A DNA stretch of 40,734 bases from a candidate division WOR-3 bacterium. Lineage in GTDB: Bacteria > Hydrothermota > Tepidihabitantia > Tepidihabitantales > Tepidihabitantaceae. This document shows positions 1-40,734 of the stretch, in pieces (position 1 is the stretch's first letter; the number at the start of each line of letters is the position of its first letter). Location: NCBI GenBank assembly GCA_039801245.1, contig JBDRUF010000005.1, positions 1 through 40,734 of the forward strand, read 5' to 3'. Below the pieces are notes generated by a model. That model was not told where the DNA came from and made no database searches. It saw only the letters and a program-made list of their open reading frames with translations. The position numbers were made by a program, and so were the translations under genes.

Positions 1-4
1 AAAT

Positions 5-85
5 CCCGGTCAGTGACCAGCCCAGGGGGCGTCCCGGGGACAGTCCCCCCTACCCTTTCCCTTATCATCCCCTTTACCCCTTACC
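5..85. repeat. Dispersed intergenic element, left copy
   Basis: An 11-bp palindrome GGTCAGTGACC (8-18) is followed by a GC-rich hairpin, GGGGAC/GTCCCC around one base (36-48), and then a pyrimidine-rich tail of CCCTT and CCCC blocks. The same order, orientation and much of the same sequence recur at 40282-40365 near the other end of the window, so this is a dispersed repeat and not chance. No coding sequence is seen in it. Its function is unknown; a hairpin-forming intergenic element is the simplest description. Confidence 0.6.
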
Positions 86-410
86 ATTACGCCCTTAAGA
101 GCATATCCTTATGCCTGGCTATGGCTGCCCTTAAGAGCCTTTTCCCTGCCGCAATTAGGGCTATTCCTTAATCCACCTTCAAATCCGCCTCTCAGACCCT
201 CCTTATGGTTATCTCCTAACTCCTATCCCGAACCCCCCACAAGACCCTCTTTAAGGCTACCCTCAGGGCTATCCCTGTCTCTGCCTTCATTACCATTAGC
301 GGATGCCTCATTATAGATAGTAGGTTAGAGATTTTGATTAGGCAACACCGCAGGACAAAAGGTTTTGAGAGCTTTTGAGATATTAAATATGCCCAGCGGT
401 TTATTCGGTC
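86..410. other. Gene-free stretch before the leuC-cit operon
   Basis: I see no supportable gene here. The first half is strongly pyrimidine-rich on the + strand and holds the decamer CCCTTAAGAG twice (about 93 and 131). The minus-strand reading frame that enters from the leuC gene looks like a shadow: no start context and no recognisable composition. It may be decayed repeat sequence. Confidence 0.4.
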
Positions 411-415
411 AATTC

Positions 416-443
416 TTGCGGAGGGATGTTTTGGAGATATAAT
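416..443 (+). promoter_or_regulatory. Promoter of the leuC-leuD-citDE-citF operon
   Basis: TTGCGG (416-421), 16 nt, then a perfect TATAAT (438-443). Transcription should start near 450, leaving a short leader with the Shine-Dalgarno AAGGTGAGG (455-463) before the ATG at 468. The -35 is the weakest of the set read in this window, but the -10 and the 16-nt spacing match the others. Confidence 0.6.
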
Positions 444-467
444 TTTGTGAATGAAAGGTGAGGTTAT

Positions 468-1730
468 ATGGGAATGACATTTGCTGAAAAGATATTTGCC
501 CGGAAAACGGGCAGGCAGGCGGTTAAAGCCGGTGAGATTGTTTTCTGCAAGCCGGACCGAATCTTGATGCATGATAACGCTGCAGCAATTACCGATAAGG
601 TGTTAAAGGATTTGACCGAGTTCGGGCTCGCCGACCCGGAACAGGTGGTTATTGTCCTTGACCATACGGTGCCTGCGGTTGATGAGAAGACCGCAACCGG
701 ACACAAGAGGATAAGGGAGTTTGTCCAGAAATATGGGATTAAGCGGTTCTTTGATATTGGGACTGGGGTTTGCCATCAGGTGATGGTGGAGAAGAGGCTG
801 GTTCTGCCGGGGATGGTCGTGGTTGGTTCAGACTCGCACACCTGTTCTTATGGTGCGGTGAATGCCTTTGCCACCGGTATTGACCGGACCGAGGCGGCGG
901 CTTTGCTTTTGACCGGTGAAACCTGGTTCAAGGTGCCGGAGTCAATCAGGATTTTTCTCAAGGGCAGGCTGCAGGAACTGGTCACCGCCAAGGATTTGAT
1001 TCTGACCATTATCGGCAAGATTGGGGCGGACGGGGCTGACTACTGTTCGGTGGAGTTCTGGGGTGATGTTGGACATCTGACCCTTGACGACCGTTTCACG
1101 ATTGCCAATATGGGGGTGGAGATGGGCGCAAAGAATGCGGTCTTTCCGGTTGATGAGATAACCAAGGGGTTTTTGGGTGCGATTGGTATTGAGCGGAAGG
1201 AGTGGCAGGATGTTTGGGCAGATGGTGATGCGGTCTACCGGCAGGAGTTGACATTTGAGATGGATAAGGTTGTGCCGGTGGTGGCAACACCGCACAAGGT
1301 GGATAACTGCAAGCCGGCAGGTGAGTTGAAGGATGTTGAGGTGCAGCAGTGCCTTATCGGCACCTGCACCAATGGCAGGGCATCGGACTTTGGTCTGGCA
1401 GCAGAGATAATTGGTAAGAGAAAGGTTTCACCCAAGACCAGGCTTTTGCTCCTGCCGGCTTCAAAGAGCGAACTGGAAAAGGCGCTGGATGCGGGAGATA
1501 TTCAGACACTGGTTGAGGCTGGAGGGGTGCTTTTGCCACCAGGGTGCGGACCCTGTCTTGGTGCCCATCAGGGGGTTCTGGCACCGGGTGAGCGTTGCAT
1601 CTCAACCGCCAATCGTAATTTTCGGGGCCGGATGGGCTGCAGGGATGCAGAGATTTATCTTGCCAGCCCGGCAACGGTGGCGGCAAGCGCCCTGACCGGG
1701 AGGATAACCGACCCGCGGGAGGTGATGTAA
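468..1730 (+). CDS. leuC: Aconitase-family dehydratase, large subunit (LeuC/HacA type)
   Basis: 420 residues, the usual length for the separate large subunit of 3-isopropylmalate dehydratase/homoaconitase, which isomerises a hydroxy-tricarboxylate through a [4Fe-4S] cluster. The three cluster cysteines are visible: Cys300 in GTCTNGR and Cys360/Cys363 in PPGCGPCLGAHQG. The N-terminal GSDSHTCSYGAVNAFATG block is also typical. The ATG at 468 follows a strong Shine-Dalgarno. The small subunit gene begins one base after the stop, and a citrate-lyase-like pair follows in the same operon. No leuA or leuB is present, so leucine synthesis is not the only reading: the substrate could be isopropylmalate, homocitrate, citramalate/citraconate, mesaconate or citrate. 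The family is certain; the specificity is not. Confidence 0.9.
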   Translation: MGMTFAEKIFARKTGRQAVKAGEIVFCKPDRILMHDNAAAITDKVLKDLTEFGLADPEQVVIVLDHTVPAVDEKTATGHKRIREFVQKYGIKRFFDIGTGVCHQVMVEKRLVLPGMVVVGSDSHTCSYGAVNAFATGIDRTEAAALLLTGETWFKVPESIRIFLKGRLQELVTAKDLILTIIGKIGADGADYCSVEFWGDVGHLTLDDRFTIANMGVEMGAKNAVFPVDEITKGFLGAIGIERKEWQDVWADGDAVYRQELTFEMDKVVPVVATPHKVDNCKPAGELKDVEVQQCLIGTCTNGRASDFGLAAEIIGKRKVSPKTRLLLLPASKSELEKALDAGDIQTLVEAGGVLLPPGCGPCLGAHQGVLAPGERCISTANRNFRGRMGCRDAEIYLASPATVAASALTGRITDPREVM

Positions 1731-1731
1731 G

Positions 1732-2226
1732 ATGAGGGTTTGGTTTTATGGTGATGACATTAATACCGATATGCTGTTTCCGGGTAAATACACCTACACC
1801 TGTTCCAAACCAGAGGAGATTAAGCCCCACCTCTTGGAGGACCTTGACCCGGAGTTTGCGAAAGCGGTTCAGCCCGGAGACATTATCATTGCGGGCAGAA
1901 ACTTTGGCTGCGGCTCTTCCCGGGAGCAGCCGGTTGTTGGTCTGAAGGCGGTGGGTGTGGCGGCGGTGATTGCCAAGAGTTTCGCTCGGATTTTCTATCG
2001 GGCAGGGATAAATCAGGGACTATTACTGATTGAGGCACCGGATGCGGTTGAATTTTATCAGCCGGGGATGGCGGTGGAACTGGATGCGGCAGCGGGGATT
2101 ATCAGGATTGGTGAGAGGGAGTTTTCCTTTCCCAAGCCGCCTCCGGAGATTTTAGGGATTGTTGAGGCAGGGGGGCTCTTAGAGTTTACGCGCAAAAGGT
2201 TGCGGGAAAGGGCGGTTAAAAGATGA
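1732..2226 (+). CDS. leuD: Aconitase-family dehydratase, small subunit (LeuD type)
   Basis: 164 residues, full length for the stand-alone swivel subunit that closes over the active site of the LeuC partner. The hallmark [13 protein letters not shown] block is present. The loop that sets substrate choice in archaeal and Thermus relatives follows GDDINTD; here it reads P-G-K-Y-T-Y-T, where archaeal isopropylmalate enzymes usually show YLVY and homoaconitases YLRT (from memory of the family). So the substrate cannot be assigned from this loop. The ATG starts one base after the leuC stop, and the TGA overlaps the ATG of the next gene by four bases, which suggests translational coupling of all the subunits. 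Confidence 0.9.
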
Positions 2227-3440
2227 CAGGGATTGGTGCTGCCGGTCGCAAGGGAGAAGAGGTGCGTTCTGATGTCTGGATTGGTGTTGAGATTAAGGAT
2301 TCAGGTGGAATAGAGATATCACTCAAGAGCAGGGTTGATTTTATTTACGGTGATGCGATAAAAGAGTTAATTTTATCCGGGATGAAGCATTTTGGGATTA
2401 ACGATGCCAGGGTCGAGGTTATTGATTCAGGCGCCCTGCCATTTGTGATTATGGCAAGGCTGGAAACAGCGTTAAGAAGGGCGTTGGGCAGGGATTTGCC
2501 TGAATGGCTGCCCGAGCCTGGACCTTCATTTGCCCAGCCAAGCAGCCGGGAGAGGTGGCGCCGTTCCAGGCTTTATCTCCCAGGAAACGAGCCGAGGTTT
2601 ATGTTAAACGCCCGAATCCACGAGCCCGATGGGGTGATTCTTGACCTTGAGGATTCGGTGCCACCTGAGGAGAAGGATGCGGCGCTGATTTTGGTGCGTA
2701 ACGCCCTGATAGCGGTTGATTTCGGTTTGTGTGAGCGGATGGTGCGCATCAACCCCTTGCCCGAAGGGCTAAATGAACTGGAGACATTAATCCGTGCAGG
2801 GGTGAATGTAATTCTTGTGCCCAAATCTGAGGATGATGACCAGATTGAGGAGGTGGATGAGGCGATTGGCAGGATTGTCAAGAAAACAGGTGAAAACAGG
2901 GAGGTGTTTCTGATGCCGATTGTTGAGACCGCCGCGGGATTGTTCAAGGCACATAAGGTTGCCAAGGCATCAAACCGCATCGTTGCCTTGACCTACGGGC
3001 TTGAGGATTACATTGCCGATATCGGCGCGGAGAAGACAAAGGAGGGAAGTGAGAGCCTTTTGCTCCGTTCGGTGATTGTCAATGCGGCAAGGGCAGCGGG
3101 TGTTCAGCCGATTGATACCGTTTATGCGGATGTCTTTGACCTTGATGGTCTGCGCGAAAGTTGCCAGCGGGCAAAGGAGCTGGGCTTTGAGGGCAAGGGT
3201 TGTATCCATCCCCGTCAGGTAAGGGTGATTAATGAGGTTTTTACACCGAATGATAGTGAGATTCAGAGGGCAAAGGAGATTGTTAAAGCCGACCAAGAGG
3301 CGAGAAAACATGGTAAAAGTGTGGCGGTAATTGGCTCAAAGATGATTGACCCACCAGTGGTAAGAAGGGCGCAAAGGACCCTCGAACTGGCGATTCTTGC
3401 TGGTAAACTGAATCCTAACTGGAATGAGGAGGAAGGGTGA
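2223..3440 (+). CDS. Fused citrate/citramalate lyase acyl carrier (CitD) and beta subunit (CitE)
   Basis: 405 residues in two parts. Residues 1 to about 100 match CitD, the acyl carrier protein that holds the phosphoribosyl-dephospho-CoA arm. Residues about 115-400 match CitE, the HpcH/HpaI-type lyase that cleaves the citryl-thioester, with RSRLYLPGNEPRFM, a GVILDLEDSVPPEEK metal-binding block and VILVPKSED. In Klebsiella and E. coli these are separate proteins. Aligned without gaps to E. coli CitD, as I remember it, the modified Ser14 falls on Arg15 here, and the nearest serine is Ser16. The gene overlaps leuD by four bases and citF by four. Citramalate lyase uses homologous subunits, so the substrate may be citrate or citramalate. 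Confidence 0.85.
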   Translation: MTGIGAAGRKGEEVRSDVWIGVEIKDSGGIEISLKSRVDFIYGDAIKELILSGMKHFGINDARVEVIDSGALPFVIMARLETALRRALGRDLPEWLPEPGPSFAQPSSRERWRRSRLYLPGNEPRFMLNARIHEPDGVILDLEDSVPPEEKDAALILVRNALIAVDFGLCERMVRINPLPEGLNELETLIRAGVNVILVPKSEDDDQIEEVDEAIGRIVKKTGENREVFLMPIVETAAGLFKAHKVAKASNRIVALTYGLEDYIADIGAEKTKEGSESLLLRSVIVNAARAAGVQPIDTVYADVFDLDGLRESCQRAKELGFEGKGCIHPRQVRVINEVFTPNDSEIQRAKEIVKADQEARKHGKSVAVIGSKMIDPPVVRRAQRTLELAILAGKLNPNWNEEEG

Positions 3441-4993
3441 ATTTGGTCCCGAATGCCTTAGGCAGGCTTGTCCCAACTGAAGTCAATGGCAGACCCGCGG
3501 TACCTTTTCCAGGGGTTGACCTTTTCCGTCCATCAGGCAGAAAGGCAGCACCCAAAATTCCCACCACCCTTGATTACCCTGAGGATGGCAACAAGGTTGT
3601 ACCTGACCTCCGCACCGCGCTTGAGAAGTGCGGCATCAGGGATGGGATGACCATCTCCACCCATCACCACTTCCGGGAAGGTGACACCCTGGCACTGCAA
3701 CTTTTTGACATCTGTGCGGAGATGGGGCTTAAGGATCTGGTCTGGTTTCCTTCTGCCGCCTTTCCCTGCCATGCGCCCCTGATTAAACATCTTGACAGCG
3801 GGGTGATTCATCATATTGAGGGCAGTTTGAACGGACCATTAGGTGATTATTGTACCAAGGGCAGGATGCGCGGACTTGGTGTCTTGCGCTCGCATGGGGG
3901 CAGGGCGCAGGCGATTCAGGATGGCGAGGTTCATATTGACATTGCGGTCTTGGCAGCACCGACTGCGGACTGTTTTGGCAATGCCAATGCGGTTCAAGGG
4001 GATGCGGCGTGCGGGGTGTTGGGTTATGCGCTGGCAGATGCGATTTATGCAGACAAAACCATCATCGTTACCAATAACCTTGTGCCTTTTCCCTGTATGC
4101 CGATAGAGATATCCGGGAGTTATGTTGACTATGTGGTTGTCCAGGATGTAATCGGTGACCCCAAAAAAATTGTTGCCGGCACAACCGAAATCACCCGCTC
4201 ACCCGACCGGCTTTATATTTCTGAACTGGTTGCCCGCTTTATCCGCGATTCGGGCATTATGCGCGACGGCTTCAGTTTTCAGGCGGGCGCGGGTGGGATT
4301 TCACTTGCATTTGCGGTCTACCTTGCCGAGATGATGAAGGAGGCTAATGTCAAGGCAAGCTGGATTCATGGCGGGACCAACCGCTTCTTGGTGAAGATGC
4401 TTGAAGAAGGTCTAACCAGAGCGTTAATTGACGGCCAGGCTTTTGACCTGGAGGCGGTGCGTTCAATCGGTGTAAACAGAAACCACATCGGCACCAGCCC
4501 TTTAATCAGTTACAATCACCACTCTAAGGGTAACTTCATCAACCTGTTGGATGTGGCTGTCCTTGGTGCCACCGAGGTGGATTTGAACTTTAATGCCAAT
4601 GTTGTCACCCATTCGGATGGCAGGCTTTTACACGGCATCGGTGGCTGGCAGAACTGCCTTTATGCCAAATGCGTGATTCTGGCGATGCCCGCGGTGCGGG
4701 ACCGGATTCCGGTGATTGTTGATGAGGTGACAACCCTGTGCGGACCTGGGGAGATGATTGATGTGGTGGTGACGGAACTGGGAATTGCCATCAACCCGAA
4801 GAGGCAGGATTTGCTTGCGGCGGTCAAGGGTAAGGGTCTGCCGTTAAAGAGTTTGGAGGAGATGAAGGCAGAGGTTGAGCGTCTCTGCGGCAGACCGAAA
4901 AAGCCGGAGCGGTCAAGCAAAGTTGTTGCAGTTGTCAAATGGGTTGATGGGACAGTTTTGGACTCGGTTTTCCAGATTTTAGATAAAGCGTAG
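3437..4993 (+). CDS. citF: Citrate/citramalate lyase alpha subunit (acyl-ACP transferase)
   Basis: 518 residues, the normal size for CitF, which swaps acetyl for citryl on the carrier protein before the beta subunit cleaves it. Family blocks run the whole length (THHHFREGD, GPLGDYCTKG, RSHGGRAQAI, AAPTADCFGNANAVQG, FQAGAGGISLAFAVYL). It starts with GTG at 3437, overlapping the CitDE stop, with GAGGAGG just upstream. The usual helper genes for lyase activation (citC ligase, citX and citG for the prosthetic group) are not in this window, so they must be elsewhere, be replaced, or the enzyme differs. Family assignment is firm; the substrate (citrate or citramalate) is not proven. Confidence 0.9.
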   Translation: MNLVPNALGRLVPTEVNGRPAVPFPGVDLFRPSGRKAAPKIPTTLDYPEDGNKVVPDLRTALEKCGIRDGMTISTHHHFREGDTLALQLFDICAEMGLKDLVWFPSAAFPCHAPLIKHLDSGVIHHIEGSLNGPLGDYCTKGRMRGLGVLRSHGGRAQAIQDGEVHIDIAVLAAPTADCFGNANAVQGDAACGVLGYALADAIYADKTIIVTNNLVPFPCMPIEISGSYVDYVVVQDVIGDPKKIVAGTTEITRSPDRLYISELVARFIRDSGIMRDGFSFQAGAGGISLAFAVYLAEMMKEANVKASWIHGGTNRFLVKMLEEGLTRALIDGQAFDLEAVRSIGVNRNHIGTSPLISYNHHSKGNFINLLDVAVLGATEVDLNFNANVVTHSDGRLLHGIGGWQNCLYAKCVILAMPAVRDRIPVIVDEVTTLCGPGEMIDVVVTELGIAINPKRQDLLAAVKGKGLPLKSLEEMKAEVERLCGRPKKPERSSKVVAVVKWVDGTVLDSVFQILDKA

Positions 4994-5022
4994 CCTGTTT
5001 TAACCCATCCCCATTTATTCAA

Positions 5023-5050
5023 TTGACAAGGAGGTGAGTTTCAGTATTTT
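5023..5050 (+). promoter_or_regulatory. Candidate promoter of the cstA-like gene
   Basis: TTGACA (5023-5028), 16 nt, TATTTT (5045-5050). The predicted start near 5057 leaves about 30 nt of leader with AAGGAGG (5074-5080) before the ATG at 5087. The -35 lies just past the citF stop, so the transporter can be transcribed apart from the lyase operon as well as by read-through. Confidence 0.5.
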
Positions 5051-5086
5051 AAAATTCGTGATTTTTATTCACAAGGAGGATAGTCA

Positions 5087-6802
5087 ATGGCATTTTTAAT
5101 ATTTGTCCTGGCTGTTGTTTGGTTTTTCCTGATGTATCGGATTTACGGCGGGTTTCTGTCCAGGCGGGTTTTTAAACTTGATGATTCCCGGCAGACACCG
5201 GCACACACCTTGAGGGATGACCGTGATTATGTGCCGAGCAACCGCTGGGTTGTCTGGGGTCATAACTTCACCTCCATTGCCGGTCTTGGTCCGATTGTCG
5301 GTCCTGCGATTGGTGTCATCTGGGGCTGGGTGCCAGCCCTGCTCTGGATAACATTGGGAACGGTTTTCTTTGGCGGGGTTCACGATTTTTCCTCGCTGGT
5401 TCTGTCAATCAGAAACAAGGGGCTTTCCATCGGTGAAATCACCACCCGGGTAATCGGCAAGAGGGCAAAGTTTCTTTTTATGGCGATAATCTTCCTTGAG
5501 GTCTGGGTGGTTATTGCCATCTTTGCAATGATTATGGGGATTCTTTTCAAGATGTATCCCAGTTCGGTTTTCCCGGTCTGGATGGAGATACCGATTGCAC
5601 TGACTCTGTCCTATATGGTTTTCAAGAAGGGTAAAAGCCTGGAACTTTGGTCCTGGATTGCACTCCTGGCGATGTATGCCACCGTGGCTTTGGGTGTTTT
5701 GATTCCCTTGAGTATTCCCGGCAGCAATGCGGTTGTCATCTGGATTGTGATTCTGATGGTCTATGCCTATGTTGCCTCAATTTTGCCGGTGGAAACCCTC
5801 CTGCAGCCAAGGGATTACATCAACTCCCATGAGTTGATGGTTGCCGGGCTCTTGATTTTTGCCGGCGCGGTTGCCGCCTTCATCCGCGACCCTGGTCATC
5901 TTGGCTTTGTTGCCCCTGCCTTCAATCTCTCTGCAAGGGGTGCACCACCGGTCTGGCCATTTCTTTTTGTTACGATTGCCTGCGGTGCCATCTCCGGTTT
6001 CCATTCCCTGGTTACCTCAGGCACCGCATCTAAACAGATTAACAAAGAGAGTGATGCCCGATTGGTCGGTTATGGCGGAATGATTGCTGAGGGCATTCTT
6101 GCTACCTTGGTTTTACTTGCGGTTGGCGCCGGTTTCGGTGCTATCGGTAAAGGATTGGAAGCGGGTATGGCGGCCTGGTCACAACATTATTCAGACTGGT
6201 CTTCAGCAAGCGGGATGGCGGCAAATCTCAAGGCTTTTGTTACCGGTGCATCAAATATGATGGGTTATATCTTTGGCAATGGCAGATATGTCCGCGAACT
6301 GATGATGACGATAATGGGTGTTTTTATCGTTTCCTTTGCCGGCACCACGATTGACACCGCAGCAAGAATCCAGCGTTATATTGTTCAGGAGTTTGGCAGG
6401 AGTGCGGGCTTGAATTTTATCACCGGCAAGCATATTGCGACCTTGATTGCGGTTGGTTCGGCGTTTGGTCTGGCAATGGTCAAGCCTGGTGGTCAGGGTG
6501 CGTTAATCCTCTGGCCGCTCTTTGGCACTATCAATCAGCTCCTTGCCGGTCTCGCTTTGGTTGTTGTTACCCTTTATCTGACATTCAAAAAGTCAAAGCC
6601 ATTGGTGGCAGCGATTCCAACACTCTTTCTCGTTGTAATGACCTCCTGGGCGATGGTGAAAAACATCCAGGATTATGCCCGCACTCACAACTGGCTTTTG
6701 TTCAGCGTTGGCTGGATTGTTTTTGCCTTAATGGTCTGGCTGGTGATTGAGGCGATAATTGCGCTCATTAAGGGTTTCAAGACCAAGCCTCATCTTGATT
6801 GA
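5087..6802 (+). CDS. cstA: CstA-family carbon starvation protein, probable pyruvate or peptide transporter
   Basis: 571 residues with many hydrophobic segments through the whole length, and the CstA signature near the N-terminus (YGGFLSRRVFKLDD, then NRWVVWGHNFTSIAGLGPIVGPAIG, here split across residues about 50-75). It is shorter than E. coli CstA (about 700 residues) but within the range of shorter family members. E. coli CstA and BtsT import pyruvate, and CstA has also been linked to peptide uptake. The position after a citrate/citramalate-lyase operon makes a small carboxylate such as pyruvate attractive, but that is inference. A strong ribosome site, AAGGAGG, precedes the ATG. Confidence 0.85.
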   Translation: MAFLIFVLAVVWFFLMYRIYGGFLSRRVFKLDDSRQTPAHTLRDDRDYVPSNRWVVWGHNFTSIAGLGPIVGPAIGVIWGWVPALLWITLGTVFFGGVHDFSSLVLSIRNKGLSIGEITTRVIGKRAKFLFMAIIFLEVWVVIAIFAMIMGILFKMYPSSVFPVWMEIPIALTLSYMVFKKGKSLELWSWIALLAMYATVALGVLIPLSIPGSNAVVIWIVILMVYAYVASILPVETLLQPRDYINSHELMVAGLLIFAGAVAAFIRDPGHLGFVAPAFNLSARGAPPVWPFLFVTIACGAISGFHSLVTSGTASKQINKESDARLVGYGGMIAEGILATLVLLAVGAGFGAIGKGLEAGMAAWSQHYSDWSSASGMAANLKAFVTGASNMMGYIFGNGRYVRELMMTIMGVFIVSFAGTTIDTAARIQRYIVQEFGRSAGLNFITGKHIATLIAVGSAFGLAMVKPGGQGALILWPLFGTINQLLAGLALVVVTLYLTFKKSKPLVAAIPTLFLVVMTSWAMVKNIQDYARTHNWLLFSVGWIVFALMVWLVIEAIIALIKGFKTKPHLD

Positions 6803-6811
6803 ATGAAACCC

Positions 6812-6839
6812 TTGACTCGCACCGAGGCGGACTTAAGAT
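6812..6839 (+). promoter_or_regulatory. Leaderless promoter of the small barrel gene
   Basis: TTGACT (6812-6817), 16 nt, TAAGAT (6834-6839). The ATG at 6847 lies seven bases after the -10, where transcription should begin, so the mRNA is expected to start at or next to the start codon. No Shine-Dalgarno precedes that ATG, which agrees. The same hexamer pair with the same spacing recurs at 11091-11118. Confidence 0.7.
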
Positions 6840-6846
6840 AAATTGT

Positions 6847-7350
6847 ATGAAAAATAAAAAGGGGTTCGCTCCCAGCACAATCGCCGGTGTTGCTTTTTGC
6901 ACCCTCGCACTCCTGTTCGGATTTTGCGCACAGGCTTTTGCTGAAGGCAGCGGTTTGGGACTCGGTATCATCCTTGGTGAACCGACCGGAGTGAGCGCAA
7001 AGTTGTGGCTGAGTGGGTCAGTGGCAGTTGATGCTGCTGCCGGCTGGGCATTTCTTAATCGCCATAACCACTATAATTACATTCATCTGCACGGTGATAT
7101 CCTTCACCACTATTTTCTGCCGGTGCCTATAGGTGACCTGCCATTGTATTACGGGATTGGCGCACGGGTCAGGCTGGCGTCAGATGAGGAAAAGATGCGT
7201 GTCGGGGTGAGGGTTCCTGTTGGGCTTGAGTATCTTTTTGAGCCGGTGCCCTTGGGCTGTTTCTTGGAACTGGTGCCACTGCTTGATTTGATTCCGGAAA
7301 CTCGATTCGGGGTAAATGGTGGTTTAGGTATTCGCTACTACTTCCGCTAA
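6847..7350 (+). CDS. Small secreted protein, probable outer-membrane beta-barrel
   Basis: 167 residues. A Sec signal peptide is clear: a basic KNKK start, a hydrophobic stretch, and a likely cut after AQAFA. The mature part is rich in alternating hydrophobic strands and glycine (GLGIILGEPTGVSAKLWL, later GVNGGLGIRYYFR) and ends in an aromatic-basic residue pair, as many small barrels do. I chose the ATG at 6847 over an in-frame TTG at 6799 because only the former gives a proper signal peptide and sits at the predicted transcription start. No enzyme motif is seen. It converges on eamA with a seven-base gap. Function unknown. Confidence 0.7.
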   Translation: MKNKKGFAPSTIAGVAFCTLALLFGFCAQAFAEGSGLGLGIILGEPTGVSAKLWLSGSVAVDAAAGWAFLNRHNHYNYIHLHGDILHHYFLPVPIGDLPLYYGIGARVRLASDEEKMRVGVRVPVGLEYLFEPVPLGCFLELVPLLDLIPETRFGVNGGLGIRYYFR

Positions 7351-7357
7351 TTTTATC

Positions 7358-8254
7358 TTAGCCGATAAAGACCAAAAGCGCACCGGTAAAGGCGCTGATT
7401 ATCGCAATTGCGCGCCGGAAATTGACCGGCTCCTTGAGAATCAGCGCGGAAAGGATAAAAATGAAGATATTGCTCAACTGGTTCAGGGGTGCCGCAACCG
7501 AAACTAAAGTGAACTTCATCCCACCAAGCCAGATGGTCAAAGCGATATAGGTGCCAAGAACGGTTCCACCGATAGCGTAACCAAGACCCTTTTTGATAAA
7601 GGCAGAGGCAAGAACCCTTTTGCGCTCGGGCAAAATCAGGATAAAGAAAAAGACGCCCATCAAGCCGGCAAGGAGGCGAAATGCGGTCGCCCATAGGAGC
7701 GATGTTTGGGCAAGGAGCGGTTTAATCAAGATGATACTAACTGCGGTTGCTAAGGTTGACAGAACGCCAAGGATGATGCCGATAAAAAGCGTTTTCCGAG
7801 GGATGTTTTGCGGCACCCTTATCTGGCTGGTCAAAAACAGGGCGAAAAGGATAAGGGCTATCCCCAGAATCTGGAGCGGGGTCAGGCTCTCTTTCAGGAA
7901 AATAAGGGAAAGGGAGATGAGTAAAGGGCTGTACATATAGCCAACAATCGCAGAAAGACCGGCACCGATTCGGTTCAGGCTCATAAAGAAGAGGGTATCA
8001 CCAACCGCCATTCCGAGGATGCCGCTTGCAAAAAACCGGGCGAATTCACAAAAACGCATTCGGGGTATTAAGGGCTCTTTGAGGATTAAAAGCGTCGGGA
8101 TGAAAAGGATGAGCGCGAGGAGGTTTTTGAAGAGGTTCAGCCCGAGCGGGTGCGCGGTTTCGCCGCTCTTTTTGAAGAGGATAACGGCAAAAGCCCAGAA
8201 AAGGGCGCAGAGGAGGGCAAGGGTCTCGCCGAAAAAGGGGAAATTGACCGGCAC
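7358..8254 (-). CDS. EamA/DMT-family inner-membrane transporter
   Basis: 298 residues with about ten membrane segments arranged as two EamA repeats (about 10-140 and 155-297), the layout of drug/metabolite exporters. Each half ends in the typical LKEPxxxxxxxGxxLI-like helix (LKESLTPLQILGIALI and LKEPVNFRRAIAIIS). The substrate cannot be told from sequence. Translation starts at GTG 8254; its core promoter ends six bases before, so the message should be leaderless. The promoter and first codons exist as a second, broken copy at 9283-9401, on the far side of a two-gene cassette. Confidence 0.85.
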   Translation of the reverse strand: MPVNFPFFGETLALLCALFWAFAVILFKKSGETAHPLGLNLFKNLLALILFIPTLLILKEPLIPRMRFCEFARFFASGILGMAVGDTLFFMSLNRIGAGLSAIVGYMYSPLLISLSLIFLKESLTPLQILGIALILFALFLTSQIRVPQNIPRKTLFIGIILGVLSTLATAVSIILIKPLLAQTSLLWATAFRLLAGLMGVFFFILILPERKRVLASAFIKKGLGYAIGGTVLGTYIALTIWLGGMKFTLVSVAAPLNQLSNIFIFILSALILKEPVNFRRAIAIISAFTGALLVFIG

Positions 8255-8290
8255 CGCTCAATTATCAGCACCCTGAAAGAGGAGTCAAGA
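8165..8290. repeat. Direct repeat copy A: eamA promoter and first 30 codons
   Basis: This stretch covers the intact eamA promoter, start codon and first 30 or so codons. It is repeated in the same orientation at 9283-9401 with about nine in ten bases identical by eye and a few single-base indels. Between the copies lie only the nucleotidyltransferase and regulator genes. Homology stops abruptly on both sides of each copy. Confidence 0.85.
8261..8288 (-). promoter_or_regulatory. Leaderless promoter of eamA
   Basis: On the minus strand: TTGACT (8288-8283), 16 nt, GATAAT (8266-8261). Six bases follow, then the GTG start at 8254, so transcription should begin on the start codon. A second copy with the same boxes and spacing sits at 9371-9398. 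Confidence 0.65.
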
Positions 8291-8298
8291 TAGTAGGA

Positions 8299-8856
8299 CT
8301 ATTTACTTTTTAATCGGCGTTGGCGGAGAAGGGCGCGGTAAAATTCTCGGTATCGTTCTGCCATCCCTTCTGCCTCTGCCCATCTTCTAACCTCACGAAT
8401 GTTCACCTTTTGGTTGGTAGCGACCAAAATTGCCTGCTCCAGTCCCTGGCGGTCGTTAAAAAAGAAGAAATGGGCGAGCCGGTCCTTGACACAATCGGTA
8501 GGAGAAAGCAGGGTCAGTTGATAACCACCTGTGATGATGCGCTGCGGCTGTCTTATCGGTTCACCGCCAATAGCAGGTGGTGGCGGGCGGATGTCAATAA
8601 TTGTCTCTTCTTTCGGGTTGGTAAATGCGCCTGAGACCTTCGGATTGGAGTGATAGCCAAGTTCAGCAAGGGCGCTGGCGATGATTTTTTCCGGGTAACT
8701 GGCGGCGAGGACGAAATCAAGGTCACGGGTGACATATTTCCCTCGGGCGTAGATGGTTACGCAGGAACCACCAGAAAGCACCGTGTCAATTCCATAGGCT
8801 TTCAGTTTTGTGGAAATGCGGGCAGCAAGGCGCAGGATTTTAACGGCTCGGGACAT
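8299..8856 (-). CDS. Minimal nucleotidyltransferase, AbiEii/toxin-like
   Basis: 185 residues. The nucleotidyltransferase fold signature is present: Gly29-Gly30-Ser31, then Asp45-x-Asp47 (RDLDF), with a third acidic strand at Asp88 (IIDIRPP). These are the metal-binding residues of the Pol-beta superfamily. Size and pairing with a small winged-helix regulator resemble type IV/AbiE or MNT-type toxin-antitoxin pairs, where the transferase modifies tRNA or a partner protein. The ATG overlaps the end of the regulator gene by 17 bases, so the two are co-translated. The C-terminus is very basic (LLRQRRLKSK). A housekeeping role cannot be excluded; the AbiE/TA reading is inference from context. Confidence 0.7.
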   Translation of the reverse strand: MSRAVKILRLAARISTKLKAYGIDTVLSGGSCVTIYARGKYVTRDLDFVLAASYPEKIIASALAELGYHSNPKVSGAFTNPKEETIIDIRPPPPAIGGEPIRQPQRIITGGYQLTLLSPTDCVKDRLAHFFFFNDRQGLEQAILVATNQKVNIREVRRWAEAEGMAERYREFYRALLRQRRLKSK

Positions 8857-9220
8857 ACCTTACTGGTTTGCCTGGGATTCGGGGACGAAGACGGGGAATA
8901 TAGTAGCGTTCCCTTTCTTTCGCTGGCAAGAGTTCCAGCACCTTTTTCAAAAGGGCTTCAAGTTCCCGGCGAAAGGGGTAGCGGGGGTTAAGGTAGAACA
9001 GCCTGATTTTACCCCGGCGCCGGCTGTAAACAACACCATAATCCTCAAGGGTTTTCAGCTGTCGCTGAACCGCCCGCAGGGCAGCGTTTGTTTCTTCAGC
9101 GATTTCCCGGGGATATGCGGCATCGCGGGTAAAGAGGATGAGCAGTATCCACTCGCGCAGCGGCGAGCCCAAAAGTGGCTTCAGTAATGCCGAGCGGTTT
9201 TGACTACATTTTTTAGTCAT
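8840..9220 (-). CDS. Winged-helix transcription regulator, candidate antitoxin
   Basis: 126 residues from the ATG at 9220. Residues about 10-85 form a winged helix: SPLREWILLILF, then YPREIAEETNAALRAVQRQL as the recognition helices and VVYSRRRGKIRLFYLNPRYP as the wing. It is followed by a basic tail. An upstream in-frame ATG at 9241 lies inside the -10 box of the gene's own promoter, so the second ATG is more likely the real start. Two 21-bp operator-like repeats overlap the promoter and first codons, which points to autoregulation. It forms an overlapping pair with the nucleotidyltransferase. I cannot name a family with certainty; ArsR/MarR-like or AbiEi-like are candidates. Confidence 0.75.
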   Translation of the reverse strand: MTKKCSQNRSALLKPLLGSPLREWILLILFTRDAAYPREIAEETNAALRAVQRQLKTLEDYGVVYSRRRGKIRLFYLNPRYPFRRELEALLKKVLELLPAKERERYYIPRLRPRIPGKPVRYVPSR

Positions 9221-9241
9221 ATGACTACATTTTGCAGTCAT
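9200..9241. promoter_or_regulatory. Tandem 21-bp operator of the winged-helix gene
   Basis: Two adjacent 21-bp units (9221-9241 and 9200-9220) differ at only three positions. Each is an inverted repeat: TGACT and AGTCA arms around a TACATTTTN core. Together they cover the -10 box, the predicted transcription start and the first codons of the regulator. This is the expected place for an autorepressor site bound by two dimers. If the ATG at 9241 were used, the repeat would also encode a seven-residue peptide repeat, MTAKCSH then MTKKCSQ. Confidence 0.7.
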
Positions 9242-9267
9242 TATAATAGATAGTTTTGTTTAATCAA
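9240..9267 (-). promoter_or_regulatory. Promoter of the regulator/nucleotidyltransferase pair
   Basis: On the minus strand: TTGATT (9267-9262), 16 nt, a perfect TATAAT (9245-9240). Transcription should start near 9233, downstream of the ATG at 9241 and about 12 nt before the ATG at 9220. It lies between the tandem operator and the broken eamA copy. Confidence 0.7.
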
Positions 9268-9282
9268 GCCCTGCTCTTTTTT

Positions 9283-9364
9283 CAAGAGAATAACGGCAAA
9301 GGCCCAGAAAAGGGCGCAGAGCAGGGCAAGGGTCTCGCCGAAAAAGGGGAAAATAAACCGGCAC
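9283..9364 (-). pseudogene. Truncated, frameshifted 5' fragment of eamA
   Basis: From the GTG at 9364 the reading begins like EamA (M-P-V) but one extra base after about four codons shifts the frame, and homology ends after about 27 codons. In the shifted frame it stays open for roughly 33 codons and stops at the -35 region of the regulator promoter. It is most simply a dead copy of the transporter's start. Confidence 0.7.
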
Positions 9365-9370
9365 CGCTCA

Positions 9371-9398
9371 ATTATCAGCATCGGGCTGAAAGAGTCAA
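9371..9398 (-). promoter_or_regulatory. Second copy of the eamA promoter
   Basis: TTGACT (9398-9393), 16 nt, GATAAT (9376-9371) on the minus strand, identical boxes to the promoter at 8261-8288. If active it drives transcription through the eamA fragment into the regulator/nucleotidyltransferase pair. Confidence 0.55.
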
Positions 9399-9433
9399 GA
9401 GAGACGGCTAATTGTCAATCGTTATTTTCTCAC

Positions 9434-9478
9434 TTGACAGGGCGAGATGAATGAATATCATAAATGTGATGTATGATA
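9434..9478 (+). promoter_or_regulatory. Promoter and overlapping operator of the PKD lipoprotein gene
   Basis: TTGACA (9434-9439), 16 nt, TATCAT (9456-9461). A perfect inverted repeat, TATCATA (9456-9462) and TATGATA (9472-9478) with nine bases between, starts in the -10 box and runs past the predicted transcription start near 9468. That is a classic repressor position. The in-frame ATG at 9451 lies upstream of the start of transcription, so it is not used. Confidence 0.6.
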
Positions 9479-9549
9479 AGGGTACAGATAACCATGGCAT
9501 AAAAAGAAACCAAGTAATATTTAGCTGTTCTCAAGGAGGTGAATCATAT

Positions 9550-10215
9550 ATGAAATGTTGGATTAAAATAATCCTTACGGTTTTTATCTTCTTGAGCTGT
9601 AAGCATCCTCTTGGAATTAATCATCCTCCAGTAATTAACTCTATTTCTGGTGCCGATTATGTTGGTGTTAACGGCTCAATCACTTTAACTTGCTATGCCA
9701 GTGACCCTGATAACGACCCGCTTGACTACAACTGGACTTGCACAAACGGGACGTTTTCATCTTCTTCCGGTCAGACAATTACATGGTATGCTCCTTCTGC
9801 TTCGGGTAGCGCAACTGTTACGGTCACAGTTACTGATGGGCGCGGTGGCTCTGACACACGAAGCAAAACGATAACTGTCCAACGCGTCACTACCACACTG
9901 ATAGATTGGGATGGGCAAATTTTAGCAGGCTATTATATTTATTGGACTCAGGATTTGGCATCGGGGTATACAGTATCCGGTAACTTCTGGGTTGACAATT
10001 ATGACATCAACTTTCTGATTCTGGATGCCGCTAACTATGAGAACTGGCGAAATAATCGGTCCTACAATTATGTAGTAAGGGTTTTGCGTTCTTCCGGTTC
10101 ATCTTTTTCTGCAACGATAACAACAAGCGGTACCTACTACATTATCTTGGACAACACCTTCAGCCTGTTTACTGATAAATTCGCCCACCTTTTCTTGGAG
10201 AAAACTTCACCATAG
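9550..10215 (+). CDS. Secreted lipoprotein with a PKD/Ig-like domain
   Basis: 221 residues. The signal peptide ends in a lipobox FLSC with Cys17 as the lipidated residue. Residues about 25-115 form a PKD/Ig-like sandwich (ASDPDNDPLDYNWTC, VTVTVTDGRGGSDTRSKTITV). The rest is a second beta-rich region ending GTYYIILDNTFS, which resembles the close of bacterial pre-peptidase C-terminal domains, followed by a short odd tail. I start at 9550 because AAGGAGGTG (9533-9541) sits at the right distance and only this start gives a signal peptide. The gene is visibly richer in A+T than the operons around it, which suggests recent arrival. It probably sits on the cell surface. Confidence 0.75.
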   Translation: MKCWIKIILTVFIFLSCKHPLGINHPPVINSISGADYVGVNGSITLTCYASDPDNDPLDYNWTCTNGTFSSSSGQTITWYAPSASGSATVTVTVTDGRGGSDTRSKTITVQRVTTTLIDWDGQILAGYYIYWTQDLASGYTVSGNFWVDNYDINFLILDAANYENWRNNRSYNYVVRVLRSSGSSFSATITTSGTYYIILDNTFSLFTDKFAHLFLEKTSP

Positions 10216-10304
10216 GGACTAAAGGCGTATGTGACCAAAGGCGCGTCTCTCTCCAAGAGATTGATATTTGAGCTGATTGTATCAATGATGAGTTGGGGAA
10301 CAAC

Positions 10305-10733
10305 ATGCCTATCGGGAAGTTACGTTTCACCCTAAACCCATTGGGTGCAGTTAGAGGACTGGTTGAGAAGTGGCGCCCTCCTTTTTATAAGTCCGAATCT
10401 GAATACAAAAAGGACCTCTACAACTATCTGGTCAAGAATGTCAAAGGTATCGAGGTAGTCCGCGAGTTTGGTAGTAGCCGTTTGCGAGCCGACATCTGCG
10501 TGGGAAGAAAGGTATTCATTGAGATAAAGAAGGACTTGAATTCCACTTCTAAACTGCAACGCCTGCTCGGACAATTAGAGCTCTACGCAAAGGAAGGTTG
10601 GGATAACGGAATTCTTGTGGTCGTAGGGAAAGTTGAGCCAGACCTTCTGAGGCAAGCAGAGGAAGGACTTGAGCGATTTGAAGATGATTTTTCCTTTTTC
10701 ACTGACGAAGGATGGATAATAATTCGCAAATAA
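10305..10733 (+). CDS. PD-(D/E)XK nuclease-like protein
   Basis: 142 residues from ATG 10305; in-frame TTG 10293 is an alternative. The middle reads VREFGSSRLRADICVG then KVFIEIKKDL, which fits the PD-(D/E)XK core: Asp in RADICV, then E-x-K in IEIKK, with a following helix QRLLGQLELYA in the usual place. Such small folds occur in restriction enzymes, Holliday-junction resolvases and standalone DNA-damage or defence proteins. The C-terminus continues with an alternating strand/helix region. No methylase or helicase partner is adjacent. The exact role is unknown. Confidence 0.65.
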   Translation: MPIGKLRFTLNPLGAVRGLVEKWRPPFYKSESEYKKDLYNYLVKNVKGIEVVREFGSSRLRADICVGRKVFIEIKKDLNSTSKLQRLLGQLELYAKEGWDNGILVVVGKVEPDLLRQAEEGLERFEDDFSFFTDEGWIIIRK

Positions 10734-10781
10734 ATGGAAATGGGGAATTTAACGAGCCTCGCTTTATGCCGCTAATGAATA

Positions 10782-10819
10782 GAGGGATTTCTCTGCTTCG
10801 GTCGAAATGACACTTGCGG
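10782..10819 (+). repeat. Dispersed GGGATTTCTC hairpin repeat, copy 1
   Basis: GAGGGATTTCTC, a CTTCGGTCG centre, then AAATGAC. The same block, inverted in orientation, occurs at 22063-22110, where the centre forms a clean TCCAC/GTGGA hairpin. This is an intergenic repeat of unknown function. Confidence 0.5.
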
Positions 10820-11060
10820 TAATTTAAGGGTTCGTTAAGTTCTAAGTATACATATAAGTATACTAAATATCAGGGGTTGTTTTGGGGTTAAGTTTCGTAG
10901 TTTCATAATTTAGGGAAAATCCAGTTTTAGTTGGGGGGTGACTCCCCCGGTGGTTTTGGTTCTGGTGTTTTTATCCGGCTTTTCGGTCGCAATCCTTGCA
11001 GTTTTTAAGGGTCTGTTAAGTGTGATAACAAAAGGACCAAGGAGCGGAAACTGAGGCTTT
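10820..11060. other. Gene-free region with several small repeats
   Basis: No gene is supportable between 10734 and 11128. It contains a perfect inverted repeat AGTATAC/GTATACT with a six-base loop (10845-10864), two near-identical blocks AAGGGT-YY-GTTAAGT about 180 bp apart (about 10827 and 11008), a GC-rich hairpin (10933-10953) and the start of a TTCGGTC micro-repeat before the next promoter. Confidence 0.5.
10933..10953 (+). repeat. GC-rich hairpin repeat, copy 1
   Basis: GGGGG-TGACT-CCCCC followed by GGTGG. A copy with one base changed in the centre lies at 31026-31045 in the same orientation. Neither is followed by a T-run, so neither is a typical terminator. Confidence 0.55.
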
Positions 11061-11090
11061 CGTCTTCGGTCTTCCGACTTCGGTCTTGCC
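11061..11090 (+). repeat. TTCGGTC micro-repeat upstream of the PKD lipoprotein operon
   Basis: Repeated heptamer-like units, GTCTTCGGTCTTCC then GACTTCGGTCTTGCC, lie just before the -35 box at 11091. Related units occur inside coding sequence at 11876-11928, 19168-19190 and 23533-23552. Confidence 0.5.
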
Positions 11091-11118
11091 TTGACTTGGC
11101 AAGGGTTTCTTTTAAGAT
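11085..11118 (+). promoter_or_regulatory. Near-leaderless promoter with an inverted repeat around the -35 box
   Basis: TTGACT (11091-11096), 16 nt, TAAGAT (11113-11118). The ATG at 11129 lies ten bases after the -10, so the leader is at most a few bases. A perfect inverted repeat, CTTGCC (11085-11090) and GGCAAG (11098-11103), is centred on the -35 box and may be a binding site. Confidence 0.65.
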
Positions 11119-11128
11119 TTAAGGGTTG

Positions 11129-11794
11129 ATGAATATTTGGCTAAAGAAATTGGGTCCGGTTTTTGCCGGCATAGTTGCCTTTATTGTTTTATTCAGCGGT
11201 TGCGAGAACAGGGCGCCATCGGTGCCGATTGTTTCCGGAACCGAGCGGGCAAGACCGAATGATACGATAGTTGTTTATGCGCTTTCGGTTGACAAGGAGG
11301 GCGACTCCATCTCCTATCTCTTTGACTGGAGTAATGAGGAGGATTCGGTCTGGAGCGAGTGGCTGCCATCAGGGGTGGAGTGCTTTCGCAAGGTTGCCTT
11401 TCTTGATACCGGCGGCTATTTTCTGCGGGTGAAGGCAAGGGATGCGCGAAAGGAGTCGGGCTGGTCAGACACATTTTTTGTCACTATCAGGTTTTATCAG
11501 CCTTTGGTGCCCAAAAGACCTGCAGGACCGGACACGGTTGTTGTCAATGATACGGTGGCTTTTGCCTCGTCCGCGAATCATCCTCTTGGGGAGTCAATGG
11601 CGCTGCAGTTTGACTGGGGTGATACCATTGGTGAGTGGAGCGGATTTTTCCTGCCGGGAACAATTGTTGCTGACCGGCACGCCTGGTCTGGTGCCGGGGT
11701 TTACGAGGTGAGGTGCCGGGCAAAGGACCGAAAGGGTTTTGTCTCAGACTGGTCTTTGCCAGAGACGGTTTGGGTTTTTGACAGTCTGTTTTAA
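11129..11794 (+). CDS. PKD-like surface lipoprotein
   Basis: 221 residues. The signal peptide ends FSGC with Cys25 as the lipid-carrying residue. Two beta-sandwich modules follow, each with a run like SISYLFDWSNEEDSVWSEW or MALQFDWGDTIGEWSGF, similar to PKD domains that begin 'DxEGDxxxYxFDWG'. The lipoprotein at 9550 and the partial gene at 40518 have the same plan, so this is a multi-copy surface family. I prefer ATG 11129 over the TTG just before it because of its distance from the promoter. The next gene begins 25 bases after the stop and is probably co-transcribed. Confidence 0.75.
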   Translation: MNIWLKKLGPVFAGIVAFIVLFSGCENRAPSVPIVSGTERARPNDTIVVYALSVDKEGDSISYLFDWSNEEDSVWSEWLPSGVECFRKVAFLDTGGYFLRVKARDARKESGWSDTFFVTIRFYQPLVPKRPAGPDTVVVNDTVAFASSANHPLGESMALQFDWGDTIGEWSGFFLPGTIVADRHAWSGAGVYEVRCRAKDRKGFVSDWSLPETVWVFDSLF

Positions 11795-11819
11795 GGGTGA
11801 AGGTCAAAGGAGGTTTTTG

Positions 11820-14800
11820 GTGAAAAGGTTGGTTTGGGTTTTATTTCTTGTCGGTCTGGTAGGTGCAGGCAAAGGACCGATGACCGAGGACCGAGAACCA
11901 TCTTCTATCTTCGGTCTTCGGTCTTCCCTAAGGGAGCTGAAGGTCAAGGTCTTTTGCCCGCGGGTCCAACTGGACCGGGTTGCCAAGGATGTGCTTGAGT
12001 TCTATGAGGTGAAGGATGATTATTTTATCGGTGCGGTTAAGGAAAGGGCATATCAAAAACTTTTGAGTCTGGGCTATAAGGTTGAGGTTCTGGTTTCTGA
12101 TATGGAGGCGGAGGCGAACAGAAACTGCCCGAAGGATGATTTTGGCAGGTATCACTCCTATCAGGAGATTATGGACACATTTGCCCTGATTGCCAGTACC
12201 TATCCGGAGATTTGCCTTTTGGACACGATTGCGGTTTCGCCAACCGGGAAGTATGTGATTGCCCTAAAGATTACCAAAGACCCGACACTGGAAAATCACC
12301 GCCCCAGACTGGAATGGGATGGGACAACCCATGGCAATGAGAACATCGGCACCGAGATATGCTTTTTCTTTGTCAGGCAGTTGACCGAAAATTACGGGTC
12401 AGACAGTCTGATTACCTATCTGGTGAATAACAGGGAAATCTGGATTATCCCCTGTGTCAACCCTGAAGGTCTGATAAACCGGACAAGGGGCAACTCCAAT
12501 GGGATTGACCTGAACCGTGACTATGGCTATGCCTGGAATGAGGAGTCAGGGGCAGATGTGCCCTGGAGCCAGCCCGAGATCAGGGGTTTCAGGAATTTCT
12601 TTCAGAACCGCCCTTTTGTGATGACAATGACCTATCACAGCGGCACCCGTGCGGTGATGTGGCCCTGGAGTTATTCGCGCATCGCCACCTATGACAGTGT
12701 TGCCCATTCCCAGCTCTGCCAGCAATATGGCAGTATCACCGGCTATCCGGCATATCAGATCTCCCGGGGTCTTTATGAGTGTCAGGGGACATCAACCGAC
12801 TTTTATTACGGCGCAGAGGGGGCTTTGGGCTTTGCCGCTGAGGTTGCCAATGGTCAGCCGCCACCACAGAGTGAGATTGACACCATCTGCCGGGCAAACT
12901 GGACCGCAAGCAAACAGTGGATGATAAAGGGCGGTTATGGTCTGCGCGGGCAGATTACCGATTCCATAACAGGAATGCCGGTGAAAAGGGCGCTGGTTAT
13001 CTCTGACCCGACAAACTGGATGGTCTATACCGATACCTGCGGCTGGTTTTTCAAATATGTGGTTCCGGGAACATATGCGCTCAAGGTGATTGCTGATGGT
13101 TATCAGACCAGGACGATAAACAATATCGTTGTGCCGAACGATACATTTGTTGTGGTGAATGTGGCGCTGAAGCCGGATACAACCGCGCCGATAACCGGTT
13201 ACAAGGTAACAACCTGGATTTGCAAAAGTCCGACCGGCGCGGGCAACACGATGGGGCTTTTTGGTCTTTTCCGGCGGGATGACCGGTCGTTCACTTTGAC
13301 TGCAAGGGGAACTGCGGTGATTGAGATGGGCACCGGGATAATCAACGGTCCGGGCACAGATTTTACTGTTTATTCCACAAGTAATAAGCCCTGTTCGGTC
13401 TTAGTTTCAACCGAATGGAATGGACCCTGGAGTTTCTGTGCGTACGGGAGCGGTAATATCGCCTGCGATTTGGCTGATGCCGGGGTAAGTCTGGCAAACT
13501 TTATCCGGCTTGTTGACTGCGGGCAGAGTTATGACCTGGATGCGATTGAAGGAACGATTATCAATGCCCCGGCACTGATTTTACAGTCCCAGACCGTGAT
13601 TGATTCGCCGCCTGGGGGTAATGGTGATGGCAGGTTTGACCCGGGTGAGAATGTGGATTTGGTAATTGCCTTGAGGAACGCTGGCAGGGTTGCAGCAGAT
13701 GGTATTAGCGCGGTTCTACGAACCCTTGACCAGTTCGTGTCGGTCCTGGACTCAACCGCTGAATTTGGCGATATTTTGCCCGATTCGGCGAAGAGCAACT
13801 TTTCTGACCGGTTCAGGGTTATGGCAGCCCGCGAGACCCCACGCGAGCACAGTGCTGAGATGTGGCTTTACCTCTCGGGCACCAATTATTCAGACAGCAT
13901 CAGGTTCAGAATGGTGGTAGGCGAGTTGAGGATGATTGACCCGATTCCGGACAACTCTGAGCCAACGCTTTACTGGGCTTATGATGAGGTTGACACATTA
14001 TATCCAGAGCATCCTGAGTTTGAATGGGTGGAAATCAGAAATCTTGGCACCAGGCTCAGCCTGACCGATGACCAGACCAGGGTTATAGGTCTGCCAGCAA
14101 ACTTTGGACCGTTTATCTTCTATGGACAGAGTTATAACCGGATTTCAATCTGCTCCAATGGCTGGATTGCACCAGATTCAACCGGCAGTGCGAGTCCGAA
14201 TAATACTACTTTCCCCAATACCAATATGCCGGCAATTATTGCTGCAAACTGGGATGACCTGTACCCACCAACAGGGAACGGAGTATGGTATTATTACGAT
14301 ACCGCAAATCACCGGTTCATTGTTGAGTGGGATTCGGTCCATTACTACAACCCGCGTAGCCAGTGGGAGAAGTTTGAGATAATCCTTTACGACACCACGC
14401 TTGCAAGCGAGGATGGCAACTCCAAGTTCCTGTTCCAGTATCTGACAGCGAATCAACCAGGAACATCGGCAACAATCGGTATGCAGGACCATACGCGCAG
14501 CAAATTCATTCAGGTTCTCTGCAACGGCTCTTATCATCGGGCAGCATCACCCTGGATTTCCGGTCATGCGATAAAGTTTTCAACCGACACCCCTACCGGT
14601 ATCAAAGACAAAGATTTAGGTCAAGGATTCTCAGCCTTAATCCTAACCTCAACCTGTCCTGTAACGACAACCTCTGTTAACCTCTCCTACTCATTACCAA
14701 AAGCTGATTTTGCCAGTCTGGTGATATACGACCGGTGCGGCAGAGTTGTGCACAGGTTTGATTTGGGTAAACAAGATGCGGGGAGGTATCAGATTAACTG

Positions 14801-14906
14801 GAACCTGACCGATTCTAAGGGGATGAGGTTAAGTGAAGGTATTTACTGGGCAAGATTACTCACCGGTAAAGCCCAGGCAACGGTAAAACTGGTGGTGGTG
14901 CGCTGA
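11820..14906 (+). CDS. Secreted M14 zinc carboxypeptidase with C-terminal sorting domain
   Basis: 1028 residues from GTG 11820, chosen because AAAGGAGG (11806-11813) precedes it and a signal peptide follows. The peptidase domain (about 95-370) has the zinc ligands His171 and Glu174 (HGNE) and His273 (MTYHSG), substrate-binding [19 protein letters not shown] and the catalytic Glu341 (AAEVANG). Next come a carboxypeptidase-regulatory-like fold ([19 protein letters not shown]), beta-rich modules and, in the last 80 residues, a FlgD/Por-type sorting domain ([23 protein letters not shown]). It is probably exported and attached to or released from the surface. Residues just after the signal peptide derive from a TTCGGTC-type repeat. 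Confidence 0.9.
11876..11928 (+). repeat. TTCGGTC/GACCGA micro-repeat inside the carboxypeptidase gene
   Basis: The DNA reads as GACCGATGACCGAGGACCGA followed by TCTTCGGTCTTCGGTCTTCC, an inverted arrangement of the same unit. It encodes a low-complexity [16 protein letters not shown] peptide between the signal peptide and the propeptide, a place that tolerates insertions. Confidence 0.55.
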
Positions 14907-14907
14907 T

Positions 14908-15369
14908 ATGAAGGCAAAGGGCAAAAAGGTAAAACGCAAAGGCTGGGATGACTATTTCCTTGCCATTGCCCGTTTAGTGGCTGAGCGTTCAACCTGTCTG
15001 CGCCGGAAGGTTGGTGCGGTCTTGGTGCGGGACAAACGCATTCTCTGCACCGGTTATAACGGCGCGCCGCACGGACTACCTCACTGCGATAAAGCCGGGT
15101 GTCTGCGAGCAAAGTTGCACATTCCTGCAGGCGAGCGGATTGAAATCTGCCGGGGTATCCATGCAGAACAGAATACGCTGGTGCAGGCGGCAGCGTTTGG
15201 AATCGGAGTTTCAGGAGCAACCCTTTACTGCACCCATGCACCCTGTATTACCTGCGCCAAGATGCTGATTAATGCTGGTATCAGGGAGTTTGTTATTGCG
15301 GAGGATTATCCTGACAGTTTTGCCCGCCAATTCTTGAAAGAGGCAGGGGTGAAGGTGCGCAAGGTTTAG
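14908..15369 (+). CDS. dCMP deaminase (ComEB/Dcd-type)
   Basis: 153 residues of the zinc-dependent cytidine/deoxycytidylate deaminase fold. The zinc site is complete: His and the proton-shuttling Glu in GIHAEQNTL, and two cysteines in [10 protein letters not shown]. An additional cysteine-rich loop, [13 protein letters not shown], matches the dCMP deaminase subgroup. It supplies dUMP for thymidylate synthesis in the cytoplasm. The ATG lies one base after the carboxypeptidase stop, so it rides on that transcript although the functions are unrelated. Confidence 0.9.
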
Positions 15370-15384
15370 AGCTATTTTTGGTTC

Positions 15385-15412
15385 TTGAACTGTCAACAAA
15401 AAACTATAAACT
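15385..15412 (+). promoter_or_regulatory. Candidate promoter of the ptsH operon
   Basis: TTGAAC (15385-15390), 16 nt, TAAACT (15407-15412). Twelve bases follow to the ATG at 15425, so the leader is only about five bases and carries no Shine-Dalgarno. The same -10 hexamer occurs at 22232-22237. Confidence 0.5.
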
Positions 15413-15424
15413 ACAAACTAAATT

Positions 15425-15685
15425 ATGATTAGAGAGAACATCAAAATTGGCGGTCCGGTCGGATTGCATGCCCGACCAGCAGCAGAATTCGTTAAGATAG
15501 CAGAAAGGTTCAAATCAAAGGTGAGATTGTCAAAGGATGGTATCTGGGTCAACGGTAAGAGTATCTTAGCAATTCTCTCTCTTGCTGCGGAAAAGGGGAG
15601 TTTAGTTACATTAGAGGTTACAGGTGAGGATGAAGAGGAGGCTTTTAGAGCCTTGAAGGAGAAACTGACCTCGGATGATGCATAA
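15425..15685 (+). CDS. ptsH: Phosphocarrier protein HPr
   Basis: 86 residues, standard size. The phosphate-accepting His15 sits in GLHARPAAEF, and Ser46 in NGKSILAIL is kept, so the protein could be a target for HPr kinase as in Firmicutes and many other bacteria. It overlaps the Enzyme I gene by 11 bases. No Enzyme II sugar permease is present in the window, so the pair may serve regulation or a distant permease. Confidence 0.95.
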   Translation: MIRENIKIGGPVGLHARPAAEFVKIAERFKSKVRLSKDGIWVNGKSILAILSLAAEKGSLVTLEVTGEDEEEAFRALKEKLTSDDA

Positions 15686-17456
15686 GCGGGAGAGGATTTT
15701 TCGCGGGATTCCAGTTTCCGGTGGATTTGCGAGGGGACGGGCTTTTCGCTATCAGCAGTATCTTCCTAGGCTTGAGGAACGAATTCTCAAGCCAGAACAG
15801 GTTTCTATGGAGGTGGCACGGTTTAAGTCTGCAGTTGCCACGGCAGAAAAGGACCTGCGACGGCTCCACAGTCAGGTCAAACAGGAAATGGGTAGGGATT
15901 TTGCCGATTTTATTGATGTCCAGCTGAGCCTTTTGACCGATGAGGAGGTGTTAAAAGAAACGGAGCGTTTAATCAGGGAGAATTTGCGTAACGCCGAATT
16001 TGCCTATGCGCAGACACTCAAGAACCTTGCCGGTCCTGTAAGAGGGGCAAAACTCCAGGTTTTTCGAGAAAGGTTCGTTGATATTGCCGATGTTTCTGGA
16101 AGGGTTTTAAGTGTGCTTATGGGTGATGACTTGCCTTCAATCCATACCCTTGAGCCGGGTTCGGTCATTGTTGCCCGTGAGTTGCCCCCATCAGAGGCGG
16201 CACTTTTAGACCCGGCAAAGGTCGCTGGGTTGGTTCTGGAGGGGGGAGGGAAAACATCCCATACCGCGATTATGGCGAAGGCTAAGGAGATTCCAGCAGT
16301 TTTTGGAGTAGATGCGATTTCAAAACAGGTTAATGATGGGGAGGAGGTGCTGGTGGATGGTTATCGCGGTCTGGCGATTCTCAATCCTTCCCAGAACCGG
16401 CTCAAGACTTACGAAACCGAGATCAAGCGTTATCACCAGCACCGAGCATCACTCAAGGCGCTGAGAGAGGAGGAGCCGGTAACACCTGACGGCAGGATGA
16501 TAGACCTTTCTGCCAATGTGGAGTTTTTGATTGAGGCAAAACTGGCAAAGGAGAATGGTGCAAGGGGTATTGGACTTTTCCGCACCGAATATATGTATCT
16601 GGCAAAGCGCCGTCCCCCAACCGAAGCCGAGCAGCTGGAGATTTTCCTTGAGGTGGCGCAACTGTTCCAACCCTTTCCGGTTATCATCAGGACATTTGAC
16701 CTTGGGGGGGACAAAGTAATCCCGGGTTATACTGAGGCAAACCCTTTTTTAGGGTGGCGGGCGATAAGGTTCTGTCTTGATGACCTGAGCCTGTTTAAGA
16801 CCCAGTTGCGGGCGATTCTGCGGGCATCAGTTCTACATAACATCAAAATTATGTTTCCGATGATAGCAACGATTGAGGAGCTACGTCGGGCAAAACTATT
16901 GGTTCAAGATGTTAAAAAGGAGTTGAGAAGGGAAGGGTTTGATTTTGACGAGAACCTGGAAATAGGAGTAATGGTGGAAACCCCGGCCGCCGCCCTTCTG
17001 GCAGAGCAACTCGCCCGGGAGTGCAGGTTTTTGTCTATCGGCTCAAACGACCTTACTCAATATACGCTGGCGGTTGATCGGGGTAATGAGCGGGTGGCGA
17101 AGCTCTTTGACCATTTCCATCCAGCGGTCTTGCAGTTAATCAAAAAGACGATTGATGCTGCACATCAACAGGGTATCTGGGTTGGTATGTGCGGTGAGTT
17201 TGCCGCTGACCCGCTCGGGATTGTTTTGCTTTTGGGAATGGGGGTGGATGAGATTTCGGTTGTGCCGGGGATGATTCCTGAGGCAAAGCAGGTGATCAGG
17301 ACAATTGATACCGGTGTTGCCCTTGAGGTGGCGCAGGAGGCTTTGAAGTTATCAACCGCCTTAGAGGTTGAGCGGTTATTACAGCGGGAGTTGCATCGTC
17401 GTTTCCCCAAGCTGGTGCGTTCACTTTTTGCTGTTAAAGGGGTTGGCGGTGAATAG
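15675..17456 (+). CDS. ptsI: PTS Enzyme I (phosphoenolpyruvate-protein phosphotransferase)
   Basis: 593 residues, slightly longer than E. coli EI (575). It has the HPr-binding N-domain, the swivelling phosphohistidine site GGGKTSHTAIMAKAKEIPA, and the PEP-binding barrel with GIGLFRTEYMYL, MVETPAAALLAEQ, SIGSNDLTQYTLAVDR and the catalytic Cys in GMCGEFAAD. It moves phosphate from PEP to HPr. Start ATG 15675 (or the next codon, 15678) overlaps ptsH, and the stop overlaps the GTG of the isomerase gene, so expression is coupled. Confidence 0.95.
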   Translation: MMHKRERIFRGIPVSGGFARGRAFRYQQYLPRLEERILKPEQVSMEVARFKSAVATAEKDLRRLHSQVKQEMGRDFADFIDVQLSLLTDEEVLKETERLIRENLRNAEFAYAQTLKNLAGPVRGAKLQVFRERFVDIADVSGRVLSVLMGDDLPSIHTLEPGSVIVARELPPSEAALLDPAKVAGLVLEGGGKTSHTAIMAKAKEIPAVFGVDAISKQVNDGEEVLVDGYRGLAILNPSQNRLKTYETEIKRYHQHRASLKALREEEPVTPDGRMIDLSANVEFLIEAKLAKENGARGIGLFRTEYMYLAKRRPPTEAEQLEIFLEVAQLFQPFPVIIRTFDLGGDKVIPGYTEANPFLGWRAIRFCLDDLSLFKTQLRAILRASVLHNIKIMFPMIATIEELRRAKLLVQDVKKELRREGFDFDENLEIGVMVETPAAALLAEQLARECRFLSIGSNDLTQYTLAVDRGNERVAKLFDHFHPAVLQLIKKTIDAAHQQGIWVGMCGEFAADPLGIVLLLGMGVDEISVVPGMIPEAKQVIRTIDTGVALEVAQEALKLSTALEVERLLQRELHRRFPKLVRSLFAVKGVGGE

Positions 17457-18470
17457 CTCAGGTTATAACAAAATGCTAAACTTGATTTTCAGCCTGCCAG
17501 AGCAGTTTGAACTCGGCTTGAAGATCGGTTTTGAGTGTGAGTTAATTAAACCAAAGGTGATTGAAAATGTTGTGATTGCCGGTATGGGTGGTTCGGCAAT
17601 CGGCGGTGATATAGTGCGTACGCTTTCTTTGCAAACGGGTTCTTTGCCGGTGATTGTCTGGCGGGATTACAGATTGCCTCAGGCGGTTTCTCCTCGTACC
17701 CTTTTCTTTGCCGTGAGTTACTCCGGTAATACCGAGGAGACATTAGCCGCTTACAGGGAAGCAAAGAGATGCAAATCTCAGGTCATCGCCATCTCCAGTG
17801 GGGGGAGATTGGCGCAAATGGCAAAACATGATGGTCTTCCATTGCTATCTGTGCCTACAGGGATGCCACCCCGTGCCGCTATCGGTTTGCTGACAATTCC
17901 GATCTTGGTGGTTCTAAGCAGGTTTGGTTTATATCCAGATTGTAAAAAGGGAATCAGGGACACCGCTCGACTTTTAGGCAGACGGTTGCACAATTGGCAC
18001 AAAAGAGCGCAACGGATCAGCAGGCTTCTTGATGGCAACCTCCCAATTGTCTATTCAACCTCAAGGCTCCTTGATGTGGCCGCTTATCGGTGGCAATGTC
18101 AGCTGAATGAGAATGCCAAGGTGATGTGTCATATCGGGCAGTTACCAGAACAGAACCACAACGAAATAATGGCCCTCTCCTCGCCAAGGTTTCTTGCCCG
18201 GAAGGGTGTTTTGATAGGGCTCTTTGACCGCACCACTCATCCACGAACTATTTTTCGTTTCCGCGCAACCCTGAACCTGTGTAAGGATGCCTTTTCGCGG
18301 TTCATTTTTGTTAATAGTGAAGGTAGGTCAGCATTAGCCCGTCTGTTTTCGGTGATGATAATAGGGGATTTAGTAAGTGTAGCGCTGGCAAAGAGAAGGG
18401 GGGTTGACCCGATGGCAATACCGAAGATTGACGAACTCAAATCAATGCTGGCAAGCTACAGGGGGAAGAG

Positions 18471-18474
<4 letters not shown>
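17449..18474 (+). CDS. Bifunctional phosphoglucose/phosphomannose isomerase (SIS)
   Basis: 341 residues from GTG 17449, selected because AAAGGGG (17436-17442) lies six bases upstream; ATG 17473 is an alternative. Two SIS subdomains: the first with GMGGSAIGGDIVR and AVSYSGNTEETLAAY, the second with GQLPEQNHNEIMAL and the basic MAIPKIDELKSML end. This combination marks the bifunctional glucose-6-P/mannose-6-P isomerase family found in archaea and several bacteria. It connects the PTS pair to the nucleotidyltransferase after it: fructose-6-P, glucose-6-P and mannose-6-P supply for surface sugars. Confidence 0.85.
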
Positions 18475-20617
<2,143 letters not shown>

Positions 20618-20635
20618 AACAAAAAGGAGGAGTAA

Positions 20636-21778
20636 ATGCGTTACCTCAGAATGGTGTTTTTAATGTGCCTTGTGCTCGGACTGGGCGTTTTGTCCTGCGG
20701 TCCGGGCAATATTATCAAGGTGGGCGTGGTTGCGCCCCTGACCGGTGATGTCAAGACATTCGGTGAATCAACCGTCAACGGCATCATGCTGGCGGTTGAG
20801 GAGGCGAACCGCGCCGGCGGTGTGAATGGTAAACAGATAAAACTCTTCATCTCCGACGACAAGAACGACCCAACCGAGGCGGCAAATGCCGGGGGTAAAC
20901 TGATTGAACTGGATGGGGTGGTGGCAATCATCGGTTCGGTCTCAACCAAGTGCTCCCTGCCCCTTGCCGACAAGTGCCAGGTGGCGAGGATTCCGATGAT
21001 AACACCGACATCAACCAACCCGAAGGTGACCGTTACTGATGAGGGCAAACACAAGGAGTATATCTTCCGCGCCTGCTTTACCGATTCTTTTCAGGGTGTT
21101 GTTGCTGCCTGGTTTGCGGTTGAGAGCCTCAAGGCGAAGACCGCAGCCATTATGTTCGATGTGGGGAATGACTATTCCCGGGGGCTGGCGGATTACTTCA
21201 AGCGCTTCTTTGAAGAACGGGGCGGCAAGGTGGTGGCATATGAGTCCTATCAGAAGGATGATGTTGACTTCTCCGCCCTCTTGACCAAGGTGAAGCAGCA
21301 GAAGCCAGACCTCCTCTTTCTGCCCGACTACTACAACAAGGTCGGGCTGATAGTCAAGCAGGCTTATCAACTCGGGCTGGTGACAAAGTTTTTAGGTGGG
21401 GATGGCTGGGACTCACCGGCGATGCTGGAGATTGCGGGCAAGGAGGTGGCGGGCAGTTACTTTGTGAATCATTACTCCGCTGATGACCCCAGACCCGAGG
21501 TGCAGAACTGGGTGAGTAAGTATCAGGCAAGATACGGACAGAAGCCTGATGCCTTTGCGACACTTGGCTACGATGCTGGGCTGCTCTTGATTGCCGCGCT
21601 CAAGAATGCGCCCAATGCCAAACCAGATGAGATTCGGGATGCGCTAAGCAAAATAAAGGACTATCCCTGCGTTTCCGGCACAATTTCCTTTGATGAGTTC
21701 GGCAACCCGATAAAACGGGCGACGATTATCCAGTATACCGAAACCGAACAGCGTTTTGTGACCTCCTTTGCACCGTAG
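20636..21778 (+). CDS. LivK-like ABC-transporter substrate-binding lipoprotein
   Basis: 380 residues. Signal peptide with lipobox VLSC (Cys21). The mature part is the type I periplasmic-binding fold of branched-chain amino acid and amide receptors: KVGVVAPLTGDVKTFGEST, GVNGKQIKLFISDDKNDP, AIIGSVSTKCSLPLAD, and DAFATLGYDAGLLLI. A strong Shine-Dalgarno, AAGGAGGAG, precedes the ATG. No LivH/M/G/F permease or ATPase genes are adjacent, and a terminator follows, so the receptor is an orphan here. Ligand unknown. Confidence 0.85.
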   Translation: MRYLRMVFLMCLVLGLGVLSCGPGNIIKVGVVAPLTGDVKTFGESTVNGIMLAVEEANRAGGVNGKQIKLFISDDKNDPTEAANAGGKLIELDGVVAIIGSVSTKCSLPLADKCQVARIPMITPTSTNPKVTVTDEGKHKEYIFRACFTDSFQGVVAAWFAVESLKAKTAAIMFDVGNDYSRGLADYFKRFFEERGGKVVAYESYQKDDVDFSALLTKVKQQKPDLLFLPDYYNKVGLIVKQAYQLGLVTKFLGGDGWDSPAMLEIAGKEVAGSYFVNHYSADDPRPEVQNWVSKYQARYGQKPDAFATLGYDAGLLLIAALKNAPNAKPDEIRDALSKIKDYPCVSGTISFDEFGNPIKRATIIQYTETEQRFVTSFAP

Positions 21779-21801
21779 CATTAAGTCGGATTAACAGTTA
21801 G

Positions 21802-21840
21802 GAGCCGGCTCTCACAGATATTTCTGAGCCGGCTCTTTTT
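21802..21840 (+). terminator. Rho-independent terminator of the ptsH-livK operon
   Basis: Stem GAGCCGGCTC (21802-21811) pairs with GAGCCGGCTC (21826-21835) across a 14-base loop, followed by TTTTT. It lies 23 bases after the binding-protein stop and is the only textbook terminator I see in the window. Confidence 0.85.
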
Positions 21841-22209
21841 AATATCCTGATTGTCAAAGCCGCAACGGATTTTTAGGCAGGTTAAGGTTTTAAACTGAAG
21901 GTAACAGCAAGCCTGAGGGCAACTGGGGGGCGAGCCCGGGGCTACCCTTTACTGGTTTAGAATAATATCGTAACATATCTTAAATAAATAATATAACCAA
22001 TTCTTACTATAATATTTATATGTGCATTTGGGCGCACATTTAACTTACTTATAATTCGTTTTGCCTTGCGTCCTCATCCGTCATTCCACCGCAGTGGAGA
22101 AATCCCTTATAACCAGTGATGTCAGGTCAGATTTTAGACCCCTGCAGGCATAAAAAGCATCATCTGCTTAAGTTATTATCATATAATCTGTTGTAGAAGA
22201 AAATTCTGC
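21841..22209. other. Gene-free region with dispersed hairpins
   Basis: No gene is seen. It holds a GC-rich block GGGGGGCGAGCCCGGGGC (about 21924-21942) resembling the core of the element at 5-85, a long A+T-rich stretch (about 21955-22020), a hairpin ATGTGC/GCACAT (22020-22039), and the second copy of the GGGATTTCTC repeat on the minus strand (22063-22110). A small RNA cannot be excluded, but no family was recognised. Confidence 0.4.
22063..22110 (-). repeat. Dispersed GGGATTTCTC hairpin repeat, copy 2
   Basis: Read on the minus strand: AAGGGATTTCTC, then TCCAC-TGCG-GTGGA, then ATGACGG. It matches 10782-10819 in both flanks with a different hairpin centre. The hairpin is perfect here. Confidence 0.5.
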
Positions 22210-22237
22210 TTGACATCGGCAAAGAGCAGGTTAAACT
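22210..22237 (+). promoter_or_regulatory. Promoter of the secreted propeller gene
   Basis: TTGACA (22210-22215), 16 nt, TAAACT (22232-22237). Transcription should start near 22244, giving a leader of about 60 bases that contains the palindrome at 22266-22292 and a Shine-Dalgarno. Confidence 0.6.
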
Positions 22238-22265
22238 TAAGGTGGTTGTAAGATAAACTAATAAT

Positions 22266-22292
22266 GCGGAGGGGGCAATTTGCCCCCTCCGC
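22266..22292 (+). promoter_or_regulatory. Perfect 27-bp palindrome in the 5' leader
   Basis: Arms GCGGAGGGGGCAA and TTGCCCCCTCCGC meet around a single T. It ends two bases before AAAAGGAG, the ribosome site for the ATG at 22306. As RNA it would fold into a very stable hairpin next to the ribosome site; it has no U-run, so it is not an ordinary terminator. Confidence 0.7.
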
Positions 22293-22305
22293 AAAAGGAG
22301 TGACG

Positions 22306-23685
22306 ATGAGAAAGTGGCTATTGCTTCTCATACCTCTTGCACTTTTTGCCCAGGTGGAGATAGATACCGTAATCTATCTGCCCTCCTATCTTTGCAACGG
22401 CTTCTTTATCCCTGAACTCAACAAACTCTATGTCCTTGGTTGGAATGAACTTTATGTCCTTGACTGTTCAACATATGAGTTGCGGGCAAGATTGCCCAGG
22501 TATTGGGAATTAGGATATGGTGATTTTTCATATAGCTGGCGTAGGCAGAAAGTCTATTTAGGTGTCAACCCAAAACCCTGTAGCATAATGGTCATTGATG
22601 CGGTTGCCGATACCCTGATTGGCTGGATTCCAAAAGTGTGGAGCAGCAATGAATATGTTTCTTCAAATGACAGACTTTATTGCCCTCAATGTTCTCCTCA
22701 ATGGAGTTTTCGGGTTATTGACTGTTCCACCGATTCAATTATTAAGGAAATTCCACCGCCCTACCCAGCAGTTTTATTTTTTGGCCCAACCTGGGATTCA
22801 CTCTATAATAGACTTTTTGTCGGTATTAACAACTTCTGGCAGGGTTTTTGGGGTATTGCGGTATATGACTGCACCAACGATTCGCTTCTCGCAGTTGTTG
22901 ACCTGCACGGGCACATAAGTCCAGCCAGACTGAATTTCTTCTACAAGTATAATAAAGCCTATTATACTCCCTGCGATAATGTCGGTGGTTATATGCTCCC
23001 GGGAGTGATTGACCTGAATAATTACAGTGTTAAGTTCTTCCCGTTTGCGTACCAAGGAGACGACTGTGCCAATCCGGTTGGGATTGATACTGTGGACGAT
23101 AAGGTATACATTCCAGAGAGATGGGAGTCTGGTGTGCGGCAGTGCACTTTGTTTGTCATTGACCCGAACACCGACTCAATCATCAATAAGGTCATTTATC
23201 GCGACTATCCTGTTGAGGTTCTTGTCTGGGTGCCTTGGTCCAACCGGCTATATTTTTCCAATATGTGGTTTAATCTGTGGGTTTTGGATTGTTCAACCGA
23301 CTCCATCATCGCCAGACTCCAGCTCAGTCGCACCGGAGAGTATGCTGGACCCTGTGATATTCAACTTGACCCGATTCGCCAGCGCATCTTTGCAATTGGT
23401 TGCGACTCCAACGCCCAGGCGGTCTATGTCCTGCGGGACGTTGTGCCGGGTGTGGAGGAGAAAAAAGTGGAGATGAGTGGCAATCTCTCTCTACCGACCG
23501 TCGTCCGCAATGTGCTGAAATGGGAGCCGGTCTCCGGTCATCGGTCTTCGGTCCTTCTTGATGTGAGCGGTCGCAAGGTCCTTGACCTTTTGCCCGGTGT
23601 CAATGATGTCCGCCATCTTGCGCCTGGAGTTTATTTCATCGAAATTGGTTCATCAATAGAAAGAAAGGTTGTAGTAGTTAAATAA
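22306..23685 (+). CDS. Secreted beta-propeller-like protein with C-terminal sorting domain
   Basis: 459 residues from ATG 22306, which follows AAAAGGAG and gives a clean signal peptide (MRKWLLLLIPLALFAQ). The middle has repeats of about 50 residues built on 'VxDCSTDSIIxxI' and 'LYVLDCSTYEL' (for example RVIDCSTDSIIKEI, WVLDCSTDSIIARL), the look of YVTN/WD-type propeller blades. The last 60 residues, DVSGRKVLDL ... LAPGVYFIEI ... ERKVVVVK, are a Por/FlgD-type sorting domain. It has no catalytic motif. It probably acts outside the cell. A GGTCTTCGGTC unit (23533-23552) encodes GHRSSVLLD just before the sorting domain. Confidence 0.75.
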   Translation: MRKWLLLLIPLALFAQVEIDTVIYLPSYLCNGFFIPELNKLYVLGWNELYVLDCSTYELRARLPRYWELGYGDFSYSWRRQKVYLGVNPKPCSIMVIDAVADTLIGWIPKVWSSNEYVSSNDRLYCPQCSPQWSFRVIDCSTDSIIKEIPPPYPAVLFFGPTWDSLYNRLFVGINNFWQGFWGIAVYDCTNDSLLAVVDLHGHISPARLNFFYKYNKAYYTPCDNVGGYMLPGVIDLNNYSVKFFPFAYQGDDCANPVGIDTVDDKVYIPERWESGVRQCTLFVIDPNTDSIINKVIYRDYPVEVLVWVPWSNRLYFSNMWFNLWVLDCSTDSIIARLQLSRTGEYAGPCDIQLDPIRQRIFAIGCDSNAQAVYVLRDVVPGVEEKKVEMSGNLSLPTVVRNVLKWEPVSGHRSSVLLDVSGRKVLDLLPGVNDVRHLAPGVYFIEIGSSIERKVVVVK

Positions 23686-23730
23686 TTTTACCAACCACCG
23701 GTATCGGCAACTATATTTTGTCAGAGTGAT

Positions 23731-25020
23731 TCAGTGGCGGCGGAGACGAGGAGTTTTGCCACTGGTTGACAGGTGGCGGGCGATTGTGCGCGCCTGTTCA
23801 AACTCCTTGAGGAGGCGGTTGACATCGGTTACGGTTGTGCCTGAGCCTAAAGCGATGCGCCGGCGCCTGGAGCCGTTGATGATGTCCGGGTTACGCCGTT
23901 CCTCAGGGGTCATTGACTGGATTATCGCCTCAATTTTCACAAACTCCCTTTCGTCAACTTCAATATCCTTGGCACCGGGGACAAGCGCAAGCAGCCGTGA
24001 TAATGGACCCATCTTTTTTACTGTGCGCAACTGGTTGAGGAAATCCTCAAGGTCAAATTTGCCCTTCATGAGTTTTTCGGCAAGTTGTTGCTGCTCTTCT
24101 GCCCTGGTGGTCGATTGAACCTTTTCGGCAAGGGTCTTGATGTCGCCCATTCCCAAGATTCTCGAGGCGATGCGGTCGGGATGAAACTCCTCGAGGTCTT
24201 CCATTTTTTCACCGGTGGAGATGAAGAATATCGGCAGACCGGTAACCTGTCTGACTGAAAGCACCGCCCCGCCGCGGGTATCACTGTCCAGTTTGGTGAA
24301 GCAGGTGCCGGTCAATTTGAGACGCTGGTTGAATTCAAGCGCCTGATTAACCGCATCCTGTCCAACCATGCCGTCAAGGACAAGGAGGGTAACATCAGGG
24401 TTCAGGTGTTTTTCTATTGCCAGAAGTTCCTGCATCATCTCCTCATCAATGTGCAGTCTGCCCGCGGTGTCAAGGATTAAGAGGTTGTTCCCTTTGCGAC
24501 GGGCATCCTCTCTGGCACCAAGACAGGTGGCGACAACATCAGCGCCAACCGGATAGAAGTCGCAGCCGGCACGGGCGGCAATCGCCTGTAACTGGCTATT
24601 AGCGGCAGGTCTCTTGGGGTCGCAGGCAACAAGGAGGGGTTTGCGGTTGCGGAAGCGAACGGCAAGTTTGCCCGCAAGGGTGGTTTTGCCGGTTCCCTGA
24701 AGACCAACCAGGCTGATTATTGCCGGAGATGAGGTGAGCTTTAGATTCGGGCTCGTGCCGCCAAGGAGGTTTACTAGTTCCTGATAAACGGTGTAGTTGA
24801 TCAGTTCACCCGGTTTCAGACTGGCGGTAATGTTCTCCTGTTTCAGGCGTGTCTCCAGGCTCCTGACAAACTGACCGACAACCTTATAGTTGACATCGGC
24901 TTCCAGGAGAATCGTCCGAATCTCACCCAAAGCCCTGGAGATTTCCTGGGGTCCGAGCCGACCCCGACCAAGGAGTTTGCGTTGGAGCTCGGTCAGGCGC
25001 TGCGTCAGGGTTTCAAACAT
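23731..25020 (-). CDS. ffh: Signal recognition particle protein Ffh
   Basis: 429 residues. The NG GTPase domain has GLQGTGKTTLAGKLA, the DTAGR switch and TKLDSDTRGGA; the M domain, about 300-429, ends SRRRRIALGSGTTVTDVNRLLKEFEQ, the standard 4.5S/SRP-RNA-binding region. It targets membrane and secretory proteins during translation. It is the last gene of the ten-gene operon starting at divIVA and overlaps rpe by 16 bases. The C-terminal tail is short but within family range. No SRP RNA was recognised nearby. Confidence 0.95.
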   Translation of the reverse strand: MFETLTQRLTELQRKLLGRGRLGPQEISRALGEIRTILLEADVNYKVVGQFVRSLETRLKQENITASLKPGELINYTVYQELVNLLGGTSPNLKLTSSPAIISLVGLQGTGKTTLAGKLAVRFRNRKPLLVACDPKRPAANSQLQAIAARAGCDFYPVGADVVATCLGAREDARRKGNNLLILDTAGRLHIDEEMMQELLAIEKHLNPDVTLLVLDGMVGQDAVNQALEFNQRLKLTGTCFTKLDSDTRGGAVLSVRQVTGLPIFFISTGEKMEDLEEFHPDRIASRILGMGDIKTLAEKVQSTTRAEEQQQLAEKLMKGKFDLEDFLNQLRTVKKMGPLSRLLALVPGAKDIEVDEREFVKIEAIIQSMTPEERRNPDIINGSRRRRIALGSGTTVTDVNRLLKEFEQARTIARHLSTSGKTPRLRRH

Positions 25021-25658
25021 CTTAACTCTTGGACGGTTTGAGAGTAATTTTTGCTCTTGAAGATGGCGCTGCCGGCAACCAGGATATCGGCACCAGCCTG
25101 AATTATTCTTTCGGCATTGGCAGGTGAAACGCCACCATCAACCGAGATGGTATAATTTAAATTGTTCTGCTCACGGATTTGTTTTATTCGGGCGATACGC
25201 TCAAGGGAACTCGGAATGAAATCCTGACCGCCAAAGCCGGGGTAGACGCTCATTACCAAGACATCATCAATCTGAGAAAGATACCCCTCGATTTTTTCAA
25301 TCGGGGTGTTTGGGTTCAAGGAGATTCCCGGTTGGCAACCACCAAGGGCAATGGCTTTAATGCACTCCTCGGGTCTTTCAGTGGCTTCGATGTGGAAGAT
25401 GATATAATCGGCGTAGGGCAGAAATTTGTCAATAAAAGGTTCAGGCCCCTCTACCATCAGATGGGCATAAATCGGCAGCCTGACCTCTTTTCTCACCGCC
25501 CGGGCGATCGGCACCCCGAAACTGAGATTGGGAACAAAATGTCCATCCATAATGTCAAGGTGAAGGGCATCAATACCGGCATTCACAACCGCCTGAAGTT
25601 CTTGGGCAAGGTGGAGAAAGTCGCAGTCAAGGATTGATGCGGAGATGCGGACCATCAT
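25005..25658 (-). CDS. rpe: Ribulose-phosphate 3-epimerase
   Basis: 217 residues of a TIM barrel in the pentose phosphate pathway. Signature blocks: SASILDCDFLHLAQEL, the metal ligands in LHLDIMDGHFVPNLSFG, AHLMVEGPEPF and SVDGGVSPANAERII with the second catalytic Asp. Starts at ATG 25658 or the next codon 25655. It overlaps the PASTA gene by four bases and ffh by 16. Confidence 0.95.
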   Translation of the reverse strand: MMVRISASILDCDFLHLAQELQAVVNAGIDALHLDIMDGHFVPNLSFGVPIARAVRKEVRLPIYAHLMVEGPEPFIDKFLPYADYIIFHIEATERPEECIKAIALGGCQPGISLNPNTPIEKIEGYLSQIDDVLVMSVYPGFGGQDFIPSSLERIARIKQIREQNNLNYTISVDGGVSPANAERIIQAGADILVAGSAIFKSKNYSQTVQELRCLKP

Positions 25659-26398
25659 CTCGGTCGGGTTGTGTCAGGGCTGGCAATGATTAAACTGACA
25701 GTATCACCAGGTGCCACGGTCATTCCCTCTTCAGGGTATTGAAACAGGACAGTTCCTACCGGCTCGCCGCTGAGTGCGGACTTGAATTGACCTGGACGGA
25801 GTCCGTGCGCGATTATTATCCCCCGTGCGGTTTCAATGTTGAGACCGACAAGGTTGGGCATTGGAAAAGTCCCCGCCTTGGTGGAGACTGATACAATCAC
25901 TTCGGCACCTTGACCAACCTCTGACCCAGATGGAGGTAAGGTGCCGACAACCCGTCCTACTGGAACCATCGGACTGCGAATAGAGTCTACGCGGACAATG
26001 TTTAAGCCCAACCGTTCAAGGGTGGTGATGGCGCTGGCTAAGGGGAGTCCCTCGAGATTGGGGATGCGCACCTTGCCGGTGCCGGTGGAGATGTCCAAAT
26101 CCACCTTTCGTCCAAGTTTAACTTTTCGTCCCGCCCGCGGGTTTTGGGCAACAACCCGATTGGCAGGTATTTCCGGATGGGGAACCGAGCGGAGTTCACC
26201 TAAGCGTAAGCCGACACGCTCCAGAGCGATAATTGCCTCTTCCTTGTTCATTCCCACGAGGTTGGGGACAGTAGTTTCGCGCCCCTTCTTCACAAGAATC
26301 GGCATTATTAGGTTAATAAGCAGAAATATGCCCAGGGTTATGATGATGATTATCAAGAACCCAAGTAGAGCCTTTAAAGACTTTCTGTTTTTCTTCAT
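25655..26398 (-). CDS. Membrane-anchored PASTA-domain protein
   Basis: 247 residues: a basic N-terminus, one membrane helix (about 10-34), then three PASTA repeats (about 42-108, 109-176, 177-243), each starting with a V/I/M-P-N-L-x-G-L/M motif. PASTA domains bind muropeptides and usually hang from Ser/Thr kinases or penicillin-binding proteins, but no kinase or transpeptidase domain is attached here. A cell-wall sensing or scaffold role is likely. It sits between fmt and rpe with four-base overlaps on both sides. Confidence 0.85.
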   Translation of the reverse strand: MKKNRKSLKALLGFLIIIIITLGIFLLINLIMPILVKKGRETTVPNLVGMNKEEAIIALERVGLRLGELRSVPHPEIPANRVVAQNPRAGRKVKLGRKVDLDISTGTGKVRIPNLEGLPLASAITTLERLGLNIVRVDSIRSPMVPVGRVVGTLPPSGSEVGQGAEVIVSVSTKAGTFPMPNLVGLNIETARGIIIAHGLRPGQFKSALSGEPVGTVLFQYPEEGMTVAPGDTVSLIIASPDTTRPR

Positions 26399-27330
26399 TG
26401 GTTGTCCCCCAATCTTTCGCCTGGGCTTGGGCGATACCCATTACGGAAGTCTGCCCCGGAAAGTACCTTGCCACCTGCCGGTTTGATTTGCAAAAGTTCA
26501 AGGAGACCGTGAGCAGTTGCCACCATGACTCCTGATTTCTCAGTGATTATCGTTCCGGGGTCACTGTTAATATGCTCATTTAAGACCCGGGAGCGCAAAA
26601 CGGTCAGTTGCCGCCCCCGGAAGGAGGTGATGGCACCTGGTTCTGGTGAAAGGGCGCGAATAAGGTTGTGGATTTCCTGGGCGGGTTTATTCCAGACAAT
26701 CACTCGGTCTGACTTTGTTAGTTTTGGTGCCTTACTGGCGAGGGCATGGTTCTGCTCTTGCCTTTTAACTGAACCGGTCTCAATCTGGTTTAGTGTTTTT
26801 ACCACCAGTCGAGCCCCTATCTGCCCCAATCTTGTTTTCAGTTCACCACAGGTCTCGTCAGGCTGGATTGGGATTTCAATCTGATTTAAGATATCACCAG
26901 TGTCAACGCCAGTATCAAGGGCGAAGACGGTCAGTCCGGTTTTGGTGCAGCCGTCCATAATCTGCCTGGGAATCGGAGCTGCCCCCCGATAGCGTGGTAA
27001 GAGGGAGGGGTGGAGGTTGATGAAGCCGTGTTGGGGTATTTTCAGAAGTGGTTCTTTCAGTATATAGCCGTAATCAATGACAACCCCGCATTGGGGGGCA
27101 TAATTTTGGAATTGCTGGAGAAATTCCTGAGAATTAGGATCTTCAGGAGCAAGGGTTTCAAGCCCCAATTCCAAGGCAGCATCGGCAACCGGGGTAGTGG
27201 TAAGCCTTCGCCCCCTGCCAGAAGGCTTAGGAGGGGCGGTTACTACTAAAGCGATTTTATGGTGGGATTCTTTCAGGGCAAACAATGTCGGCAGACCAAA
27301 CTCCCCGCTGCCGAAAAATGCTATCCGCAT
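26395..27330 (-). CDS. fmt: Methionyl-tRNA formyltransferase
   Basis: 311 residues, standard length. It formylates initiator Met-tRNA. The formyl-THF binding and catalytic block NLHPSLLPRYRGAAPI and the preceding YGYILKEPLL are clear, and the C-terminal domain carries the tRNA-binding FRGRQLTVLRS. It overlaps def by 10 bases, the usual pairing of the two enzymes of the formyl-methionine cycle. Confidence 0.95.
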   Translation of the reverse strand: MRIAFFGSGEFGLPTLFALKESHHKIALVVTAPPKPSGRGRRLTTTPVADAALELGLETLAPEDPNSQEFLQQFQNYAPQCGVVIDYGYILKEPLLKIPQHGFINLHPSLLPRYRGAAPIPRQIMDGCTKTGLTVFALDTGVDTGDILNQIEIPIQPDETCGELKTRLGQIGARLVVKTLNQIETGSVKRQEQNHALASKAPKLTKSDRVIVWNKPAQEIHNLIRALSPEPGAITSFRGRQLTVLRSRVLNEHINSDPGTIITEKSGVMVATAHGLLELLQIKPAGGKVLSGADFRNGYRPSPGERLGDNQ

Positions 27331-27857
27331 TCCTTTTGTTCCTCCTCCTGTAGTTCCTTAAGCCTTGACGCAAGCATTTTTCTCCGCACCTCGCTGAGGT
27401 GGTCAATAAAGAGGATGCCTTGGAGGTGTTCGTATTCGTGGATGATGGCGCGTGCTAAGAGTCCGGTTGCCTCCAACCGGGTCTCTTTACCCGTGTCATC
27501 AACACCTTTAACAATGACCATTTCCGGCCTGCTCAACACCTCAAAGATATCGGGAAAGGAGAGGCAGCCCTCTTCGGTTTCTATGTTGCCTTCAGTCGCA
27601 ACGATTTGGGGGTTGATGAGACAGGTGGGCGGGCGGTCAATATCTGCAGCCTGCGGGTTGAGGGCAAATATTGCCACGGGCGCTCCAATCTGGTTGGCGG
27701 CAAGACCAACACCATCCCTTCTTATCATCGTTGCCTTTAAATCGGCGATAAGCTGGATAATTTCTGGGGTGATTTTGTCTATCTGGCGGGCAATGGTGCG
27801 GAGGATGGGGTTGCCGTACAGGAGGATGCGGCGGCAAGTACCGGTATCAGGGCTCAT
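27321..27857 (-). CDS. def: Peptide deformylase
   Basis: 178 residues from ATG 27857. The three PDF motifs are complete: GVGLAANQIG, EEGCLSFP and HEYEHLQG, with the metal held by Cys and two His. A longer frame starts at GTG 27902, but its 'ribosome site' touches the codon and the extra residues lie over the end of yajC, so I prefer the ATG. It removes formyl groups from new proteins, and shares its message with fmt. Confidence 0.93.
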   Translation of the reverse strand: MSPDTGTCRRILLYGNPILRTIARQIDKITPEIIQLIADLKATMIRRDGVGLAANQIGAPVAIFALNPQAADIDRPPTCLINPQIVATEGNIETEEGCLSFPDIFEVLSRPEMVIVKGVDDTGKETRLEATGLLARAIIHEYEHLQGILFIDHLSEVRRKMLASRLKELQEEEQKECG

Positions 27858-27870
27858 AGGGCTTTTGCTT

Positions 27871-28191
27871 CTATGAGGAGCCAAGTTTATATGCGACTGC
27901 ACCCTTTTCTATTTCAATTTCGGTATTTTCAGCAATCTTAACCATCAAGGTGTTCTCCTTGACATTGGTGATGACACCTAAAATCCCAGAGGCAAACACT
28001 ATTCGGTCGCCCCGCTTAAGGCTGGAAAGCATCTCCTGGTGCTTCTTCTGGCGCCGCTGCTGGGGCAGTATGATAAGAAAATAGAGCACCACAAATATTA
28101 AGAGGAGGGGCAGGATGCTTCCTAATAATCCAACCCCCCCGCCGCTGGGTTGAGCGGTTGGCTGGTTCTGAGCAAAGGCTACTGCAAACAT
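27871..28191 (-). CDS. yajC: Preprotein translocase subunit YajC
   Basis: 106 residues. One N-terminal membrane helix (about 22-44) is followed by the conserved cytosolic part QQRRQKKHQEMLSSLKRGD and GILGVITNVKENTLMVKIAE. It is an accessory of the SecDF/SecYEG translocase. A very strong Shine-Dalgarno, AAAGGAGGT, sits inside the end of nadD. SecD and SecF, the usual neighbours, are not here. Confidence 0.92.
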   Translation of the reverse strand: MFAVAFAQNQPTAQPSGGGVGLLGSILPLLLIFVVLYFLIILPQQRRQKKHQEMLSSLKRGDRIVFASGILGVITNVKENTLMVKIAENTEIEIEKGAVAYKLGSS

Positions 28192-28811
28192 TTTACCTCC
28201 TTTGGTTGTTTAGAGTTAGCCGCTGGCGCTGGCCGCTGATAAAGCCGATGCTGATAAATATAATGGGCAACGAGGCTCGGGACAAGGTATCGGATTGACA
28301 TCCCCTTGACAATTCTCTTCCGCACATCTGCTGCCGCGATTGCCACCGGGATAACTTGGAGAAATAGAACCTGGTGGCCTTTACGCCCTAAAAGGACCCC
28401 TGGTTTAGGGAAACCAGGACGGCTCATCACAACCAGGCGCGCCAGTTTGATAATCTCATCACAGTTATACCAGTTTTTTATTGTTCGGTATTGGTCATAG
28501 CCGATTATCAGATAAAATCGATCATTGGGGAAAAATCGCCTCAGTTCCTGCAAGGTATTGATGGTATATGATGGGACGGGCAGGTTTTCTTCAATGTCAC
28601 AAAGGGCAAAGAGCGGGTTTGAGCTGATTGCCAGTTTCACCATCGCCTTGCGGTGAGGATAGGATGCCAGCGGTGGAGGGCGATGGGGAGGCTGGAATGA
28701 AGGTATGAATAACACCCGTTCCAACTTTAATTTCCTGGTAACATCATCGGCAACCAAGAGATGGCCAAGGTGAATCGGGTCAAAACAGCCTCCAAATATA
28801 CCAATGCGCAT
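28179..28811 (-). CDS. nadD: Nicotinate-nucleotide adenylyltransferase
   Basis: 210 residues. Nucleotidyltransferase with GGCFDPIHLGHLLVA at the N-terminus (HxGH ATP site), FIPSFQPPHRP and the C-terminal ISIRYLV-like (MSIRYLVPS) substrate block. It makes deamido-NAD from nicotinate mononucleotide. It is longer at the C-terminus than E. coli NadD by a small Gln/Pro/Ala-rich tail. Two bases separate it from the gene upstream. Confidence 0.93.
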   Translation of the reverse strand: MRIGIFGGCFDPIHLGHLLVADDVTRKLKLERVLFIPSFQPPHRPPPLASYPHRKAMVKLAISSNPLFALCDIEENLPVPSYTINTLQELRRFFPNDRFYLIIGYDQYRTIKNWYNCDEIIKLARLVVMSRPGFPKPGVLLGRKGHQVLFLQVIPVAIAAADVRKRIVKGMSIRYLVPSLVAHYIYQHRLYQRPAPAANSKQPKEVKCLQ

Positions 28812-28813
28812 TT

Positions 28814-29569
28814 TTACTTCAGCCGGCGCAAAAGGCGCTCTGCAGCGAGGATTAGTTTTGGGGATGAGTCACTGGCGACAATTTCCTCAAGTAGGGAGCG
28901 TGCCTTTTCAGCCTCACCGGTGTTGAAGTAACAAACTGCCAGGCGATAGCGGTCGGTTCCAGACCAAGGGATATCAGGGTAATTTTCCTTGATAAACTCG
29001 TAGTAAATCAGCGCCGATTTATACTCCCCGGCTTTAAAATACAGTTGAGCCGCTTCAAACTCCTTGTGGGCGAGGCGCTGACCGATTGTGCGCAACGCCT
29101 CTTCAACCTGGGCACGGAATTGGGATTGGGGGTATCGTTCAAGAAATTCAATAAAGAGTTCCTTTGCCTTAAGGAGCGCGGTCTGGTCACGATTCGGGCT
29201 GGGTGCAGAGCGGAGAAGGGAGAGCGCCAGTTTGAATGCCGCCTCCTCTTGATACCTGCCGTTGGGGAAGTTTTTGAGATAGAAGTCAAATTCGGTCTGT
29301 GCCTGGCTGTAATCCCTCGTTTGAAAATAGCAGTCGGCAAGGTGAAACTGGGCATCAGCCGCCTCGGTACTTCCGGGAAAGTTGAAGATGCAATAGGTGA
29401 AGGCAGCCTCTGCCTGAGGGTATCTTTTTGCCTCCTTGTATTCCAGTCCTTGGGCAAAGGCCTGGCTGGCGGTTTGCGGTCGGTTTATCTCCTGGCGTTT
29501 CGGGCAGGCAGAAAAAATCAACGACAACACAAACAGGGGTAAAGGAAAATACTTCCGCAAGTGTTTCAA
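28814..29569 (-). CDS. BamD-like outer-membrane assembly lipoprotein
   Basis: 251 residues. Lipobox FSAC with Cys22. The mature protein is a chain of about five TPR-like repeats (QTASQAFAQGLEYKEAKRY, DAQFHLADCYFQTRDYSQA, ALIYYEFIKENYPDIPW, DRYRLAVCYFNTGEAEKA), the fold of BamD, which docks to BamA on the inner face of the outer membrane. It could also be a YbgF/CpoB-like protein. It supports a double-membrane organism. It overlaps pnp by four bases. Confidence 0.8.
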   Translation of the reverse strand: MKHLRKYFPLPLFVLSLIFSACPKRQEINRPQTASQAFAQGLEYKEAKRYPQAEAAFTYCIFNFPGSTEAADAQFHLADCYFQTRDYSQAQTEFDFYLKNFPNGRYQEEAAFKLALSLLRSAPSPNRDQTALLKAKELFIEFLERYPQSQFRAQVEEALRTIGQRLAHKEFEAAQLYFKAGEYKSALIYYEFIKENYPDIPWSGTDRYRLAVCYFNTGEAEKARSLLEEIVASDSSPKLILAAERLLRRLK

Positions 29570-30387
29570 ATCCGTTTTACCACCTCGGTCACCAAATCTG
29601 TGAGTTTTGGCTCTGCCTCCTGGGCGGCCCGCAATATCGAGGCGAGGTCAACCGGTTTCAGTTGCTCAGGGGTGCCCATATCGGTGATCACCGAAAAGGC
29701 GAGGACCTTGAGTCCGGCGTGGCGGGCAACAATTGTCTCGGGAACGGTTGACATCCCCACCAAATCAGCCCCGATAATTCTCAGATAGCGATACTCTGCC
29801 GGGGTTTCAAGATTGGGGCCGGTAACCCAGGCATAAACACCTTGCTGGAGTCTGATGCCCAGTTCCAAAGCAACGGTTTGAGCCAGTTTAATCAGTTGCG
29901 GGTCGTAGCAGGCGAACATATCCGGGAATCTCGGCCCTAAGGATTCGTCGTTTGGTCCGCGCAAGGGGTTTTGACCGGTGAGGTTGATGTGGTCGGTGAT
30001 GACAACGATGTCGCCGGTGGTGAAATCGGGATTGAGACCACCAGCAGCATTGGTAATAATCAGGGTGTGGATGCCCAGTTCCTTCATCACCCGGACCGGA
30101 TGGGTGATCTCCTGAGGTTCATAACCTTCATAATAGTGAAACCTGCCCTGCATTATTACCACCGGTCGGTTCTGAAGCATCCCCAAGATCAGCCTGCCGC
30201 CGTGGCTCTCAACAGTCGGTACGGGAAAATGGGGTATGAAGGCGTAGGGGATGGTGATATCAGCAGCAACCCTTTCGGCAAGTCTGCCCAGACCGGTGCC
30301 AAGGATGATGCCTATTTCCGGTTTGAAACCGGTCCTACTTCTGATTGCCTGGATGCTTTCCTGAATCTTTTGTCTCAGTTCGCTCAC
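29566..30387 (-). CDS. Purine-nucleoside phosphorylase
   Basis: 273 residues from GTG 30387, which has AGAGG just upstream; a longer frame starting at ATG 30453 lies entirely over divIVA. The trimeric PNP motifs are present: GIILGTGLG (phosphate), TVESHGGRLILG, RFHYYEGY, ITNAAGGLNP (base-binding) and VGMSTVPE. It splits inosine and guanosine into base plus ribose-1-phosphate for purine salvage. Confidence 0.92.
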   Translation of the reverse strand: MSELRQKIQESIQAIRSRTGFKPEIGIILGTGLGRLAERVAADITIPYAFIPHFPVPTVESHGGRLILGMLQNRPVVIMQGRFHYYEGYEPQEITHPVRVMKELGIHTLIITNAAGGLNPDFTTGDIVVITDHINLTGQNPLRGPNDESLGPRFPDMFACYDPQLIKLAQTVALELGIRLQQGVYAWVTGPNLETPAEYRYLRIIGADLVGMSTVPETIVARHAGLKVLAFSVITDMGTPEQLKPVDLASILRAAQEAEPKLTDLVTEVVKRI

Positions 30388-30808
30388 GGTCCTCTTTTTC
30401 AAATCTTTCCACGATTGATAGATAGGTGTTGGCAATCCCCCGGATTTCATCAAGAATCAGATTCCGCCGGGAGCGCAACTCCTTCAGGTCCTCCCTGAGC
30501 CGCTCCGCCTCCTTCTGAAACTGTTCGATGAGCGTTTCCTTTTCCCGCTGGGCGTTGCTTTTGAGTTCGTCTGCCACCTTCTGGGCGGTCAAAAGCGTTT
30601 CCTTGAGGAGGTTTTCGGTCTTTTCATAGGCGGCAATCTTGGCTTTGAGTTCGTCAACCTTCTCGGCGAGCACCGCACGCTCCTTTTTCAACTCCTCAAA
30701 CTCATTGGCAACAATTGCGAGAAAGGCGCGCACCTCCTTGGGGGCATACCCACTCAAGGCCTTTTTAAACGCCTTTTTGCGTATCTCCAGCGGTGTCAGT
30801 GCCATCAT
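30335..30808 (-). CDS. DivIVA-domain protein
   Basis: 157 residues. The N-terminus LTPLEIRKKAFKKALSGYAPKEVRAFL is the membrane-binding and crossed-helix part of DivIVA, and residues about 35-145 are a coiled coil. DivIVA proteins mark curved membranes and organise division or polar growth. It is the first gene of the operon; the start (ATG ATG at 30808/30805) is four bases after its -10 box, so the message is leaderless. The end overlaps pnp. Confidence 0.88.
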   Translation of the reverse strand: MMALTPLEIRKKAFKKALSGYAPKEVRAFLAIVANEFEELKKERAVLAEKVDELKAKIAAYEKTENLLKETLLTAQKVADELKSNAQREKETLIEQFQKEAERLREDLKELRSRRNLILDEIRGIANTYLSIVERFEKEDRERTETKDSGKHPGNQK

Positions 30809-30812
30809 TTTT

Positions 30813-30840
30813 AGTCTAACAAAGAGCCTGACGGTGTCAA
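30813..30840 (-). promoter_or_regulatory. Leaderless promoter of the divIVA-ffh operon
   Basis: On the minus strand: TTGACA (30840-30835), 16 nt, TAGACT (30818-30813), four A residues, then ATGATG. The predicted start falls on or between the two ATGs. No other promoter was found for the ten genes downstream. Confidence 0.7.
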
Positions 30841-31150
30841 GAAAGCAAGAGGACCACCGCCGAACCTTAAAACCGCCTCTCCCCTATCTCGGGCGGGAAT
30901 CTCCATCAATTTTGGTTTAATAATATGGAAATCGGTCCCTGAACATTGGCGAGATTGATCTTATCGCGTCTATTAGTAGTAGATAAACTCAAATAGAAAC
31001 ACAATATGTTGAGATGTACGATGCAGGGGGTCACTCCCCCGGTGGCTATGGAGGAACGGGATGGTTGTGGTTGGTTATCCTTTTTTGATGGAGGGGGATT
31101 TTCTTTTATATTATGGGGAAAGGCTGTTTTTGCCGGTCGTGGTTCGTTTG
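30841..31150. other. Gene-free region between divergent operons
   Basis: No confident gene. It contains the GC-rich hairpin repeat at 31026-31045. An ATG at 31061 with GGAGG (31051-31055) opens a frame that runs on into the gene at 31184, but the 41 extra residues would give no sensible signal peptide. Confidence 0.4.
31026..31045 (+). repeat. GC-rich hairpin repeat, copy 2
   Basis: GGGGG-TCACT-CCCCC then GGTGG, one base different from the copy at 10933-10953 and in the same orientation. Confidence 0.55.
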
Positions 31151-31178
31151 TTGACACATAGGGGGAAAGGGGTAATCT
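31151..31178 (+). promoter_or_regulatory. Leaderless promoter of the 31184 gene
   Basis: TTGACA (31151-31156), 16 nt, TAATCT (31173-31178), then five bases to the ATG at 31184. Transcription should start at the start codon. Confidence 0.65.
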
Positions 31179-31183
31179 TAATT

Positions 31184-31819
31184 ATGGCAAGGAGAGCGTT
31201 TTTAACCGTTTTTATTTTTCTCTCGATTTTGATGAGCAGATGCCGGCGCCAATATTCAGACTTCTTTCCCCTGGTGCCGAATGCGGTGCGGATAATGAAG
31301 GTAACCGAGCGGACTATTACCGGAAAAGACACCACAGTTCGCAGCGAGGTGAGGGTTGTTGAGGTGGTCAAGGGGTTGAAGGAGGTGCCGAGGCTGGGTA
31401 AGGTCTGGGTGGTGGAGACGCCGCTGCAATCAGGCTCTTCCACAATCTACTATTATGAGCGCAAGGGTGATACGGTGTTTAAGCTGGTGCCGGGCAGGGG
31501 CGGCAGGGTTGAGCGGATTGTTTATCTCATCCAGCCTTTGAGCGTGGGCAGAAAGTGGTTTGAGAGTGACGAGGAGCGGGAGGAGACCGAGGTGGTTGCA
31601 GAGGAGGATGTGAGCGTGCCCGCAGGGTTTTTTGCCGGCTGTTTTCGGGTGGAAACAAGGAGCAGCAAGGTCGACTTTCATCAGCGGCTGTGGCTGGCAT
31701 CGGGTTTAGGTGTGGTCAAGCGGGAAAAGGAGCAGCGCTGGAGCCGAGGCGATACCTATTTTGAACTCTTCCGTGCCGAGGAACTGGTCGAGTATCGGAT
31801 TTTGAAAAGCAAAAGATAG
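31184..31819 (+). CDS. Secreted or lipid-anchored protein of unknown function
   Basis: 211 residues. An N-terminal hydrophobic segment ends LMSRC; Cys20 could be lipidated, but Arg at -1 is unusual for a lipobox, so ordinary secretion or anchoring by the helix is also possible. The rest is beta-rich, with RIMKVTERTITGKDTTV, SSTIYYYERKGDTVFKLVPG, and VPAGFFAGCFRVETRSS. The last part resembles periplasmic beta-sandwich proteins that start 'FPLxxGxxW...V.aGtF.C.rV', as in DUF3108-like families, but I cannot name it. The next gene follows in the same frame after TAG and one codon. Confidence 0.7.
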   Translation: MARRAFLTVFIFLSILMSRCRRQYSDFFPLVPNAVRIMKVTERTITGKDTTVRSEVRVVEVVKGLKEVPRLGKVWVVETPLQSGSSTIYYYERKGDTVFKLVPGRGGRVERIVYLIQPLSVGRKWFESDEEREETEVVAEEDVSVPAGFFAGCFRVETRSSKVDFHQRLWLASGLGVVKREKEQRWSRGDTYFELFRAEELVEYRILKSKR

Positions 31820-31822
31820 CCT

Positions 31823-33469
31823 TTGAGAAACAGGGGCAATTTCAAGGTTAAAAGATGGCTGGGTCTTTTGATATCAGGTTTGGTCGCTATCGGTGTTTAT
31901 CTGCCGACGCTGGGTTTTCAGTTTGTCTGGGATGACATCAATCTAATCGTTTACAATCAGGACCCGCCTTTAAGGGCGTTTGGTCAGAGTTTCTGGGCGG
32001 GTTCAGGTGAACATTTGGGTTCTGACCCTTATTACCGCCCGTTAGCCAATTTTTCGCTGAGGCTGGACCGGTTGATTGCAGGCAGAACCCCCTGGTTTTT
32101 CCATTTAGTTAATATTTTGCTGCACGCTTCTGTCTGTGTCCTTTTTGCCCTTTTGATTTTTATGGTTACCGGCTCCTGGAAATCCGGGCAGTTTGCCGCT
32201 CTGTTCTTGGCTCTGCACCCGTTGTTTGCTGACTGTGTTGCCTATGTCAGCGGCAGGACCGACCTTCTAACAGGATTGGGTCTGTTAATCGCCTGTCTGG
32301 GGTTGATTGAATATATGAAGAAGGGCGGCTGGGTTAATCTCATCCTTGTGCTGGCAGGTTTTGCGCTCGCGGTCTTTTCCAAAGAGAGCGGGTTGTTCTT
32401 TATTCTGATTGTTCTTATCTGGATTTTGTTCAAGGGCAAGGTTAAGAGGTGCGGGGTGGTTTTAGCCGGGGTGGCTGTGATTGCTGCTATTTATCTTTTT
32501 GCCCGTTATCAGGTTTTGGGCAGCCTGGTGGGAATGAAGGCTGCTGATAGATTTCTGCCCTTGATCATCACCGGATTAAACAGTTTTGGTCAGCAACTGT
32601 CGTTACTTTTCTTTCCTTTTAACAGAGTGATTTTCTATTGCTCTTCAGGGGATTTTGTGCGGCTGAATGTTTGGGGTGTAATTGGGCTTGTTTATCTTTT
32701 TTTACCGCTCTTGTTTTTGCGGTTGAAACAGCGGTTTTATCCTCTTCTTGGCTGGTTCTGGTCGGTTGTGTTCCTTTTGCCGGTGGCGGTTCTTGCTCCT
32801 TTTGGACCTTCAGGCAGGCTTCTGTACCTGCCCGCGCTGGGTGTTCTCTTGATGCTTGTGGCGGTGGCGAGGTTGATTGCCACCAGACCAATAGAGAAAA
32901 GGGTTCTGGTAGTTGTTGCGGTCTGCCTCTCGGTTTTCTTTATCCCCTTTTTATGGCGCAGGATGCGTCTCTGGCAAAATGAGGAGAGGCTCTTTTCAAG
33001 GATGGTTAAAGAGGCGCCTGATTATGCGCCCGGTCATTATAACTTGGGTTCGGTTCTTTTGAAAAAGGGTGATGAGACGGGGGCGATTGCCCATTACCGC
33101 AGGGCGGTGGCGCTTGATTCCGGCTTGAGTGTTGCCGGTTTCAACCTTGCCGCGCTTTTACAGCGCCGGGGTGAATATGAGGAGGCGGAGATGCTTTTGC
33201 GCCGGGTTATCAGGGATAAACCGGGTTATGCCCAGGCTTACGCCAATCTTGCCCTGATTGTCTTAAACAAAGGTGATTTGGCGCTTGCCTTAGACCTCCA
33301 GAAAAAGTCCGCTGAACTTGCGCCTGCTGACCCGAATATCTTCTACAACCTGGCGCTCCTTTTTCGCAGAAAGGGTGAACTGGATTCGGCGCGAAAGGCG
33401 CTCGGCCGGGCAATTGAACTTGACCCCCGAAACCCCCGTTTTCGCTCCCTCTGGGATAAATTGCAATAA
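31823..33469 (+). CDS. TMTC-like membrane glycosyltransferase with C-terminal TPRs
   Basis: 548 residues. About ten membrane helices (residues 12-380), with the luminal acidic motif WDD (36-38) and YYRPL (70-74) in the first external loop, as in TMTC/DUF1736 and GT-C (PMT-like) O-glycosyltransferases. Residues about 390-545 are four TPRs (APGHYNLGSVLLKKGD, AGFNLAALLQRRGEYEEA, AYANLALIVLNKGDLALA, IFYNLALLFRRKGELDSA). It probably transfers a sugar from a lipid donor to secreted proteins. Start is TTG 31823, with no Shine-Dalgarno and an in-frame stop six bases upstream; reinitiation after the preceding gene is likely. Confidence 0.8.
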   Translation: MRNRGNFKVKRWLGLLISGLVAIGVYLPTLGFQFVWDDINLIVYNQDPPLRAFGQSFWAGSGEHLGSDPYYRPLANFSLRLDRLIAGRTPWFFHLVNILLHASVCVLFALLIFMVTGSWKSGQFAALFLALHPLFADCVAYVSGRTDLLTGLGLLIACLGLIEYMKKGGWVNLILVLAGFALAVFSKESGLFFILIVLIWILFKGKVKRCGVVLAGVAVIAAIYLFARYQVLGSLVGMKAADRFLPLIITGLNSFGQQLSLLFFPFNRVIFYCSSGDFVRLNVWGVIGLVYLFLPLLFLRLKQRFYPLLGWFWSVVFLLPVAVLAPFGPSGRLLYLPALGVLLMLVAVARLIATRPIEKRVLVVVAVCLSVFFIPFLWRRMRLWQNEERLFSRMVKEAPDYAPGHYNLGSVLLKKGDETGAIAHYRRAVALDSGLSVAGFNLAALLQRRGEYEEAEMLLRRVIRDKPGYAQAYANLALIVLNKGDLALALDLQKKSAELAPADPNIFYNLALLFRRKGELDSARKALGRAIELDPRNPRFRSLWDKLQ

Positions 33470-33472
33470 TGC

Positions 33473-33500
33473 TTGACTTTCAGGACCGCGGTTATAAAAT
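33473..33500 (+). promoter_or_regulatory. Promoter of the tRNA-thiolation/NifU operon
   Basis: TTGACT (33473-33478), 16 nt, TAAAAT (33495-33500). An ATG lies seven bases after the -10, at 33508, exactly where a leaderless message would begin, but in a frame different from that of the main gene at 33569. Confidence 0.6.
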
Positions 33501-33507
33501 TGGATAA

Positions 33508-33585
33508 ATGGATGAGGGTTATTGTTGTGCCTCTTTCGGAAAAGATTTCACGCTAAACAGGATGATAAATGATTACCAGTCGTAA
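33508..33585 (+). CDS. Possible leaderless 25-residue leader peptide
   Basis: MDEGYCCASFGKDFTLNRMI plus five more residues, then TAA. It begins at the predicted transcription start and overlaps the first 17 bases of the sulfurtransferase gene in another frame. It contains two adjacent Cys codons. It may be a chance frame, or a translated upstream ORF that couples or controls the downstream gene. Confidence 0.3.
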   Translation: MDEGYCCASFGKDFTLNRMINDYQS

Positions 33586-34621
33586 GGCAAAGGCGGTTGG
33601 TCTTTTCTCGGGCAGCCTGGACTCAATCCTTGCCTTCAAACTCATCACCGAACAGGGTATCCAGGCGGTGGCGCTCAACTTCAAACTACCCTTTGGGATT
33701 GCCGGTCGGGTTCCCAGCCAGGAGCAACTTCAGACCCTGGCCGGGATTTTAGGGGTTACCTTAATTACCCTTGAGGCTGGGGATGACTACCTTGAGATTG
33801 TTCGCGCACCGAAATACGGGTATGTCTTGGAACTGGCGCCCTGCGTTGACTGCCGGGCATACATGCTCAAAAGGGCAAAGGAGCTGATGAAGGAGATTAA
33901 GGCGGACTTTGTTTTTACCGGCGAGGTCCTGGGTCAGCGCCACTTTTCCCAGAGCCGGCGCTCACTAAGACTTTTGGAAAAGGCTTGCGGTCTTGAGGGG
34001 AGACTATTGCGCCCCCTTTCGGCAAAGGTCTTGGAGCCCACGCTACCAGAACTTTCCGGCCTCGTTCGCCGGGAGAGGCTTCTTGACTTCCACGGCAAAA
34101 AGCGGCGGCGCCAGATAAGGCTTGCCCAAGAGTATGGTATAGTGGACTACCCCCCACCGGGCGGCGGATGCTTACTTACCGACCGCAACTTCGCTTCAAG
34201 GTGCCGTGATGCCATCGCCCATAACCAGTTCAACACCCTCAAAGAGATTGAAATCCTCCACTACGGCAGACACTTCCGACTCCCCAGCAAGGCAAAGGTT
34301 GTTGCGGGCAGAAACGAAGAGGAAAACGAAATCATCTCGAAACTGGCGGGACCCGACGACCTGCTGTTCAAACCCCTTAACACTAAAGGCCCCCTCGTCC
34401 TCCTCCACGCAAAGAAAAAGACCAAAAAGGACATCGGGATTGCCGCAAGGATTTGCGCCCGTTACTGCGACAATACCAAAGGGAAAGCGGTTCAGGTTCA
34501 ATGCGACCAGGTGATTCTCTCGGTGCGACCTTACAAAGACGAGAACCTGACCACCCTTCGCATAACTCCGCCGGAACCGACCGCTGAGCCCTCAGCAACA
34601 ACCTCAAAAAAGCCATTATGA
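33569..34621 (+). CDS. ThiI-like tRNA 4-thiouridine synthase, PP-loop plus NFACT-R-like domain
   Basis: 350 residues. The PP-loop ATPase motif SGSLDS (14-19) starts an adenylation domain that carries a CxxC (Cys92/Cys95) and a third cysteine, Cys201 in PGGGCLLTD, the thiolation residues of this family. Residues about 235-300 (LPSKAKVVAGRNEEENEIISKL) resemble the NFACT-R RNA-binding segment found in a ThiI-like group of delta-proteobacteria and relatives. No THUMP domain is present, unlike E. coli ThiI. It likely thiolates a tRNA uridine. It starts at ATG 33569 after AGGA at 33559; TAA is directly upstream in frame. It overlaps the NifU-like gene by four bases. Confidence 0.75.
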   Translation: MITSRKAKAVGLFSGSLDSILAFKLITEQGIQAVALNFKLPFGIAGRVPSQEQLQTLAGILGVTLITLEAGDDYLEIVRAPKYGYVLELAPCVDCRAYMLKRAKELMKEIKADFVFTGEVLGQRHFSQSRRSLRLLEKACGLEGRLLRPLSAKVLEPTLPELSGLVRRERLLDFHGKKRRRQIRLAQEYGIVDYPPPGGGCLLTDRNFASRCRDAIAHNQFNTLKEIEILHYGRHFRLPSKAKVVAGRNEEENEIISKLAGPDDLLFKPLNTKGPLVLLHAKKKTKKDIGIAARICARYCDNTKGKAVQVQCDQVILSVRPYKDENLTTLRITPPEPTAEPSATTSKKPL

Positions 34622-34863
34622 TGCAGCAAGAAACAAAAGACAAAATAAAAAGACTGATTCAAGAAACCATCCGCCCCACCCTCCTCCTAGATGGCGGTGA
34701 TATCCAACTCATTGAAATCACCGATGACGGCGTGGTCCGGGTTCGGCTAAAAGGTGCCTGCGCCCACTGCCCCTTCTCCGCTATGACACTCGCTCTCAGT
34801 GTTGAAGACACCCTAAAAAAGGAGATTCCTCAAGTCACCCGCGTTGAACCAGTTCAGGGGTAA
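34618..34863 (+). CDS. NifU C-terminal-domain iron-sulfur scaffold (Nfu)
   Basis: 81 residues, a stand-alone Nfu domain: IRPTLLLDGGDIQLIEI then the cluster-binding CAHC (Cys48/Cys51). It carries Fe-S clusters to target proteins. Its coupling to a ThiI-like thiolation gene is suggestive because several tRNA thiolases hold an Fe-S cluster. The last 10 bases overlap the end of the convergent gene. Confidence 0.9.
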   Translation: MMQQETKDKIKRLIQETIRPTLLLDGGDIQLIEITDDGVVRVRLKGACAHCPFSAMTLALSVEDTLKKEIPQVTRVEPVQG

Positions 34864-36089
34864 GGGACCCCCTCCAGAAAATTCTGCCGATAGGCAAGAC
34901 TATAAGGGATTAGATACCATCCGGTTGAATAAAAACCCACCCGCCTGGGCCTGCGCAAAAACCGGTCAAAAAGCGCCCCAAACGAATAGAACTCCCCCTT
35001 AACCCTTGCCGGCTCATCAGCCTCAACCCCGGGGTGATACCTCACCGGCACAACCCTCTTCTCCCCGTCCCTCCCTACTTCAAAAAACCTCACTTCCACA
35101 AAATCAAGGTCAATCCGGCGCAAGAGACTGGCAATTTTGTCATACCTCCCGCCCCTTACCGGTAGAGTCAACCTTGTTCCCACAAGCAACCGCCGCGACT
35201 GCAGAAACTTCACCCCTCGGTAAAGCCACCGAACCACCCGCTCGTCACTCAGCGCCTGCTGTAGCTTGGCGCCCACAAACGACTCGTCCAGAAACACCAC
35301 CTTCGCCCCTGCCTTTGCAACCAGCCGCACTAAATCTGGGAACTCAAAAATCCGCTCACTACACCTAACGCTCCAGTGTCGGTGATACCCCCACAGCAGA
35401 CGGAACATTTCATAATAAAAATCCGGCTCACTGGCGATATCATCGTCAAGCAGATGAATATGTTTCTTCGGTAGTGACAGCACCTCTCCTAAAATCTCTT
35501 CTTTCGACCGCTTCAGGCGATTTTCCTGATAATAAAGAAACTCAGGGCACAGGCTTTTTACATCTTCAGGGCAAAAGCACCCCCGGATAAAATAAATTGT
35601 CTGATAGTTAGTGTTCATCAACAGTGGCTTGCCCAGAGCCGGGTGCGGTGTTGTATAATTCGGCACCGGCGGTGAGATGTAAACCTGCTGAAGGCATTTT
35701 TTTTCTGCGTCAGACCTGATTTTTCCCCAGACATTGGTGATATCACCAATTACGCGATGGGTTGCCCATTCCGGTGCGGTTTCTTTCCATAAGGTCACCT
35801 GTGGTCCAAATAGCACTACCGGCTTTCCGGTTCTTTCAAACATCTCCACAATCAGCCGGGCAGATTCATCATGATTGAAGTCAACCCGAACAAGGACAAG
35901 GTCAAAACTGGAATCGGGCTCAACGATTTCAACCCGCTCATCAAGATAAACAAAGGTATCGTTAATAGTTAGAGTAGCGAGACGGGAGATTTCGCTGTCA
36001 GGTCGGAGAAAAAGCCTTGCGCCTTTAGGTGGATAGCCTTTGACAAACCTTTGTGTCTCAAAAGCGGTGGCGACCGCGAGGATTTTCAC
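34854..36089 (-). CDS. B12-binding/radical-SAM-like protein with a non-canonical cysteine motif
   Basis: 411 residues. The N-terminal 150 follow the Rossmann pattern of B12-binding radical-SAM enzymes (SFDLVLVRVDF, ARLIVEMFERTGKPVVLFGPQ, IGDITNVWGKI). Then, where CxxxCxxC should hold the [4Fe-4S] cluster, the sequence is RGCFCPEDVKSLCPEF: Cys171, Cys173, Cys181. The rest again matches the radical-SAM barrel: RSKEEILGEVL, IHLLDDDIASEPDFYYEMF, WSVRCSERIFEFPDLVRLVAKAGAKVVFLDES. So it looks like a family member that lost or remade its cluster site. It is the last gene of the trpS operon, overlapping rseP by four bases. Confidence 0.6.
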   Translation of the reverse strand: MKILAVATAFETQRFVKGYPPKGARLFLRPDSEISRLATLTINDTFVYLDERVEIVEPDSSFDLVLVRVDFNHDESARLIVEMFERTGKPVVLFGPQVTLWKETAPEWATHRVIGDITNVWGKIRSDAEKKCLQQVYISPPVPNYTTPHPALGKPLLMNTNYQTIYFIRGCFCPEDVKSLCPEFLYYQENRLKRSKEEILGEVLSLPKKHIHLLDDDIASEPDFYYEMFRLLWGYHRHWSVRCSERIFEFPDLVRLVAKAGAKVVFLDESFVGAKLQQALSDERVVRWLYRGVKFLQSRRLLVGTRLTLPVRGGRYDKIASLLRRIDLDFVEVRFFEVGRDGEKRVVPVRYHPGVEADEPARVKGEFYSFGALFDRFLRRPRRVGFYSTGWYLIPYSLAYRQNFLEGVPYP

Positions 36090-37345
36090 TTGCGGATAAG
36101 GCGGAGGATGTCGTTAAAGATGGTGAAGACAATCAAAAGTCCAATTAGCGCCCAGCCGATATTTGCCGCCCAAGTGAGTTCCCGTTCTGAGAGTTTGCGC
36201 CGTCTGAGATGAGCGATGATATCTAAAAGGATTCTACCACCATCCAAGACAGGCACCGGGAGCATATTGACGACAAAAAGGTTGACGGAAAGAAGCGCCC
36301 AGAGGGCAAGGAAATATTCTGCCCCCCAACTGGCACCCTCGTAGGCAATTTTGGCGACCATTATCGGGCCGCCAATTACCCGGGTGGAAATCTGTCTGGT
36401 GATGACTTTATAGATGATGACAAATGTCTGAACCGTGATATAACCGGTGCGGCGAACCGCCTCATAGAGCGCAACCGGAAAAGAGAGATTCCTTTTGGGC
36501 AGGCGCACCCAGACCCCAATCTGTCCAAAGCGCTCGTTGGTTAGCTGGTCGCTTGTGACCGCCGGGGTGATGGAGTCGGTGATGAGGTTATCCCCGCGCA
36601 GGTAGGTAATTTCAATCCGGTTACCGCCATTTTTCATCACAATGTCAACAAAATCCTCCCAGCGTTCTACAGGGGTTCCAGCAACGCTTTTGATGATGTC
36701 GCCTGGTCTGAGTCCGATTTTTGCTGCGGGGCTGCCCGCGCGCACCCGGTCAACAACCGGGACCAGAAGTGGTTCAATCTCAAGGGATTCAGGGACATCG
36801 TAATTTAAGACAAGTTTTTCTCTGCCGCGCAGAACCTGAAGAGAAACAGAGCCGATTGTTTTTTTCTCAAGGATGCGTTCCAGAGTGGCAAAGTCAGGTA
36901 TGGTCTCTTTGTCCACAAAGAGAATGATGTCACCGGGCTGGAGCCCAGCGGCTTTTGCCTTGGAATTCGGGAGAGGGTATACTGTGGGCGTCAGGTATTT
37001 CAGACCGAAGATGAGATACATCACGGTAATCATGAGAAAGCCAAGGATGAGGTTAAAAACCGGTCCAGCAGCGATCACCGCCACTCTGATTCCGAAGGGT
37101 TTGTCGCTGAACCCCCCTTCCTCTGGGTTTTCCTCACCGGTCATTTTGATGTAGCCGCCTAACGGGATAAGGGAAAGGCGGTATTCGGTCTCCCCGATTT
37201 TTTTCTTCAGAACCACCGGTCCAAACCCAATGGAGAAGGATTCAACCGGGATATGGGAAATCTTGGCCACTATCAGATGCCCAAACTCATGAAAGGTAAT
37301 CAGGACACCGATAAATAGGGCGACAAGGATTATTGAACTAAACAT
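36086..37345 (-). CDS. rseP: RIP site-2 zinc metalloprotease RseP
   Basis: 419 residues. Membrane protease with HEFGH (19-23) in the first helix, two PDZ-like domains (about 125-180 and 195-260) and the second active-site motif NMLPVPVLDGGRIL near 365. Members cut anti-sigma factors and leftover signal peptides within the membrane. Gene order dxr-rseP is widespread. It overlaps dxr by eight bases. Confidence 0.92.
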   Translation of the reverse strand: MFSSIILVALFIGVLITFHEFGHLIVAKISHIPVESFSIGFGPVVLKKKIGETEYRLSLIPLGGYIKMTGEENPEEGGFSDKPFGIRVAVIAAGPVFNLILGFLMITVMYLIFGLKYLTPTVYPLPNSKAKAAGLQPGDIILFVDKETIPDFATLERILEKKTIGSVSLQVLRGREKLVLNYDVPESLEIEPLLVPVVDRVRAGSPAAKIGLRPGDIIKSVAGTPVERWEDFVDIVMKNGGNRIEITYLRGDNLITDSITPAVTSDQLTNERFGQIGVWVRLPKRNLSFPVALYEAVRRTGYITVQTFVIIYKVITRQISTRVIGGPIMVAKIAYEGASWGAEYFLALWALLSVNLFVVNMLPVPVLDGGRILLDIIAHLRRRKLSERELTWAANIGWALIGLLIVFTIFNDILRLIRK

Positions 37346-38513
37346 CTATTTTTCTGTGCCTTTCTATCAGATTAAGGGCATAACCTTTTGCCCAGTTTTC
37401 AGTTTTTCTCAAGGCCCTAAGGGTGGACACCCTTGCCTTTTTCTGCCGCAGGTGTTCCTTGAGTGTCTTGGCAATTATAACCGGGATTTTGCCAAAGGCA
37501 ATTTTGTGATTGAGAAAGGCGGCAACAGCAATCTCATTGGCGGCATTGAGAACGCAGGTCGCGCCCGGACCTTTCTTGAGCGCCTGATATGCCAGTTTGA
37601 GGCAGGGGAAACGGTCTAAATCAACCGGAAAGAAGCGGAGCGGCTTGATGTTTTCAAAGGAAATAGGCGGGACAGGTGAGGCGAGCCGTTCGGGATAGGT
37701 CAGGCAGTACTGAATGGACAGGCGCATGTCCGGATTGGACATCTGGGCAAGGATGGCGCCATCAACAAACTCCACCATTGAATGGACGATTGATTCCGGA
37801 TGGATAACGGTCTTTACCTGCTCAGGCTTAACCCCGAAAAGGCGAACGGTCTCAATCACCTCCAGCCCCTTGTTCATCAAGGTTGCCGAGTCAACGGTGA
37901 TTTTTCTGCCCATCTTCCAGGTGGGGTGGTTGAGAACTTCATCAAGTTTGGCATCCTCTGGCAGACCTTTACGCCAGAACGGCCCACCAGAAGCGGTGAG
38001 AATCAAAGAGCGAACAGCCTTGATGTCCCTGCCATCAAGGCACTGGTGTAGGGCGCAAAGTTCAGAGTCAATCGGCAGTATTTTTCCCTTGTAGCGGCGA
38101 GCGGTCCTCATCACCAACTCGCCATAGGCAACTAATATCTCCTTTGTTGCCAAAGCGACCCTTTTGCCCGCGCGCAGGGCTTTTAACACGGGAATAAGAC
38201 CGTCGGTGCCGCTCATCGCCATTATCAAGATGTCGACCTCATCAGATTGGGCGACATCAGCGAGCGCTTTAAGACCGGCTAAGACCTTGAAACCTCTTCC
38301 AAGTTTTGAGCGGGCAATCTCAGCCGCCTTCGGGTCGGTCAATATCACCAGGCGAGGTTTTAACCTTTGCGCCTGAAGCGAGATTTGCTCAACCGCCTGG
38401 TGGGCTGCGATGCAGAAGGGTTGGAACCGGTCAATGAGATGGGAGATGACATCCACCGCTGAGCGACCGATTGAGCCGGTGGAGCCAAAGATTGCGACCG
38501 AGGTTTTCTTCAC
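37338..38513 (-). CDS. dxr: 1-deoxy-D-xylulose 5-phosphate reductoisomerase
   Basis: 391 residues. Second step of the MEP isoprenoid pathway. NADPH-binding GSTGSIGRSAVDV, TASGGPFWR and GRKITVDSATLMNKGLE are intact. The metal-site motif, normally DSEHxAxxQ, reads DSELCALHQ: Asp149, Ser150 and Glu151 are kept, but the usual His is Leu152; the earlier LANKESL block reads LATKEIL. It lies next to ispD, with a four-base overlap, which supports the pathway. Confidence 0.93.
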   Translation of the reverse strand: MKKTSVAIFGSTGSIGRSAVDVISHLIDRFQPFCIAAHQAVEQISLQAQRLKPRLVILTDPKAAEIARSKLGRGFKVLAGLKALADVAQSDEVDILIMAMSGTDGLIPVLKALRAGKRVALATKEILVAYGELVMRTARRYKGKILPIDSELCALHQCLDGRDIKAVRSLILTASGGPFWRKGLPEDAKLDEVLNHPTWKMGRKITVDSATLMNKGLEVIETVRLFGVKPEQVKTVIHPESIVHSMVEFVDGAILAQMSNPDMRLSIQYCLTYPERLASPVPPISFENIKPLRFFPVDLDRFPCLKLAYQALKKGPGATCVLNAANEIAVAAFLNHKIAFGKIPVIIAKTLKEHLRQKKARVSTLRALRKTENWAKGYALNLIERHRKIDV

Positions 38514-39178
38514 AAAAGCGCCTCACAGATTTTCAGGTCATCTTTTGTGGTAACCTTGATATTGAGAGTTGAGCCCAATAGGAGCCGGGGCGAGATGTTA
38601 AGGTTTTCAATCAACTGGCATTCGTCAGTGGCAACCAGCCCCTGATTGCGTGCCTGGGCATAGGCGCGGCGCAAAAGGGAAAGGAGAAATAGCTGTGGTG
38701 TCTGAATCGCCACAAGACCGGTGCGGTCAACAGTTTTGACAATTCTGCCCTTTATTGTCTCTTTGAGGGTATCGGTAACAGGAATGCCAAATGCCACTGC
38801 CGGATATTTGCGCACCGCCCGAAATCCAATAGCGAGCATCTCTGGTTTGAGCATCGGGCGGGCGCCATCGTGAACCGCCACATACCCCTCCTCGGGCAGG
38901 GCAAAAAGCCCCTGCTCAACCGAATCCATCCTCTCTTCGCCACCGCTAACCACCGCCAGCGCCTTCTTAAACCGGCAGGTTTTTATCATCTGTCTGACAT
39001 TCCTTATTTTACTTGGGTTGGTGACAACCACATAGCCTTTTACCTCGGGACAGGTTTCAAACGCCTTCAGGCTATAGAAAAGGAGCGGTTTTTTATTTAC
39101 CGGGGCAAACTGCTTGAGACCGCCAAATCTTTTACCCCTGCCGGCAGCAACAATTATGCCAAAATTGGGTTCAGCCAT
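38510..39178 (-). CDS. ispD: 2-C-methyl-D-erythritol 4-phosphate cytidylyltransferase
   Basis: 222 residues. Third MEP pathway enzyme. The N-terminal CTP-binding VAAGRGKRFGGLKQF, VAVHDGARP and TPQLFLLSLL are all present, and the tail ends with the common NIKVTTKDDLKICEALL. It follows trpS after 18 bases, and dxr starts within its last codons. Confidence 0.95.
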   Translation of the reverse strand: MAEPNFGIIVAAGRGKRFGGLKQFAPVNKKPLLFYSLKAFETCPEVKGYVVVTNPSKIRNVRQMIKTCRFKKALAVVSGGEERMDSVEQGLFALPEEGYVAVHDGARPMLKPEMLAIGFRAVRKYPAVAFGIPVTDTLKETIKGRIVKTVDRTGLVAIQTPQLFLLSLLRRAYAQARNQGLVATDECQLIENLNISPRLLLGSTLNIKVTTKDDLKICEALL

Positions 39179-39196
39179 TTTTTTGCGATTAGAGCC

Positions 39197-40198
39197 TCAA
39201 GCCTCAGGCACTCTAAAGTATTTTATCTTCATCGCCTCCCGCACCAGGGTCATTGTCTTTTCACCCTCAAGGCGGGCGCGGTCAGTGCCCTGTTTCAGAA
39301 TGTCCCAGACATACTCAGGGTCTTTTTCAAGCTCCTTTCTCCGCATGCGGATGGGCTCAAGAAACCGGTTCAGGACCTCGGTCAGGCGGTTTTTACAGGG
39401 GACGCAGCCGATTGTGCCCGCACGGCAGCGCTCTTCAATGTCTCTGACCTCCTCCGGATTAAAGTTTTTGTGATAGGCAAAGACAACGCAAACCTCTGGA
39501 TGTCCAATGTCTGTAGGATGGATGCGCGCAGGGTCGGTTACCGCGCTCTGGACCTTGCGCTTTACCTCTTCAGGTGGGTCAGAGAGATAGATGGCGTTGC
39601 CAAGGCTCTTTGACATCTTGGTATTGCCATCAAGACCAACAAGCCTGGGGTTCAGAATCTGCTCAGGTTCAATTAAGACCGGGGCATAGATGGCGTTAAA
39701 CTTCCTGACAATCTTGCGGGTCAGTTCAATATGGGGCGCCTGGTCCTCACCCACCGGCACCAGATGGGCGCGGCAGAAGGTGATATCTGCTGCCTGGCTC
39801 ACCGGATAACCAAGAAAGCCGTATGGCATTGACTCCTGATAATTGTACTGAAGCGCCTCGGTCTTGATGGTCGGGTTGTGGGAAAGTTGCTGAACGGTAA
39901 CGAGATTGGAGTAAATCACAGTGAGTTCTGCTATTGCTGGCACGCCGGACTGGATAAAGATTGTTGCCTTTTTCGGGTCAACACCGCAGGCGATGTTGTC
40001 CATTGCCACATTAAGGACATCCTGACGCAGCCTTTCCGGTTTATCAAAGTTGGTGGTAAGTGCCTGAATATCAGCAATGATGATAAAGGTGTCATAGGTG
40101 TCCTGCAGTTTAACCCTATTGGCAACCGAACCCACATAATGACCCAAATGGAGCGGTCCGGTTGGACGGTCACCGGTAAGAATCCTTTTCTTTTCCAT
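39197..40198 (-). CDS. trpS: Tryptophanyl-tRNA synthetase
   Basis: 333 residues from ATG 40198, the normal size. Class I motifs: GDRPTGPLHLGHYVGS (HIGH) and TKMSKSLGNAI (KMSKS), plus GEDQAPHIELTR. A longer frame upstream of 40198 runs through the promoter and is not real. The ATG is seven bases after a perfect TATAAT, so the message is leaderless. It is the first gene of the five-gene operon. Confidence 0.95.
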   Translation of the reverse strand: MEKKRILTGDRPTGPLHLGHYVGSVANRVKLQDTYDTFIIIADIQALTTNFDKPERLRQDVLNVAMDNIACGVDPKKATIFIQSGVPAIAELTVIYSNLVTVQQLSHNPTIKTEALQYNYQESMPYGFLGYPVSQAADITFCRAHLVPVGEDQAPHIELTRKIVRKFNAIYAPVLIEPEQILNPRLVGLDGNTKMSKSLGNAIYLSDPPEEVKRKVQSAVTDPARIHPTDIGHPEVCVVFAYHKNFNPEEVRDIEERCRAGTIGCVPCKNRLTEVLNRFLEPIRMRRKELEKDPEYVWDILKQGTDRARLEGEKTMTLVREAMKIKYFRVPEA

Positions 40199-40205
40199 CC
40201 TTTGG

Positions 40206-40233
40206 ATTATACGGACAGGATGATAACGGTCAA
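40206..40233 (-). promoter_or_regulatory. Leaderless promoter of the trpS-ispD-dxr-rseP operon
   Basis: On the minus strand: TTGACC (40233-40228), 16 nt, TATAAT (40211-40206), then seven bases to ATG 40198. Confidence 0.75.
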
Positions 40234-40281
40234 GCAAGGGTCTAAGATTTATACACAAAACTCCAGAAAATCTGCCTAAAT

Positions 40282-40365
40282 TCCGGTCAGTGACCACCAT
40301 AGGGGTCATCCTGGGGATGGTCCCCTCCACCCTCCCCGTTGCCGTTTTACCCCTACTTTCCCAAT
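40282..40365. repeat. Dispersed intergenic element, right copy
   Basis: CCGGTCAGTGACC (40283-40295), then GGGGTCATCC, then a GGGGA-TGG-TCCCC hairpin (40313-40325) and a pyrimidine-rich tail. It matches the left copy at 5-85 in order and orientation. Confidence 0.6.
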
Positions 40366-40420
40366 GGACTTTTGCGAGCCTTCCCAGATAAAGGTCATGG
40401 TCTTGGGACTGAAAACTGGT

Positions 40421-40448
40421 TTGACAGATATGCTGAAACTTTTATAAT
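40421..40448 (+). promoter_or_regulatory. Consensus promoter of the right-end lipoprotein gene
   Basis: TTGACA (40421-40426), 16 nt, TATAAT (40443-40448), both perfect. Transcription should start near 40455, leaving about 63 bases of leader that end in AAAAGGAGC before ATG 40518. Confidence 0.8.
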
Positions 40449-40517
40449 TCTTTACAGGCTCAATAAACAATAAAGATAGGACGACAATTGCAGGAACAAA
40501 TATAAAAAGGAGCAAAA

Positions 40518-40734
40518 ATGAGTCTAAAGTGGCTAAAAATAATAAACATCAGTTTGATGTTGGCTTTCTCATTGCTTTCCGGTTGTAAGAAAAAATTGAA
40601 CTTTCCTCCTGAGAGCCCAACCATTTCCGGTCCCCGTATAGGGGTTGTGGATACAAATTACACCTTTTCAACCCAGGCTTATGACCCTGATGGTGACAGC
40701 GTTGCGATGCGGTTTTACTGGGGTGATGGGACCG
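40518..40734 (+). CDS. PKD-type surface lipoprotein, cut by the window end
   Basis: The first 72 residues are present and the frame is still open at the right edge. Signal peptide MSLKWLKIINISLMLAFSLL ends in SGC, with the Cys at about residue 23 as the lipid anchor. The mature part starts like a PKD fold (TQAYDPDGDSVAMRFYWGDG) and resembles the lipoproteins at 9550 and 11129. AAAAGGAGC gives a good ribosome site. Confidence 0.75.
   Translation, partial: MSLKWLKIINISLMLAFSLLSGCKKKLNFPPESPTISGPRIGVVDTNYTFSTQAYDPDGDSVAMRFYWGDGT

What the first reader, a model, noticed from the sequence alone, without database searches (positions are those of the whole stretch)
8165..9401. Two-gene cassette bounded by duplicated eamA promoter and 5' end
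Seen: about 120 bp covering the eamA promoter, start codon and first codons is present twice in direct orientation. The only genes between are a winged-helix regulator and a nucleotidyltransferase. The inner copy is intact and continues into eamA; the outer copy is frameshifted and ends. This looks like insertion of a toxin-antitoxin or AbiE-like cassette that brought or created a promoter-bearing duplicate of its target, keeping the host gene expressed. No transposase or integrase is present. The structure could be a new way for such pairs to integrate without polar damage.
Basis: partly seen in the sequence, partly recalled or inferred. Interest (0 to 1): 0.75.

Follow-up and report, generated by a model that had tools for sequence, protein, structure and literature searches.

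The report
Toxin-like gene pair flanked by duplication
A small self-regulated gene pair that looks like a toxin and its controller sits between two copies of the start of a neighbouring transporter gene, as if it had inserted there and duplicated its landing site, a way of moving known for restriction enzymes but not, in the papers searched here, for this kind of pair.

Summary
About 140 bp (eamA promoter, start codon, about 29 codons) occurs twice in direct orientation: 8165-8304 joined to intact eamA, and 9273-9413, frameshifted and truncated (86% over 145 columns). Between lie only a winged-helix gene and a nucleotidyltransferase (NTase) gene with their own promoter and operator. Two congeners have one eamA 5' end and no pair. 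The two copies resemble each other (82%) far more than the congeners (58-68%), so the duplication is lineage-specific.

The pair belongs to a widespread two-gene family, without a dedicated model in the libraries tried (wHTH directly upstream of NTase in 80/80 loci, many phyla). It is probably an autoregulated toxin-antitoxin-like module: the NTase fold resembles MenT1, but AbiE membership fails. Direct repeats close to both ends recur in 12/78 loci versus 7/472 control gene blocks; half of these are Anaerolineales repeat arrays.

Best reading: insertion with a long (~130 bp) target duplication, a mode known for restriction-modification genes, here with an NTase pair. Weak points: the right flank is a chromosomal rearrangement breakpoint, no same-species empty site is available, and toxicity and mobility are untested.

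The parts
8165..8304 (-). Inner repeat copy: eamA promoter, GTG start and first ~29 codons, continuous with eamA
9273..9413 (-). Outer repeat copy: same promoter and 5' codons, one extra base after the GTG, truncated
8261..8288 (-). Promoter of eamA (TTGACT-16-GATAAT); GTG lies 6 nt downstream of the -10 (leaderless by position). Same 16-bp spacing in both congeners
9371..9398 (-). Duplicated promoter in the outer copy (TTGACT-16-GATAAT), upstream of the pair; spacing kept despite two 3-nt indels
9240..9267 (-). Own promoter of the pair (TTGATT-16-TATAAT)
9201..9241 (-). Putative operator: two dyads GACTgcaaaATGTAGTC / GACTaaaaaATGTAGTC overlapping the -10 and start codons; similar arrays upstream of wHTH in relatives
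8840..9241 (-). Winged-helix protein (133 aa; alternative start ATG at 9220), ArsR/SmtB-like fold, conserved RPRxxGKP tail; inferred repressor and antitoxin
8299..8856 (-). Nucleotidyltransferase (185 aa), pol-beta fold, motif GG-x14-DLD; inferred toxin
7358..8254 (-). eamA host gene (298 aa), intact

Best explanation
A compact, self-regulated wHTH-NTase module (about 0.97 kb, from own promoter to stop codon) inserted at the 5' end of eamA and left a direct duplication of about 130-145 bp of its target. The promoter-bearing inner copy keeps eamA intact; the outer copy is a decaying remnant that may still supply a second promoter to the module. This is the pattern called insertion with long target duplication. 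The module most likely works as a toxin-antitoxin-like pair: the NTase modifies a cellular target (by analogy with MenT, an RNA such as tRNA), and the wHTH protein restrains it and represses the operon through the operator over its start. Shown: repeat, gene content, single-copy state in congeners, lineage-specific duplication, conserved pairing, operator-like dyads, NTase motif and predicted fold. Inferred: the insertion mechanism, use of the outer promoter, toxicity, neutralisation, the substrate.
For: Repeat and boundaries: the module abuts the repeats within ~30 bp at one end and at the NTase stop codon at the other. Congeners G001 and G002 have the same gene order up to eamA, one promoter copy with the same 16-bp spacing, and no pair. 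Copies 82% identical to each other versus 58-68% to congeners. Pair present in 4 of the 18 family genomes examined (G000, G005, G006, G017), absent from congeners; relatives found on plasmids. wHTH directly upstream of NTase in 80/80 loci, mostly overlapping or within 17 nt. Operator dyads: perfect 8-bp dyads in 27% of upstream regions versus 2% shuffled. NTase G29 G30 D45 D47 invariant in 60 sequences; model pLDDT 96.7, PDB fold matches to ANT(2'') and MenT1. Repeats close to both module ends in 12/78 loci versus 7/472 control blocks. L113: herA 3' end repeated around a Phd/PIN pair and around this pair. Known precedent for RM genes, about 100 bp and tied to rearrangements (PMC3874152; PMC3031569).
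Against: No same-species empty site; congeners are about 65% identical at eamA protein level. The sequence right of the outer copy does not match what lies upstream of eamA in congeners; their upstream genes are on other contigs and the right-hand block is ~75 kb away in G001. So a rearrangement happened here too, and the original upstream flank is unknown. Six of the 12 loci with close-set repeats are Anaerolineales contigs rich in repeats; without them it is 6/72 (one of them the window itself) versus 4/374. A clean empty site was not obtained for the Microbulbifer case. No functional data.
Confidence: 0.52

Rival explanations
1. Rearrangement scar: a chromosomal rearrangement at this spot made a short duplication of the eamA 5' end, and the pair arrived separately or was carried on the incoming segment; the duplication is not a product of the pair's own insertion.
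For: The outer copy sits at a synteny breakpoint between two blocks that are 75 kb apart in G001; about 2.8 kb between the blocks (8294-11126) is absent from the matching places in congeners.
Against: The repeats fit the module's ends closely; close-set repeats recur at other members in other phyla. RM insertions are themselves linked to rearrangements, so the two readings overlap (PMC3874152).
Confidence: 0.28
2. Homologous (Campbell-type) integration: a circular or linear DNA carrying the pair plus a piece of an eamA 5' region recombined once with the chromosomal eamA.
For: Gives exactly direct repeats flanking the insert with one intact gene; relatives of the pair occur on plasmids.
Against: Needs a donor already carrying an eamA fragment; none was found. 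The pairs in the related genomes G005, G006 and G017 do not lie next to eamA.
Confidence: 0.12
3. A transposon or integron cassette whose recombinase is lost or acts in trans.
For: Repeats flank some other members in arrays or palindromic contexts (L133, L113, L097).
Against: No transposase or integrase among the ORFs around the site, no terminal inverted repeats found at the insert ends, and the repeat is eamA sequence, not an attC-like hairpin.
Confidence: 0.06
4. Not a toxin pair: the NTase is an ordinary small-molecule adenylyltransferase (ANT or LnuA like) with its own ArsR-type regulator. This rival concerns the function only and is compatible with any insertion route.
For: The best fold matches are ANT(2'') enzymes; the wHTH matches ArsR/SmtB sensors.
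Against: Invariant pairing with overlapping genes, patchy and plasmid distribution, neighbourhoods with other TA-like pairs in some loci, MenT1 among the top fold matches.
Confidence: 0.25

Closest known systems
Insertion with long target duplication of restriction-modification genes (Nobusato et al. 2000; Furuta et al. 2010, as cited in PMC3031569 and PMC3874152)
   Same: Compact addictive-type gene pair without recombinase; direct target repeats in the order of 100 bp; single copy at the unoccupied site; association with rearrangements
   Different: Cargo is a wHTH-NTase pair, not an RM system; the duplication includes the host promoter and leaves the host gene intact; no strain-level empty site here
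AbiE type IV toxin-antitoxin (AbiEi/AbiEii)
   Same: Bicistronic wHTH regulator plus pol-beta NTase; dyads upstream of the operon
   Different: Regulator is ~110-130 aa and lacks the AbiEi C-terminal domain; NTase is ~180 aa without visible KLxAaxxR and +DxxD motifs; only marginal AbiEii matches (1 of 60 in Pfam at E<0.01)
MenAT1 of Mycobacterium tuberculosis
   Same: Small (~185 aa) NTase with the closest toxin fold in the PDB (8an5/8an4)
   Different: MenA1 is a 68-aa helical antitoxin, not a wHTH; sequence identity 17-18%
PDC-M05 (PADLOC candidate: NTase plus HEPN)
   Same: The wHTH matches PDC-M05A models in 30/30 members
   Different: No HEPN gene was found next to the window pair; here the wHTH and NTase are separate genes (one ORF in L109)

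Membership tests
Insertion with long target duplication | Insert flanked by direct repeats in the order of 100 bp | tested here: met
   ~140 bp, 86-88%
Insertion with long target duplication | Related genome has one copy of the repeat and no insert | tested here: inconclusive
   One eamA 5' end and no pair in G001 and G002, but their upstream flank differs from the window's
Insertion with long target duplication | No transposase or integrase, no terminal inverted repeats | tested here: met
AbiE (type IV TA) | Toxin matches AbiEii/DUF1814 with motifs I-IV | tested here: not met
   Motifs I/II of pol-beta present; KLxAaxxR and +DxxD not seen in the alignment consensus (motif definitions); Pfam AbiEii in 1 of 60
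AbiE (type IV TA) | Antitoxin with wHTH plus C-terminal domain | tested here: not met
   Family median ~110 aa, wHTH and a short tail only
AbiE (type IV TA) | Toxicity and neutralisation | not testable with these tools
   needs expression tests
Toxin-antitoxin module (general) | Two small overlapping genes, operator upstream, patchy and mobile | tested here: met
   (autoregulation itself is inferred from the dyads)
Toxin-antitoxin module (general) | One gene toxic, the other protective | not testable with these tools
   needs expression tests
PDC-M05 | NTase accompanied by HEPN protein | tested here: not met
   No HEPN next to the window pair; NTase neighbours are wHTH and eamA; definition from PMC12988326

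The most novel reading that the evidence does not exclude
Compact toxin-antitoxin-like operons, of this wHTH-NTase family and of others, move on their own without any recombinase, each insertion duplicating about 30-350 bp of the end of a host gene so that the host gene stays intact. The eamA 5' duplication here and the herA 3' ends around two different pairs in L113 would be two examples.
Probability: 0.25. Interest if true: 0.75.

Novelty: new variant of a known kind. Interest (0 to 1): 0.5.

Why it matters
How chromosomal toxin-antitoxin modules get into genomes without mobile-element genes is largely unexplained. A minimal pair sitting between copies of its target's promoter and 5' codons, in one lineage but not its congeners, gives a testable case of self-contained insertion that spares the host gene, and points to a common mode shared with restriction-modification systems. 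The pair itself is a widespread two-gene family across many phyla that the libraries used here do not name.

Tried and rejected
Single-protein scan of genome contigs found nothing; the alignment scan worked. [quoted passage not shown] The repeat is not an assembly artefact (copies differ) and not chance (E 1e-37 to 1e-39). GC and GC3 do not mark the pair as foreign. Integron attC considered: the window repeat is eamA sequence and not hairpin-like, unlike L133 and L113. The first, looser repeat count (17/80) was replaced by gene-block controls; the distance thresholds were chosen after seeing the focal repeats, and control blocks and loci are not independent, so its p-value is nominal. No paper combining long target duplication with toxin-antitoxin insertion was found in the searches made; Nobusato 2000 and Furuta 2010 themselves are not held and are known here only through citing papers.

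Full report
Observation. The window is from a candidate division WOR-3 type genome (the nearest homologue of its NTase in named records is WOR-3). A direct repeat of about 140 bp is present at 8165-8304 and 9273-9413: 86% over 145 columns, E 2e-37; the strong core gives 88%, E 1e-39, and is the only repeat of that size inside the window. Read on the - strand it carries a sigma-70-like promoter TTGACT-16-GATAAT, then a GTG start 6 nt after the -10, then about 29 codons of eamA. The inner copy runs on into a complete EamA-family transporter. The outer copy has one extra base after the GTG and ends at about codon 29. Two compensating 3-nt indels in the promoter spacer leave the 16-bp spacing intact in both copies, which hints that the outer promoter is still used; this is inference.

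What lies between. From the outer copy inwards: a promoter TTGATT-16-TATAAT (9267-9240), two tandem dyads of the form GACT...AGTC covering the -10 and possible start codons (9241-9201), a winged-helix gene (8840-9241) and an NTase gene (8299-8856) that overlap by 17 nt, and then, from the NTase stop codon, the inner repeat. So the insert is little more than one operon.

Empty sites. Two genomes of the same genus (G001, G002) keep the gene order 468-8254 of the window, have one eamA with the same promoter spacing, and lack the pair. The inner and outer copies are 82% identical over the compared stretch, and 58-68% to the congeners: the duplication arose in this lineage. However, the congeners' genes upstream of eamA lie on other contigs of this genome, and the block right of the island (from 11126) lies about 75 kb from eamA in G001. 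The duplicated segment therefore sits at a rearrangement breakpoint, and the exact pre-insertion flank is unknown.

The pair. With an alignment of three relatives, 121 related stretches were found in public genomes and 80 kept, in many phyla. In 80/80 loci the wHTH gene lies directly upstream of the NTase gene; most overlap by 4 nt or are 0-17 nt apart; in L109 they are one ORF. In the family of the window only 4 of 18 genomes have it. Relatives occur on plasmids of Bdellovibrio, Sulfurimonas, Sulfurospirillum and Leptospira; of the three looked at, a wHTH-sized gene is adjacent in all, annotated as winged helix in two. The gene tree mixes phyla in part (Thermodesulfobacteriota needs at least 3 changes on starred branches), compatible with transfer but not proof. 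The NTase has invariant G29, G30, D45, D47; its model (pLDDT 96.7) matches ANT(2'') and MenT1/MenT3. The wHTH resembles ArsR/SmtB regulators and has a nearly invariant basic tail RPRxxGKP, which may contact the NTase (inference). Upstream regions are enriched in dyads: perfect 8-bp dyads in 27% versus 2% of shuffles; two or more TGACY/RGTCA half-sites in 38% versus 5%. Pfam, NCBIfam and PADLOC have no dedicated model: only weak DUF2204, DUF6036 or AbiEii hits for the NTase, and PDC-M05A (an NTase of an NTase-HEPN candidate system, PMC12988326) for the wHTH.

Is the flanking duplication recurrent? Any direct repeat of at least 70% identity across the pair occurs in 18/78 loci versus 34/472 control gene blocks of similar length from the same contigs. 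Repeats within 170 bp of the wHTH and 60 bp of the NTase stop occur in 12/78 versus 7/472 (nominal Fisher p 7e-7; thresholds set after seeing the focal cases). Half of the 12 are Anaerolineales/Chloroflexi contigs where DUF559 gene 3' ends or other repeats are abundant (L079, L082, L084, L095, L102, L103); without these it is 6/72, the window included, versus 4/374. Two further cases are telling but individual. In L113 the 3' end of a herA-like gene occurs after herA, between a Phd/PIN pair and the wHTH-NTase pair, and again after the latter, the last two with the same terminator-like hairpin. In L132 a decayed part of an MBL-fold exonuclease gene lies across the pair from the intact gene. Recurrence is thus supported but mixed in nature.

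Interpretation. The anatomy fits insertion with long target duplication, described for restriction-modification genes with duplications in the order of 100 bp and links to rearrangements (PMC3874152; PMC3031569; PMC1643837). The module most likely acts as a TA-like pair in which the NTase is the toxin and the wHTH both represses and neutralises it, as in AbiE, where an autoregulating wHTH antitoxin is paired with an NTase toxin (PMC3985639). It is not a member of AbiE by the features tested. The main rivals are a rearrangement scar unrelated to the pair's own insertion, single-crossover integration of a DNA carrying an eamA fragment, and, for the function, a small-molecule adenylyltransferase with its regulator.

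Noticed in passing
L113:1190-3700: 3' end of a herA-like gene occurs three times, separating a Phd/PIN pair and the wHTH-NTase pair; the last two copies share a terminator-like hairpin. Two different TA modules may have inserted at the same gene end.
   Followed up: partly
L079 (also L084, L095, L102, L103): Anaerolineales arrays in which several small TA-like gene pairs (HEPN/MNT-like, two copies of the wHTH gene, others) alternate with about ten copies of a DUF559 gene 3' end at ~1 kb spacing.
   Followed up: partly
window 8294-11126: About 2.8 kb lineage-specific island at a synteny breakpoint between blocks that are ~75 kb apart in G001.
   Followed up: partly
window 10293-10733: 146-aa ORF in the island without Pfam match; a D...E-I-K-K pattern suggests a PD-(D/E)XK nuclease-like fold (by eye).
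   Followed up: no
L109:4626-5522: wHTH and NTase lie in one continuous ORF (fusion).
   Followed up: no
G005:C12:24905-25648 (L034, L091): NTase gene of a related WOR-3 genome is split by ~190 bp of inserted sequence.
   Followed up: no
L132:4126-4569 and 3261-4093: Decayed partial copy of an MBL-fold exonuclease gene opposite the pair, next to an MNT/HEPN-like pair in Microbulbifer donghaiensis.
   Followed up: partly
L057:3-552 and 1959-2506: 550-bp repeat, 100% identical, containing part of a LytTR-type gene (by eye), flanks the pair; one copy is at the contig edge, so assembly effects are possible.
   Followed up: no
window 8254-8270: eamA start codon lies 6 nt after the -10 element in the window and at a similar distance in G001 and G002, so the mRNA is probably leaderless.
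   Followed up: partly
window 1-56 and 40278-40333: Short direct repeat (80% over 56 bp) between the two ends of the window.
   Followed up: no
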